Shown one piece after another: positions 1 to 51,649 of a DNA stretch of 51,649 bases. The notes below the pieces were generated by a model. That model saw only the letters and a list, made by a program, of their open reading frames with translations. It made no database searches and was not told the DNA's origin. A program made the translations under genes and the position numbers. Numbering within the stretch: position 1 is the stretch's first letter; each line of letters starts with the position of its first letter. Location: contig JACVJD010000005.1 of assembly GCA_015711825.1 (NCBI GenBank), positions 1 to 51,649 of the forward strand. Direction: 5' to 3'. Origin of the DNA: Candidatus Solincola daggyaiensis. Its GTDB lineage: Bacteria > Actinomycetota > Geothermincolia > Geothermincolales > RBG-13-55-18.

Positions 1-97
1 ACAGACCGACGGCAGCCATCATCTCATATCGACCCCGGAGGTTCACACTCACGCTATTGTGAGTTATACCCGCGATCCCCGGTTCCCTTCCCGTGGG

Positions 98-895
98 TCA
101 AGAAAAGCGAAGTGAAGCGCGCAGCGAGGAGGCCAGCGCGGCGGCGGAGGCTGCGGGGTCGCCTGCGCCGTCCCGCACGTCCATGCACGCCTTCACCAGG
201 GCGCTTCCCACCACCACCGCGTCGGCGAGCTCGCCCGCCCTGCGGCATTGTTGCGGGCTTGAAATGCCCAGGCCCAGGGCCACGGGCGCCTCGCAACAGG
301 AGCGAACCCTGCGCATAAAGGCCGGCAGCCCCTCCGCCAGGCGGGCGCGTAATCCAGTCGTGCCTTTTACCGCAAAGCAATAGAGGAAGCCGCGCGTGGC
401 TGCGGCGATGGCGCGCAGGCGCTCGTCCGGAGTGGTCATGGAGGCGAAGAGCACGCCGGCGAGGCCGTGGCGGTCGGCCGCCGAACGCAACTGCACGGAC
501 TCCTCGAGGGGAAGATCGGGCACCAGGATGCCGTCGAAGCCGGCAAGCGCGGCGCGCTCCGCGAACGCATCCGCCCCCATACGATGTACGGGGTTGTAAT
601 AGGTCATGGCCAGCAACGGTTTTTCCGTGCCTTGGCGCAACTCCCGCGCCAGGTCGAAGACGTCGCCCACACGGAAACCCGCCTCCAGGGCGCGGCGGGA
701 TGATTCCTGGATCACCGGCCCGTCCAGCACGGGGTCGGAGAAGGGGATACCCAGCTCAAGGATATCGCAGTGCGGGAGGAGGGAGGCGGCGATCCGCGCC
801 GAGGCCTCCAGGTCCGGGAAGCCCGCGGTGGCGTAGGCGATGAGCAGAGCGCCTTTTCCGCGGGCAGAGCGGAAAGCATGGTCGATGCGGTTCAT
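98..895 (-). CDS. trpA: Tryptophan synthase alpha subunit
   Basis: Cleaves indole-3-glycerol phosphate to indole and glyceraldehyde 3-phosphate, passing indole to TrpB within the alpha2beta2 complex in the cytoplasm. The 265-residue product has the usual family length. The segment [15 protein letters not shown] carries the expected catalytic Glu (about E47) and Asp (about D58), each two residues lower than in E. coli. The start is the ATG at 895, which overlaps the trpB stop in an ATGA arrangement, so translation is probably coupled. An open frame runs further upstream but only as a shadow inside trpB. This is the last gene of the trp operon. No convincing intrinsic terminator follows: a 6-bp stem at 47-64 lacks a U tract. 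Confidence 0.96.
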
Positions 896-2124
896 CCCGC
901 GCACCCCCTGGAACTCATGAGCGTGCCCACGTCCTTGTCGCCGCGGCCGGAAAGGCAGACCACTATGGAGGTCTCCCTGGGCATGGAGGCGGCGAGTCTT
1001 GCCGCGTAAGCCACGGCGTGGGCGCTCTCCAGGGCGGGAAGGATTCCCTCGCAGCGGCAAAGCAGCTCCACGGCACGCAGGGCCTCGCGGTCGTACACGT
1101 TGACGTATTCCGCCAGTCCTTTCTCCTTTAAAAAGGAATGTTCCGGGCCCACGCCGGGGTAATCCAGGCCCGCCGATATGGAATGTGTTTCCAGCACCTG
1201 CCCGTCGCCGTCCTGCAGCAGGTAGGACCGGGCGCCGTGTAGCACCCCGGGGGAGCCGAGGCAGAGGGTGCTGCCGTGCCGTCCCGGCTCCGGCCCCATC
1301 CCGCCCGCCTCCACTCCCACCATGCGCACCCCGTCCGCTAGGAAGGGATGGAAGAGCCCCATGGAGTTGCTGCCCCCGCCCACGCAGGCCACCAGGCAGT
1401 GGGGGAGGCGGCCGGTACGCTCCAGGTGCTGGGCCCGCGCCTCGCGACCGATCACCGACTGAAAATCGCGCACCATGGTGGGGAAGGGATGCGGCCCCAC
1501 CACCGAACCCATACAGTAATGAGTGTGATCGGAGGTCGCCACCCAGTCTCGCAGCGCCTCGTTCACCGCGTCCTTGAGGGTGCGCGAGCCCGCACGCACC
1601 GGCACCACCCTGGCGCCCAGCAGTTCCATGCGGAAGACGTTGAGCTCCTGGCGCGCCATGTCCGTCTCCCCCATGAAGACCTCGCATTCCAGACCCATAA
1701 GTGCGGCGGCGGTGGCGGTGGCGACGCCGTGCTGCCCCGCCCCCGTCTCCGCTATTACGCGGCGCTTGCCCATACGCCGGGCCAGCAGGCACTGCCCCAG
1801 GGTGTTGTTGATCTTGTGGGAGCCGGTATGGCAGAGATCCTCGCGCTTGAGAAAAATGGAAGCTCCTCCCAGTTCATCGGAGAGGCGCCGCGCCTCGTAG
1901 AGGGGGGTGGGCCTGCCGGCATAGTCTCGCAGGTAGAGCGCAAGCTCGCTCCGGAACGCGGGGTCTTCCACCGCTTCACTATAAGCAGCTTCCAGCTCCG
2001 CCAGCGGCGCCGTCAGCGTCTCGGGCACGAACCTTCCCCCGAACTCTCCGAAACGCCCCTGTTCCGGAGAGGCCTCCCGGCGCTCCCGATTGCCCGTCTC
2101 CACCGTCCTTTCCCTGCCGTTCAT
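892..2124 (-). CDS. trpB: Tryptophan synthase beta subunit
   Basis: PLP enzyme that condenses indole with serine to give tryptophan. The product is about 410 residues. [13 protein letters not shown] lies near residues 25-37, the PLP lysine is in HTGSHKINN (about K104), [12 protein letters not shown] follows, and a phosphate-binding GGGSNSMG loop is present. I chose the ATG at 2124 (MNGRERT). An ATG at 2205 is in frame but has no well-placed ribosome site and would add 27 non-conserved residues. A gap of about 245 nt separates it from trpF, unusually long inside this compact operon. That gap holds a 76-codon frame (2132-2362) that looks non-coding. Confidence 0.95.
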
Positions 2125-2369
2125 ATCTCCATCACCATGCCCTTTTAATCTCGGTCTCTTTTCTCCGCGTGAGATCTCTTCTGCGTTGTCGAATACCGGC
2201 GACATCGGCCTTACCGTTTACCTCGACCTCGTTTCTCCTCGTAAGGCTTCTCGCCTCCTTTTTCGCCGTCGGGATTTCTCGAATCTCTCCAAGCTCCCCC
2301 AATGGGGAGGCCTCCGCCCGCTCACGCTCGTTGTCCTGCGTAGCTTTTTCGCTCGCCTTCAAGCTTCCG

Positions 2370-3149
2370 TCATCTTGCCTTCCGTTTGACCTCGGCCGTT
2401 AAGACGTCGAAGCCCTTGTCCCCGCCTGCCGGGCGGAAGTCCGCCTCCGGACCGCCATCCGCGATACCTTCCCGCGGCCCCAGCCCTCGTCGTTCGCCGA
2501 CCTCCTCCATGCGCCGCGAGGTGATGCCGATGAAGGCTTCCCGGGCGGCGCGCGCGAAACGCCTCAGCAGGGCATGGTCTTTTATTCCGGGTGCCGCCTC
2601 CACCCCGCTTGAGACGTCCACCCCGAAGGGGCGTACGCGGGCCACGGCTTCCACCACGTTGTCGGGATTCAGCCCGCCGGCCAGGATTATGCGCGTGGAG
2701 CGCGCGGCACGCGCGGCGAGATCCCAGTCGCAGGCGGTACCCGTGCCCCCCGCGAGCTCGGGGTGCCAGGCGTCGATGAGCACCGCGAAGACGCTGTGAT
2801 ACCGTTCCAGCTCCTCCAGGTCTTCGGCGAAGCGCGGCCGGAGCGCAACCACCGCCCGGCTTCCCAGCGTTTCCGGCAGTGCGGTGTTGCCGGCTTCGTG
2901 CAGTTGCGCCAGGTCGAGTCCGCAGTACTCCATCAGCCCCTTGATCTCGCCGCGCGTCTGTCCCAGGAAGACGCCCACCCTGAGGATGGACGGCGGCAAG
3001 CAGGAGCAGATCTTCCTCGCGGCGCGCGGGTCCACGCGGCGCGGGCTGTGCGCGAAAACCATGCCCACGGCGTCGAAACCGGACTCAACCGCCGCCACGG
3101 CGTCCTCGATGCGGGTGATTCCGCAGGCCTTTATCAGTCCCGTGGCCAT
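2370..3149 (-). CDS. trpF: Phosphoribosylanthranilate isomerase
   Basis: Isomerises N-(5-phosphoribosyl)anthranilate to the carboxyphenylaminodeoxyribulose phosphate used by TrpC. IKACGITR places the catalytic Cys at residue 9. LIDAW supplies the catalytic Asp (about D126), and ILAGGLNPDNV plus GVDVSSGVE form the phosphate-binding end of the barrel. The start is the ATG at 3149, with GGAGG eight bases upstream; the longer frame from 3230 runs into repetitive intergenic DNA. The product is 259 residues, about 45 to 50 longer than typical TrpF. The extra C-terminal tail (from about residue 213) is Gly/Glu/Arg-rich and resembles no domain I know. Confidence 0.93.
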   Translation of the reverse strand: MATGLIKACGITRIEDAVAAVESGFDAVGMVFAHSPRRVDPRAARKICSCLPPSILRVGVFLGQTRGEIKGLMEYCGLDLAQLHEAGNTALPETLGSRAVVALRPRFAEDLEELERYHSVFAVLIDAWHPELAGGTGTACDWDLAARAARSTRIILAGGLNPDNVVEAVARVRPFGVDVSSGVEAAPGIKDHALLRRFARAAREAFIGITSRRMEEVGERRGLGPREGIADGGPEADFRPAGGDKGFDVLTAEVKRKAR

Positions 3150-3188
3150 CTTCCATCCCTCCTTTCCTTGCCTCGCGCCGGTCGGGCG

Positions 3189-3350
3189 GCTCCGGCGCCA
3201 CCCCCGCTTGCGTGGCTCCCGAACGCGCACAGGGGTTTTGCTCCCTCCACCTCTTCCTGCTGCTGTTTCCTTGCTGACGCTTTACGGATCTATCCGGCGC
3301 CACTCCTACTTCCGCAGCTCCCGAACGCGCACAAGGCGTTTGCTTCTTTC
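3189..3350 (-). repeat. Imperfect direct repeat in the trpC-trpF gap
   Basis: The 355-nt gap between trpC and trpF (3150-3504) holds no recognisable gene. It contains two imperfect copies of a 50-55 bp segment, at about 3191-3246 and 3298-3350. Both begin with CCGGCGCCAC and share the core GCTCCCGAACGCGCACA followed by TTTGCT or a close variant. The copies are about 107 bp apart. I see no hairpin with a U tract and no strong promoter, so the operon is probably read through. Confidence 0.7.
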
Positions 3351-3504
3351 CTGCACGGCCATGGGCAGGCGCGGGCCTTTGCCGCTTGCGCGTTCCCGGT
3401 CTCCGTTTCCACCACGGGTGGAAAGGGCCGCCATTACCATCAACAACCGGCGTCTGATCGCCTCCCGGCGGGCAGGCGCGGGATCTCGGCCTCGCGTAAG
3501 CGGC

Positions 3505-4341
3505 TCATCCCGCCTCGCCTTTCCTCGCGGAGATGGCGACGGCCGCCGGGAAAACGCGCGCCTGCCTCGTCAGCTCGCGCAGCGTGACCTCGGGGTCCTC
3601 GCTGGCCGCGAGGCATTCCCCTACCAGCACAGCGTCCACGCCGAGTTCCGCGAGCCCCACCAGGTCCTCCGCCCGGGAGTAGCCGCTCTCGCCCACCAGC
3701 ACCAACTCCCCTGGAAGCTTGCGCGCTATCCTGCGCGTGTTGCCGGTGTCCACGCGCAGGGTACGGAGGTCGCGGTTGTTTATCCCTATCATCACGGCGC
3801 CGGCGCGCACCGCGCACCGCGCTTCTCGCTCGTCGTGCACCTCAACCAGCGCCTCCAGCCCGATTCCCTCGGCCTCGCGCAGCATATAAGCGAGGCCGGC
3901 TTCGCCGTGCAGGGCGGCGATGAGAAGCACCGCGCTCGCTCCCGCGGCGCGTGTTTCCAGGAGCTGGTAAGGATGCACGATGAAGTCCTTGCGCAGAACC
4001 GGGAGGCTCGTCGCCTGCACGGCGTCTCTCAGGTCATCCATGCTTCCCGAGAAGAAGACGGGCTCGGTAAGGACGGAGACGGCGCATGCCCCGCCCCTCT
4101 CATAAGCCCTTACCTGTTCCTCCACCAGCAGCCCCGGCCTTATGGGCCCCCTGGAGGGCGAGGAGCGCTTCACCTCCGCGACGATGCCCACGGCCTCACC
4201 CTCCTTTCTCCTCACCGCGGCGGCGAAGGGAGGAGGATCTGCCGCTTTCCCGCAGGCCTCCCGCAGAAGCCGAGGCGGGGACTCCCTCATCGCGCGCTCC
4301 ACGCGCTCCCTGGCAAGGGCTGCCGCTTTATCCAGGAACAT
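3505..4341 (-). CDS. trpC: Indole-3-glycerol phosphate synthase
   Basis: Closes the indole ring by decarboxylating CdRP to indole-3-glycerol phosphate. The 278-residue product has the TIM-barrel signature VAEVKRSSPSRGPI (Glu56, Lys58), VLRKDFIVHPYQL with the catalytic lysine, GINNRDLRTL, and ELVLVGESGYS near the C-terminus. The ATG at 4341 gives the normal family N-terminus (MFLDKAAALA) with a GGGAGAGG site a few bases upstream. A GTG at 4356, directly after the trpD stop, is an alternative adding five residues. A 355-nt gap follows before trpF. Confidence 0.94.
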   Translation of the reverse strand: MFLDKAAALARERVERAMRESPPRLLREACGKAADPPPFAAAVRRKEGEAVGIVAEVKRSSPSRGPIRPGLLVEEQVRAYERGGACAVSVLTEPVFFSGSMDDLRDAVQATSLPVLRKDFIVHPYQLLETRAAGASAVLLIAALHGEAGLAYMLREAEGIGLEALVEVHDEREARCAVRAGAVMIGINNRDLRTLRVDTGNTRRIARKLPGELVLVGESGYSRAEDLVGLAELGVDAVLVGECLAASEDPEVTLRELTRQARVFPAAVAISARKGEAG

Positions 4342-4356
4342 CAACGCCTCTCCCAC

Positions 4357-5385
4357 TCATCTCCCCCTCCTCTCGGAGCCGAACTCCACCCATGCCTCGA
4401 GAACGCGCAAGGCCGCGCCGGAATCGATGGACCTTCGCGCCAGCTCCATGCCCTTGCCCAGGTGCTCGGCTTTGCCGGAGGCCACCAGCGCGGCCGCGGC
4501 GTTCAACAGCGTGGCGTCGCGTTTGGGTCCCTCCACGCCGGTCAGTATTTCGTCCCTGATGATGCGGGCGTTTTCCATCGCGCTTCCCCCCGCGAGCTCG
4601 GCAAGGGAGGAGCGACGTATTCCCAGCTCCTGGGGATCACAGGTGTATGCGCACACCTCGCCCCCCCGCACTTCCCAGATCTTGGTAGGTGAGGTGGTGG
4701 AGAGCTCGTCCATGCCGTCCTCGCCGTGTACCACCAGGGCTCTTTGCGTTCCCATCTCCGCCAGCGCCGCCGCGAGGAGGGGCGCCTTATCCGCTATCCC
4801 CACTCCCAGCACCTGCGAACGCACCCCCGCGGGATTGGCCAGGGGGCCAAGGATGTTGAAGGCGGTGGGAATGCCCATCTCGCGCCGGGCGCGCATGACG
4901 TGGCGCATGGCGGGATGGAAGCGGGGAGCGAAAAGAAACCCTATTCCCACCTTCTCTATGCATTCCTCCACCTCCACGGGCTCCATGTCTATGTTCACGC
5001 CCAGGGCCTCCAGCACGTCCGCGCTTCCGCAGGAGGATGAGACGCCCCGGTTCCCGTGTTTGGCCACGTAGACCCCGGCACCCGCCGCCACCAGGGCCGC
5101 GGCGGTGGAGATGTTGAAGGTGCGCAGGCCGTCTCCCCCGGTTCCGCAGGTATCCACCAGGGGGGCGACGGACGGGCTGATGGTGGTGGCGGTATCGCGC
5201 ATGGCGCGGGCGAAACCCGCGATCTCCTGCGCCGTCTCGCCGCGCATGCGCAGCGCGGTGAGCAGGGACGCTATCTGGGCGTCACTGGCCTCGCCTCTCA
5301 TCAAGCACGACATGGCCTCGCGCGCTTCCTCGCGGCTCAGGTACTTGCCCCCCACCACCTTGGCAATAGCCTCTGCGATCATCAT
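4357..5385 (-). CDS. trpD: Anthranilate phosphoribosyltransferase
   Basis: Transfers phosphoribose from PRPP to anthranilate. The 342-residue product is full length. DTCGTGGDG at about residues 78-86 is the PRPP-binding loop, NIST at 91-94 and KHGNRGVSS at 109-117 form the anthranilate/phosphate site, and ARREMGIPTAFNILGPLANP follows in family order. The start overlaps the end of trpG by four bases (ATGA), which couples the two. No TrpG-TrpD fusion is present, unlike in enterobacteria. Confidence 0.95.
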   Translation of the reverse strand: MMIAEAIAKVVGGKYLSREEAREAMSCLMRGEASDAQIASLLTALRMRGETAQEIAGFARAMRDTATTISPSVAPLVDTCGTGGDGLRTFNISTAAALVAAGAGVYVAKHGNRGVSSSCGSADVLEALGVNIDMEPVEVEECIEKVGIGFLFAPRFHPAMRHVMRARREMGIPTAFNILGPLANPAGVRSQVLGVGIADKAPLLAAALAEMGTQRALVVHGEDGMDELSTTSPTKIWEVRGGEVCAYTCDPQELGIRRSSLAELAGGSAMENARIIRDEILTGVEGPKRDATLLNAAAALVASGKAEHLGKGMELARRSIDSGAALRVLEAWVEFGSERRGR

Positions 5386-5957
5386 CCGCTCACCCCCATG
5401 GCCATGAAGTTGCCCAGGAGCTTCATGCCTTCCCGGGTGAGGACGGATTCGGGATGGAATTGCACCCCTTCTATACCCAGGCCGCGGTGACGGATCCCCA
5501 TCACCAGGCCGTCCTCGGAGCGGGCGCTGACCTCCAGGGGAGGGCGCACGTCCTCCAGCATCAGGGAATGGTAGCGCGTGGCCTTAAAGGGATTTTCCAG
5601 ATCATGGTATATGGTTTTCCCGTCGTGAGTGATGCGCGAAACCTTGCCGTGAACCGGCCTGGGAGCCCTCACCAGTCGCGCCCCGAAGCACTGGCCGATG
5701 GCCTGGTGGCCCAGACAGACCCCCAGCACGGGTATCTTCCCCGCGAAGAGGCGCACCGAGTCCAGGGTGATGCCTGAATGCGAGGGCGTTCCCGGGCCGG
5801 GGGAGATGACGAGGTGAGTGGGGGACAGAGACGCCAGTTCCCTGGCGGGCAAAGCGTCGTTGCGCACCGTCATCACCTCGGCCCCCAGGACCTCCAGCGC
5901 CTGGGCGAGGTTGTAGGTGAAGGAATCGTAGTTGTCCACCAACAGCACCCTGCTCAT
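5382..5957 (-). CDS. trpG: Anthranilate synthase glutamine amidotransferase subunit
   Basis: Class I glutamine amidotransferase that supplies ammonia to TrpE. Its sequence also fits PabA, so it may serve folate synthesis as well. The 191-residue product begins VLLVDNYDSFTYNL, has the oxyanion motif SPGPGTP, the nucleophile GVCLGH (C81), and the His/Glu pair in VQFHPES (about H168, E170). The ATG overlaps the stop of the preceding 24-residue micro-ORF in an ATGA arrangement. That micro-ORF arose from a duplication of this junction, so TrpG translation is coupled to it and not directly to trpE. Confidence 0.95.
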   Translation of the reverse strand: MSRVLLVDNYDSFTYNLAQALEVLGAEVMTVRNDALPARELASLSPTHLVISPGPGTPSHSGITLDSVRLFAGKIPVLGVCLGHQAIGQCFGARLVRAPRPVHGKVSRITHDGKTIYHDLENPFKATRYHSLMLEDVRPPLEVSARSEDGLVMGIRHRGLGIEGVQFHPESVLTREGMKLLGNFMAMGVSG

Positions 5958-6061
5958 GCCCGCACCCCCTCTCGTGCTTCCGCGCAGGCGATCTCGTCCA
6001 CGGTGTCCTCAGCGATCAAACTGCTCATACCCGCACCCCCTCGCGTGCTTCCGCGAGGCGT
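5950..6061 (-). repeat. Tandem duplication of the trpE/trpG junction
   Basis: About 40 bp starting at 5950 recurs at 6021 (offset 71 bp), with only two or three substitutions and a one-base indel. The copied block covers the last codons of trpE, its stop and the first codons of trpG. Some of the sequence between the copies (about 5990-6020) has no match in either flanking gene. Confidence 0.85.
5954..6028 (-). CDS. 24-codon micro-ORF between trpE and trpG
   Basis: The ATG overlaps the trpE stop and the TGA overlaps the trpG start, each as ATGA, so the ORF sits as a translational bridge between two genes that normally couple directly. Its first codons copy the trpG start (ATGAGCAG). Its C-terminus AEAREGVRA copies the TrpE C-terminus AEAREGVRV. 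It therefore looks like the product of an approximately 71-bp tandem duplication of the junction that kept the frame open. Translation is plausible from the coupling; a function for the peptide is not implied. Confidence 0.55.
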   Translation of the reverse strand: MSSLIAEDTVDEIACAEAREGVRA

Positions 6062-7581
6062 ATGGCGCGGAGAAGGGCCCGGGCCTTGTTGCGGCTCTCC
6101 TCGTATTCGCTTGAGGGGACGGAGTCCGCCACCACTCCACCTCCCGCCTGCACGTGCGCGAAGCCGTCCTTGGCAACGATGGTGCGTATGGCGATGCAGG
6201 TGTCCATATCGCCGCCGTAGGAGAGGTAACCCACCGCCCCCGCGTAGGGGCCGCGCCGGTCCTTTTCCAGCTCGTCGATGATCTGGCAGGCGCGGATCTT
6301 GGGTGCTCCCGACACGGTTCCTGCCGGGAAAGCGGAACGTAACAGCTCGAAGTTGCCGCAGTCGGGCCTTAAGCGTCCGCTGACCTCGCTTACCAGGTGC
6401 ATGACGTGGGAGAACCTCTCCACCTCCATCATGCGCTCCACCCGCACCGACCCCGGCTCGCATACCCTCCCCAGATCGTTGCGGGCGAGGTCCACGAGCA
6501 TGATATGCTCCGCCCGCTCCTTCTCGTCACGCAGCAGCTCCTTCTCGAGGCGGCGGTCCTCCTCGGGCGTCGCGCCCCGGGGCCTGGTTCCGGCGATGGG
6601 CCGGATCACCGCCCGGTCGCCGCGGCGGCGCACCATGGGCTCGGGCGAGGAGCCGATGAGGTCCAGGTCGCCGAAGCGCAGGTAGAACATGTAGGGAGAA
6701 GGGTTCTCCGACCTCAGGCTGCGGTAGACGGAGAAGGGGGAGCAACGCATGGGCAAGGAGAAGCGCTGCGAGGGCACCACCTGGAAGGCCTCGCCGGCGT
6801 GGATGTATTCACGCGCCCGTTCTACCGCTTCCTCGTACTCGGCACGGGAGAAATTGCAGCTCACGCCCTGAAAATCCGCTTCCTCGGAGAGGAAGTAAAC
6901 GTCCGCCGTCCCCCCTCCCGGGCGGCTTTCACGCAGCTCACTCGCCATGCTCTCTATTTCCGAGATGGCACGGCGGTATTCTTCACGCAGCTTTTCCTCC
7001 CCGCTTCCTTCCTCCACCTGCACGTTGCACATGAGGATGAGGCGCCCCGCCAGATGATCGAAGGCGGCGCAATTGCGCGTGAGCATGAACATCATATCGG
7101 GAACGTCCAGGCCGCCCCGCGCGCGTAGCTCGATATCCTCGAGGTAGGGAAGGAGGTCGTACGCGAGGTAGCCTACCGCGCCGCCCGTGAAGGGCAGGTC
7201 TTCTTCGCACCATGCGGGGCTGAGGCCGGCTACGAGCTCGCACAGGTAGGAAACGGGGTTTACGCCCTCCACGCGCGATTCCCTGCCCTGGGGGTGTTCA
7301 AGGATACCGTCGCGGAAGCTGAGCACCGCCTGGAAACCGCAGCCTATGAACGAGTAGCGCCCCCAGCGCTCCCCTCCCTCGGCGCTCTCGAGCAGGAAAG
7401 CGCGCCCTTCCCGGGCCAGCTTGAGAAAGGCCGTCACCGGCGTCTCGGTGTCCGCGCTCACCGAGCGGGACACCGTCACCACCCTGTGACGGCGCGCCAG
7501 GGCGACGAAATCCTCCTCGCCGGGGCGGTATATGCCCCTCACGCCTCCGTTGCCTCGCTGAACACAGCTTGCGCCGAACAT
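6025..7581 (-). CDS. trpE: Anthranilate synthase component I
   Basis: Converts chorismate to anthranilate with ammonia from TrpG. The product is about 518 residues. The N-terminal FLLESAEGG contains the LLES motif that binds feedback tryptophan. The catalytic half carries RPIAGTRPRG, IMLVDLARNDLGRV and FPAGTVSGAPKIRACQIIDE, the chorismate-binding core. I chose the ATG at 7581, which has a strong AGGAGG five bases upstream. The longer frame from 7626 starts inside the attenuator terminator. The gene is the first structural gene behind the trpL attenuator, so it should respond both to enzyme feedback and to charged tRNA-Trp. Confidence 0.95.
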   Translation of the reverse strand: MFGASCVQRGNGGVRGIYRPGEEDFVALARRHRVVTVSRSVSADTETPVTAFLKLAREGRAFLLESAEGGERWGRYSFIGCGFQAVLSFRDGILEHPQGRESRVEGVNPVSYLCELVAGLSPAWCEEDLPFTGGAVGYLAYDLLPYLEDIELRARGGLDVPDMMFMLTRNCAAFDHLAGRLILMCNVQVEEGSGEEKLREEYRRAISEIESMASELRESRPGGGTADVYFLSEEADFQGVSCNFSRAEYEEAVERAREYIHAGEAFQVVPSQRFSLPMRCSPFSVYRSLRSENPSPYMFYLRFGDLDLIGSSPEPMVRRRGDRAVIRPIAGTRPRGATPEEDRRLEKELLRDEKERAEHIMLVDLARNDLGRVCEPGSVRVERMMEVERFSHVMHLVSEVSGRLRPDCGNFELLRSAFPAGTVSGAPKIRACQIIDELEKDRRGPYAGAVGYLSYGGDMDTCIAIRTIVAKDGFAHVQAGGGVVADSVPSSEYEESRNKARALLRAIRLAEAREGVRV

Positions 7582-7607
7582 GCTTACCTCCTGACCTCCT
7601 TGCCCTG

Positions 7608-7641
7608 AAAACGTAAGGCCGTGCACCTCGGGTACACGGCC
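7608..7641 (-). terminator. trp attenuator terminator hairpin
   Basis: Read on the minus strand, a GGCCGTG/CACGGCC stem (7617-7641) with ACC/GGT continuing inward and a small loop is followed by TTACGTTTT. It lies 36 bases upstream of the trpE start, as expected for an attenuator. An identical GGCCGTG occurs upstream at 7687-7693 and could compete for the 3' arm. Confidence 0.75.
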
Positions 7642-7783
7642 TCATGAGGGTGGGAAAGAACAAGGCCGCGACCCTTAGAGAGGATTCACGGCCTTCTTAT
7701 CTTGCGGGAGAAACGCGCGGCGACCGGAGCCCTCTCTACGAGGGGCTCCACCACCATCGATAAACGCGCGCCTGTCCTTTCAT
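7617..7783 (-). promoter_or_regulatory. trp transcription attenuator (leader RNA)
   Basis: Four pairing segments can be traced in RNA order. Segment 1 (GGAGCCC, directly after the Trp codons) pairs with segment 2 (GGGCTCC) in a hairpin that spans the leader stop codon. The flank of segment 2, TAGAGAGG, is perfectly complementary over eight bases to segment 3 (CCTCTCTA, around 7676-7684), giving an antiterminator. Segment 3 lies next to a GGCCGTG/CGCGGCC element, and the terminator stem follows. Stalling at the Trp codons would block segment 1 and favour 2:3. The layout is seen directly; the mechanism follows the classical trp model. Confidence 0.8.
7736..7783 (-). CDS. trpL: trp operon leader peptide (three consecutive Trp codons)
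   Basis: A 15-codon ORF encoding MKGQARVYRWWWSPS sits between the trp promoter and the attenuator hairpins. Its three adjacent TGG codons (7748-7756) are the ribosome-stalling sensor for charged tRNA-Trp. There is no Shine-Dalgarno site. The ATG lies only 10 bases past the -10 hexamer, so the transcript should start within a few bases of it and be leaderless or nearly so. The stop codon falls in the loop of the first hairpin, as in classical trpL genes. Confidence 0.88.
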   Translation of the reverse strand: MKGQARVYRWWWSPS

Positions 7784-7793
7784 GATGGGTGGC

Positions 7794-7822
7794 ATTTTAA
7801 GGCAGGCAAGGCGGCTTGTCAA
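7794..7822 (-). promoter_or_regulatory. trp operon promoter
   Basis: A perfect TTGACA (7817-7822) is separated by 17 bases from TAAAAT (7794-7799), a near-consensus housekeeping sigma promoter. The predicted start site is about seven bases downstream, three or four bases before the trpL ATG. I see no clear operator palindrome over it, so control probably rests on the attenuator. Confidence 0.85.
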
Positions 7823-8105
7823 CATGCCGAATTGACTCATAAAGAATGTACTCCAAATAGATTCGTTGCCTCAAAATAAAAATCCACTCGAAAGGGGGTA
7901 AAGGAGTACTCCTCGGGGCATGTATAGAGCGAGGAGGTGACGGATTCGAGGTTCGATCTCATGAGTCTCCGGGCGCCATATCTGTGCCGGCATATCGTCG
8001 CAAGGTAGCGCCGGCTTTTCCGCCGCGTTGTCGAGGAGGCCGCCATCTTCGATGCCGGAGATAGGAAACAGCCTCATTTACGCCGGGTGGTCGGAGGCCT
8101 ATACA

Positions 8106-8136
8106 AACCGACGGGGACGGTCTTTATTTCAAAGCG
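8106..8136. repeat. REP-like motif, upstream copy
   Basis: The motif GGGGACGG followed by a T-rich stretch and CAAAGCGGG here has a partner at about 8682-8702 (GGGGACGGTTTTTTCAAGCG). Together they flank the pilin-like gene in the same orientation. From memory, similar GGGGACGGTT...CAAGCGGG motifs are common around REP-associated (Y1-type) transposase elements. No transposase gene lies here, so a relic or non-autonomous unit is an inference. Confidence 0.45.
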
Positions 8137-8155
8137 GGAAGTGTCGATACACTTT

Positions 8156-8190
8156 GTGACTCGATGACTCGATGACTCGATGACTCGATG
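8156..8190. repeat. 8-bp tandem repeat (about four units)
   Basis: The unit TCGATGAC is repeated three times perfectly, with a partial unit on each side. It lies 30-60 bases upstream of the pilin-like ATG. Such a tract can change length by slippage and could alter promoter or leader spacing, but no promoter elements are clear around it. Confidence 0.8.
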
Positions 8191-8219
8191 GGCGAGCTTC
8201 CTGCCGTTCGCATGAGCAT

Positions 8220-8552
8220 ATGAATAGAGAAAGCGCTTTTACGCTCATAGAGCTGATGATCGTCATCCTGATCGTCGGCATCCTCGTGGGCATAGCCGTT
8301 CCCGTTTACGTGAGCGCGCGCTCATCAAGCGCATCCAAAGCTTGTCTCGCGAACCTGAGGGCTTTGAAAACCGCTTCCATACAATACAGGGTAGAAAACG
8401 GCGAGAACCCAGAATCTATGGAGGACCTTAGTCCGAGTTTTATCGAAGAGATACCACGGTGCCCAGCCGATAGTAGCCCTTACACCATGACTTCGGAAGG
8501 AGACAATACGGCACCGACTTTTTCTTGTAGCTATCATCATCACGATGTCTGA
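8220..8552 (+). CDS. Type IV pilin-like / pseudopilin protein
   Basis: The 110-residue product has a short leader and the prepilin cleavage and methylation motif: SAFTLIELMIVILIVGILVG, with Phe at the mature +1 and Glu at +5, then a hydrophobic helix running to about residue 30. The remaining 80 residues form a small globular domain with two Cys (about residues 40 and 81) and a His-rich end (YHHHDV). It resembles major pseudopilins of the GspG/ComGC/PilA class, but no pilus assembly ATPase, platform protein or peptidase is nearby, so it is an orphan here. The ATG at 8220 lacks a good ribosome site. Flanking repeats hint that the block moved or was captured. Confidence 0.8.
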   Translation: MNRESAFTLIELMIVILIVGILVGIAVPVYVSARSSSASKACLANLRALKTASIQYRVENGENPESMEDLSPSFIEEIPRCPADSSPYTMTSEGDNTAPTFSCSYHHHDV

Positions 8553-8725
8553 GCCCTGATTCCCGGGCTACTTGAGTTGTTAACACAGAATCTCCGGTTG
8601 ATTTGTCCCTCGTATATGCGTAACCGCGTTGAGGCGGCGGAAAATCCATGCCGTGGTCGCAGAAGGCGCTCCCTCGTTGAACGGGGACGGTTTTTTCAAG
8701 CGGGTTTTGCGCTCACCGATATCCC

Positions 8726-9964
8726 TTACGGCCGTTCGACCACCGTGGCGATGCCCACGCCCCCGCCGCCGCACAGGGTCTGAAGCCCGTATCTTATTCC
8801 CTGGCGTCTCATGTAATGCACCATCTCCGTGAAGTAGAGCACTCCCGTGCAGCCGATGGGGTGTCCGATGGCGCAGGCGCCCCCGGTGGGGTTGATGCGC
8901 GGGTCGTCGAACTCCAGGCCGAACTCGATGCAGAAGGCGAGCACGGGAGAGACGAAGGCCTCGTTGGGCTCGAAGACTCCTACCTCGTCCATGGTGATGC
9001 CCGCGCGGTCCAGGGCCTTGCGCATGGCGGGCACCGGCCCCAGGAGCATGATCAGGGGCTCAGATCCGGCCACGGCGGTGGACACGATGCGGGCCAGGGG
9101 CTCCAACCCCAGCTCCTCCGCCTTATCGGCGGTCATGAGCATGGCGGCAGCCGCCCCGTCCACGATGGCCGAAGAAGTGGCGGCGGTGACGGTGCCGTCG
9201 TCCCGGAAGCGCGGCGGCAGGGAGCGTATCTTCTCCAGGGCCGCCTCGGGGTCGTCCACCGCTTGGGCGCGCGGCGGCTCGTCGAACTCCACCAGGCGTT
9301 TCTCGCCCCCCTCGCCCTCCACCTCCACCGGGATGACGCGCTTGCGGTATTCCTCCACCTCGCGCATGGCCAGCACCGCCTTCTGGTGGCTCCAGAGGGC
9401 GAAGCGGTCCATGTCCTCCCGGTCAAGGTTGTAGCGATCGGCGAGCATCTGGGCGCTGACGCCCATGGGCGCGAGAGCGGCGCGCTCCATGGCCCTGGGA
9501 TGTATGGACACCGGCAGCCCCGCCTGCAGCGCCACCTGGAAATCCGACCCCATGCCGTAATGGCTCATGCTCTCCACCCCCGCCGCTATGGCGATGTCGC
9601 CGGCGCCGCACATGAGGGCGTGGGCCTGGGAGTTGATAGCCTGCAGGCCGGCGTTGCAGTAGCGGTTGCAGGTCCAACCGGCCACTTCCTCCGGGAGGTC
9701 GGCCGCGAGCACGCCGATGCGTCCCACGTTGAGTCCCTGCTCGCCGATCTGGCTCAGACAGCCCACCGCCACGTCCTCGATGGAGGTCTCCTCGAAGGCC
9801 GGCGCCTTTTCCTTCACCCGGTCCACCAGCCCGCGCAAGGCCGTCGCCAGCAGGTGCTGGGCCGATACGTTCGAAAAAACTCCGCCCTTGGCCGCCCCAG
9901 CCCATCCCGACCTGCCGGTGGGCGTGCGCACCGCCTCGACCACCACTACTTCCTTCAGCTCCAT
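8726..9964 (-). CDS. Thiolase (acetyl-CoA C-acyltransferase family)
   Basis: Probably catalyses thiolytic cleavage or formation of 3-ketoacyl-CoA. The product is 412 residues, near the family length. AVRTPTGR occurs at the N-terminus, the acyl-accepting Cys is in RYCNAGLQAI (about C103), and the C-terminal half has NEAFVSPVLAF, GGACAIGHPIGCTG with the catalytic His, and TLCGGGGVGIATV with the second Cys. The ATG at 9964 lies five bases after the acyl-CoA synthetase stop, so the two form an operon; a longer upstream frame overlaps that gene. The pair suggests fatty or organic acid activation followed by beta-oxidation-type cleavage. Substrate chain length cannot be read from the sequence. Confidence 0.92.
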   Translation of the reverse strand: MELKEVVVVEAVRTPTGRSGWAGAAKGGVFSNVSAQHLLATALRGLVDRVKEKAPAFEETSIEDVAVGCLSQIGEQGLNVGRIGVLAADLPEEVAGWTCNRYCNAGLQAINSQAHALMCGAGDIAIAAGVESMSHYGMGSDFQVALQAGLPVSIHPRAMERAALAPMGVSAQMLADRYNLDREDMDRFALWSHQKAVLAMREVEEYRKRVIPVEVEGEGGEKRLVEFDEPPRAQAVDDPEAALEKIRSLPPRFRDDGTVTAATSSAIVDGAAAAMLMTADKAEELGLEPLARIVSTAVAGSEPLIMLLGPVPAMRKALDRAGITMDEVGVFEPNEAFVSPVLAFCIEFGLEFDDPRINPTGGACAIGHPIGCTGVLYFTEMVHYMRRQGIRYGLQTLCGGGGVGIATVVERP

Positions 9965-9969
9965 CGACC

Positions 9970-11829
9970 CTACCCCTTTCTTTCTATATCTTTCCAGTAA
10001 CGTTTTTCCAGCTCCCGCTTGATTATCTTGCCGTCGATGTGGCGCGGCAGCTCGTCCAGCACCTCCACCTTGGCCGGCAGCAGGTAGCCGCGCAAACCCT
10101 GCTGGCGGCAAAAGTCCAGTACCTCCTCCTCTCCCGCCTCCGCTCCCTCATGCAGTTGCACGCATGCCACCGGGACCTCTCCCAGGTCGGGATGGGGCAT
10201 GCTCACCACCGCGGCGTCGAAGACGGCGGGGTGACGCAGCAGGACCCCCTCTATCTCCAGGGGATATATGTTCACGCCGCCGGTGATGATCATCTCCTTG
10301 AGCCTGCCCGTGAGATAGAGGAAACCGTCCTCGTCCAGATATCCCAGCAGGCCGTCGTCGTACCACTCTTTGCCTTCGATGATACGCAGGGACTCGTGCA
10401 GGCGGTCCTCGGAGCCGGGATAGCGCAGGGACAGGGTGGAGGCGGTGCGGCCCATGACCTTGCCGATCTCATTGGGGCGCGCCCAACGTCCCTCTTCCTC
10501 GATATATATGCCCAGGTCACCGCAGCGGGCCTTGCCCACGCTGTTGATGCGCTGTGGTTTCTCCTCGTAGTCTTCGGGAAGCAGGACGGTGATGATGGCC
10601 GTCTCGGAGCTGCCGTAGTACTCGCAGAAGACCGGCCCCGGCGCCCCCTGCGCCTGAAAGAGCGCGTTGATGTCCCGTTTGACCTGCGGGGGGCAGGGCG
10701 CGGCGGCGCTAATGAGGGAGCGCATATGGCTGAGGTCGTATTTCCTCTTCACCTCTTCGGGCAGGGCCAGGACCCTCTGCAGGATGGTGGGCGCCACGAA
10801 GGCCCAGTTTATGCGCTCCTTCTCTATGAGGCGCAGCCACTCCTCGGCGTCGAAGCGGCGCATGAACACCCCCGTGGCCCCCAGCAGGAAACAGGGCGCC
10901 CACCCCGCCGCGGTGCCGGCGTGATAGACGGGGGTGACGATGAGCGTCCTGATGTTCCTGGATATGGGGTCGCAGATGCGGTCGCCCCCGAACCAGTAGA
11001 AATAACTGAAGGCGCGGGAGGTGTAGGGGAGGAAGTTCTCGAAGCTCTCGCGCGGCGCCTCCGCCAGGTCGGAGAGGGCGTAGCTCAGGCTGTCGTAGAG
11101 GTTGGAGCTCTTGGGTGTGCCGGTGGTGCCGCCGGTGTAGGGGTTGAGGGAAGCCAGGAAGTTGACCTCCGGCCGCGTGGCGGGGCTTTTGGCGATGAGA
11201 TCCTCGTAGGACAGCATCCCTTGCGGCGGCGGTTCCTCGCCGCCGATGACCGCCAGGTGCTCGACTCCCACCAGGCCGTCGCGGATGTCCTGGATCTCGT
11301 GCATGAATTCCTCGTCGAAGATGAACACCCTGGGGCTCCTGAGGTTGATGGTCTTCAGCAGTTCCTCGCCGGTGAGGTGCCAGTTCACGAAGGGCATGGG
11401 GGCGCCGATGAGGCTGGTGGCGTTCAGTATCTCCAGGAAGGGGGCGCCGTTGTGGATCATCACCGCCACGCGGTCCTTGGGTCTCACTCCCAGGGACTGC
11501 AGGGCGTTGGCCAGCTTGAGCACGCGGTCGCTGAGCTCCCGGTAGGTGTATCTCTTCTCGCCGTCCACCACCGCTTCGCGCTCGCCGAGCACCTCCCACA
11601 AGCCGAGGGAGAGGTTGGGCGCTATCTTTCCCACCTTGACCTTTCCCAGGTCGCGCAGGTTTTTAAGCAGCCCCTGTCCGCCTGAAAATATCTTCCAAAC
11701 GATCGACCAGGTGTTGCGCCCCCCGCCCCACTGCTGTTTGAAGGTGCGGCCCAGCCCCTTGGTCTCCTCCATGCGCAGCAGCGACGGCAGGGCTTTTATC
11801 AGGCCGGACAGGCTTTTCTCCGCTTGCAT
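9970..11829 (-). CDS. AMP-dependent acyl-CoA synthetase
   Basis: ANL-superfamily ligase that activates a carboxylic acid to acyl-AMP and then acyl-CoA. The product is about 619 residues. The AMP-binding P-loop is NPYTGGTTGTPKSSNLYDSL, followed by CEYYGSSETAIITVL (A5 type), YLDEDGFLYLTGRLKEMIITGG (hinge and A8 region), and a C-terminal lysine in HIDGKIIKREL. The start is the ATG at 11829, with AGGAGGGGG about five bases upstream. It has an N-terminal extension of about 80 residues before the ligase domain. It leads the operon with the thiolase. Confidence 0.92.
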   Translation of the reverse strand: MQAEKSLSGLIKALPSLLRMEETKGLGRTFKQQWGGGRNTWSIVWKIFSGGQGLLKNLRDLGKVKVGKIAPNLSLGLWEVLGEREAVVDGEKRYTYRELSDRVLKLANALQSLGVRPKDRVAVMIHNGAPFLEILNATSLIGAPMPFVNWHLTGEELLKTINLRSPRVFIFDEEFMHEIQDIRDGLVGVEHLAVIGGEEPPPQGMLSYEDLIAKSPATRPEVNFLASLNPYTGGTTGTPKSSNLYDSLSYALSDLAEAPRESFENFLPYTSRAFSYFYWFGGDRICDPISRNIRTLIVTPVYHAGTAAGWAPCFLLGATGVFMRRFDAEEWLRLIEKERINWAFVAPTILQRVLALPEEVKRKYDLSHMRSLISAAAPCPPQVKRDINALFQAQGAPGPVFCEYYGSSETAIITVLLPEDYEEKPQRINSVGKARCGDLGIYIEEEGRWARPNEIGKVMGRTASTLSLRYPGSEDRLHESLRIIEGKEWYDDGLLGYLDEDGFLYLTGRLKEMIITGGVNIYPLEIEGVLLRHPAVFDAAVVSMPHPDLGEVPVACVQLHEGAEAGEEEVLDFCRQQGLRGYLLPAKVEVLDELPRHIDGKIIKRELEKRYWKDIERKG

Positions 11830-12148
11830 CTCTACCCCCTCCTGCAACCTTCCCCTCCCTGTAGCTTGGACTACTCAAGTCGCTATATACCCAACCCCAT
11901 AAATGTATAAACAACGCGCCATGGGTACAGCCCCGAACCTTCAGCGAAGGTTGCCAAACCTAGGCTTTTGGGGCCAGCCTCCGGTTTTCCGCAAATGCGC
12001 AGATTTTGCCCGGCATCAGCCTTCAAGGCCTGATCTTGTTGAGTTATGGTAGGCTATTGCCGGGCGGCGCTTGCCGCGGCATCTCGGCGGATCGGTTTCG
12101 CGGCCATGCATGATCGCTATCCGCGCGGATGTGGGTAAGGGGGAAGTG
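11830..12148. other. Divergent intergenic region
   Basis: About 320 bases between the acyl-CoA synthetase (minus) and the iron-sulfur protein (plus). A weak minus-strand promoter is possible: TTGTTT at 11909-11914 and TATATA at 11884-11889 with a long 19-base spacer. Two inverted repeats are visible, AACCTT...AAGGTT near 11937 and an imperfect ATCAG...CTGAT pair near 12015. No gene is seen. Confidence 0.5.
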
Positions 12149-13000
12149 ATGGAGAGTCTCGAGGACAGGATCAAGGATTTCGCGCGCCGCCTGGGCGTGG
12201 AGGTGGTGGGCATCGCGGGGCCGGAGCGCCTGCACGGCCCTCCTTCCCTTGACCTTTCCTACACCATGCCCGGCGCCAGGTCTGTCGTCGCCATGGCATT
12301 GCCCATGCACGAAGGCGCTCTGTACGAATTCCTCGCCAAAAGGTCGCCGGCGCCGCATAACCTGGACCAGTTCCTCAATTACCAGCGCCTGCAGCGCATC
12401 GGCAAGGACCTGGCAGATTACCTCGTTTCGCAGGGACACCGCGCCGTGGGGGTGCCGTTGAGCGCCGACTACCGCCGCGCCGTCTATGTCTTCCGCCCTC
12501 GCCCCGCCTTCTCGCTGCGGCTGGGCGCCGTCGCGGCGGGCATCGCGGCGCAGGGATGGTCCGGGAACGCCGTGACACGGGAGTACGGGGCGTCCGTCTA
12601 CCTGGGCGCGGTGCTCACCGACGCGAATCTGCGCAGCGACCCGCCGCTTCCGCCGCGCTATTTTACCGACGGATTCTGCGCCAAGTGCAAGCGCTGCGTG
12701 AAGGCCTGCCCCACCGGGATGTTCGTGGCCGGGGAGAGCGAGTACCTGCTGCTGAACGGGGAACTCCTTCCCCGCGGGCGCCGGCGCTTCCCTTTACGCG
12801 CAAGCCCGCGGGCGAAGGCTCGGGACGCGCTGGCCTCCATCGTCAACTGGCACCGCTACTATGGCGGCTTAGAACCCAGGACCCTCTGGCGGTCCCGCGT
12901 CTATGCTCTCAAATTGCGCGCCGCGATCAGGGCGGGGGCGCCAGGGAAGTGCGGGGAGCGGCGTCCGGTCAAGAAAGGGAGGGACGAATCCGGGCGATGA
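12149..13000 (+). CDS. QueG-like 4Fe-4S protein
   Basis: A 283-residue cytoplasmic protein. Its N-terminal two thirds resemble the DUF1730/epoxyqueuosine-reductase-type cobalamin-binding fold (PGARSVVAMALPM, EYGASVYLGAVLTD). A ferredoxin motif CAKCKRCVKACPTG follows from about residue 177. Only one such cluster motif is visible, whereas QueG has two, and the C-terminal HEAT-like domain of QueG is missing. It is therefore more likely a QueG-related reductase of unknown substrate. The start is the ATG at 12149 with AAGGGGGAA a few bases upstream. The C-terminal 60 residues are basic and weakly conserved in appearance. Confidence 0.75.
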   Translation: MESLEDRIKDFARRLGVEVVGIAGPERLHGPPSLDLSYTMPGARSVVAMALPMHEGALYEFLAKRSPAPHNLDQFLNYQRLQRIGKDLADYLVSQGHRAVGVPLSADYRRAVYVFRPRPAFSLRLGAVAAGIAAQGWSGNAVTREYGASVYLGAVLTDANLRSDPPLPPRYFTDGFCAKCKRCVKACPTGMFVAGESEYLLLNGELLPRGRRRFPLRASPRAKARDALASIVNWHRYYGGLEPRTLWRSRVYALKLRAAIRAGAPGKCGERRPVKKGRDESGR

Positions 13001-13095
13001 AGAGAGCAAGGATACCCGGAGGAGAAGGGAAGCGGAGTCCGGCCACCGAAGGGAGCGGGGCTGAACGGCATCCCGCCGTCATCGAGGCAAGTCTC

Positions 13096-13179
13096 TCATC
13101 GGCGCTCCACGGCCGCGAGCACCTCTTCGGCATAGACCCTGGCGCCGTTTGTCGAATGTCGGGGGTGACCCCATGTGGT
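13096..13179 (-). other. Possible 3' gene remnant after the membrane-protein gene
   Basis: Directly after the stop of the membrane-protein gene the same frame stays open for 27 codons and reads like a protein C-terminus (HSTNGARVYAEEVLAAVE, then RR and TGA). It lacks a start codon or ribosome site. It may be readthrough sequence, a remnant of a lost gene or chance. I do not recognise the family. Confidence 0.25.
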
Positions 13180-14031
13180 TCAGCGGGAGAAGAGGCCCCG
13201 GCTGGTCTTGGGCTCGAAGGCGCCGGCGATGACCCCGGGGCTGTATCCCTGCGGCACCACCCCGGTGCGGGCGTAGTTGTAGAGGGCGGCGGCGAAGATG
13301 CCGTTCAAGCTGGCGCTCAGGATGCCCAGGGCGAACCAGTACAGCACCACGACGGCGACGACCGGGATGATCACCGCCACGGATTTCGTCAATCCGGCCA
13401 GCAGGAGGGGTATGATGCCCGCCAGGCCGAGGACGAACATGATCAGCCCCAGGGAGAACCTCAGGACCACGTTCTCCCCCCAGGTCTTCTTGAACAGGGC
13501 CGCCGATCCCTTGATGGATTCGATCACCCCCAGGTTCTCGAAGATCATGATGGGGATGACGAAGAAGGTGAGCAGGTTCCACGCCAGGCCGAAGATGCCG
13601 GCGGCGATCCTCCCGATGATGCCGCCGCGCTCGCGGATGGCCTGCAGCACCATGCCCACCGTGGCCGATATCAGGGCCCACCCGGCGATCTTGCCCAGGT
13701 TCGCGGCGGCATAGCGCACGCCGTCGCCGAAGCTGGGGTCTCCCCCGTTGAGGCGTATATGCGCGCAGGCGATGAGGCCGGTGTTGAAGAAGATGACCAC
13801 GAAGTAGCTCACGAGGTAGAAGAGGAATATGACCACGTAGTACAGGGGGTTGTTGTCCCAGTTCCCGTCCTTGATGCCGGTGAAGTACGCCAGGGGCAGG
13901 ATAAAGGACAAGGTGAGCACGAGGGTGATGATCCCCGAGATGATGGGGAAAAGCACCAGCTCCTTGTCCTTCCTCAGCACCCCCAGGCTCTCCCTGAATA
14001 TCTGGATGCTCCGGTTCCAGGTTCCTCCCAT
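13180..14031 (-). CDS. Multi-pass membrane protein (DUF6159-like)
   Basis: The protein has 283 residues and about six hydrophobic segments. One is near residues 25-50 (LFPIISGIITLVLTLSFILP); others follow at about 65-95, 115-135, 150-170, 195-220 and 225-255. Charged stretches between them (LFKKTWGENVVLRF, RLNGGDPSFGDGVRYA) are typical of the DUF6159 family of unknown role in actinobacteria and archaea. The ATG at 14031 has GGAAGG about nine bases upstream; an in-frame GTG at 14043 is the alternative. It stands alone on this strand, about 135 bases downstream of the cysteine-cluster gene. Function unknown. Confidence 0.75.
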   Translation of the reverse strand: MGGTWNRSIQIFRESLGVLRKDKELVLFPIISGIITLVLTLSFILPLAYFTGIKDGNWDNNPLYYVVIFLFYLVSYFVVIFFNTGLIACAHIRLNGGDPSFGDGVRYAAANLGKIAGWALISATVGMVLQAIRERGGIIGRIAAGIFGLAWNLLTFFVIPIMIFENLGVIESIKGSAALFKKTWGENVVLRFSLGLIMFVLGLAGIIPLLLAGLTKSVAVIIPVVAVVVLYWFALGILSASLNGIFAAALYNYARTGVVPQGYSPGVIAGAFEPKTSRGLFSR

Positions 14032-14166
14032 GTCCGACCGCACCTTCCTCTCGGATGCACCGCATGTCTTGGTTCTTCTGCGGTTATCGGGATTCTTAGT
14101 CTCGCGGTTGAGCGTTCTCGCTCCGCGGTGAAGGGTATGGTGTCCAGCGGTAAGCAGACCCCACGG

Positions 14167-14424
14167 CTACCGGCAGTCCTCCTCCGCGACCCGCATGAGC
14201 TCCAGGGCTTCCTCGAAGCTGCCGCCGCAGAAGAGGGGATCGGGGTGGTAGGCGGAGCACACCTCGGGACGCCCCGGCTTTCCCCACAGCGCGCAGAGGT
14301 TGTCCGGGGTGAGGTGCTCGCACCTAACCCCGGCGGGCTTGTTCAGGGACGATATCGAGAGCGCTATACAGCACGCCCCGCACTTGCGGCACTCCAACTT
14401 CGAGCCTCCCGACCTCCATGTCAC
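14167..14424 (-). CDS. YkgJ-type cysteine-cluster protein
   Basis: Small protein, at most 85 residues, with the CxxCGACC signature (ECRKCGACC), then CEHLTPDNLCALWG and RPEVCSAYHPDPLFCGG, the usual Cys pattern of zinc/iron-chelating YkgJ-like proteins. The GTG at 14424 overlaps the hydrolase stop (GTGA). A TTG at 14397 has GGGAGG eight bases upstream and would give the shorter N-terminus MECRKCGACC usual in the family, so the true start is open. A second YkgJ-type protein lies at 30906-31397. Role unknown; metal binding is a family inference. Confidence 0.8.
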   Translation of the reverse strand: MTWRSGGSKLECRKCGACCIALSISSLNKPAGVRCEHLTPDNLCALWGKPGRPEVCSAYHPDPLFCGGSFEEALELMRVAEEDCR

Positions 14425-15308
14425 CGGCCCCGGCTCTCCTCATCCTGAATAAAGCCGAGGATGAGGCGGTTCACCGCTCGCGAGCGCTCCATGTGCACGA
14501 AATGGGTGCCTCCCCTTATCACCTCGAGCCTGGCGCCTGGGACGGCCGCCGCGGTCTCCTTGAAAACCCGCAGGGGATCGGGGTGCAGCGACAGAAACTC
14601 GTCCCGGTCGCAGCCTATCACCAGCACGGGAGCTTCGATGCGCCCCAGCTCCTCGACGCTGAAGTCGGGAAGCTCCCGCCACATGGCCGACATCCTTTTT
14701 AAAAACTCCTCTCCTTTCCCGGGTTCAGGCGTGAGCATCCTGCGCAAAGCCCTCAAACCCAGCATGGACAGGGAGCGGGGTCGCAGGGTCTTCTCGATCT
14801 TCTCCTTCGTCTCGGGACTGTAGTTGTCGGTGTGGAAGGATGTGCCGAGGAGGGCCACGCTTTTGACCTTCTCAGGATGCAGCAGCGCAAGCGCCAGGGC
14901 CGTGCAGCCGCCGTCGCTCCAACCAACCACGTGGGCGCTGCTCACCTCCAGCCCCTCCATGAGGGCGACGGCATCCGCCGCCATCTGGCGGTAGGTGAGA
15001 GGAAGGGTTCCCAGAGTGGTGCGCCCGTGGCCGCGCGAATCGGGCGCGATGACCCGGTAGTGGCGCGCCAGCGCCGGGATCTGGCCCGCCCAGGTCTCGG
15101 CGATCATGAACCCTCCGTGCAGAAGGAGCACGGCTTGCCCGCTCCCGTAAGAGCGGTAATAGACGCGGATGTCGCCTGCCTCCACATACCCGCTGCTTTT
15201 CCCCGCGTCCCCTCTCAGCGCATAAGGGAAGTAGGCCAGGAGGTTACGCGCAACAGCGGCACCTATGCGCATGGACTGCATGAGTTCCTCGAGAACATGA
15301 TCATCCAT
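14421..15308 (-). CDS. Alpha/beta hydrolase
   Basis: A 295-residue alpha/beta-fold hydrolase. The oxyanion region is VLLLHGGFMIAETW, APDSRGHGRT follows, the nucleophile elbow is GWSDGG (Ser), the acid lies in VIGCDRDEFL, and the His is in GGTHFVHMER. No signal peptide is visible. The substrate is unknown; such proteins are esterases, lipases or C-C hydrolases. The ATG at 15308 has no ribosome site but lies six bases after a -10 element, so a leaderless mRNA beginning with this ATG is likely. The downstream YkgJ gene overlaps by four bases. Confidence 0.88.
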   Translation of the reverse strand: MDDHVLEELMQSMRIGAAVARNLLAYFPYALRGDAGKSSGYVEAGDIRVYYRSYGSGQAVLLLHGGFMIAETWAGQIPALARHYRVIAPDSRGHGRTTLGTLPLTYRQMAADAVALMEGLEVSSAHVVGWSDGGCTALALALLHPEKVKSVALLGTSFHTDNYSPETKEKIEKTLRPRSLSMLGLRALRRMLTPEPGKGEEFLKRMSAMWRELPDFSVEELGRIEAPVLVIGCDRDEFLSLHPDPLRVFKETAAAVPGARLEVIRGGTHFVHMERSRAVNRLILGFIQDEESRGR

Positions 15309-15314
15309 GCGTTA

Positions 15315-15343
15315 AGTCTATTGCCGACTGCCCGATTGCTCAA
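15315..15343 (-). promoter_or_regulatory. Promoter for the alpha/beta hydrolase (leaderless)
   Basis: TTGAGC (15338-15343) and TAGACT (15315-15320) are separated by 17 bases. The ATG begins seven bases after the -10 element, at the expected transcription start, and there is no Shine-Dalgarno site. This predicts a leaderless mRNA. Confidence 0.6.
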
Positions 15344-15471
15344 CCACCCGGGCCGATGCGGATTCTCGTGGCCGTCCCGCGTGGTTCAAGGATACCGGAG
15401 GGCCTGCTCTTAGCGGTATGATACCGGCGCGAAACCGCAAAACCCCGGCGTATTTCCGGCGCGAAAACCAT

Positions 15472-15515
15472 GACCAAGAGGAAGGCCCCTCCGGAAAGGG
15501 GCCTTGACCTGGTAT
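15472..15515 (-). terminator. Terminator downstream of tRNA-Lys
   Basis: On the minus strand AAGGCCCC and GGGGCCTT form a stem with an 8-base loop, and flanking ACCA/TGGT can extend it. The sequence after the stem is pyrimidine-rich (CCTCTTGGTC) but not a clean U run. The whole cassette recurs after tRNA-Phe. Confidence 0.7.
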
Positions 15516-15520
15516 TTTGC

Positions 15521-15596
15521 TGGTGAGCCGTCTGGGAATCGAACCCAGGACACCCGGATTAAAAGTCCGGTGCTCTACCGACTGAGCTAACGGCCC
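15521..15596 (-). tRNA. tRNA-Lys (anticodon TTT)
   Basis: A 76-nt gene with encoded CCA. The acceptor stem is GGGCCGT/ACGGCTC with one G-U pair, the D-loop reads AGCTCAGTCGGTAGAGC, the anticodon loop is ACTTTTAAT, and the T-arm reads CTGGGTTCGATTCCCAG. The -10 element lies six bases before G1, so the primary transcript may begin at the mature 5' end. Confidence 0.96.
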
Positions 15597-15602
15597 ACAG
15601 AC

Positions 15603-15631
15603 ATTATATAGCCGGAACGGACGGCGATAAA
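15603..15631 (-). promoter_or_regulatory. tRNA-Lys promoter
   Basis: TATAAT (15603-15608) with a weak TTTATC (15626-15631) 17 bases upstream. G1 of the tRNA is the seventh base after the -10 element, the usual start-site position, which predicts a tRNA precursor with no 5' leader. Confidence 0.7.
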
Positions 15632-15662
15632 GCCGCAAACGGGGCATGGCAGGGTATCCCGG

Positions 15663-15671
15663 TGCTATAAT
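15663..15671 (+). promoter_or_regulatory. Extended -10 promoter of the CoA-ligase operon
   Basis: A TGC-TATAAT extended -10 (15663-15671) lies nine bases before the ATG at 15681. The -35 region is poor, as expected for an extended -10 promoter. Only a few untranslated bases are possible and no ribosome site exists, so the mRNA is probably leaderless. Confidence 0.7.
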
Positions 15672-15680
15672 TATCCCGCC

Positions 15681-17057
15681 ATGGAACGCATTTTCGAGGC
15701 GCGAAGCGTAGTCATCGTCGGAGTATCCGAGCGCCCCGGCAACCTCGGGGGGTACATCCTACAGAACCTCATCGCCTGGGAATATCAAGGCCGTATATAT
15801 GGCGTCAACCCGAAGGGAGGGGAGGCCTTCGGGTACCGCCTCTACCCCTCCGTTTCGGATCTTCCGGAGCCCGTGGACCTGGGGGTGATCATCGTGCCCG
15901 CGCCGGCGGTCCCCGACATCGTGGACGAATGCGGGCGCAAGGGGATCACCCGTCTGGCGATCCCCGCGGGCGGATTCGAGGAGTTCGCCGGGGGAGGAGA
16001 GCTGCGCGACGCGCTGGTGGCGGCGGCGCGAAGGCACGGTATCCGCTTCGTGGGCCCTAATTGCCTCACGGTGATAAACGCCCATACCGGGCTGTGCCTG
16101 CCCTTCGTGCCCATCCCCCCCGAACTCCCGCGCGGCTGCGTGAGTATCGTGGCCCAGAGCGGGGGCATAGGCCTGGATTTCCTCGCCCGCTTGAAGGACG
16201 AGAACACCGGGTTCGCCAAGTTCGTGAGCATCGGGAACAAGACCGACCTCGACGAGGTGGACTACCTGGAGTACCTGGGGAGGGATCCCGCCACCGAGGT
16301 CATCTGCATGTACCTGGAGGACGTGGAGAGGGGGAGGGCGCTGCTGGAGACGGCGCGCTCCATCAAAAAGCCTATCCTCCTCTACAAGGCGAACGTGGAG
16401 CCCCTGACCCGCGAGAGCGCCCAGTCGCACACCGCGGCCCTGGCCAACGACGACGCGGTGCTGGACGGGGCGCTGCGCCAGGCGGGGATTAAGCGCGTGG
16501 GGCGCCTCGCCGAGCTGGCGGGATACGCCAAGGTCTTCTCCCTCCCGCCCCTGCGCGGCAACCGCGTGGCCCTGGTGTCGCCCACCGGGGGCATCCTGGT
16601 GCTGGCCTCCGACCAGTGCGCGCGCCGCGGATTCGTCTTTCCGCCTTTACCCGCTGCCCTGGTCGAGGACATCAGGAGCCATCTCCGGGCGGGGGTGGTA
16701 AATATAACCAACCCCGTGGACCTGGGCGACGTGCACGACGCCGAGGCCAGGGTGTATATCGTGGACCGCCTCATGGAGCAGGACTTCATCGACGGGGTGA
16801 TCATGCTCCTCATCTCGCGCATGGCCTCCGGCGAGGTGAGCACGGGAGGCATACACGGGCTGCGCAAGAACATCCTCCCCGATCTCGAGGCCCTGGTGGA
16901 CAAGCACGGCAAGCCCCTGGTGTTCAGCCTCCTTGCCACCGCCGAGGTGCGCAACAACGCCCGACGCGTCGTGAGCCTGCCCATATTCGACGACGCCGAG
17001 GAGGCGGTGGACGCCGCCGCCGTACTGCGCGATTTCAGCCTGCGGTGGGCGAGATAA
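15681..17057 (+). CDS. NDP-forming acyl-CoA synthetase alpha-type protein
   Basis: A 458-residue protein of the acetate-CoA ligase (ADP-forming)/succinyl-CoA-synthetase alpha family. The N-terminal CoA-binding Rossmann domain is VVIVGVSERPGNLGGYILQN ... GVNPKGGEAFGYRLYPSVSDLP. The second domain begins with FVGPNCLTVINAHTG and SIVAQSGGIGLDFL, and the candidate phosphohistidine lies in SAQSHTAALA (about H249). A third domain (GNRVALVSPTGGILVLASDQ) follows. The ATP-grasp beta part is absent and no separate beta gene is adjacent, so it may need an unlinked partner or may not be a complete ligase. It is followed after 11 bases by an MFS transporter, suggesting uptake and activation of an organic acid. 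Confidence 0.88.
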   Translation: MERIFEARSVVIVGVSERPGNLGGYILQNLIAWEYQGRIYGVNPKGGEAFGYRLYPSVSDLPEPVDLGVIIVPAPAVPDIVDECGRKGITRLAIPAGGFEEFAGGGELRDALVAAARRHGIRFVGPNCLTVINAHTGLCLPFVPIPPELPRGCVSIVAQSGGIGLDFLARLKDENTGFAKFVSIGNKTDLDEVDYLEYLGRDPATEVICMYLEDVERGRALLETARSIKKPILLYKANVEPLTRESAQSHTAALANDDAVLDGALRQAGIKRVGRLAELAGYAKVFSLPPLRGNRVALVSPTGGILVLASDQCARRGFVFPPLPAALVEDIRSHLRAGVVNITNPVDLGDVHDAEARVYIVDRLMEQDFIDGVIMLLISRMASGEVSTGGIHGLRKNILPDLEALVDKHGKPLVFSLLATAEVRNNARRVVSLPIFDDAEEAVDAAAVLRDFSLRWAR

Positions 17058-17068
17058 GAGGGGAAAAG

Positions 17069-18577
17069 GTGGAAAGAGCCCGCAGAGGCATCTACTACGG
17101 CTGGATGGTGGTGGGCGTCGCCTTCCTGGTGATGTTCGTGAACTACGGCGTGCGCGGCACCCAGACCATCTTCGTCAAGGAGGTGGCCGAGGACCTGGGC
17201 ATCGGGCGCGGCGCCGTCTCCCTTCCCTTCCTGGTGTGCATCATGATCTACGCTTTCCTGGCCCCCTTGACGGGCAGGTTGGTGGACCGCTACGGCCCGC
17301 GCTGGGTGATGGCCGGGGGAGCCCTGGTCTCGGGGGTGGGGCTGTGGATGTGCTCCCGCGCCGGCAGCCTTGCCGCCCTGGTGTTCTGGTTCGGGGTGGT
17401 TTTCGGCGTGGGGGGAAACGGCATCGGCCTCGTCCCCTCCAACACCTCCGTGGCCATGTGGTTCAAGCGCAGGCTGGGCACGGCTCTGGGAGTGGCCACG
17501 GTGGGCATCGGGGTGGGCACCATGGTGCTTCCGCGCCTCACGGGCCTGGTGCAGGCGCACTGGGGGTGGAGGGGCGCTTTCCAGTTCCTGGGATACGTGG
17601 CCTTAGCCCTTTTCTTACCGGCGGTTTTCCTCCTGCGCGGCGGGACGCCGGGGGAATGCGAGGGGGAGGAACCGGGCGCGCAAGATGCGAGGCCTGCGCG
17701 GAGAGGGGAAAAGCCGGGCCCGGAGCTTGGCGAGGCGCCCGCAGTGAGCGCGCCGGTTGCTTCGCCCGGCCCCGGCGGCGCGGGTTCGGCCTCGCGCGGC
17801 CTTCCCCCGACTGCGGCCGTTGACCAAAACGCGCGCCCGGAGCCTGGCGGGAGGGCGGAGGGAGGGGCGCCCGCGGTTTTCGCCCGCCCCGGAGACGAAA
17901 GGCGGGCCTCGGCGGAAGGCGCCCCGGTGGGCGCGGTTGCCGAGGGGGCGGGGGAGAGAGAGGAGGCCTGCGCGTCCGCGAATGGGACGGGAGGCTTTAC
18001 CCTCAAGGATGCGCTTCGCACCTCCTCTTTCTGGCTGCTCTTTGCGGGTTTCGTGCTCATCGTCATAGCCCTCTACGGCGTGCAGTTCCACCAGGTGCCC
18101 TATGCCACCGACCGCGGCATAACCAGGGAATGGGCGCTGTGGTCGGTAACCGTTTTCGGCGCCACCTCCATCCTGGGTAGGTTCTTCTTCGGATGGCTAT
18201 CCGACCGCACGCGGGAGAAAAAAGCGGCCCTCTACCCCTCCGTCGCTTTCCTCTTCCTCGGTCTGGTCATCTTGATGCTGGTGAGAAACGTGTGGTCGCT
18301 GATGGTCTTCGCCGCCGTCTTCGGGTTCGGGTTCGCCGCCTACGGCCCGGTGATCCCCGCCGTCTGCGCCGAGGTGTTCGGCAAGGCGAACATGGGGGCC
18401 ATTTTCGGGGCGGTGACCACGGGGGGGGCGCTGGGCGGGGCCGCCGGGCCTTACCTCACGGGCTTCATCTTCGACCACACCGGGAGTTACGCAGGGGCCT
18501 GGATACTTGCAATGAGCTGCGTGGCCCTTTCCGGTCTCCTTTTCTCCCGCGTGCGCATCCGCTGGCGCGAGCCCTGA
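17069..18577 (+). CDS. MFS transporter (oxalate/formate antiporter-like)
   Basis: A 502-residue 12-helix transporter. N-terminal RRGIYYGWMVVGVAFLVMF and the loop motif GRLVDRYGPRWVMAGG (about 69-84) are typical of the OFA/monocarboxylate MFS group. The C-terminal half has ATSILGRFFFGWLSDRTREKK and GAIFGAVTTGGALGGAAGPY. The GTG at 17069 follows AGAGGGGAAAAG. The cytoplasmic loop between helices 6 and 7 (about 191-309) is roughly 120 residues, Pro/Ala/Gly/Glu-rich and low in complexity, far longer than usual. It is co-transcribed with the acyl-CoA synthetase-like gene, so an organic acid substrate is likely. Confidence 0.9.
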   Translation: MERARRGIYYGWMVVGVAFLVMFVNYGVRGTQTIFVKEVAEDLGIGRGAVSLPFLVCIMIYAFLAPLTGRLVDRYGPRWVMAGGALVSGVGLWMCSRAGSLAALVFWFGVVFGVGGNGIGLVPSNTSVAMWFKRRLGTALGVATVGIGVGTMVLPRLTGLVQAHWGWRGAFQFLGYVALALFLPAVFLLRGGTPGECEGEEPGAQDARPARRGEKPGPELGEAPAVSAPVASPGPGGAGSASRGLPPTAAVDQNARPEPGGRAEGGAPAVFARPGDERRASAEGAPVGAVAEGAGEREEACASANGTGGFTLKDALRTSSFWLLFAGFVLIVIALYGVQFHQVPYATDRGITREWALWSVTVFGATSILGRFFFGWLSDRTREKKAALYPSVAFLFLGLVILMLVRNVWSLMVFAAVFGFGFAAYGPVIPAVCAEVFGKANMGAIFGAVTTGGALGGAAGPYLTGFIFDHTGSYAGAWILAMSCVALSGLLFSRVRIRWREP

Positions 18578-18947
18578 GCAAGGCAGCCCCGCCCTGGCCG
18601 TCGTGGGCCGTTTGTAGATACCATATAATACCAGCAATACGCGGGGCGCAAGTCGGCGGGCGTTCCATGGCATCAAGACGCCGGGCCTGCCGGATCGCCG
18701 TACTTGATTGCCGGTAAGTCATGCATGGAACGACGCTTGGATCTTCGCGCCATACCGCGTGGGCATCGAGAGGAAGCGGCACGTGTTGTATGCCTACGTG
18801 AACGTGAAGGGCCTTCTCCGCGGCTGGATTATTGCTTGATGGGCTGATAAGCCCGCTTCCGGCTTCGTGCGCTAGACCTCGCCAAATCCAAGCGTGTCGA
18901 CCGCCGCGGCGGATGGCCTGACCCGTCTATAAGGCCGGCATAGCGCC
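18578..18947. other. Convergent intergenic region
   Basis: About 370 bases between the MFS gene and the end of the HD-GYP gene. A TATAAT occurs near 18625 without a convincing -35 or a gene behind it. A GGGC/GCCC hairpin near 18839-18853 has no U tract on either strand. Short frames show no family features. Confidence 0.5.
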
Positions 18948-20462
18948 TCAGAGATAATCCTGGGGGTCGATGCCTGCGTCCTCGGGGTGGATGGACTCCA
19001 GTATGGCCCGGCCTCCCTCTCCCACCTTCTCCACCAGGCGCGCCAGGTCCATGACCCGGGGCTCGACTTCCCCTCCCTCCGCGTCCCGGATCACCTTCAC
19101 CCGCGGCCAAGCGGCGTCCTCGCCCGCCGCCTCGTAAACCACCGCCGTCTCGCCGGTGACCAGGCGCACCAGGGTTCCCACGGGGAACATCCCCATCATG
19201 TCCATGAACACCTTGACCAGCAGGGGGTCGAAGGAGGATCCCATCTCCTTGACCAGCACGCGCATGGCCTGGTCGGGAGTGCGCGCCCTCTGGTAAGGCC
19301 GGGTGGTGGTCATGGCGTCATAGACGTCGCAGACCTGCACGATGCGTGAAAAGAGGCCCTGGAGTCTCTTGCCGTTTATCCTCGGGTATCCTCTGAGGTC
19401 GTAGCGCGCGTGGTGCTCGTAGGCGACCATCACCGATAGGGGGTGCACGCCGGGCTGGGCGAGCAGGATGTCGGCGCCCCTGGCGGGGTGATCCCGCATC
19501 ATCTCCCACTCCTGCGCGGTAAGGGGGCCGCTCTTGGTCAGCACCCCCTGGGGAATGGTTATCTTTCCCAGGTCGTGAAGAAGCGCCCCCGTGCCCAGGA
19601 TTATCAGCGCCCCGCGGTCGAGGGGGAGCATGGACCCCAGGGCCAGGGAGAGGATGAGCACGTTCACGGAATGGAAGGATGTGTACTCGTCGTAGCTCTT
19701 GATGGTGGCGAGGCCCAGGACGGCGGAGCGGTTCTCTCCCACGCGGCTCAGCATCGCCCCTACCACGCGGTTGGCCTTGCCGGTGGAAAGGCGCCGGTCG
19801 CTCACCACCTGGTCCGCCAGCTCGCGGATGACGTTGACGGCGTCATAGTATTCCTCCCGGGCCGTGGAACGTTCCCTGGACTCCGGCGGCTTCTCGCGCC
19901 AGGTGCCGGGGTCGTCTATGGCGATGTTGGAGATGCCCTTGGCGTCCAGCAACGCTTTGAGGCCGCCCTGGGCGCGCAGTTCCTCGCTGCCTCGGTTCAA
20001 GAGGTAGAGGAAGCCCACGAACTCGCCCGCCCCAAGGCCCGCCCCGATGCTCAGTCCCCCGATTCCCTTTTCCTGGAACTCCTTGATGAGGGGATAGTAC
20101 AGGACGCTTTCCCTGGCCAAGAGCCTTCCCTCGAAAAAGAACTCCTCCCCCACCACTTGCAGGGAGAAGGCCTCGCGCCGCGTCAGGAACTCCCGGAACC
20201 CGCGCATGAACTCGGCGAAGGCGCCGAGGCATATCTCGTGGTTGGGCGGGTAGATGGAAGCGGCCTTCTTGGCGGCCTGGAATAGCCGAAGCACCTCCCG
20301 CGCCCTTTCCACGCTGCCACGATAATGGAAGTACTCGAGCGCGCCTTCCTTGAAGGATCTCCCGTCCTGAGCCGCTTCCCCGTTCGCGCCGTTCGCATGC
20401 CGTCCCGGCTCCGCCCGCCCCGTATTGGGCCCTTTTCCCTCGGGTGCCGTCTTCTCGCTCAT
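18948..20462 (-). CDS. HD-GYP domain protein (putative c-di-GMP phosphodiesterase)
   Basis: A 504-residue cytoplasmic protein. The C-terminal HD-GYP domain has TSFHSVNVL (about 261-269), the metal-binding HDLGK (296-300), GVLTKSGPLTAQEWEMMRDHP (307-326) and HHARYDLRGYP with the GYP motif (350-360), then RIVQVCDVYDAMTTTRPYQ. The residues needed for c-di-GMP hydrolysis appear present. The N-terminal 180 residues form a non-catalytic domain that resembles the N-terminus of the adjacent HEAT protein (YPPNHE ... FFFEG ... GISNIAIDD). The ATG overlaps the upstream stop by four bases, so the two are translated together. No GGDEF synthase lies in the window. Confidence 0.92.
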   Translation of the reverse strand: MSEKTAPEGKGPNTGRAEPGRHANGANGEAAQDGRSFKEGALEYFHYRGSVERAREVLRLFQAAKKAASIYPPNHEICLGAFAEFMRGFREFLTRREAFSLQVVGEEFFFEGRLLARESVLYYPLIKEFQEKGIGGLSIGAGLGAGEFVGFLYLLNRGSEELRAQGGLKALLDAKGISNIAIDDPGTWREKPPESRERSTAREEYYDAVNVIRELADQVVSDRRLSTGKANRVVGAMLSRVGENRSAVLGLATIKSYDEYTSFHSVNVLILSLALGSMLPLDRGALIILGTGALLHDLGKITIPQGVLTKSGPLTAQEWEMMRDHPARGADILLAQPGVHPLSVMVAYEHHARYDLRGYPRINGKRLQGLFSRIVQVCDVYDAMTTTRPYQRARTPDQAMRVLVKEMGSSFDPLLVKVFMDMMGMFPVGTLVRLVTGETAVVYEAAGEDAAWPRVKVIRDAEGGEVEPRVMDLARLVEKVGEGGRAILESIHPEDAGIDPQDYL

Positions 20463-22615
20463 GCCATCCTCCCCAGGTGCGGGAATTTAGCCTTGAGGCG
20501 TTCCATGGCCTCGGCGGCCGCCTGGTTCACCTCCAGCCACTCCGCGCGGTTGAGCAGTTTTTGTTTGGAGCGGTATTTACTCAAGACCTCGAATGCCTCG
20601 GGCGCCTCGATCTCTCCCAGGCTGATAACGATCTCCTTCTTTACCGCCGGGTTCTCGGCGCCCGGGTCGCGGTCCTCCAGCATCCTTACCAGCGGCCCCA
20701 CCGCCCGTGATTCCTGCAGTCTCCCCAGCCAGCGTATGCAAAGCACGCGCGCCTTTTCGTCCGCGTCACCAAGGCCCCGCATGAGCAGGTCGGAGGCCTC
20801 CCGGCCGCCGGTCAGCCCCAGGGCGCGGATGCTCTCGTGTTTGACCTTGGGGTTGGGATGTTCCAAGGTCACGCGCAGGAAGGGGAGGGTCTCCGGAGTG
20901 TGAAGTCGGGCCATGATGGTGACCAGGTTGCGCACCAGGAACCATCGCGGGTCGTTGATGTGCGCGCCCAGGAGGGCTACGCGGTCCCGGCACAGCGTGG
21001 TCAAGGTGTCGATGATGAACTTGCGCACCGACATGTCATCCTCCGCCCCCAGGGCCTCCACCATGGCCGATACCCCCTTTTCCCCCAGCACCGCCATGTA
21101 GTCCTTCAGGCCTTCCAGGGAGCGGGGGTCACTTCGGTTTTCGCAGGCGAGCTGGATGACGCGTTGCATGACCTTCTCCGCGGCCGCCTCCTCGGTCATG
21201 CGGCGGAGATCGGAGCGGTAGGGGTCCAGCGCCGGGTCGGCGTGGCTGAGGATCTCGCTGGTGCCTTGGAGCGCCATGGCCGCGAGGCCGAGGCGGCCGG
21301 TCATGGCCAGGGACCAGAAAGCCTGCTGTAGAAGCTCCACCGCCTTTCCCGGGTTGAGGAGGCTGCCGGCGCGGCGCAGGAGGTCCACGAGCATGGGGGC
21401 CGTCTCCGCCGGCATCTCCGCCGCGGGGTCGAAAAGGGAGATGGCTTCGATCTCCCTCAGCTCCTCCTCGCTGTATTCGCCCAGGATGGAGTGCATTTCC
21501 TCCAGTTCCGGGAGCCGTTCTAGCGCCGCTTCCGCCCCGCTTCCCCCTTCACCCGGCAGGGTCGGGAGCAGCTCGGGCGGCACCTGCCCGAGGTCCACCA
21601 GGCGGTCGCGAAGAAGCCGCAGCGCCAGGTCCACTTCTCCTTTGTTGAATCCCACCGCCCTGAGGATGGCGTCGGCCTTGGGGGTGAGTTCCGGGACTGC
21701 GGGGAAGAAATGGCTGAGCATATCGGCCATCTCCTGGGGGCTGAACTGCGCCAGCACCGCCGAGCTCATGCTCCCCGCGCCCAACCTGGGCAGCATGTTC
21801 CTGACCAGCAGCAGGTTGCGCACCTCGGTGCGCAGGAAGAGTATGGATTCCGCCACGCTGCGTCGGCAGGTGGCCTCGAGCTGGGGGAAGTCCTTTCCCA
21901 CCATGGCCAAGGCGCTCTCCAGGAAGGAGTATATGGCGTCGGAAAGGCCGGCGCCGGAAAGCGGCGCGCCGTCCTCGCCGCTCATCCCCATGAGCTTGCG
22001 CCCCAGCTCCTCGGGGTAGAGCAGCAGCTCCAGAAGGTCTTCCACCTCCTCCGAAATGGATTGCGGCTCCTCCTCTCGCTCCTCCGTCTCCAGGGCGGCC
22101 ATAGGGCCTTGCGGGTCAGCCGCCGTCTCCTCGGCCCTCGCGGAAGCGCTTTCCGCCACCGCGATGTTGGCGGCTCCCATGGCCATAAGGAAGGTCTCGG
22201 GACCGCCCGCCGTCTCCACCTCCTCGGGCTCGCTCGCCAGCAGCTCCACCAGGGCCGCCGCTTCCTCCAGGGATGCGCCGGCCGCCAGGGAGATCTCCTG
22301 GATGTTGAGGAAGCGGATGCGGGAGGCGAGGCGGCGCAGGCTCTCCGAGCCGCTTCCCACCACCTGCCCCTCGAAGACCAGGCTGTCCTTGACCACCTGA
22401 ACGTCGATATGCGGGATCTCCGCCAGCGAGTCCTCCATCACCGCGTGCAGAAGGGTCACCGCGTCCCTGGCCGCCGGGTGGTCGGCGGAGTAGAGGGAAC
22501 GGGATTTACAGGCCACGGACAGGCGCGAGAAGATGTCCAACACCGGCCTGAGGCGTGACGCATCCGCGCTTTCGCTTCCCTGTGTCTCGATGTCGTGGCT
22601 CTCGGGTTTTTCCAC
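20459..22615 (-). CDS. HEAT-repeat protein co-transcribed with HD-GYP
   Basis: A protein of about 718 residues with no catalytic motif. It starts with a domain like that of the HD-GYP partner (LYSADHPAARDAV, VVKDSLVFEGQVV, ISLAAGASLEEAAALVELL, GAANIAVAE). An acidic linker and a helical middle follow. The C-terminus has HEAT-type repeats (NPKVKHESIRALGLTGGREASDLL, ADEKARVLCIRWLGRL, NPAVKKEIVISLGEI). The GTG at 22615 has GGGAG eight bases upstream. Longer frames to 22663 or 22699 run through a strong hairpin at 22688-22710 and lack ribosome sites. A scaffold or sensor partner of the HD-GYP enzyme is the likely role. Confidence 0.8.
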   Translation of the reverse strand: MEKPESHDIETQGSESADASRLRPVLDIFSRLSVACKSRSLYSADHPAARDAVTLLHAVMEDSLAEIPHIDVQVVKDSLVFEGQVVGSGSESLRRLASRIRFLNIQEISLAAGASLEEAAALVELLASEPEEVETAGGPETFLMAMGAANIAVAESASARAEETAADPQGPMAALETEEREEEPQSISEEVEDLLELLLYPEELGRKLMGMSGEDGAPLSGAGLSDAIYSFLESALAMVGKDFPQLEATCRRSVAESILFLRTEVRNLLLVRNMLPRLGAGSMSSAVLAQFSPQEMADMLSHFFPAVPELTPKADAILRAVGFNKGEVDLALRLLRDRLVDLGQVPPELLPTLPGEGGSGAEAALERLPELEEMHSILGEYSEEELREIEAISLFDPAAEMPAETAPMLVDLLRRAGSLLNPGKAVELLQQAFWSLAMTGRLGLAAMALQGTSEILSHADPALDPYRSDLRRMTEEAAAEKVMQRVIQLACENRSDPRSLEGLKDYMAVLGEKGVSAMVEALGAEDDMSVRKFIIDTLTTLCRDRVALLGAHINDPRWFLVRNLVTIMARLHTPETLPFLRVTLEHPNPKVKHESIRALGLTGGREASDLLMRGLGDADEKARVLCIRWLGRLQESRAVGPLVRMLEDRDPGAENPAVKKEIVISLGEIEAPEAFEVLSKYRSKQKLLNRAEWLEVNQAAAEAMERLKAKFPHLGRMA

Positions 22616-22687
22616 GCTTGTGCTCCCGGTGCTGCTCCACTGCCTTTCGGTCGTGCATGCCATACCGGACGGAGGGCTTTTCAGCCG

Positions 22688-22710
22688 CCGACGCCGCAAG
22701 GCGGCGTCGG
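22688..22710. other. Strong hairpin upstream of the HEAT gene
   Basis: CCGACGCCGC and its perfect complement form a 10-bp GC stem with a three-base loop. Only TTT follows on the plus strand, so it is a weak terminator at best. It argues against the longest reading of the HEAT gene. Confidence 0.6.
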
Positions 22711-22761
22711 TTTCCCTATTCCCGTTATCGGTGTCCAGGGGAGCGAGATTGAACGGGGCTA

Positions 22762-22790
22762 TTGATAACGCGGGGGTGAAGTGCTTAAAT
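22762..22790 (+). promoter_or_regulatory. Promoter upstream of tRNA-Glu
   Basis: TTGATA (22762-22767) and TTAAAT (22785-22790) are separated by 17 bases. The tRNA begins about 90 bases downstream, and two GC-rich inverted repeats lie in the leader (around 22802-22828 and 22840-22858). Confidence 0.55.
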
Positions 22791-22881
22791 CTTTATGGCC
22801 CGCATCAGGGCCGCTTCGCGCCTTGATGGTATGATTATGGAAGGCGCCGAAGGCGCGAAAAGCCTGGCGGGTTGAGAACGT

Positions 22882-22957
22882 GCCCCCATCGTCTAGAGGC
22901 CTAGGATATCGCCCTTTCAAGGCGGTGACGCGGATTCGAATTCCGCTGGGGGCACCA
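22882..22957 (+). tRNA. tRNA-Glu (anticodon TTC)
   Basis: A 76-nt gene with encoded CCA. The acceptor stem GCCCCCA pairs with TGGGGGC, the anticodon loop is CCTTTCAAG, and the T-arm is GCGGATTCGAATTCCGC. It leads a cluster with tRNA-Asp and tRNA-Phe. Confidence 0.96.
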
Positions 22958-23026
22958 GGAAGCGACACCCTCGGGAGAAGGGTTGCCTATAGCCCCTGTG
23001 GTTAAGGGCGGGAATGAGCGGCGCGA

Positions 23027-23053
23027 TTGTTCGCGCGGGAGAGTTACTATAAT
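23027..23053 (+). promoter_or_regulatory. Promoter upstream of tRNA-Asp/tRNA-Phe
   Basis: TATAAT (23048-23053) with TTGTTC about 15 bases upstream (23027-23032; one base short, or ATTGTT with 16). The tRNA-Asp gene begins 40 bases later, so Asp and Phe are probably one transcript. Confidence 0.55.
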
Positions 23054-23093
23054 ATATATGCGCGGGGATTCGAGGCCCCGATAACCATTACGC

Positions 23094-23171
23094 GGAGCCG
23101 TGGTGTAGCCAGGTTAACACGCCGGCCTGTCAAGCCGGAGATCGCGGGTTCAAATCCCGTCGGTTCCGCCA
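23094..23171 (+). tRNA. tRNA-Asp (anticodon GTC)
   Basis: A 78-nt gene with encoded CCA. The acceptor stem GGAGCCG pairs with CGGTTCC with a G-U, the anticodon loop is CCTGTCAAG, and the T-arm is GCGGGTTCAAATCCCGT. A small ACTCCC/GGGAGT hairpin separates it from tRNA-Phe. Confidence 0.96.
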
Positions 23172-23202
23172 GCAAGGGACTCCCCAGGGAGTTTACATAC
23201 AC

Positions 23203-23278
23203 GGCGAGATAGCTCAGTTGGTAGAGCGCAGGACTGAAAATCCTGGCGTCGGGGGTTCAAATCCCTCTCTCGCCACCA
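23203..23278 (+). tRNA. tRNA-Phe (anticodon GAA)
   Basis: A 76-nt gene with encoded CCA. The acceptor stem GGCGAGA pairs with TCTCGCC, the D-arm is AGCTCAGTTGGTAGAGC, and the anticodon loop is ACTGAAAAT. The downstream cassette is shared with tRNA-Lys. Confidence 0.96.
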
Positions 23279-23355
23279 GCAAAAGACCAGGTCAAGGCCC
23301 CTTTTCCGAGGGGCCTTCCTCTTGGTCGCGATTTTCGCGCCGTAAATACGCCGTA
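23276..23355 (+). repeat. Cassette shared with the tRNA-Lys 3' flank
   Basis: Nearly the same sequence follows tRNA-Phe (23276-23355) and tRNA-Lys (minus strand, about 15520-15442). It contains the CCA end, CAAAA, ACCAGGTCAAGGCCCC, the hairpin loop, CCTCTTGGTC and TTTTCGCGCCG with AAATACGCCG. There are roughly eight differences over about 78 bases. The upstream tRNA bodies differ, so the copied unit is the 3' flank and not the tRNA. Confidence 0.85.
23294..23323 (+). terminator. Terminator after tRNA-Phe
   Basis: AAGGCCCC (23294-23301) and GGGGCCTT (23310-23317) form a stem with an 8-base loop, followed by CCTCTTGG. Outer GACCA/TGGTC can extend it. It closes the tRNA cluster. Confidence 0.75.
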
Positions 23356-23696
23356 AATGGAACGCCCAGTATATCTTTCTGCGTTCTGGGATCGTTCATG
23401 ATGTGTCCATAGAGATCGAGGGTGATTCCGATATAGCAGGATAGCGCCTAACGCGCTCAAGATACCGTTTGCAAGTATGCCTGGGATGGAATAGCACGTC
23501 TCCCATAAGGCCGGATGCCGAGGAAGCGGTCGATCCTGGACGAGACGCCCACATATCCTTAGAGCAGCGACGCGTGGGAGGATGGCGGCGGATCTCCGTC
23601 CCGCGAGAGCGCGAGCCGGGGCTGCGCGTGCGGAGTGCGGACCCGGAACCACGGAGCCATGTTATCATAGTGGAAAACCAAGGGCAGGTGGGCGCG
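23324..23696. other. Intergenic region between tRNA-Phe and the plsY-like gene
   Basis: About 370 bases. The first 30 belong to the tRNA 3' cassette. Beyond that no gene or strong promoter is clear; a TGtTATCAT near 23661-23668 resembles an extended -10 just before the plsY-like gene. Confidence 0.5.
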
Positions 23697-24344
23697 ATGG
23701 TGAAGAACATTCTTTGCCTGGTGGCGGTCCTGGGCTCCTACCTCCTCGGTTCCCTCAATTTTTCCTATATCCTTGGGCGGTGCGGGAAGGGCTTGGACCT
23801 GCGTCGGGTGGGCAGCGGCAACCTGGGCACCGCCAATGTTTACCATGAGGTCGGCAGGAGCTGGGGCGCGGTCGCCTTCTTCGCGGATTGCGCTCAGGAG
23901 GCCGCAGTCGTCTTGATCATGCGCTCTTCCCACCTCGGCCTGGGATGGCAGGCGGCGGGGGGGCTGGCGGTGATCGCAGGCCATAACTGGTCGGCGTTCC
24001 TTTCATTCCAGGGTGGGCGAGGCATGGCCATGACGTTGACCGGAACCCTCATCCTACTGCCTTGGGAAGGGCTTCTTATGGTCGCTTTACTGGCCCTGGG
24101 CGTGGTCGCCCGACGCACGGCGGAATTAAACCTGCTGGCTCTATGCCTTGTCCCGGTCCTTGCATGGCGCCTGGGCAGGCCGGTCGAGCTGGTCGCTTTC
24201 GCCCTGATGGTGTTGTTGCTTACCCTGCTGCGCAGGCTGCAGGGTAGCCCCTGGCTGGGGAAGACGACCTTGCGAGAGGACCCGCGCAGGGTGATCTGGA
24301 ACCGCATCATCTACGATCGCGAGACGGAGAGAGCAGATGGGTGA
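23697..24344 (+). CDS. plsY: Glycerol-3-phosphate acyltransferase, PlsY family
   Basis: Integral membrane enzyme that transfers an acyl group from acyl-phosphate to glycerol 3-phosphate, the first step of phospholipid synthesis. The 215-residue product has the PlsY signatures LGSLNFSYILGR, RRVGSGNLGTANVYHEVG (about 37-54) and AGHNWSAFLSFQGGRGMAMTL (about 97-117), set among five or more hydrophobic segments. The motifs are slightly divergent (NLGTAN for the usual NPGATN). The ATG at 23697 is the best start; an in-frame GTG at 23670 is possible. The next gene overlaps by eight bases, so the MFS protein is co-expressed. Confidence 0.88.
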   Translation: MVKNILCLVAVLGSYLLGSLNFSYILGRCGKGLDLRRVGSGNLGTANVYHEVGRSWGAVAFFADCAQEAAVVLIMRSSHLGLGWQAAGGLAVIAGHNWSAFLSFQGGRGMAMTLTGTLILLPWEGLLMVALLALGVVARRTAELNLLALCLVPVLAWRLGRPVELVAFALMVLLLTLLRRLQGSPWLGKTTLREDPRRVIWNRIIYDRETERADG

Positions 24345-25743
24345 AAGGGAAGGCCGGCCTGCCTCCAGCGGGAGGAAACTGGCGGGGGACGTCATGGCGG
24401 ACCTCAAGGACCTGTGGGGCAAGGTCGATTTCCGCCGCCTTTGGTTGGGCCAGACGGTATCCGCACTGGGGGACTGGTTGGCGACCTTCGCCCTCCTCGC
24501 CCTGGTCTGGAACCGCAGCCGCTCGGCGGTAGCCGTCGCCGGCCTCCTGATCTTGCGTGTTATCCCCACCGCCTTCTCCGGCGTGCTGGCGAGTTGGATA
24601 AGCGATCGCTGGGATCGTAGGAAGATAATGATCGCCTGCGACGCCGCGCGTGGGGTAATGATCTTCTGGGTGGCGGTGGTGGATTCCCTGCTCTACCTGT
24701 ACGTGCTCATATTTTGCATGGAGCTCTTGGCCATCTTGTACATGGCGGCGCGGGACGCAAGCCTACCCAACCTGGTGAAGGGCGAGGGCCAACTTACCAT
24801 GGTCAATTCCATGGTCATGGGCAGCGCTTACGGAGGTATCCCGCTAGCCGCGGCTTTCTTTGCCCTGCTGGTGGTGGGCCAGTCCCCTTTTCTGCGCGGC
24901 TTAGAGGGTAGCGGTTTCTTTTCCGCTCAACCCTATGCCCTCTCCTTCGCTGCCGATGCACTCACCTTTTTCTTCAGCGCCCTGATGGTGGCGGGGATAA
25001 AGAGTTCGCTCGGCCCGGAAGCGGGACCTGTCGCCGTCACAAGGCAGAAGGGGGGAAGGCGGGAGCGAATCCCTTCCTCCTTATCCTTCGCCTTCCGAAA
25101 CCGCTTTATGCGCTCGCTTACAGCCGCCATAGCCACCGGTTCCCTGGGCGGTGGCGCCCTCTTCGCGGTGGGGGTGGTTTACGTGCACGAGGTGCTACGG
25201 GGCAACGATACCCAGTTCGGGTTCCTCATGGCCCTTTTCGGGCTGGGCATGCTGGTGGGCATCATCGGCTTGCAGTTCATCACCCGCGTTAGAGCCAAGG
25301 GCTTCATCTTCAAATTGGGGCTGCTGGTGGCAGGAGGCACCCTGATATGGATGTCCTTGATCACGGAGATGTTCATGGCCTACGTGGCCGCCCCGGTCTT
25401 CGGCGCTGCCTTCGCTCAGGTTTTTCTCACCGGCATCACCATGGTGCAGGAGAGGGTGGAGGATCGCAACCGTGGCAAAGCCTTTGCGGCTTTCCACGCC
25501 GTCAGCCGCCTAGCGCTTCTCCTGGGGGCGGGGATGGCGGCCGCTCTGGCGGGAGCCGTGGACGAGTTCGTCATCAACCTGGGTTTTTATCACCTGAGGG
25601 TATGGGGCGTTACTATAGCCATGTGCGGGGCGGGAGCCCTTATCGCTGGTGTGGCATTCATACCCGTCGGTGGTGGCGCCGGGGAAGAGTTCGCGGTGAT
25701 CCGGGAGTTGCAGGCTTTGCAAAAACCCTCTGCCGATGAATAG
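24337..25743 (+). CDS. MFS transporter (MFS_3/EntS-like)
   Basis: A 468-residue 12-helix permease. FRRLWLGQTVSALGDWLATFAL near residues 32-53 and VLASWISDRWDRRKIMIACD near 83-102 (the cytoplasmic loop motif) are typical of the EntS/MFS_3 class, often efflux pumps. FRNRFMRSLTAAIATGSLGGG begins the second half, and a hydrophilic linker (about 225-250) separates the two. It overlaps the plsY-like gene by eight bases. The substrate cannot be inferred. About 190 bases with no convincing gene follow. Confidence 0.85.
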   Translation: MGEREGRPASSGRKLAGDVMADLKDLWGKVDFRRLWLGQTVSALGDWLATFALLALVWNRSRSAVAVAGLLILRVIPTAFSGVLASWISDRWDRRKIMIACDAARGVMIFWVAVVDSLLYLYVLIFCMELLAILYMAARDASLPNLVKGEGQLTMVNSMVMGSAYGGIPLAAAFFALLVVGQSPFLRGLEGSGFFSAQPYALSFAADALTFFFSALMVAGIKSSLGPEAGPVAVTRQKGGRRERIPSSLSFAFRNRFMRSLTAAIATGSLGGGALFAVGVVYVHEVLRGNDTQFGFLMALFGLGMLVGIIGLQFITRVRAKGFIFKLGLLVAGGTLIWMSLITEMFMAYVAAPVFGAAFAQVFLTGITMVQERVEDRNRGKAFAAFHAVSRLALLLGAGMAAALAGAVDEFVINLGFYHLRVWGVTIAMCGAGALIAGVAFIPVGGGAGEEFAVIRELQALQKPSADE

Positions 25744-25931
25744 CGAGCTCCGCTCGTTCCTCGGAGAGAGGAATGGAAATTTTATGTCGTGGAGGGACAC
25801 CCTGATTCAACGCCTCTACACGGGCCGCAGCTGGCAGGATATAGAAAAGAAAAGGAGGGTTCGCGGGGGAAAGCTGACCCGTTCGATGAGCCGCGCGCCT
25901 TCCCTGAGCCTGATGTCGCGAAGGCTAGGGG

Positions 25932-26771
25932 TTAGAGAAAGGCGGCGCCCACCACGCCCGGGCCGGTGTGGCAGCCCATCACGGGGGTGAACTCGGCGGC
26001 GATCACCGCGTCAACGATCTCCACTCGCCGCGTTATCGTCTGCGCGAGCTCCTCGGCCTCTTCCGGGGCCGCGGCGTGGAATACGGATACGCGCAGGGGA
26101 CCTCGTTCACGATAGTAGCGCGCCGCCTGGTCGGCTATGTACTCCCGACCCTTCGCGGTGGAGCGCTTCATAGCCGCCAGCACCGCCTCTCCATGCTTGA
26201 AGCGGAAGACCGGTTTTATGGAAAGCGCCTCGGCTGCGAATGCTTTGGGGGCGGTCACCCGGCCGCTCCGTCTTAGGAAATCGAAGGTGCTTATATAGGC
26301 GAAGAGCTCGACTTTCGCGGCTGCCCTGGCCGCGGTATCTCGGCATTCCTCCAGAGAAGCACCCCTCCTGGCCGCCCTGGCGGCCTCCAGGACCACCAGC
26401 CCCTGGGCCATGGCGGCGGTTCCCGAATCCAGTATGGCCACGGGAATATCCCGCAAGGACTGAGCGGCGATGCCGGCGTTGTTGTACGCGGCGCTCATGG
26501 AGGCCGCGATGGTTATGACCAGGATGCCGTCTGCCCTGGTGGAGAGGGCTTCGAAGGCGGACAGGAATTGCCCTGGCGTGACGGCCGAAGTCCGCGCCGG
26601 CTCCTTCAGAGCTGAAAGGAGGTCGTAGAACTCGCGGGGCTTTATGTCCGCGCCATCTCGGTAGACGCGGCCGTCCATGGCAATGGTGTAGGGCAGGACC
26701 ACTATACCGAGCTCCTCCGCCATTTCCCGCGGTATGCAGGTCTGGCTCTCGGTGACTACGGCTACGGTCAT
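25932..26771 (-). CDS. DegV family fatty-acid-binding protein
   Basis: A 279-residue cytoplasmic DegV protein. These bind fatty acids and in Firmicutes act as FakB, handing fatty acid to the kinase FakA. VAVVTESQTCIPREMAEELGIVVLPYTI, VYRDG, TSAVTPGQFLSAFEAL, TIAASMSAAYNNA and ISTFDFLRRSGRVTAPKAF are in family order. The ATG at 26771 has GGAG five bases upstream; a GTG at 26777 overlaps the preceding stop. It follows the FAD-linked oxidase in an apparent operon. No FakA gene lies in the window. Confidence 0.9.
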   Translation of the reverse strand: MTVAVVTESQTCIPREMAEELGIVVLPYTIAMDGRVYRDGADIKPREFYDLLSALKEPARTSAVTPGQFLSAFEALSTRADGILVITIAASMSAAYNNAGIAAQSLRDIPVAILDSGTAAMAQGLVVLEAARAARRGASLEECRDTAARAAAKVELFAYISTFDFLRRSGRVTAPKAFAAEALSIKPVFRFKHGEAVLAAMKRSTAKGREYIADQAARYYRERGPLRVSVFHAAAPEEAEELAQTITRRVEIVDAVIAAEFTPVMGCHTGPGVVGAAFL

Positions 26772-26773
26772 GA

Positions 26774-28336
26774 TCACTCCGGGCAGTAGAAGCGGGAATC
26801 GCCCAGGCCGTCCGGGTCAAGAGCTTCCTTTATCCTCCTCTGCCACTCCGGGTAATCCCAGGTCGCGGGGCCGAAAACCCGGTCCCGCTCCTCGGCGTCG
26901 AGCATGAACGCCCCCAGCCCCACCCCGAAGTTCATATCCCGCATCATCTCACAGGACCGCAGCGCATACTCCATGGCTCCGCGGCGGTGTGTCGGGTTGC
27001 GGTGGTCGAAGAGGAAGAGCTCCTCCTGGTGGCCGTATAGCCCTGTGGCCTCGTAGATCCCTCCCCAGGCGTTGTCCGCGAGGTCGTCGAAGAGCATGCC
27101 GCCCTCTATGAACTCGCGTTTCAGTTCCGCCCCGACGCGCGACTGGTTGACGCAGTTGTCGAAGGCGGCGCAGGTCCCGAAGGAGGTGCCCATCATCCCC
27201 CCCAGGCGGAAGGAGAGAGGGGGGAGGGCGCCGCGCACCAGGCCCCACCATACCGCCCCGCCCAGGCCGGAGGCGAGGCCGAGGTCGATAAGCATGCCGC
27301 CGCACCTTTCCGCCAGCTCGTGGGCCACCCTCTCCTGGTACTCCAGCTCGCCCGGGGAGTGGGCGGCGATCATGAACTGGAACATGTGCTCGGCGGCGTT
27401 CAGGGCGCCTTTGAGGTTGGGCGCGGCGGACGCCTTCTTGAGCAGGCGGGGCATGAAGATGGAGAGGATGAGGCCGATGGCGTTTTTGCACAGCAGGAAA
27501 CCTATCTCCGCGTCGGCCACCCCGTAGGCGAAGTCGGCGTAGGCCTCGAAGGTGGGGAAGATGCACATGTAAACCCTGAAGTTGTCCGGTATGCGCGCCT
27601 CCAGATCGAGCAAGGTACCGCTTACCTCGGGGCGGGGAGAGCCGGGCCAGGGGTATAGCTTAATGGCGCATTTGGTAAAAACACCCAGGGCGCTGCGGGC
27701 GCCGAAGAGCCCGCGCATGACGCCGCGCAGGGAAGGCCCGGGGCCGTCGCCGCAGAACCACCCGCATCCGCTGCCCGCGCTGCCCAGCCGCAACACCTCG
27801 GCGTTCGGGAGCACCCACTCCACCCCCAGGACGTTGCGGCAGTTATATCCGGTGCTTAGCCCCGTCCAACCCGTTCCGTCCATGGAGGTGCAGCTCGCCA
27901 AAGGGGAGGTGCCGCAGCCGGCTCCGATGATGTGCAGGTTGAGTCCCCGCTGCATGGCCTCCGCCTGAACCTGGGCGCAGATGACGTAGGGCTCCACCAC
28001 CGCCAGCATGTTTTTCTCGTCGATGTCGATGATGCGGTCCATGCGTCGCAGGTCGATCTGCACCACACCGTCGCCTCCGGGGCCTCCGTGGGCCCCCCAC
28101 CCCGTGGAGAAGGCCTTGAACTTGAGGCCGAGATCGCGGCAGGCGCGCAGCACCGCCTGCACCTCCTCGGTGGAGGCGGGAAGCGCCACCGCGACGGGGC
28201 GGGCTATCCACGGGCAGGTTTCGTCCAGGTTACCGAAGCTCTGGAAAGCGTAGCCGTCGAGCACCGCGGGGTCCATGGACACGTGCTCGGGCCCCACCGC
28301 GTCCTCCAGGCGCTTGAGTATCACCCCATCCTTCAT
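26774..28336 (-). CDS. FAD-linked oxidase (GlcD/PCMH family)
   Basis: A 520-residue flavoprotein with a PCMH-type FAD-binding domain. VAVALPASTEEVQAVLRACRDLGLKFKAFSTGWGAHGG is the FAD entry and pyrophosphate loop (about 48-85). RRMDRIIDIDEKNMLAVVEPYV and GTSPLASCTSMDGTGWTGLSTGYN complete the flavin site, and the C-terminal ALDPDGLGDSRFYCP resembles the conserved end of the family. The usual reactions are oxidation of 2-hydroxyacids or a related lipid/alcohol substrate. The middle (about 270-330) has hydrophobic stretches that may touch the membrane. The ATG at 28336 has a GGGGG site. No iron-sulfur partner gene is adjacent; DegV follows directly. Confidence 0.87.
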   Translation of the reverse strand: MKDGVILKRLEDAVGPEHVSMDPAVLDGYAFQSFGNLDETCPWIARPVAVALPASTEEVQAVLRACRDLGLKFKAFSTGWGAHGGPGGDGVVQIDLRRMDRIIDIDEKNMLAVVEPYVICAQVQAEAMQRGLNLHIIGAGCGTSPLASCTSMDGTGWTGLSTGYNCRNVLGVEWVLPNAEVLRLGSAGSGCGWFCGDGPGPSLRGVMRGLFGARSALGVFTKCAIKLYPWPGSPRPEVSGTLLDLEARIPDNFRVYMCIFPTFEAYADFAYGVADAEIGFLLCKNAIGLILSIFMPRLLKKASAAPNLKGALNAAEHMFQFMIAAHSPGELEYQERVAHELAERCGGMLIDLGLASGLGGAVWWGLVRGALPPLSFRLGGMMGTSFGTCAAFDNCVNQSRVGAELKREFIEGGMLFDDLADNAWGGIYEATGLYGHQEELFLFDHRNPTHRRGAMEYALRSCEMMRDMNFGVGLGAFMLDAEERDRVFGPATWDYPEWQRRIKEALDPDGLGDSRFYCPE

Positions 28337-28592
28337 GTTTAGAGCACCCCCTTATGGCGCGAAACCCTCGCCGGGCGAAAGCGGTTTTCCCCGCGCCCGT
28401 TCCCGGCAATATCGCTGCCGCTTCATATACACGCTTTATAATCTTATCAGATTCCTCTTGCGAAGATGTGGACACAAGAGACACAAGAGAAAGTGTCGTA
28501 TTTCGATAAGCGCCGGTTTCCGGGAGGTCGCCATACCGCCCTGTAGGCCGAAAGACAACCCCTGTCCACCGCGCAACCGAGCAAGGCGATGC

Positions 28593-28808
28593 TTGCCGGC
28601 GTGTTTCGCGACCGCGCTTGTCGCGCTCCTCGTGGCGGCGGGAGCGTGGGGCTGCGGCGAAGGGAAAGGAGGCCGGGACATGCAGCCGGTGTTGGGGGTC
28701 TCGCCCCAGCAGGTATTGGTGGGCGATGCGGTGAGCGTCAAGGCGTCGGGGCTTTCCCGTGGAGAGACCGTTCTGTTAACCACCCCGGGAAAGCTCGAGG
28801 CTTTTTGA
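28593..28808 (+). pseudogene. Truncated lipoprotein remnant
   Basis: From a TTG at 28593 a 71-codon frame gives a hydrophobic signal (ATALVALLVAAGAWGC) with a lipobox ending at the Cys. About 50 residues of mature protein follow, including VLGVSPQQVLVGDAVSVKASGLSRGETVLL, which looks like the first strands of an Ig-like or IPT/TIG surface domain. It stops abruptly. The frame continues upstream to 28275 only as a shadow of the FAD-oxidase region. It is probably the N-terminal remnant of a larger surface lipoprotein or a very short lipoprotein. The rest of the 28337-29092 interval shows an A+T-rich stretch near 28985-29003 (TATTATATAA), which may serve the acyl-CoA ligase. Confidence 0.45.
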
Positions 28809-29092
28809 TCCGGAGGCCGCGAGTCCGCCCCCGGCGACCATCAACCCACGCATACACACGCATATATATGCTCATATCTCGCGTTGAAAAACGATTCCAC
28901 GACTCAGGGCAAGCGCGACCCCGCAAGGAGGCATCGCCGGAGCGACCCCGGCCCGGTAAGGATCGAAAATACTATCTCCGCCGTTTTTCTGCTATTATAT
29001 AAACGGCTAGGTTGGTGATTTCTGCAGCATGGTTCAGGACACGCGTGCCGGGTGCAGGGGTGTTCGCCTGTGCAAGAGACAAGGAGGGAGAA

Positions 29093-30844
29093 ATGGGTGA
29101 CGTCTACGCCGAAAAGCCGTGGTTGAAAAGCTACGACGCAAACGTGCCGCCGACGCTGGAGTACGAGGAAAAGACCTTCGCGGAGAAGTTCCGGGAAACG
29201 GCTCAAAAGTACCCCGAAAAAACGGCCATCATCTACATGGAGAACGAGATCACCTACCGGCAGCTGGACGAGCTCTCCAACCAGCTGGCCGCCTACCTTA
29301 TCAAGATCGGGGTAAAGCCGGACGACGTGGTGGGCCTTTGCATGCCCAACATACCGGCGCATTACATCAGCATCGTGGCCGTGCAGAAGGCGGGGGCGGT
29401 CTCCACCGGCTTGAGCCCCCTCCTCACCCCCCACGAGATGGAGCACCAGATCAACGACGCCAAGGTCAAGGTGGTAATCACCGTTGACTTGCTTTACGGA
29501 AGCGTGGCGGCGGTGGCGGACAAGACCGGCCTTACTACCGTAATCTACTCGGAGATAGCGGATTTTCTGCCCGGGATAAAGGAAAAGCTGGCCAAGGCCT
29601 ATATCAGGCAGACCGCCCTGGGCAAGCTGCTGAAAAAGGTAAAGAAGCTGGACGAAAAACTCAGCGCCATTCCCAGCGTAGAGGTGAAACCGGTGCCGGG
29701 GTTGACGGTGACCCGTTTCATGGACGCCCTCAAGGGCATGCCCACGGATCGGGTGGAGGTCAAGCGGAGCATGGACGACCTCATCTTCCTCATGTACACG
29801 GGGGGGACCACCGGGCCGTCCAAGGGGGCCATGCTCACCCAGCGCAGCTACATGTGCAACCGGCAGCAGACCCTCACCTACCTGGACCTGACGCCCGAGA
29901 CCAGGGCCCTCTCCGCCTTCCCCCTCTTCCACATCGCGGGCCTGGCCCTGGGCGGGTTCTCCATGACCAACGGCGCCACCCAGATCTGCGTTCCCAATCC
30001 CAGGGATACCCATTTCCTCATCGAGTGCATCAAGAAGTACAAGCCCAACATCATCGTCAACGTCCCCACCGTCTTCTTCGAGCTCATGAAGCAGGAGGAG
30101 TTCAAGGCCCTGGATTTCAGCGACATATGGTTCTGCCTCAGCGCGGCGGCGCCCTTCCCGCCCGAGAGCATGAAGGAGCTGGAGAGCGTCATCGGCGAGA
30201 ACAAGTTCATCGAGCTCTACGGCATGACCGAGACCTCCCCCGTCACCTGCTGCAACCCGCGTTACGGCAAGAAGAAGGCGGCTTCCATCGGCGTCCCCCT
30301 ACCGGACACCGAGTTCAAGCTCGTCGATCCCGAGACGGGGCAGCTGGTTGAGCAGGGGCAGCCGGGCGAGATCGCCGTGCGGGGGCCGCAGCTCATGAAG
30401 GGTTATTACAACAAGCCGGAGGAGACGGCCAACGCCATCAGGGACGGCTGGATGTTCACCGGCGACGTGGCGTACATGGATGAGGACGGCTACTTCTACA
30501 TCGTGGATCGCGTGAAGGACATGGTCATCGTCTCCGGTTTCAAGGTCTTCACGCGGGAGTTGGACGACGTGCTGGTCAAGCATCCCGACGTGGAGATGGC
30601 CGCCTCGGTGGGGTACCCGGATCCCGAGCGTCCGGGGTCGGAGCGTGTCGCGGCCGCCATCGTGCTCAAGCCCGGGGTGGAGAAGAGCGAGGCTGAGAAG
30701 GAGAAGATCCTGCAATACCTGCGGGAGACGGTGGCCCCCTACAAGGTCCCTAAGAGGATAGAGTTCATGGACCAACTGCCGACCAGCGGGGTGGGCAAGA
30801 TCCTCAAGCGCGAGCTCAAGGACATATTGAAGGGCGAGGGATAA
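29093..30844 (+). CDS. fadD: Long-chain fatty acid-CoA ligase
   Basis: A 583-residue AMP-forming acyl-CoA synthetase. The P-loop is LMYTGGTTGPSKGAMLTQ (about 232-249). FIELYGMTETSPVTCCNP, GEIAVRGPQLMKGYYN, WMFTGDVAYMDEDGYFYIVDRVKDMVIVSGFKV and a C-terminal SGVGKILKREL with the catalytic lysine follow in family order. The family activates long-chain fatty acids; the exact substrate is inferred. The ATG at 29093 has AAGGAGGG close upstream; the longer frame from 29012 is untranslated leader. It is a single gene, separate from the 9970-11829 ligase. Confidence 0.93.
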   Translation: MGDVYAEKPWLKSYDANVPPTLEYEEKTFAEKFRETAQKYPEKTAIIYMENEITYRQLDELSNQLAAYLIKIGVKPDDVVGLCMPNIPAHYISIVAVQKAGAVSTGLSPLLTPHEMEHQINDAKVKVVITVDLLYGSVAAVADKTGLTTVIYSEIADFLPGIKEKLAKAYIRQTALGKLLKKVKKLDEKLSAIPSVEVKPVPGLTVTRFMDALKGMPTDRVEVKRSMDDLIFLMYTGGTTGPSKGAMLTQRSYMCNRQQTLTYLDLTPETRALSAFPLFHIAGLALGGFSMTNGATQICVPNPRDTHFLIECIKKYKPNIIVNVPTVFFELMKQEEFKALDFSDIWFCLSAAAPFPPESMKELESVIGENKFIELYGMTETSPVTCCNPRYGKKKAASIGVPLPDTEFKLVDPETGQLVEQGQPGEIAVRGPQLMKGYYNKPEETANAIRDGWMFTGDVAYMDEDGYFYIVDRVKDMVIVSGFKVFTRELDDVLVKHPDVEMAASVGYPDPERPGSERVAAAIVLKPGVEKSEAEKEKILQYLRETVAPYKVPKRIEFMDQLPTSGVGKILKRELKDILKGEG

Positions 30845-30905
30845 GACGCAGGCGCCGTGCGGCCCGGCCGTATAGAGACACGGGATGTGGAGAACGGCGA
30901 AGGCG

Positions 30906-31397
30906 CTAGACGATGTCGCGCAGGCGTTCCAGAGCCTGGAATACGGCGGGGCACACCAGGTAGTTGGCGCCGATGTTGTCCAGGTTGTCGGCCGCCTGTG
31001 AGGCCAGCGATTGCGGGTATTCGCGGCAGCAGTCGGGGCGGTCCTCGTAAAGGGTGCAGAGGTTCTTCTTGAGGAAAGGGCAGGGGCGGCGGTTTAGGCA
31101 GTCGTCGCCGTCCTCGTTCCTGGTCACGTACCTGGCGCGGAAATCCGCGCGGCTCAAACCCAGGCGGTCGGCAAGGCGCCCGATGTCCCCATCCTGCAGG
31201 ACCACGTAGGCCTCCTTGCAGCAGCGGGCGCAGCGCGTGCAGTCCAGCTCGCCCATGGCCTTGTTCAGGGCCCGCTTCAGGCGGCGGTCCAGCCTCCCCG
31301 CGGAGAGGTCCCTCTTCTTCAGCCACGCGATGAAGGCGTCGACCTCCTCCTCGTTGGCCGCCGCCAGCCTCTTCATCCTCCGGATCTCCGCTTCCAT
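30906..31397 (-). CDS. YkgJ family cysteine-cluster protein
   Basis: A protein of about 163 residues. A helical N-terminus of about 45 residues precedes DCTRCARCCKEAYVVLQDGDIGRLADRLGLS, then RRPCPFLKKNLCTLYEDRPDCCREYPQS, the eight-cysteine pattern of YkgJ/Fe-S-oxidoreductase-like zinc/iron-chelating proteins. The ATG at 31397 has GGGGAGGAC seven bases upstream and lies 38 bases behind a TATGAT -10 element, which excludes the longer frame to 31454. Function unknown; metal binding is the family inference. Confidence 0.85.
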   Translation of the reverse strand: MEAEIRRMKRLAAANEEEVDAFIAWLKKRDLSAGRLDRRLKRALNKAMGELDCTRCARCCKEAYVVLQDGDIGRLADRLGLSRADFRARYVTRNEDGDDCLNRRPCPFLKKNLCTLYEDRPDCCREYPQSLASQAADNLDNIGANYLVCPAVFQALERLRDIV

Positions 31398-31434
31398 ATC
31401 GTCCTCCCCGAGGGGCCGGGTCTTTGCCCCTACA

Positions 31435-31440
31435 ATCATA
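31435..31440 (-). promoter_or_regulatory. -10 element of the YkgJ gene
   Basis: TATGAT at this position, preceded by an A+T-rich spacer, would start transcription about 30 bases before the chosen ATG. The -35 is weak. It supports the shorter start of the downstream gene. Confidence 0.4.
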
Positions 31441-31624
31441 CCATTTATTGCCATTTAACGGCCGATAACCATAAACGAGCCCCTAAAGGATATTTCCCCG
31501 CGCCTCCCCGGGTCAACCGCGTTATGGCTACGTCCCCGCAACGGGGAACCAAACCCCTTGAGGCGATAGGTGATAGTATATTCGAGGATGACGGCTTGTC
31601 CTTTCGGGGTAGGAGGTGGTGTTG

Positions 31625-32611
31625 GTGGTTAAGGTGCTCGTGACCGGCGCCGCAGGTTTCATCGGTCATCACATCTCGCGCCGGCTCTTGGAGCGGGGGG
31701 ATGCGGTGCGCGGGCTGCTCCTGCCGGGTGAAGCCGACCGCGGCCTCGAGGCGGCAGGGATGGAGGTGGTGCGGGGCGACCTCACCGACCCCGGGGGGTT
31801 GAGGGGGGTCGCAGACGGTTGCCGCAAGGTGATACATTGCGCGAACCGCACCATCGACTGGGGCACGCGCAGGCAGTTCTATTCCATAGGCGTTGACGGC
31901 ACCCGTAATCTTCTGGAGGAATGCGCCGGAAAGGTGGAGCGGTTCGTCTATCTCAGCTCCGTGGCCGCCTACGGCCTCGGCGTGCATATGAAGGACTTCG
32001 ACGAATACATACCTTTGGTCAAAACGGGCATCCATTACGGCGATGCCAAGGCGGAGGCGGAGCAGTTGGTGGGCTCCTACGCGGCGAAGGGCGGTTTCGA
32101 GTCCACGGTCATCCGGCCCGCCAACGTCACCGGCCCGGGAAGCGTGTGGGTGAGGGAGGTTCTGGACGTCATGCATATGGGCCCCTTGCCCCTCATGGAC
32201 GGCGGGAGGTGGAGCGCGAGCCTGATCTACGTGGAGAACCTGGTGGACGGGATCCTGGCGGCCATGGATTCCGAGGCGGCGAGCGGGCGCACCTACAACC
32301 TGCGCGACGATTACCGGGTCACCTGGGGGGAATACCTGCGGTGGCTGGGGTCCCTGGTGGGCAAGAGGCCACGGGGATCCCTTCCCTTCCGTCTGGCCTG
32401 GAGGCTGGGATGGGCGGTGCAGGCCGCCTTTCTTCCCCTCGGCGTCCGCCCCCCCATCACCGCGCAGGCGGTGGGGATCATGGGGCGCGATCTGGACGTC
32501 AGCAACCGCAGGGCCAAAGAGGAGCTGGGATGGAGCACCAGGGTGCCCTGGGAGGAGGCGCAGTCCGCCATCGAGAGATGGGTGCGCGAGGAATACAGGC
32601 CGCCGCGATGA
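31625..32611 (+). CDS. NAD-dependent epimerase/dehydratase (extended SDR)
   Basis: A 328-residue short-chain dehydrogenase/reductase of the extended class. The NAD-binding motif TGAAGFIG lies at residues 7-14, GDLTDPGGL binds the adenine end, and FVYLSSVAAYG plus the catalytic Tyr and Lys in HYGDAK (about Y138, K142) complete the active site. NVTGPG and YVENLVDGILAAM follow. Such proteins act on nucleotide sugars, steroids or other alcohols; the sequence looks closer to the 3-beta-HSD/sterol-like NAD epimerase branch. AGGAGG lies eight bases before the GTG at 31625, with GTG and TTG codons just upstream as alternatives. No sugar-biosynthesis genes are nearby. Confidence 0.88.
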   Translation: MVKVLVTGAAGFIGHHISRRLLERGDAVRGLLLPGEADRGLEAAGMEVVRGDLTDPGGLRGVADGCRKVIHCANRTIDWGTRRQFYSIGVDGTRNLLEECAGKVERFVYLSSVAAYGLGVHMKDFDEYIPLVKTGIHYGDAKAEAEQLVGSYAAKGGFESTVIRPANVTGPGSVWVREVLDVMHMGPLPLMDGGRWSASLIYVENLVDGILAAMDSEAASGRTYNLRDDYRVTWGEYLRWLGSLVGKRPRGSLPFRLAWRLGWAVQAAFLPLGVRPPITAQAVGIMGRDLDVSNRRAKEELGWSTRVPWEEAQSAIERWVREEYRPPR

Positions 32612-32782
32612 AAAACGCCTCTCATGGGAATGCGCCGCGAGAGCTTTCACCGCGGATGATGCTCGACCGCACAGCGGCGCCCGCACGACACCTGTCGTCC
32701 GGGGCCGGCACGGATAAACGCGGCGTTGATTGCGGCGTTACGGATATGGTCGGAAAATGGTCTTAAAGAGGGAGGTCTGGCA

Positions 32783-34444
32783 ATGGCTGAGGTGCATGGA
32801 GGGCATATCGTCGCGGAGTATCTCAAGGAGATCGAGGGCATCGATACCATCTTCTCCCTTTCGGGGGGGCACATAGCGCCCATCTTCGACGGCTGCCTGG
32901 ACCACGGCGTGCGCATCATAGACGTGCGCCACGAGCAGGCGGCGGCGATGATGGCGCATTCCTGGTCCATCTTCACCGGCAAGCCGGGGGTGTGCCTGGT
33001 CACCGCCGGGCCGGGGTTCACCAACTCCCTCACCGGGGTGGTCAACGCCTACCTGGAGAACGTCCCGGTGGTGGTGCTGAGCGGCATGGTGCCTCTGCGC
33101 GACCTGGACAAAGGGGCGCTACAGGATATGGATCAGCAGGGGATGGTCAAGCCGGTGGTGAAATGGGCGGCCCGATGCCACCAGGTGGAGCGCATACCCG
33201 AATACCTGGAGACGGCTTTCCGCGTCGCCGTCTCCGGGCGTCCGGGACCGGTATTCCTGGAGTTCGCCACCGAGTCCCTCTACCTCACCATGGAGGAGAC
33301 CGAGGTGAGGTATCCCGCCGCGGGGGCGCGCAAGTACCCCGTGCTGCCGGAGGAGGAAGCCCTGGCGCAGGCTCTGGAGCTGCTCAACGCGGCGGAGAGG
33401 CCCCTCTTCCTCGGGGGTAGCGGCATCGCCCACAGCCGCTGCGCCGAGGAGGTGAGGGAGCTGGTGGAAAAGGCGGGCATCCCCACGCTCATCTTCGACA
33501 ACGGCCGCGGCGCCATCCCCGACGAGCACCCCCTCTCCCTCTGGGACGGGGGGCTCATGGGCATGCTGGCGGCTTCCTCCATGGCCGACGTGGTGCTGGC
33601 CGTGGGCATCAGGTTCAACTGGGTGCTCAACTACGGCGACCCCTTGGCCAACGCCAAGGTCATCCGCGTGGACATCGACCCCGCGGAGGTGGACCGCAAC
33701 CGCAAGGCGGACGTGGCCCTGGTGGGGGACGCCGGGGCGGTGCTCAGGCGCCTGAACCGCGGTATAGAGCAAAAGGACCGCTCCGGATGGCTGGAGACCC
33801 TCAAGGGCACCTTTGCCACCCTCACGGAGGGGGAGCGGCAGGCGCGGGAGACCCCCGCGGATCCCATCCATCCCTTCCGCCTCATGCAGGGGATAAGGGA
33901 GGCCACCGGGGACGACGCCATCTTCGTCATCGACGGCGGCGACACCGTTTACTTCGGGCTCATGGGCTTGCGGGCCAGGGAGATGTCCGGGGTCATCGGC
34001 AGCGGCACCCTTTTCGGCTGCCTGGGCACCGGCGTGCCCTTCGCCATCGGCGCCAAGGCGGCCCGGCCGGACAAAAGGGTGGTGCTGGTGACCGGGGACG
34101 GATCCTTCGGGCTCAACGCCATGGAGATGGAGACCTCATGCCGGCACGGGCTTCCCATCGTGGTGGTCATCTGCAACGACCAGGCGTGGGGGATGGTCAA
34201 GCACCACCAGGAGCTTTGTTACGAGGAGTGCCGGGTGTGCGGGACGGAGCTGGGCGTGGTGCGTTACGAGAGGATCGCCGAGGCTTTGGGCGGCCACGGG
34301 GAGTTCGTGGAGAAGGAGGCCGACATCCTGCCCGCCCTGCGCAGGGCCCTGGACAGCGGCGGGCCGGCGTGCGTCAACGTCATCACCGATCCCAAGGTCA
34401 CCAGCCCCGCCACGCTCATGTTCGCCGAGGGTTTCAAGTTCTGA
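32783..34444 (+). CDS. Thiamine-pyrophosphate-dependent enzyme (acetolactate synthase/oxalyl-CoA decarboxylase-like)
   Basis: A 553-residue three-domain TPP enzyme. The N-terminal Pyr domain has SLSGGHIAPIFDGC and DVRHEQAAAMMAHSWS with the catalytic Glu (about E51). The central domain carries VGIRFNWVLNYGDP and VIRVDIDPAEVDRNRKADVALVGD. The PP domain has VLVTGDGSFGLNAMEMETSCRHGLPIVVVICND (about 436-468), the TPP/metal motif GDG...N. The enzyme could be an acetolactate synthase homologue, oxalyl-CoA decarboxylase or 2-hydroxyacyl-CoA lyase; no small IlvH subunit is adjacent, which argues against biosynthetic acetolactate synthase. The ATG at 32783 has GGGAGG upstream. The insert ELCYEECRVCGTELG is Cys-rich and unusual. 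Confidence 0.85.
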   Translation: MAEVHGGHIVAEYLKEIEGIDTIFSLSGGHIAPIFDGCLDHGVRIIDVRHEQAAAMMAHSWSIFTGKPGVCLVTAGPGFTNSLTGVVNAYLENVPVVVLSGMVPLRDLDKGALQDMDQQGMVKPVVKWAARCHQVERIPEYLETAFRVAVSGRPGPVFLEFATESLYLTMEETEVRYPAAGARKYPVLPEEEALAQALELLNAAERPLFLGGSGIAHSRCAEEVRELVEKAGIPTLIFDNGRGAIPDEHPLSLWDGGLMGMLAASSMADVVLAVGIRFNWVLNYGDPLANAKVIRVDIDPAEVDRNRKADVALVGDAGAVLRRLNRGIEQKDRSGWLETLKGTFATLTEGERQARETPADPIHPFRLMQGIREATGDDAIFVIDGGDTVYFGLMGLRAREMSGVIGSGTLFGCLGTGVPFAIGAKAARPDKRVVLVTGDGSFGLNAMEMETSCRHGLPIVVVICNDQAWGMVKHHQELCYEECRVCGTELGVVRYERIAEALGGHGEFVEKEADILPALRRALDSGGPACVNVITDPKVTSPATLMFAEGFKF

Positions 34445-34709
34445 AGCGGCGGGCGGTTCGCGGCAAGCGGACCTTGCGGGCACGCGCTTGCGCTTGTGGC
34501 CCTTGACTTGAGGGAGCGGGGCTCGCCTGCCGGTTTTGCGGCGGTTCGCACGAGAAACGCCTACGGGCGCCGGCTGCATGCGGTTGCGGTTTGGGCGAGC
34601 GGCACCTGCTCATCTCCAGGACGGCGAGAAAACACCGCCCTTATCGACGAGGCGGTAAAGATATAAAGACGCAGCGAGGAGACATGGCCGGTAAGGCCGG
34701 CCCCGACCT

Positions 34710-36245
34710 TCATGTCAGGGGACAGGTGAAATAGAAGGCGGCCCCCTCGCCGGGTCGGGATTCCACCCATATCCGCCCACCCCAGGCGGTGACGGCGCGC
34801 TTCACGGTGGAAAGACCTATGCCCAGCCCCGGGGAACCCGAAATGGAGTAGTGGCGGAAGGGCTCGAATATCTTGTCCTGGAGCTCCGCGGGGATGCCGA
34901 TGCCGTTGTCGCGCACGCAGAACACCGCCGTGTCGTCGTGCGCCTTTGCCCCTATGCTTATGATCGGGTCTTCACAGTCCCCCATGTGCTTGACGGCGTT
35001 GGCGATAAGGTTGAAGAACACCTGGCGCAGTTTCACGGCGTCAACCCTCACCTCGGGGAGCTGGTCGCCGGTATCGACGCGCACCTTTTTCTCCGCGCAG
35101 ATCCCCTCGAGGTCCATGAGCACCTCCATGAGTACCTCCTCGGCGTCGGCGCGGCACTCCTCCAGCGTGGTGTGTCCGGCCTGGGCGTAATGCAGCAGGG
35201 AGGTTATGAGGTCGCTCATGCGTTGCGCGCCGCGGGCGATGGCCTCCAGGCACTCCCTTTCCGCCTCCGGCTTCCCCTCGGCGTCCGCCTCCAGGGCCGC
35301 CTTGGCGTAGCCCTCGACGATGGCCACGGGGGTGAGCAGGTCGTGGGATATGGTATGAGCGAAAGCCTCCAGCTCCTCGTTGCGTTCCTTCAGCTCTCTT
35401 TCGATGCGTTTTCGCTTGCTGATGTCGCGGACGAAGGCCACCAGGCTCTTCGGCTTGCCCTGCGCGTCCCTGATCACGGCGGCGTTGAGTTCCGCGTTAT
35501 AGTTGGTCCCGTCTCTGCGCACCCCCGTGAGCTCCACGTTGCGCGCCGTTCCCTCCGAGAGCACCCGCCGCCAGGTATCTATCGCCTTCTCGTGGTCGCG
35601 CGGATCGACGAAGATGAGGGTGCTTTTGCCGATCACCTCGCTCTCGTCTTCGTAGCCGTTCATGCTGAGGGCATAGGGCGAGGCATATAATATCCTTCCC
35701 TGAAGGTCGGAGATGGTCACCGCGTCCGGCGAGGTCAGAACCAGTGTCCGGTACATCTCCTCCGATTCCTTGAGTTCCGCCTCGGCGTGCACGCGGTCGG
35801 TGATTTCCCGCGAGGTGACCACCATGCCGCGCACCAGGGGGTTTTCGAGCATGGCGACGCCCACGGATTCGAAATGCCTCCAGGAGCCGTCCTTATGCCG
35901 GAAGCGGTAAAGGGCGAGCTTGGTGGGCCTCCTACTCTCCAGGCCCTGGGCGAATATCCCGAATATCCTCTCCCGGTCCTCCGGGTGCACCAGGTCGAAG
36001 ACGATGGAGCCGATCAGCTCGTCCTGCTCGTATCCAATAAGGGGTTTTATGGACGGACTGTTGTAGATGACCCTGCCTCCTGCGTCCAGTACGGTGATGA
36101 GGTCCAGGGTGTTCTCGATGAGCAGGCGGTAAAACCCGTCGTCGGCGTTGCCGCCGGCTACCCTGCCCGCATGCGAGCCCTCATGGTGGGCATCCACGAG
36201 GGCGCTCTCGCCCCGATCCTCTCGTTCCCCCCCGCGCTCTTTCAC
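34710..36245 (-). CDS. PAS-domain sensor histidine kinase
   Basis: A 511-residue cytoplasmic kinase with no membrane segment. PAS domain 1 spans about 36-155 and PAS domain 2 about 160-280; each ends with a PAC-like REITDR/RDISKR motif. The phosphoacceptor is AHTISHDLLTPVAIVEGYA (H301). The ATPase domain has FFNLIANAVKH (N box), VRDNGIGIP (G1) and GLGIGLSTVKRAV (G2). The GTG at 36245 has AAGGGG about eight bases upstream. An A+T-rich TATAAT-bearing stretch near 36302-36315 may promote it. It has no adjacent receiver gene on its strand. The nearby CheY-like gene at 39990 is a candidate partner. Confidence 0.92.
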   Translation of the reverse strand: MKERGGEREDRGESALVDAHHEGSHAGRVAGGNADDGFYRLLIENTLDLITVLDAGGRVIYNSPSIKPLIGYEQDELIGSIVFDLVHPEDRERIFGIFAQGLESRRPTKLALYRFRHKDGSWRHFESVGVAMLENPLVRGMVVTSREITDRVHAEAELKESEEMYRTLVLTSPDAVTISDLQGRILYASPYALSMNGYEDESEVIGKSTLIFVDPRDHEKAIDTWRRVLSEGTARNVELTGVRRDGTNYNAELNAAVIRDAQGKPKSLVAFVRDISKRKRIERELKERNEELEAFAHTISHDLLTPVAIVEGYAKAALEADAEGKPEAERECLEAIARGAQRMSDLITSLLHYAQAGHTTLEECRADAEEVLMEVLMDLEGICAEKKVRVDTGDQLPEVRVDAVKLRQVFFNLIANAVKHMGDCEDPIISIGAKAHDDTAVFCVRDNGIGIPAELQDKIFEPFRHYSISGSPGLGIGLSTVKRAVTAWGGRIWVESRPGEGAAFYFTCPLT

Positions 36246-36506
36246 CTCAAGTTCCCCTTACCCCCTGGCAAAGCGATAATGGCGCTTCGCTGACAAATCT
36301 CCATTATATTATATTACGATGGAAGCCCGTGGAGGCCGGCGACGGCGAAGGAGGCGCATTTTTTAATGCCCGATCCGGATTCTCCTTGGAGTTGGGAATA
36401 ATATCAATGTAGAGTCGCAGCGACCATGCCGGCACCGGGCGGTGTGGCAGGTCTGCGCGGGCGATGATCCCATACCTTGGCTGCGTCGGCGGAAGGAGAG
36501 CGAGAG

Positions 36507-38141
36507 ATGGGGGAAGGGCGAGGGCTAAACGGCCTCGGGCCCGTCTCGGAGCGGGAGATGGAGGAGCTACGGCGGCGGGTGCGCGAGCTCGAGGAGGCCG
36601 CGCGCGAAAAGGAAGCCGTGGCAGCGAGGCTCAAGAGCCTCCTGCGCGCCGCCCCGCTGGCCATGGGCATGGTGAGCCCGGACCGCGTGCTGCTGGAGGT
36701 GAACGACTTCCTCTGCCGCATGTTGGGGTACTCCCGCGAGGAGCTGGTGGGAAAGAGCGCCTTAGCGCTATACCCTACCCGCGAGGACTACGAATACGTG
36801 GGAAGGGAGAAATACGCTCAGATAGAGAGGCAAGGGGTGGGCTCGGTGGAGACGCGCTGGAGGCGCAAGGACGGCACGGTCCTCGATGTCCTGCTCAGCT
36901 CCGCTCGCGTCGATCCCTGCGACCCCTCGGCCGGGACCGCCTTCACCGCCTTGGACATCACGGACATCGTCGCCGCCAGGCGTATCCAGGAGAGGCGTGA
37001 GAAGCTGAGCGCGGTGTTCATGCGCCTGGGCGCCGACGTCCTTGGGAACATCGAGAGCTTGTTGAAGGGGGCCGAGGAGATCCTGGAATGCAGCCTGGCC
37101 TCTTACTGCCTGCGGGTGGGGGAGCGGTTATCCGTCCTCACCACCGCACCCGGCGAGGAGGGGTTCACGGTTGCGTTGAACAAAGAGGATTACCTCTCCC
37201 ATGCCCTCATCTCCGAGGGGAGGAGGTCTCCCCTGGTCCTCCCCGACATCGGTCTTCACCCCGGCGCCGGCAGGGACCCCCTGGTGTGCGGATTCAGCCT
37301 GGCCTCTTGCGTCCTTTTCCCGGTGACGGTGGAGGGAAAAACGGTGGGTTGCCTGGGTTGCTTCGATTCCCGCCCCCGGGAGTGGACGGAGGAGGAGGTC
37401 GACCTGGTCGGCATGCTCGCCCAGGCCGTCTCCGTGGAACAGGAGCGCCTCGACCGCGAGGAGGAACTCAAGGACTTCGTGGACGTGGCCTCCCATGAGC
37501 TGCGCCATCCCATCACCGTGATCAAGGGCTATGCCCAGACCCTGCGGGGGCTATGGGACAGGTTGACGCCCGGTAAACGCGAGGAACTGCTCCAGGCGGT
37601 GGAGCACGGCGCAGACCGCCTGGAGCGGCTGGTCAAGGAGCTCCTGGACGTCTCGCGCATAGAGAGGGGATATTTTCCCGTGAGGCGCGAGGAGGTGGAG
37701 GTGGGGTCGCTTCTCTCCGACGCGGCGGAGGAGCTGTCCAACCGGGGGTATTCGCACCTCGTGAGCATCGTCATGCGCGGCGAGGTGGAGAAAGTGGCGG
37801 CGGACCGGGACCGCCTCTCCCTCCTCCTCTCCATCCTCCTGGACAACGCCGCCAAGTACTCGCCCCCGGGGTCGGAGATAGAGCTGGAGGTGGCGGAGGA
37901 TGACGGCGGAGTCCGCTTCTCGGTCATGGACCGGGGAATGGGCGTGCCGGAGGAGGAAAGAGAGAGGATATTCGAGCGTTTTTACCAGGTGGAGGACGCT
38001 CTCCACCATTCCACGCCCGGGATGGGCATCGGCCTTTACATCGCCAGGGAGATAGCGGAGGCCCATGGAGGCAGGATATGGTGCGAGGCCAGAGAGGGGG
38101 GAGGAGCGGTATTCAGCTTCGTCATCCCGCGAGGCCGCTGA
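36507..38141 (+). CDS. PAS/GAF-type sensor histidine kinase
   Basis: A 544-residue soluble kinase. A short coiled coil (15-45) precedes a PAS domain (about 48-165, ending TALDITDIVAAR). A GAF-like domain (about 170-310, SCVLFPVTVEGKTVGCLGCFDSR) follows, then the HisKA helix VASHELRHPITVIKGYAQTL (H330) and the ATPase domain (LLLSILLDNAAKYSPPG, VMDRGMGVP, FYQVEDALHHSTPGMGIGLYIAREIAEAHGG). The ATG at 36507 has AAGGAGAG upstream; the 36477 frame start is a TTG without a site. It forms a same-strand group with the kinase and receiver that follow. Confidence 0.92.
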   Translation: MGEGRGLNGLGPVSEREMEELRRRVRELEEAAREKEAVAARLKSLLRAAPLAMGMVSPDRVLLEVNDFLCRMLGYSREELVGKSALALYPTREDYEYVGREKYAQIERQGVGSVETRWRRKDGTVLDVLLSSARVDPCDPSAGTAFTALDITDIVAARRIQERREKLSAVFMRLGADVLGNIESLLKGAEEILECSLASYCLRVGERLSVLTTAPGEEGFTVALNKEDYLSHALISEGRRSPLVLPDIGLHPGAGRDPLVCGFSLASCVLFPVTVEGKTVGCLGCFDSRPREWTEEEVDLVGMLAQAVSVEQERLDREEELKDFVDVASHELRHPITVIKGYAQTLRGLWDRLTPGKREELLQAVEHGADRLERLVKELLDVSRIERGYFPVRREEVEVGSLLSDAAEELSNRGYSHLVSIVMRGEVEKVAADRDRLSLLLSILLDNAAKYSPPGSEIELEVAEDDGGVRFSVMDRGMGVPEEERERIFERFYQVEDALHHSTPGMGIGLYIAREIAEAHGGRIWCEAREGGGAVFSFVIPRGR

Positions 38142-38213
38142 AGGGCGGTAGGATTTGGGCATCAGGCGGCTTACACCGCCCGGCGCGCGGGGGATCGCGC
38201 GGGGCGTCTGACC

Positions 38214-39770
38214 ATGAGGAGAGCGGATCCCGAGGAGGCGGGTTGGTTTATGGAGAATTCACGCCAGGATAACATGAGGCCGGCAGAGCCGCTTCATGGT
38301 TCCGAGTTCAGCGAGGCGGTGCTCGGGGCAGTCCTGGAGTCCTCGGGCACGGGCATACTGGTGGTCGATTCAAGTGGCGGAGTGATGGCGACCAACGCCC
38401 TTTTCCGGGAGATGTGGCGTATCCCGCCGGCGGTCATGGAGACCTCGGACGACGCGGCGTTGCTGGAATTCGTGTGCGATCAACTGGTGGAGCCGGAGGC
38501 TTTTCTGCGCAAGGTGCGCGAGTTGTATGGGTCGGCCGCGAAAAGCCATGACCATATTTTCTTCAAGGACGGCAGGGTTTTTGAGCGTATCTCCGCGCCC
38601 TTGATCATAGAGGGCGAGATCCGAGGAAGGGTGTGGTCTTTCCTTGATGTCAGTGAGCGCGTGAGCATGGAGGCGGAGGTGAGGGAGAGCCTGGCCTTCC
38701 TGCAGCAGCTTCTCGACTCCATCCCCAATCCGGTGTTCTACAAGAATGCCGAGGGCGTGTACACGGGATGCAACCGCGCCTTCGAGGATTACCTGGGAAT
38801 CCCTCGCCAGAGGATCCTGGGAAGCACCGTCTATGACGTGGCGCCCCGCGAGCTTGCCGAGAGGTATGCGGAGATGGACTGGAGGCTTTTGGATGACCCC
38901 GCGGTGCAGGTTTATGAGGCGCAGGTGCGCTACTCCGACGGCACCCTCCACGACGTCATCTTCAATAAGGCGGTCTTTCGCGACCACGAGGGGAAAGTGG
39001 CGGGGATAGTGGGCGTGATGCAGGACATCACCGAGCGGCGCAGGATGGAGCGGGACCTGCAGAGCGCCAACCGCGAGCTGGACGCCTATGCCTCCGCGGT
39101 CTCCCACGACCTCCGGAACCCCATCGCGGTGATGGCCTCCGCGTCCGCGACCCTGGAGACGCTCCTACGGCGTTTGCATGAGCCGATGGTCGAGGAGAGG
39201 ATCCGGGAGGTGGCGGAGATCGTAAAGTCGAGCGCCGCCTCCGCGGAGGCGCTGGTGGAGGGGCTACTCGACCTGGCGAGGGCGGGCCAGGTGTCGCAGA
39301 GGGTGGAGCTCGTGGAGGTGCAAGAGGTTCTGGAGAGGGTGCTGGCGGAAAGGGAAGAGGAGATGCGCCGGCGAGGATTCCGCGTGCGGTGGGACCAGGA
39401 CCTCGGCAGGCTCCGCGCCGATCCCACCCAGATATACCAGCTCTTCGGCAACCTGGTGGGGAACTCGCTGCGCCACAACCAAAGCCCTTTCCCGGAGCTG
39501 TGGGTGGAATACCTCGGCGAGCGGGAGGGTGAGCGCGTTTACCGCGTAAAGGACAACGGGCCCGGTATCCCTGAGGAACTGCTGCCCGACCTCTTCGAGC
39601 CCTTCTCCAAAGGCTCCCGTGGAGATACGGGCATCGGGCTGGCCATCGCCAAAAAGGTGGTGGAGGCTTACGGGGGCACGATAAGGGCCTTCAACGACGG
39701 CGGGGCCTGTTTTGAGTTCACCCTGCGCGACGCGGATCCGCCTGCCGACGGTCGAGCCGTGCCGGGATAG
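38214..39770 (+). CDS. PAS-domain sensor histidine kinase
   Basis: A 518-residue soluble kinase with two PAS domains (about 30-150 and 155-275; the second ends MQDITERRRMERDL). HisKA is SAVSHDLRNPIAVMASASATLE (H298), and the ATPase domain is IYQLFGNLVGNSLRHNQ, VKDNGPGIPEELLPDLFEPF, GDTGIGLAIAKKVVEAYGG. The ATG at 38214 is used; an ATG at 38250 has AGGAGG about 11 bases upstream and removes 12 poorly conserved residues. The gene lies 72 bases behind the previous kinase and about 220 bases before the CheY-like receiver, so the three probably work together. Confidence 0.9.
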   Translation: MRRADPEEAGWFMENSRQDNMRPAEPLHGSEFSEAVLGAVLESSGTGILVVDSSGGVMATNALFREMWRIPPAVMETSDDAALLEFVCDQLVEPEAFLRKVRELYGSAAKSHDHIFFKDGRVFERISAPLIIEGEIRGRVWSFLDVSERVSMEAEVRESLAFLQQLLDSIPNPVFYKNAEGVYTGCNRAFEDYLGIPRQRILGSTVYDVAPRELAERYAEMDWRLLDDPAVQVYEAQVRYSDGTLHDVIFNKAVFRDHEGKVAGIVGVMQDITERRRMERDLQSANRELDAYASAVSHDLRNPIAVMASASATLETLLRRLHEPMVEERIREVAEIVKSSAASAEALVEGLLDLARAGQVSQRVELVEVQEVLERVLAEREEEMRRRGFRVRWDQDLGRLRADPTQIYQLFGNLVGNSLRHNQSPFPELWVEYLGEREGERVYRVKDNGPGIPEELLPDLFEPFSKGSRGDTGIGLAIAKKVVEAYGGTIRAFNDGGACFEFTLRDADPPADGRAVPG

Positions 39771-39989
39771 ACCGCACGGGCGTTTTTAGCCGCCGCCATA
39801 TCGCCGTCCCTGCCTCGTCCTCCTCGACTTCCCGAAATCCGTCCCGATCGCCGGCCCTCCTCAATAACGGCCGCCTCCATACCGATACATAGAAAGTCTT
39901 ATCGGGACCTTATCGAGGTGCCCAGGTACGCCGCTCCCTGCCGGCGGCGGTACGGAACGGGATTTGAAGGAGACGGCTGGGAAGAGAAG

Positions 39990-40352
39990 ATGACTAAGAC
40001 CATCCTCATCGCCGACGACGCGCTGTTCACGCGCATGATGCTGCGCAACATTCTGTCCGAGCACGGCTATACCGCCATCGTGGAGGCGGAGACCGGGGCT
40101 GAGGCCATCTGGGCCTACGAGCGCTGGAAGCCGGACCTGGTTATCATGGACATCAACATGCCGGAGATGGACGGCATGACCGCGGTGAGGAACATCCTGG
40201 CCATGGACCCACGCGCAAACATCATCATATGCAGCGCCCTGGGCGAGAGGCAGCTCATGCTGGAGGCCCTGGAGGCGGGGGTCAAGGACTTCATTACCAA
40301 GCCCTTCCAGGCAAAAAAGGTCATGGAAGTGATCAAAAGGGTCCTCTCCTGA
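39990..40352 (+). CDS. CheY-like single-domain response regulator
   Basis: A 120-residue receiver without output domain. The acidic pair is ADD near residues 9-11, the phospho-Asp is in LVIMDINMPEMDGM (about D54), CSALGER carries the Ser switch residue, and KDFITKPFQ carries the conserved Lys. The ATG at 39990 has GGGAAGAGAAG upstream; the longer frame to 39918 is leader. It probably relays phosphate from the kinases at 36.5-39.8 kb, and perhaps the one at 34.7 kb. Its 3' end faces the sigma factor gene with only four bases between them. Confidence 0.93.
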   Translation: MTKTILIADDALFTRMMLRNILSEHGYTAIVEAETGAEAIWAYERWKPDLVIMDINMPEMDGMTAVRNILAMDPRANIIICSALGERQLMLEALEAGVKDFITKPFQAKKVMEVIKRVLS

Positions 40353-40356
40353 CTTT

Positions 40357-41112
40357 CTATACCGCCATGGCGAGGCGGGCCCTGAGATGTCCCAGGGCGG
40401 TGGAGTGGATCTTGCTCACCCGCGATTCGGATATGCCCAGCACCTCTCCGATCTCCCGCATGGTGAGTTCCTCGAAATAGTACAGGACGAGCACCAGCTT
40501 CTCTTTCTCCGCCAGGTCGTTCACCGCCTCGCGCACCATCTCCTCCGTGGCCCGCGCTTCCGAGAGCTCTGAGGGGTCAAGGGAGCTTTCATCCGGCAGG
40601 GTGTCCAGGAGGCTGAAACCCCCATCCTCGCCGTTGGCGAGCAACGTGGTGTCATCCAGTGAGGAGACGAAGGCCTGGTCCGCCTCGGCCAGCAACTGGC
40701 GCAGGCTGGCGAGCTCGATCTCCAGGTAATCGGCCAGCTCCTTTTCGGTCGGCAAGCGGTTCAGGGTGGCGCAGAGCACCTCGTAGGCATGGTTGAGCTT
40801 GCGCATCCTGTCCTGCATGGAACGCGGCAGCCTGGCCTCGGAGCGCACGCCGTCGCTGATGGCGCCGTTGATGCGGATGCGCGCGTAAACCTCGAAATCC
40901 ACGCCCCGTTGGGGATCGAACCTGTCGATGGCATCGAGAAGGCCGAGAAACCCGTAACCGATGAGGTCCGCGTACTCCACCTGCGGGGATACGCGCAGGC
41001 GGTAATAGCGGGCGGCGTTGCGCACCAGCGGGGCATAGCGCAGGACCAGGGCCTCCCGCGTGTGCTCCGCCCCTTTCGTGAGCTCGTCGTCCCCGGTCCT
41101 GGTCCTCCCCAT
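40357..41112 (-). CDS. FliA/WhiG-type RNA polymerase sigma factor
   Basis: A 251-residue group 3 sigma factor. Region 2 is VEYADLIGYGFLGLLDAIDRFDPQRGVDFEVYARIRINGAISDGVRSEARLPRS; the end with ISDGVR is characteristic of the FliA/WhiG class. Region 3 contains RLPTEKELADYLEIELASL, and region 4 is LAEKEKLVLVLYYFEELTMREIGEVLGISESRVSKIHSTAL. The ATG at 41112 has GAGGAAA upstream. The longer frame to 41265 adds basic, non-conserved sequence. No flagellar genes are in the window and no anti-sigma gene is adjacent, so its regulon may be a motility, pilus or developmental set elsewhere. Confidence 0.9.
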   Translation of the reverse strand: MGRTRTGDDELTKGAEHTREALVLRYAPLVRNAARYYRLRVSPQVEYADLIGYGFLGLLDAIDRFDPQRGVDFEVYARIRINGAISDGVRSEARLPRSMQDRMRKLNHAYEVLCATLNRLPTEKELADYLEIELASLRQLLAEADQAFVSSLDDTTLLANGEDGGFSLLDTLPDESSLDPSELSEARATEEMVREAVNDLAEKEKLVLVLYYFEELTMREIGEVLGISESRVSKIHSTALGHLRARLAMAV

Positions 41113-41446
41113 GGCGGTTTCCTCTTTCCTCGCGCCCCTTTTCCTTTTCTGCTTGCGTTCTCGGAGGGCGTGCGCCTGGCCCGCATAGGGCGCGAGGGTG
41201 AAAACGGCGCGACGAGAGGGCGATAAAGGCGGCTCGGCTTCCCCGTCACCGTTCCTTATACGCATTCCTACCGTTATGCCTTGCGAAAATACCTACATGA
41301 GGCGGTATAAGGACACGGCGCCGTTCATCTTCCCCCTGCCGGCACGGCCCGGAGCCGCGAGCGAGGCATGATGTCCGCCACGCCCTCACTCCCCCGATGC
41401 GGTAAAATCGGTTTGTCAGCCATAGCCGGTTAAGCGGGAGAGCGTA
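41113..41446. other. Divergent intergenic region between sigma and membrane protein genes
   Basis: About 330 bases. A TAAAAT at 41403-41408 lies 38 bases before the plus-strand gene and may be its -10 element, with a poor -35. On the minus strand a TATAAG near 41256 could serve the sigma gene. No gene or RNA motif is seen. Confidence 0.45.
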
Positions 41447-42217
41447 ATGCCTAAAAGCGAAAAGGAATATGGCAGGAAATGGTATGAAAGCTGGTACGTG
41501 ATCCTGGGAGCCGCGTTGCTCTGCGGCTCCGTCGTGCTCTATCTCATCCACTACGCCATCTTTAGGGATGCCCACCATATCTTCATCTACCTGCTGGGCG
41601 ACATCGCCTTCATGCCCATCGAGGTGTTGCTGGTGGCCATCATCGTGCACCGCCTGCTCGACGCGCGCGAGAGGAAGACGAGGATGGAGAAGCTGAACAT
41701 GGTCATCGGGGCTTTCTTCAGCGAGATGGGCATGCACCTGCTGCGCTCCTTCTCCCAGTTCGACGCCACCTGCAAGGAGATAAAGGACTGCCTGGCCGCC
41801 GGCCAGGAATGGAAGGAGGAGGACTTTCGCCGCGCGCGCTGGAAGGTGGAGGAGTACGAGTGCGCCATCGGCAGGGACGACCAGCTCCTGGAGGAGATGC
41901 GGGAATATCTTTTGGAAAAGAGGGACTTCCTGCTCACCCTGCTTGAGAACCCGGCCCTGCTGGAGCACGAGACCTTCACTGACCTGTTGTGGGCGGTCTT
42001 CCACCTCACCGAGGAGCTGAAGTACAGATACCTCATCGAAGGGCTACCCGATACCGACCACGAGCACCTGTGCAGCGACATCGCCCGCGCCTACAGCCTG
42101 CTGCTCAAGGAATGGCTGGTTTACCTGGAGCACCTGAAGAGCAATTACCCCTACCTCTTTTCCCTCGCGGTGCGCATGAATCCCCTGGATCCCCAGTCCT
42201 CCGCGGTTATCACCTAG
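41447..42217 (+). CDS. Membrane-anchored protein of unknown function
   Basis: A 256-residue protein with two membrane segments at about 17-39 (WYVILGAALLCGSVVLYLI) and 44-68 (IFIYLLGDIAFMPIEVLLVAII), followed by a long acidic, mostly helical cytoplasmic region to the C-terminus. The segment HRLLDARERKTRMEKLNMVIGAFFSEMG follows the second helix. No known domain is recognisable. The ATG at 41447 has GGGAGAG upstream. It is followed by a radical SAM gene after about 285 bases but is not clearly in that operon. The form suggests a membrane-tethered regulator, but function is unknown. Confidence 0.8.
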   Translation: MPKSEKEYGRKWYESWYVILGAALLCGSVVLYLIHYAIFRDAHHIFIYLLGDIAFMPIEVLLVAIIVHRLLDARERKTRMEKLNMVIGAFFSEMGMHLLRSFSQFDATCKEIKDCLAAGQEWKEEDFRRARWKVEEYECAIGRDDQLLEEMREYLLEKRDFLLTLLENPALLEHETFTDLLWAVFHLTEELKYRYLIEGLPDTDHEHLCSDIARAYSLLLKEWLVYLEHLKSNYPYLFSLAVRMNPLDPQSSAVIT

Positions 42218-42502
42218 GGAGACGTGGGGAGCCGGCTTCATCCTCTTTTTCCGCGAGCGGGAGCGGTGGACAGGATGAGCGGCGACGCGCATCCCGCAGC
42301 TCACGCCGTTCATGCCCGGCAGGTGCGACTCGAGGCCATACCCCAAATGCCCCATCCCGCCTTGCGGGCAGCCCGCCGCCGCGAAGGGCGTCCGTTTCCG
42401 CCTGGGGTCGCTCACGTGGAATTCAAGCTTGCCCTTACCTTGTCACCGCGGCGCGCCATAATAACACCAGGCGAGCGAGCGAGAGCACGGGGGAAGCGGA
42501 CC

Positions 42503-43810
42503 ATGGACCTTGAGGAGAAGCTGAGGATCCTCGGCGGCGCGGCACGCTACGACGTCTCCTGCTCCTCAAGCGGGGTTCGGAGGGCGGGGCGCCACGGCAA
42601 GCTGGGGGATTGCTCCTCCTTCGGCGTGTGTCACAGTTGGTCGGACGACGGGCGCTGCATATCCCTGCTCAAAGTGCTCTTCTCCAACCGCTGCATCTAC
42701 GACTGCGCCTACTGCGCCAACCGGGCGTCGGCGTCGCGCCCGCGCGCCTCCTTCACCCCGCGGGAGCTGGCCGACCTCACCATGGATTTCTACCGGCGCA
42801 ACTACATCGAGGGCCTCTTTCTGAGCTCCGCGGTGTGGATGAGCCCCGATCACACCATGGAGCGCCTCCTGCTCACGGCACGCCTGCTGCGCGAGGAAAA
42901 GGGCTTCAACGGCTACATCCACCTCAAGGCCATCCCCGGCGCCGGCCCCGAGCTCATCCGGCAGGCCGGCGTGTACGCCGACCGTATGAGCGTTAACATC
43001 GAGCTGCCCAGCGAGAGGAGCCTGCGCCTGCTGGCGCCGGACAAGAGGAAGGAGGACATCCTCGGCCCCATGGGGGACGTGGCGGAGCGCATCTCGGCCA
43101 ACCGGGAGGAGAGGAAGCGATTCCGCAAGGCGCCTGCCTTCGTCCCGGCGGGCCAGAGCACCCAGCTCATCGTGGGAGCCACGCCGGAGAGCGACCTGCG
43201 CATGGTGGAGCTGGCGGAGGGGCTCTACCGCCGTTACGGTCTCAAGCGGGTGTATTATTCCGCCTTCGTGCCGGTCTCAGACGACCCGCGCCTGCCCCGC
43301 CTGGAAAGCCCGCCCCTGCTGCGGGAACACCGCCTCTACCAGGCCGACTGGCTCATCCGCCATTACCATTTCACCTGCCGCGAGATCCTGGACGAAAAAC
43401 ATCCCCACCTCGACGAGGAGCTGGACCCTAAGTCCTCCTGGGCCCTCCGGCACCCCGAGTTCTTTCCGGTGGAGATCAACCGCGCGGATTACGAGACCCT
43501 TTTGCGCGTGCCCGGCCTCGGGGTGCGGTCGGCGCGCCGCATCTTGTCCGCGCGGCGTGTCCATTCCCTGGATTTCGAGGATCTGCGCAGGATGGGAGTG
43601 GTGATGAAAAGGGCGCGCTATTTCATCACCTGCCGGGGAAGATACTACGCTGACTCCCGGGCGAGCGATGAAGAGATAAGAAGAAGGATCTCCACCCGTT
43701 ACCGGGAGGCGGGAGGCATGGGTGGAAAGGGCCAGATGCCCCTTTTCGCGCCGGAGGCTTTCGGCGTGGGCGCCAGCGATGCCCTGACCAGCGCGACCGG
43801 GGAGCTGTGA
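42503..43810 (+). CDS. Putative DNA modification/repair radical SAM protein (TIGR03916 type)
   Basis: A 435-residue radical SAM protein. The N-terminus has YDVSCSSSG and DCSSFGVCHSW. The SAM cluster motif is NRCIYDCAYCANR (C64, C68, C71), which fits the family named putative DNA modification/repair radical SAM protein (distantly related to spore photoproduct lyase). The C-terminal NRADYETLLRVPGLGVRSARRILSARR (about 331-357) is a helix-hairpin-helix DNA-binding motif. The ATG at 42503 is preceded by GGGGGAAGCGG. It pairs with the gene at 44039, the usual TIGR03915 partner. The reaction is unknown; a DNA-directed role is inferred from HhH and family. Confidence 0.88.
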   Translation: MDLEEKLRILGGAARYDVSCSSSGVRRAGRHGKLGDCSSFGVCHSWSDDGRCISLLKVLFSNRCIYDCAYCANRASASRPRASFTPRELADLTMDFYRRNYIEGLFLSSAVWMSPDHTMERLLLTARLLREEKGFNGYIHLKAIPGAGPELIRQAGVYADRMSVNIELPSERSLRLLAPDKRKEDILGPMGDVAERISANREERKRFRKAPAFVPAGQSTQLIVGATPESDLRMVELAEGLYRRYGLKRVYYSAFVPVSDDPRLPRLESPPLLREHRLYQADWLIRHYHFTCREILDEKHPHLDEELDPKSSWALRHPEFFPVEINRADYETLLRVPGLGVRSARRILSARRVHSLDFEDLRRMGVVMKRARYFITCRGRYYADSRASDEEIRRRISTRYREAGGMGGKGQMPLFAPEAFGVGASDALTSATGEL

Positions 43811-44038
43811 GGCAATGGGGTCAAGGCAATGGGGCCAGGCCTTACCTCGTGTCTTTCTCTCGCGAAAGGCTCATGGGCAAGGCGCATGTAGTCGTGCCCC
43901 GGCTTCACCACGCGGCGGCCCAGCGGAAGATGCCGTGTGGAGGGCGGACCGTAAGGGGGTGACCATGCGCTGAGAGATGCTGCGGACGAGACGACCGGCG
44001 CGACGGTTTCCGAAAGGAGGTGATGCGGCCTGGGAGCT

Positions 44039-44803
44039 GTGCTCGTTTACGATGGGGAGTTCGAAGGTCTGTTATGCGCCGTGGCGCACTGCCTCGATGA
44101 GGGTGAGGAACCGGATGATTTCCTGCCGCGGGGCTCCGCGGCGCAGACAAGCCTCTTCGCGGAGGAGGTCACGGTGGAAACGGACCCTGCCCGCGTCGAT
44201 GAGATGTGCGCGCGAATACGCGGTCATATTTCCGCCGGCGCCCTCAGGCGCTGCCTGTATGCCTTCCTTTCGGAGGAAAAGGGCCGCGAGATGCACATCT
44301 TTCGCTACCTGCGCCTCGCCTTTATCCACGGGCGCGAGGTGGATGCGCATCTGCGCCATGCAAGCGTGCGCGCGGTGCGGGATATGGGGCGGCGCACCGC
44401 GCACGAGGCCCACCGCATACGCGGCTTCCTGAGGTTCCGAGGTTTGAGAAACGGGCTTTATTACGCGCCCATGCAGGCGAAATGCGACGTGCTGCGGCTG
44501 GTGGCGCCGTATTTCCAGCGGCGCATGGGCGACCAGGACTGGGTTATCCACGACCTCGCCAGGGAGCGGGCGGCCTTGTGCCGCCGCGGCGAGCTGGCCT
44601 TTTTCGCCGCTCCCGGCTTTGAGCCGGATCTCTCACAAAGCGAGCTCCGGGCGCAAAAGCTCTGGCGCGATTATTTCGAGGTCATCGCGGTGGCGGAAAG
44701 GCTCAATCCCCGGCTGCAGAGGAACCTCATGCCCGAGCGGTACCGGCGCACGCTTATAGAGGAGCCCCGAGGATCAAGGCCGGCCTCCCACCGGGATCGA
44801 TAA
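44039..44803 (+). CDS. TIGR03915-type protein, partner of the radical SAM gene
   Basis: A 254-residue protein of the DUF4130 family (probable DNA-metabolism partner, SAM-associated). LVYDGEFEGLLCAVAHCLD at the start is the family signature, followed by RCLYAFLSEEKGREMHIFRYLRLAF, RFRGLRNGLYYAPMQAKCDVLRLVAPYFQRRMGDQDWVIHDLARERA and KLWRDYFEVIAVAERLNPRLQRNLMPERY. The GTG at 44039 gives the family start, but its ribosome site AAGGAGG (44014-44020) is too far. An in-frame CTG at 44030 lies nine bases from it and could be the true start. The gene is separated from the radical SAM gene by about 230 bases. Confidence 0.85.
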   Translation: MLVYDGEFEGLLCAVAHCLDEGEEPDDFLPRGSAAQTSLFAEEVTVETDPARVDEMCARIRGHISAGALRRCLYAFLSEEKGREMHIFRYLRLAFIHGREVDAHLRHASVRAVRDMGRRTAHEAHRIRGFLRFRGLRNGLYYAPMQAKCDVLRLVAPYFQRRMGDQDWVIHDLARERAALCRRGELAFFAAPGFEPDLSQSELRAQKLWRDYFEVIAVAERLNPRLQRNLMPERYRRTLIEEPRGSRPASHRDR

Positions 44804-44807
44804 GGGC

Positions 44808-46727
44808 TCAATAAGTGTTGGGCACCACCGGCAGGATAAGGCGGGATGCCGCCGCGCGGTTGCGCTGGAGCTGGATGAGGGTGAGGCCGAAATAGGGCCA
44901 GGTCATCAGCAGGTCGGCGGTGGATATCTCCAGCTTGATGCGGCTCCCCTTCGGGAAGCGGTGGTAGCAGGCCTGCATCTCCACCGGACGCTCCGCGGTG
45001 TCGCACATGCTCCAGACCTCGGGGTTGTACCCCTCGTAATAACCCCGGCTCACCAGCGTCTCGGTGCCGTCCGGCGCCACCTCATATATCCACGGGATGA
45101 GCTGCGTGAAGGGCTGAGAGCTCTTGTAATACAGCTCGAGCTGGGGCGCTCCCATGATGGTGAGGTCGCGGGTAAGGGGCTGCGAGAGATAGCAACGCTC
45201 GGTGAGGGGGATGCCCAGCAGCTTTATCCTCGAGGGCACCTGCATGGTCTCTCCGCCCACCATGTTCGGCACGTCCTGGTAATAGGGGAGGGAAAGAGAC
45301 CCCGTGATACCCATGTTCACCAGCAGCTCGAAATCCGCGGCACCGCGAGGTTTGTTCTTTGAGAGCAACAGGTTGCCGCCGGAGGTATTGAGATAATAGG
45401 AAGCCGGCTTGGTGCCGGGCAGGGGATAGCGATCCGCCTGACCGTAGTTCTCGGGGTCCCGGTCACGGTAGAAGACCAGGCGCGGCTCCCTGTCCGCGCC
45501 GTTGTCCACGCCCTTTAAGAAACGGTCGAACCACGCCTTGATCTGCTCGCTTATCCACCGGTATTCGGGGCTTTCGGGGAGGTCGATGAAGAAGTTGCCC
45601 CCCATGCCCCCGATATGGCCGTGGTTGGTGATGATCATGCGCGCGGGGGCGTCCATGGCGGTGGAGAAGATGCGCAGTCCCTCATTGGCGTAGAAGATGT
45701 CGTCGTTCCACCCCGCCAGGATGAGGGTGGGGGCCGTGATGGGGTGCTCGACCACGCCGTCGTATTCCTCGTCGCACCAGTAGCGGGCGGAGCGCTCTCG
45801 GAGGTACCGGCGCCCTTTTTCGACGTCTTCCACCCGCCGCTCCATGGCCGCACCCGTGATCCACACCAGCATGTCGGTGACGTCGTTCACCGGCGGCATG
45901 GCCTTCCAGAAGGCGTCCAGGGCGGCCTGCAGCTTCTGCAAGGGATTGAGATCGCTTTTCTGCGCGATGTCGAGGACGTGCATCATCAGGCCGGAGATGT
46001 TGCCGATGTAGGCTCCGGCGGTCAGGAACACTCCCCACAGCGCCTTGGCGGCCCCGTTGGGCAGGATGGAGAACTCCAGGTCCGCTCCCCCGTGCATGGG
46101 CACCACGGCGCGGATACGCGGGTCGCCGGGATCTCCCGGCCTGGGGTCCTTACGCGGCGCCGCCAGGAAGGAGGTGCATCCCCCCATGGAGTAACCCGTG
46201 ATCCCCACCACCGGCCCCTTGTCGTCCCAGAGCACCGGGAAGCGCTGGTCCTCGGACAACAGGGTGATGATATGGCGCACGTCCCTGATCTCTTTCTCGG
46301 GATCCATGCATCCTATCTGGCCCTCCGCGCCGTACCATCCCCGCATGGTGAAGGTGACGCACACGTAGCCGTCGGCCGCGTATTCCTCAGCCGTCTTCTC
46401 GAAGATGAGCTTGTCGCAGTCCCAGGGGTGCACGAAGATGATGGCTGGGTAGTCCTGGAACGGCGCGCCGCCCCCGTGCTCGCGAACGGGGTAGAACACC
46501 GAGACGGGCAGCCTTACCCCGTCCTCCATGCTCCATTGCTCGTCCACCCTGGCCACCTCGAGGGGGGAGCGGTTTTCGGAGCGGAAAACGGCGGCCCCGC
46601 TCTCGCTCTCCGCCGCGGTGGTCCCGGTGCCCGCGCCCGCCACCGGAGACAGCGACAGGGCCATGAGCAGGGCGGTCATGGCCAGGGCTAGGAGCGTGAT
46701 CACTCGAAAGCGGAAAGATCTCGTCAT
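44808..46727 (-). CDS. Secreted CocE/X-Pro-type serine hydrolase
   Basis: A 639-residue exported protein. A signal peptide (ITLLALAMTALLMALSLSPVAGA, cleaved near 31-33) precedes an alpha/beta hydrolase of the CocE/NonD, X-prolyl dipeptidyl-peptidase class. IIFVHPWDCDK and GWYGAEGQIG are typical, the nucleophile elbow is GITGYSMGG (S180), the acid is in LILAGWNDDIFY, and the His is in IITNHGHIGG. A C-terminal jelly-roll (about 450-639) is the family's beta domain. Substrates of the family include proline peptides, cocaine esters and beta-lactam side chains. The ATG at 46727 has GGGGG six bases upstream. It faces the gene at 44039, with four bases between the ends. Confidence 0.9.
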   Translation of the reverse strand: MTRSFRFRVITLLALAMTALLMALSLSPVAGAGTGTTAAESESGAAVFRSENRSPLEVARVDEQWSMEDGVRLPVSVFYPVREHGGGAPFQDYPAIIFVHPWDCDKLIFEKTAEEYAADGYVCVTFTMRGWYGAEGQIGCMDPEKEIRDVRHIITLLSEDQRFPVLWDDKGPVVGITGYSMGGCTSFLAAPRKDPRPGDPGDPRIRAVVPMHGGADLEFSILPNGAAKALWGVFLTAGAYIGNISGLMMHVLDIAQKSDLNPLQKLQAALDAFWKAMPPVNDVTDMLVWITGAAMERRVEDVEKGRRYLRERSARYWCDEEYDGVVEHPITAPTLILAGWNDDIFYANEGLRIFSTAMDAPARMIITNHGHIGGMGGNFFIDLPESPEYRWISEQIKAWFDRFLKGVDNGADREPRLVFYRDRDPENYGQADRYPLPGTKPASYYLNTSGGNLLLSKNKPRGAADFELLVNMGITGSLSLPYYQDVPNMVGGETMQVPSRIKLLGIPLTERCYLSQPLTRDLTIMGAPQLELYYKSSQPFTQLIPWIYEVAPDGTETLVSRGYYEGYNPEVWSMCDTAERPVEMQACYHRFPKGSRIKLEISTADLLMTWPYFGLTLIQLQRNRAAASRLILPVVPNTY

Positions 46728-46800
46728 CGTTACCCCCTTCAGACGACGAAGCGCGGCGGGAAGCGTTTCCCCCGGCAACCCCTCTTTGCTGCTCGAGTTG

Positions 46801-46830
46801 TTTATAACATGCAATATATGAACATCGCAA
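46801..46830 (-). promoter_or_regulatory. Promoter of the secreted hydrolase
   Basis: TTGCGA (46825-46830) and an extended TGtTATAAA (TATAAA at 46801-46806) with an 18-base spacer. The start site would be about 70 bases before the hydrolase ATG, leaving a GC-rich untranslated leader. Confidence 0.6.
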
Positions 46831-46933
46831 GGGAATTTATATGGTGATGGACGTTTTTCGGTTAGGCCTGGCAGCTCCCCCGCTGGATATCCCGCGGCGC
46901 GAAGTTGTATATGGAGACAGGGCCTGAGATCGA

Positions 46934-46979
46934 AGCCGCCTCTAATCCCGCCCGCTTGCCGGGCGGGAAAAAAGCGGCT
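46934..46979. repeat. Nested inverted repeat
   Basis: An inner CCCGCCCG/CGGGCGGG stem (46947-46954 and 46960-46967) sits inside an outer AGCCGC/GCGGCT pair. The A-run after the stem on the plus strand does not make a terminator. The 46728-47062 interval otherwise holds the hydrolase leader and promoter and no gene. Confidence 0.6.
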
Positions 46980-47062
46980 CATTCCGCCGCAAGGCATAAC
47001 TTTGGGTCGCGATGGGCATGAGAAGCAAGAAACACGGTAGCGATATACAGGGATATCAGCCC

Positions 47063-47092
47063 AAAAAAGAGGGGGGCACACAGGCCCCCCTC
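47063..47092 (-). terminator. Intrinsic terminator of the Cys-peptide gene
   Basis: On the minus strand GAGGGGGGC and GCCCCCCTC form a perfect 9-bp stem around a CTGTGT loop, followed directly by TTTTTT. It lies 15 bases after the peptide stop codon. It is the cleanest rho-independent terminator in the window. Confidence 0.93.
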
Positions 47093-47106
47093 CCGGTTAG
47101 GGCGTG

Positions 47107-47172
47107 CTAACCGCAGCTCTTATTGCACTTGCAAGTGCCGCCCTTCCGTCTGGGGATCTTCGTGATCCTCAT
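47107..47172 (-). CDS. 21-residue Cys-containing peptide, candidate RiPP precursor
   Basis: The gene begins at the ATG at 47172 with a GGGAGG site about nine bases upstream and encodes 21 residues. A basic N-terminal part (residues 1-10) leads into KGGTCKCNKSCG with Cys at 14, 16 and 20. A GG pair before the Cys segment resembles a leader cleavage site. The same frame stays open back to 47580, but a -10 element and the ribosome site inside it favour the short product. It has its own promoter and terminator, and a radical SAM/SPASM maturase lies about 380 bases upstream on the same strand. Precursor status is inference from size, Cys content and neighbourhood. Confidence 0.7.
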   Translation of the reverse strand: MRITKIPRRKGGTCKCNKSCG

Positions 47173-47205
47173 TTCACCACCTCCCTGGTAGTGGATCCTA
47201 AATAG

Positions 47206-47211
47206 ATTATA
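47206..47211 (-). promoter_or_regulatory. -10 element of the Cys-peptide gene
   Basis: A perfect TATAAT preceded by GTG lies 33 bases before the peptide ATG; the -35 is not clear (a TTGACG lies too far upstream). Transcription from here gives a short leader with the GGGAGG site, and a transcript of about 130 nt ending at the terminator. Confidence 0.6.
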
Positions 47212-47396
47212 CACCCGTCCCGCAAACCATAAACCACCACCGTCAACCCGGCGGGGCATGGGTTTTTCGCGCGGTAACCGGACCCGCCGGGCTGATCCAG
47301 GATCGGACTGCCTTGCAAGCCCCGCGCCGTTTTTCTCGTTTCCTGCCCTTGTTTCCAAGCGGGGTTGCGAGTTCCGGGAACGCTTATCTTGTGCGC

Positions 47397-47501
47397 CCTT
47401 AGGTGTGTCCATACGCGGGCGCGGCACGTGGGCGTTCCCTTTATCGTTTCGTCCCGAGGTGATTGCCTTAGGTGTGTCCATACGCGGGCGCGGCACGTGG
47501 G
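47397..47501. repeat. 36-bp direct repeat, two copies
   Basis: The 36-bp segment starting CCTTAGGTGTGTCC and containing GCGGCACGTGGG occurs at 47397-47432 and 47466-47501, exactly 69 bases apart, with no mismatch seen. The 377-base interval between peptide and maturase (47173-47549) holds this repeat and the peptide promoter, and no other gene. Each copy contains a CACGTG palindrome. Confidence 0.88.
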
Positions 47502-47549
47502 GGCGCAAGCTGGATACCCTTGGCGCCAAGGCCTTGACGACCCGGAAGG

Positions 47550-48734
47550 CTACCCGCGGACGCGCCCCATGCGGGCGCACATCAGGAGGTCAGGGCCGTC
47601 GATGCCCCCCACGGACTCGGCGCGGAAGCGGCAGCCTCCCCCGCATTCCGCCAGCAGCTCGCAGGCGGCGCATTCTCCCTCCAGCCTCATCTTGGGCAGG
47701 TCGCGCCATGCCTGACGCAAGCCCTTCTCCAGATGACCGCCGCTTATCTCCCGGTAATAACCGCATTTTACCAGGCGCCCACCCGGTTCCACGGCGGCCA
47801 GGTGCGCCCCGCATGCGTACCCGGGCGCGCCCTCGTGCGCCCCCCAGCCCCACTCCAGCTCGAAATAAGGGGCGGCCTCCTCGGGTGCCGGCAAGAGTCC
47901 GGGGTTATCCTCCATGCGCCCCGTGAGCACCGGGTATTCCAGGTTCCATGCCGACACCCCCATCTCCGAGAGCAGGATGCCGAGCTCCTCCAGCTCGCGC
48001 AGGTTGTGCGCGTGGATCACCGTGGCCACCGAGACGTCGATGCCGCTTTCCAGCGCCGCCCGCAGCGCTTCCATGACCCTGGAGAAGGAGCCCGCGCCGC
48101 GAAGACGGTCGTGCCCTTTCTCCAGACCGTCCACCGAGAACTGGATCTCCATGAAGTTCAGGCCGGGAATGTCCTCCCCGCGCAACAGGGTGCCGTTGGT
48201 GATGAGGACGGGGCGGAAGGTCCGGCCCGCCAGGGACTGGTTGAGGGAGACGAACCCCGGGTAGAGCAGGGGCTCTCCGCCCGTGATCATCAACCTCAGG
48301 CCCCCCATGTCCTCGAAGCCGTCCAGCGCCGCCGCTAGGATGCCTGGATCGAGGTCGGCGGATCCCGCGTCCCCGAGGTAGCAATGGCGGCAGCGCAGGT
48401 TGCAGCGATCGGTGATCTCCACCATCAGGTAACGCAGGGAGGGCACCTCGTTCACCCCCACGGGCATCTCTCTGGGGCGGGGCTCGGGCCAGGTCTCCAG
48501 CAACCCCTCCCGGAGGCAGTAGGAGAGGAAGTCCTCCTGGGGGCGGAGCTCCGCCACCGTACGGGTGCCGTCGCACAGGGCCAGGAAATCCATGGCCTCC
48601 TCGGAGAGCTCGTACAGCTCGTCCCGCAGGGTGTCGTACACGCAAGGTTCCTCCAGGCGCTTGAGGAAGCACCCGTCCGCCAACCTCAGGTAACCCTTCT
48701 CCGCCACAGCGCCCTCCCCGAGGGGCTTATTCAT
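47550..48734 (-). CDS. Radical SAM/SPASM peptide maturase with PqqD-like domain
   Basis: A 394-residue protein. Residues about 13-82 (LRDELYELSEEAMDFLALCDGTRTVAEL) look like a PqqD/RRE leader-binding domain. The radical SAM cluster is DRCNLRCRHC (C111, C115, C118), with MITGGEPLLYPG for SAM binding. The C-terminal SPASM domain has Cys at about 308, 324, 355, 358, 364, 368 and 386, enough for two auxiliary iron-sulfur clusters. Such enzymes install thioether or C-C crosslinks in ribosomal peptides. The ATG at 48734 overlaps the upstream gene by eight bases; a GTG at 48707 after GGGGAGG is an alternative. The Cys peptide downstream is the candidate substrate. Confidence 0.88.
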   Translation of the reverse strand: MNKPLGEGAVAEKGYLRLADGCFLKRLEEPCVYDTLRDELYELSEEAMDFLALCDGTRTVAELRPQEDFLSYCLREGLLETWPEPRPREMPVGVNEVPSLRYLMVEITDRCNLRCRHCYLGDAGSADLDPGILAAALDGFEDMGGLRLMITGGEPLLYPGFVSLNQSLAGRTFRPVLITNGTLLRGEDIPGLNFMEIQFSVDGLEKGHDRLRGAGSFSRVMEALRAALESGIDVSVATVIHAHNLRELEELGILLSEMGVSAWNLEYPVLTGRMEDNPGLLPAPEEAAPYFELEWGWGAHEGAPGYACGAHLAAVEPGGRLVKCGYYREISGGHLEKGLRQAWRDLPKMRLEGECAACELLAECGGGCRFRAESVGGIDGPDLLMCARMGRVRG

Positions 48735-48966
48735 AGCGATGTTTCTCCAGCTCCCGCAGGGCCCCTTCGAGGTCGAAGGCGCCTCTCTCCAGCAGGGCCT
48801 TCAGCAGGCGGAAGCTGCCGCATTCCTCGTTCTCCTCCTCCCCGTGGTGGTAGAAGGGGCAGTCGCCGCACAGCAGTTCCCGGTAGTCCTCGATGTCCTC
48901 GAGCCCGGATGCGCCCTCGAGGACCTCTCGCGCTTTTTTCTCGAAGGCCGGAAAACCGTCCGCCAT
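48727..48966 (-). CDS. Small Cys protein preceding the radical SAM maturase
   Basis: A 79-residue protein. The ATG at 48966 has GGGAGG about six bases upstream, which I prefer to the longer frames at 49005, 49011 and 49047. It is helical and acidic, with CGDCPFYHHGEEENEEC (Cys 33, 36, 49 and two His) in the middle, a plausible metal site, and a helical C-terminus. No family is recognised. It overlaps the maturase gene by eight bases, so the two are co-translated. It could be an accessory or carrier of the maturase; it is too acidic and large to look like the precursor itself. Confidence 0.65.
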   Translation of the reverse strand: MADGFPAFEKKAREVLEGASGLEDIEDYRELLCGDCPFYHHGEEENEECGSFRLLKALLERGAFDLEGALRELEKHRYE

Positions 48967-49009
48967 CTTGACCTCCCAGGGTAAGTTCCTTCGCCTACGG
49001 GCCATCTCC

Positions 49010-49039
49010 ATTATTCCCTTAAACCGCCTTACGCGCCAA
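49010..49039 (-). promoter_or_regulatory. Promoter of the maturase operon
   Basis: TTGGCG (49034-49039) and AATAAT (49010-49015) are separated by 18 bases. Transcription would start about 40 bases before the ATG at 48966, consistent with the chosen start. The rest of the 48967-49301 interval shows a TAGAAT (49189-49194) that may serve the plus-strand sensor gene. Confidence 0.45.
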
Positions 49040-49301
49040 TGTCGCATGGAGGCGCCGCGGCTTTACGCAAAAGCTGCCGCCCGCTGCCGGCCATAGGTAT
49101 GTTTTATGCGCGCCCCCGGTGTCGGGCTTCAGCTCCATGCCGTGGCGACATGGTATCCAATCGATGCCCCCGGCCCGTGCATGGGTGTTAGAATAAAACC
49201 AGGCGTCCGGCCTGCGGAGAGATGGCGAGCGGTTTTTCGGAAATTTTCCACCGGAGTCGGTGTGACCTTGGCGGCCAGGCGATAGGGACCGGAGGAGCGG
49301 C

Positions 49302-51649
49302 ATGGGGCAGGACGAAGGCAAACTATTCCAAGCCATATTCTACCACTCAGACCTGCTGGTCATGGGGGTGGACGGCGAGGGGAGGATCGTTCTCTTCAAC
49401 CCCGCCCTGGAGCGCGCCAGCGGCTACAGCGCGGAGGAGGCCGTGGGGCGCCATGTGCTGGAATTTATTATCTCCGAGGGTTACGAGCGACGGGTTTCCG
49501 ACATGACGGAGCGCTACCTCTCCGGCCGCGAGCCGGGCGAGATAGAGTATCCCATGCGCACCAAGGACGGCCGCGCCAGGATGACCTCATGGAGGACGGT
49601 GACGATAAAGGACGGCGAGGGAAACCCGCAGCTCGCTCTGGGGCTGGGGATGGACATATCGGAGCGAAGGGAGGCCGAGGAGGAGCTGAGACGGGGCGAG
49701 GAATTCTACCGCCTGCTCATTGAAAACGCCCTCGATCTCGTCTCCGTCCTGGACTGCGAGGGCAATATCCTCTTCGTCGGCCCCTCCGTGGAGAGGATCC
49801 TGGGTTACGGCCCGGCGGATCTCGTGGGCAGGAGCATCTTCTCGCTCCTCCATCCCGACGACGTGGCGGGAGCGAGGGCGGCGCTGGAGCTGGCTTGCTC
49901 TCGCCCCGGGGTCACCGGTTCCGTGGAGCTGCGCGTGCGCCACGCGGACGGCTCCTGGCGCATCCATGTGGCGGAGTCGTCCAACCTGCTGGACAGCCCC
50001 CTGGTGCGGGGCCTGGTGATCAACTCCCGCGACATCACCGAGCGCAGGGAATCCGAACGCCTCCTGCTCCTGCAGGGTGAGCTGGGCATGAGGCTCGGGG
50101 CCACGGACGACATGGACGAGATATGCGAGATAGCCCTTCGCGCCGCCATGGAGGCCGCGGGCATGGACAGCGGCGGCATCTACCTCCTGGACGAGGACAG
50201 CGGCGAGCTGCGCCTCGCCGTCCACGCCGGGGTTCCGGAGAGGTTCGCGGAGCTGGTCCGCTCCTTCGGGCCGCGTACCCCGGAGGCGCGCCTCGTGGAC
50301 AGAGGCGAGGCGGTCTTCTCCAGCTATGGAGAAGCCGGCCTCTCCCTCACTCCCTTGTACCTGGAGGAGGGATTGAAGGCGGCCGCCTTCCTCCCCATCA
50401 TGCACGAGGGGAGGGCGGTGGGGTCCCTCAACCTGGCCTCGCACAGCCTGGAGGAGGTGCCCGCCTCCTCGCGGCGCGCCGTAGCCGCCTTGCTGGGGCA
50501 TATCAGCCAGGCCATATCTCGCGCCCGCCTGATGAAAAGGCTGAGGGAGTCGGAGGAGCGCTACCGCCTCCTCGTGGATAACGCCGGGGAGGCCGTCTTC
50601 ACCTACGACCGCGACCTCAAGACGCTCAACGTCAACCGCACCGCCTGCGAGCAGGTGGGCTACCAGGCGGAGGAGCTGCTGGGGCGAAACGTCCTGGAGC
50701 TGGGGATCCTCCATCCCGGCGATCTCGAGAAGGCGGCAAGGAACATAGAGAGACTCCTCTCCGGCGAGAGCCCCGTGCGCGACGAGCTGCGCTTCGTGCG
50801 CAAGGACGGCTCGGAGATCATCGTGGACGTCACCTCGGCGGACATCTTCGGGCCCTCGGGGGAGGTGGTGGCCGTCACCAACCTTGCCCTGGACGTCACC
50901 GATAAGAGGCGAGCGGAGGAGGAGAGGGAGCGCCTCCTGCAGGCGGTGGAGCAGTCCGTGGACGGCATCGCCATCACCGACCTGGAGGGCAGGGTCATCT
51001 ACGTAAACCGCGCCTGGGCGGAGATGCACGGCTACGCGGGGCATGAGGTTCAAGGGGAGCTTATAGGGAAAAACCTGGAGATATTCCACACCCCGGAGCA
51101 GATGCGCGACGAGGTCATGCCCTTTAACAGCAGGGCCCTGGATGTCGGGGCGGCAAGCGGGGAGATAGGGCACAGGCGCCGGGACGGCTCCGTGTTCACG
51201 GCCATGATGAGCACCACGGTTTTCCGCGACCAGGGCGGGAACCCGCAGGGTCTGATCGGGGTGGCCAGGGACATCACGGATCTGAAAAGGGTTGAGGAGG
51301 AGCTGAGGCGCTCGGAGGCCACCTACCGGGAGATCTTCGACGCCGCCAACGACGCCATCTTCGTGCATGACCCGGAGACGGGAGCCATCCTGGACGTCAA
51401 CCGCAAGATGACCGAGATGTACGGCTTCACCGCGGAGGAGGCGCGGTCGCTGGGGGTGGAGGACATCAGCTCCGGCGTGCCGCCCTTCGTGCAGGAGCGC
51501 GCTGCGGAGCTGGTGCGCAGGGCGGCCTCGGGGGAGCCGCAGCTCTTCGAGTGGCATGCCCGGCGCAAGGACGGGAGCCTGTTCTGGGTGGAGGTCAACC
51601 TCAAGCGCGGGAGCATCGCGGGGGAGGAGCGCGTCCTGGCCATAGTGCG
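49302..51649 (+). CDS. Multi-PAS/GAF sensor protein (3' end beyond window)
   Basis: Open from the ATG at 49302 (GGAGGAGCGGC directly upstream) to the window edge, at least 782 residues with no stop. Domains in order: PAS 1 (about 5-125, ends GMDISERREAE), PAS 2 (130-250, ends SRDITERRESE), a GAF-like domain (260-405), PAS 3 (411-535, ends LDVTDKRRAEE), PAS 4 (540-660, ends ARDITDLKRVEE) and PAS 5 from about 665. There is no membrane segment. The output domain (histidine kinase, GGDEF or HD-GYP) is not in the window. PAS 2 resembles the first PAS of the kinase at 34710-36245 (FYRLLIENALDLVSVLD against FYRLLIENTLDLITVLD). Confidence 0.9.
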   Translation, partial: MGQDEGKLFQAIFYHSDLLVMGVDGEGRIVLFNPALERASGYSAEEAVGRHVLEFIISEGYERRVSDMTERYLSGREPGEIEYPMRTKDGRARMTSWRTVTIKDGEGNPQLALGLGMDISERREAEEELRRGEEFYRLLIENALDLVSVLDCEGNILFVGPSVERILGYGPADLVGRSIFSLLHPDDVAGARAALELACSRPGVTGSVELRVRHADGSWRIHVAESSNLLDSPLVRGLVINSRDITERRESERLLLLQGELGMRLGATDDMDEICEIALRAAMEAAGMDSGGIYLLDEDSGELRLAVHAGVPERFAELVRSFGPRTPEARLVDRGEAVFSSYGEAGLSLTPLYLEEGLKAAAFLPIMHEGRAVGSLNLASHSLEEVPASSRRAVAALLGHISQAISRARLMKRLRESEERYRLLVDNAGEAVFTYDRDLKTLNVNRTACEQVGYQAEELLGRNVLELGILHPGDLEKAARNIERLLSGESPVRDELRFVRKDGSEIIVDVTSADIFGPSGEVVAVTNLALDVTDKRRAEEERERLLQAVEQSVDGIAITDLEGRVIYVNRAWAEMHGYAGHEVQGELIGKNLEIFHTPEQMRDEVMPFNSRALDVGAASGEIGHRRRDGSVFTAMMSTTVFRDQGGNPQGLIGVARDITDLKRVEEELRRSEATYREIFDAANDAIFVHDPETGAILDVNRKMTEMYGFTAEEARSLGVEDISSGVPPFVQERAAELVRRAASGEPQLFEWHARRKDGSLFWVEVNLKRGSIAGEERVLAIV

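Follow-up and report, generated by a model that had tools for sequence, protein, structure and literature searches.

A three-gene unit on the minus strand

The stretch of DNA analysed here (the window, 51,649 nucleotides of Candidatus Solincola daggyaiensis) carries a compact group of three genes on its minus strand, encoding a small cysteine-containing partner protein, a radical SAM/SPASM maturase and a 21-residue peptide (Table 1). All three had been called from the letters alone, and they are real. The partner gene overlaps the start of the maturase gene by 8 nt and the peptide ORF lies 377 nt beyond the maturase gene. The gap between maturase and peptide also holds a 33-bp direct repeat in two identical copies (69 bp apart), which is found nowhere else in the window.

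Table 1. Positions of the genes and sequence elements in the window.
Feature	Position	Strand	Basis
TIGR03916/TIGR03915 pair (putative DNA repair radical SAM protein and partner)	42494-43807 and 44039-44803	plus	well over cut-offs
CocE/NonD-type hydrolase (Xaa-Pro dipeptidyl-peptidase fold)	44808-46727	minus	
Intrinsic terminator of peptide transcript, GC stem and T6	47063-47094	minus	recurs in relatives
Precursor peptide, 21 aa, MRITKIPRRKGGTCKCNKSCG	47107-47172	minus	ORF and conservation in relatives
Hairpin CACTACC-A(A/G)GGA-GGTGGTG enclosing the peptide Shine-Dalgarno	47175-47193	minus	near-invariant in 14 close copies
TATAAT −10 box of peptide transcript	47206-47211	minus	sequence; [TC]ATAAT in 14/14 close copies
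33-bp direct repeat, two copies	47398-47430 and 47467-47499	minus	
Radical SAM/SPASM maturase, 394 aa, N-terminal PqqD-like RRE	47550-48734	minus	ORF, profile comparison, model
Partner protein, 79 aa, CxxC-x(12)-C, mostly helical	48727-48966	minus	ORF, conservation, model

The peptide gene and its expression signals

The peptide is a real gene and not a chance reading frame, because its pN/pS is 0.058 among 14 close copies (91 pairs, which are not independent) and because it co-occurs with the maturase at the genome level (p = 3.5e−29, below). Across the family we collected 55 distinct peptides of 19-22 aa, 47 of them exactly 20 aa. They follow the consensus M[KRT]IxK[VI]x[KR]xxxx[TLI]CKCxx[ST]C, stop at the last Cys or one residue beyond it and have a net charge that is mostly +6 or +7. 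Each contains three Cys, apart from one member with a fourth. Lys stands between the first two Cys in 55/55 peptides, an invariance partly imposed by the DNA search patterns, which demanded CKC; the first, looser protein search made no such demand. The window peptide combines a leader-like M[KR]IxK[VI] with the core CKCxx[ST]C and ends in CKCNKSCG. The peptide hardly varies inside a clade, the same core occurs in bacteria and archaea, and the amino acid sequence is kept across phyla while the underlying DNA is not. A second peptide paralog with the core CKCHSSC occurs distant from the maturase in Nitrospirota (L141, L142, L144), and three Nitrospirota genomes (G079, G080, G085) encode two peptides each, CKCKSSC and CKCHSSC, at separate loci.

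The −10 box, ribosome site and GC-stem/T-run terminator that the sequence-only reading had assigned to the peptide gene itself all recur in close copies. [TC]ATAAT is positioned about 31-33 nt 5′ of the peptide ATG in 14 of 14 close copies, the strong ribosome site recurs in this set (n = 14), and the terminator (folding energy −29.6 kcal/mol, z = −3.9) retains its stem in relatives while its sequence changes. A consensus scanner listed neither the promoter nor the terminator of this gene. The hairpin enclosing the Shine-Dalgarno has a folding energy of −10 kcal/mol in the window's family; three relatives (L048, L049, L065) have a different sequence at this site, with pairing still possible. 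Translation of the precursor may be regulated through this element. Co-regulation of other genes through the hairpin was rejected, since its 19-nt sequence has a single close match per genome, which is the peptide gene itself.

The maturase and the partner protein

Judged from its sequence, the maturase appears to be of the broad RRE-dependent radical SAM/SPASM RiPP kind: the SAM and SPASM Cys set, a PqqD-like RRE and a linked short precursor are all present. The RRE spans about residues 15-85, the CxxxCxxC motif residues 111-118, and the SPASM Cys are at 308, 324, 355, 358, 364, 368 and 386. Both cysteine sets are exactly as first described and invariant in 24 diverse maturase relatives; the SPASM spacing CX2CX5CX3CX17C is an exact canonical match, and Pfam Radical_SAM scores 69.7 bits. 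The PqqD-like leader-binding segment, missed by single-sequence Pfam and PDB sequence searches, was recovered by profile comparison, in which the N-terminal 92 columns match a profile built from PqqD-family proteins of the same phylum (probability 75%, E = 2.5e−5, in register over 67 columns). Forty column shuffles used as a control reach at most 1% probability. The AF2 model (mean pLDDT 91.6) folds this segment as beta strands followed by helices, and its nearest PDB folds are SkfB, SuiB and CteB (5wgg/5why). SkfB is the closest of them and also the nearest PDB sequence match. All three are RRE-bearing peptide maturases that make thioether or C-C bonds.

The partner is helical by structure prediction, with good confidence, and has no match in Pfam, NCBIfam or PDB folds. 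The features originally singled out in it were a CGDC motif and an HH pair; a Cx2-3C-x(9-12)-C segment is the conserved portion of the family, and HH is not conserved outside near relatives. The partner adjoins or is fused to nearly every maturase. Actinomycetota, archaea, Rokubacteria and one Desulfobacterota group encode it next to the maturase. Nitrospirota and other Desulfobacterota carry it as a tandem duplicate, and in several Desulfobacterota (L063, L215, L218, L224, L225) it forms the N-terminal part of a fusion with the maturase. Archaeal loci have the order peptide-partner-maturase. No partner was found near the maturase at L068, L069, L070 and L077.

Distribution and co-occurrence

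We found the system among anaerobes, in Actinomycetota, Desulfobacterota, Nitrospirota, Rokubacteria and Archaea. Full-length maturase relatives with 43-79% identity occur in the window's order, its class and one other family of the phylum. Further ones came to light when 84,980 species were scanned, in Desulfobacterota (Syntrophobacterales), Nitrospirota, Rokubacteria, an Archaeoglobus and another euryarchaeote. Nearly all these relatives have a 19-22 aa peptide nearby. With a loose three-Cys search, CKCxxSC came up next to true maturase relatives and at 0/55 more distant, generic radical SAM loci. The frame is conserved beside homologous maturases: the peptide lies within 1.3 kb of the maturase at 47 of 53 loci, and in most of the remaining cases the genome encodes it at another site.

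The sequence-only reading had proposed co-occurrence of peptide and maturase as a check, and the two proved tightly associated. Among 198 Desulfobacterota genomes the maturase is present in 24, and the peptide occurs in 23 of these 24 and in none of the 174 others (Fisher p = 3.5e−29), as counted with a strict peptide pattern and intact ORFs only; 3/174 maturase-negative genomes give stop-broken frames. In the window's phylum and class, 22 of 23 maturase-positive genomes carry the peptide (unlinked in four), compared with 0/9 maturase-negative relatives of the class. In Halobacteriota the maturase is found in 6/120 genomes, with the peptide next to it in all six. One closed genome (G396) contains maturase, fused partner and cupin, and no peptide was detected in it; the loci of G029 and G081 are on truncated contigs. 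The RiPP reading is supported by this frame conservation and by the RRE, and what was seen at first as a single locus belongs to a cross-domain family.

In a tree of the maturases the phyla fall almost completely apart (6 label changes against a minimum of 5); the archaea form one group, and only G058 is placed with Rokubacteria. The module is therefore either old or was transferred early between phyla.

Neighbouring genes and pathway links

Among 53 neighbourhoods, 13 from Desulfobacterota and one from Nitrospirota have a cupin adjoining the maturase; beyond the trio, no other tight cross-clade neighbour emerged. No recurrent transporter or exporter, protease, immunity gene or receptor was found near these loci. 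The cupin is present in 14/24 maturase-positive genomes and 2/174 others, the latter being weak matches (p = 2e−13, 198 Desulfobacterota genomes). It has a His-rich tail in Desulfobacterota and is sometimes accompanied by a second radical SAM/SPASM protein (L066:9124-10424, L071:8827-10302, L081:936-1307).

We rejected a link to sulfate reduction, as dsrA occurs in 15/24 maturase-positive and 85/174 maturase-negative genomes (p = 0.28); it is also absent from the tested genomes of the window's class and from three of the six archaeal hosts. Linkage to the Wood-Ljungdahl pathway (cdhC, 19/24 and 107/174, p = 0.11) is not significant. Genes for 2-oxoacid:ferredoxin oxidoreductase, located 2-9 kb away in a few loci, were discounted as too common, and dehydratase-like and ABC-ATPase neighbours reflect clade synteny only. 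No client enzyme of the product was found.

Several other genes were noted around the trio. A second system of a PqqD-like protein and a radical SAM enzyme is encoded at G000:C134 (L002, L183) and also at G001:C52, G002:C4, G003:C32 and G007:C4; in four relatives it is about 9-18 kb from the trio. In L145 the TIGR03916/TIGR03915 genes adjoin the unlinked copy of the peptide gene, and L146 has relatives of these genes. The hydrolase gene 3′ of the peptide is kept in only a few close relatives.

Comparison with known RiPP systems

In style the system appears closest to ranthipeptides/SCIFF, mycofactocin and PQQ, and the sequence comparisons place it outside each named family, in agreement with the initial failure to recognise the peptide. 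No NCBIfam model matches the peptide or reaches its curated cut-off on the maturase (best 108/500 bits). The maturase falls into no named family; a prior assignment to some other precursor was an objection that the sequence-only reading had named as possible. The top match of the window maturase is the GeoRSP model TIGR04303 (91.4 bits, cut-off 400), and it spans the SAM core only.

Like the SCIFF/ranthipeptide pairs (CteA-CteB, freyrasin PapA-PapB), the system pairs a short and conserved Cys-containing peptide with an adjacent radical SAM/SPASM enzyme that bears an RRE and resembles CteB in fold, and its clade-wide presence likewise argues against an antibiotic. However, the SCIFF peptides of Clostridia hold six Cys within roughly 45 residues, whereas the present peptide has three Cys in 20 residues, is spread over several phyla as well as archaea and comes with an additional CxxC partner; the PapB model gives 58.8/340 bits. 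Sactipeptide systems (SkfA-SkfB, StsB type) include the nearest solved fold and PDB sequence, but their precursors are far longer and export and immunity genes, absent here, accompany them (StsB model 88.4/625, AlbA 49.6/850 bits). Mycofactocin (MftA-B-C) and PQQ (PqqA-D-E) share a tiny, highly conserved precursor, a PqqD-like domain, a radical SAM/SPASM enzyme and cofactor-like conservation, but differ in that the present core is Cys-based, the RRE is fused and no tailoring genes accompany the trio. The mycofactocin model TIGR03962 gives 68.6/265 bits and the PqqE model TIGR02109 50.7/381 bits, and neither the mycofactocin precursor model nor the PqqA model matches the peptide.

The combination of precursor, maturase and partner is absent from NCBIfam, Pfam and the searched literature, although supplements and closed papers may list it; the main text of Kostenko 2022 (PMC9062424), as distinct from its supplement of 22 pathways, does not describe such a peptide. 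The radical SAM RiPP kind is a known one, and the family looks undescribed, with an earlier listing possible.

Proposed product and alternatives

The reading we favour, and hold to be rather probable, is that an RRE-guided radical SAM/SPASM maturase modifies the CKCxx[ST]C core, likeliest through Cys thioethers, to give a conserved peptide that stays in the cell. The PqqD-like RRE would hold the basic N-terminal half (M[KR]IxK[VI]...) of the 20-residue peptide while the SAM radical and auxiliary Fe-S clusters modify the C-terminal core, as suggested by the architecture and by the precedent of SkfB, CteB and SuiB (PMC8326336). The enzyme would most likely join Cys to a nearby residue through one or two thioether bonds; in SCIFF the link first reported, Cys32-Thr37, spans five residues, which is also the distance here from the first Cys to the conserved Ser/Thr. 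The CxxC...C protein probably assists by binding metal or an Fe-S cluster in partnership with the enzyme or the product. Given the near-constancy of the peptide within each clade and the lack of accompanying genes for export, cleavage or immunity, the product is probably internal, serving as a redox or metal ligand or a peptide cofactor. We infer leader binding, crosslink chemistry, partner role and internal function alike from these comparisons.

The same module could instead perform other radical chemistry, since most ring sizes known so far would not fit into the tight CKC: formation of a C-C bond (with the Lys between the Cys as one candidate site), epimerisation, or Cys oxidation or decarboxylation, with free thiols binding a metal or Fe-S cluster. 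The Lys found in every peptide (in part a product of the search patterns), the presence of the C-C former SuiB among the nearest folds and the suitability of three closely spaced Cys for metal binding make this a possibility, albeit a doubtful one, as RRE- and SPASM-bearing enzymes of the SkfB/CteB type that act on Cys-rich cores are so far thioether systems (PMC8326336).

We consider it improbable that the product is secreted to act as a signal or an antibacterial agent, in the manner of ruminococcin C or, as has been claimed, of SCIFF peptides. Such a role would fit a small, basic product, the regulated expression suggested by the Shine-Dalgarno hairpin and the quorum-sensing function claimed for SCIFF ranthipeptides (Chen 2020, as cited in PMC8326336), but the 53 loci lack a conserved exporter, protease, immunity gene or receptor, and the peptide shows almost no diversification and an identical core in bacteria and archaea. 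It is very unlikely that the peptide stays unmodified and carries metal in the way of a metallothionein while the enzyme acts on another substrate; the three Cys, the small Cys partner and the His-rich tail of the Desulfobacterota cupin suit such a carrier, but the genes for peptide and maturase hardly ever occur one without the other, and the maturase carries a predicted peptide-binding RRE. A chance frame or a small RNA has next to no likelihood, for although the gene's own promoter and terminator give a short transcript and an Rfam search of the locus, with nothing above threshold, gave a best match of 20.6 bits (cut-off 39), the codon-level conservation and the retention of peptide but not DNA across phyla contradict it.

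The recurrent trio looks like a peptide-modification system with a housekeeping function rather than a source of one-off antibiotics. Its precursor is very short, it has a dedicated radical SAM maturase and an orphan partner protein, and its core has scarcely drifted among the several phyla, in two domains, that carry it. PQQ, mycofactocin and SCIFF show such a pattern too, and it points to a conserved role in the cell. We tentatively suggest, as a less than even prospect, that this three-gene module and its 20-residue CKCxxSC precursor produce an ancient, undescribed peptide-derived cofactor or metal/Fe-S ligand of anaerobic bacteria and archaea that serves some client enzyme or pathway. The trio is compact enough to be rebuilt in E. 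coli.
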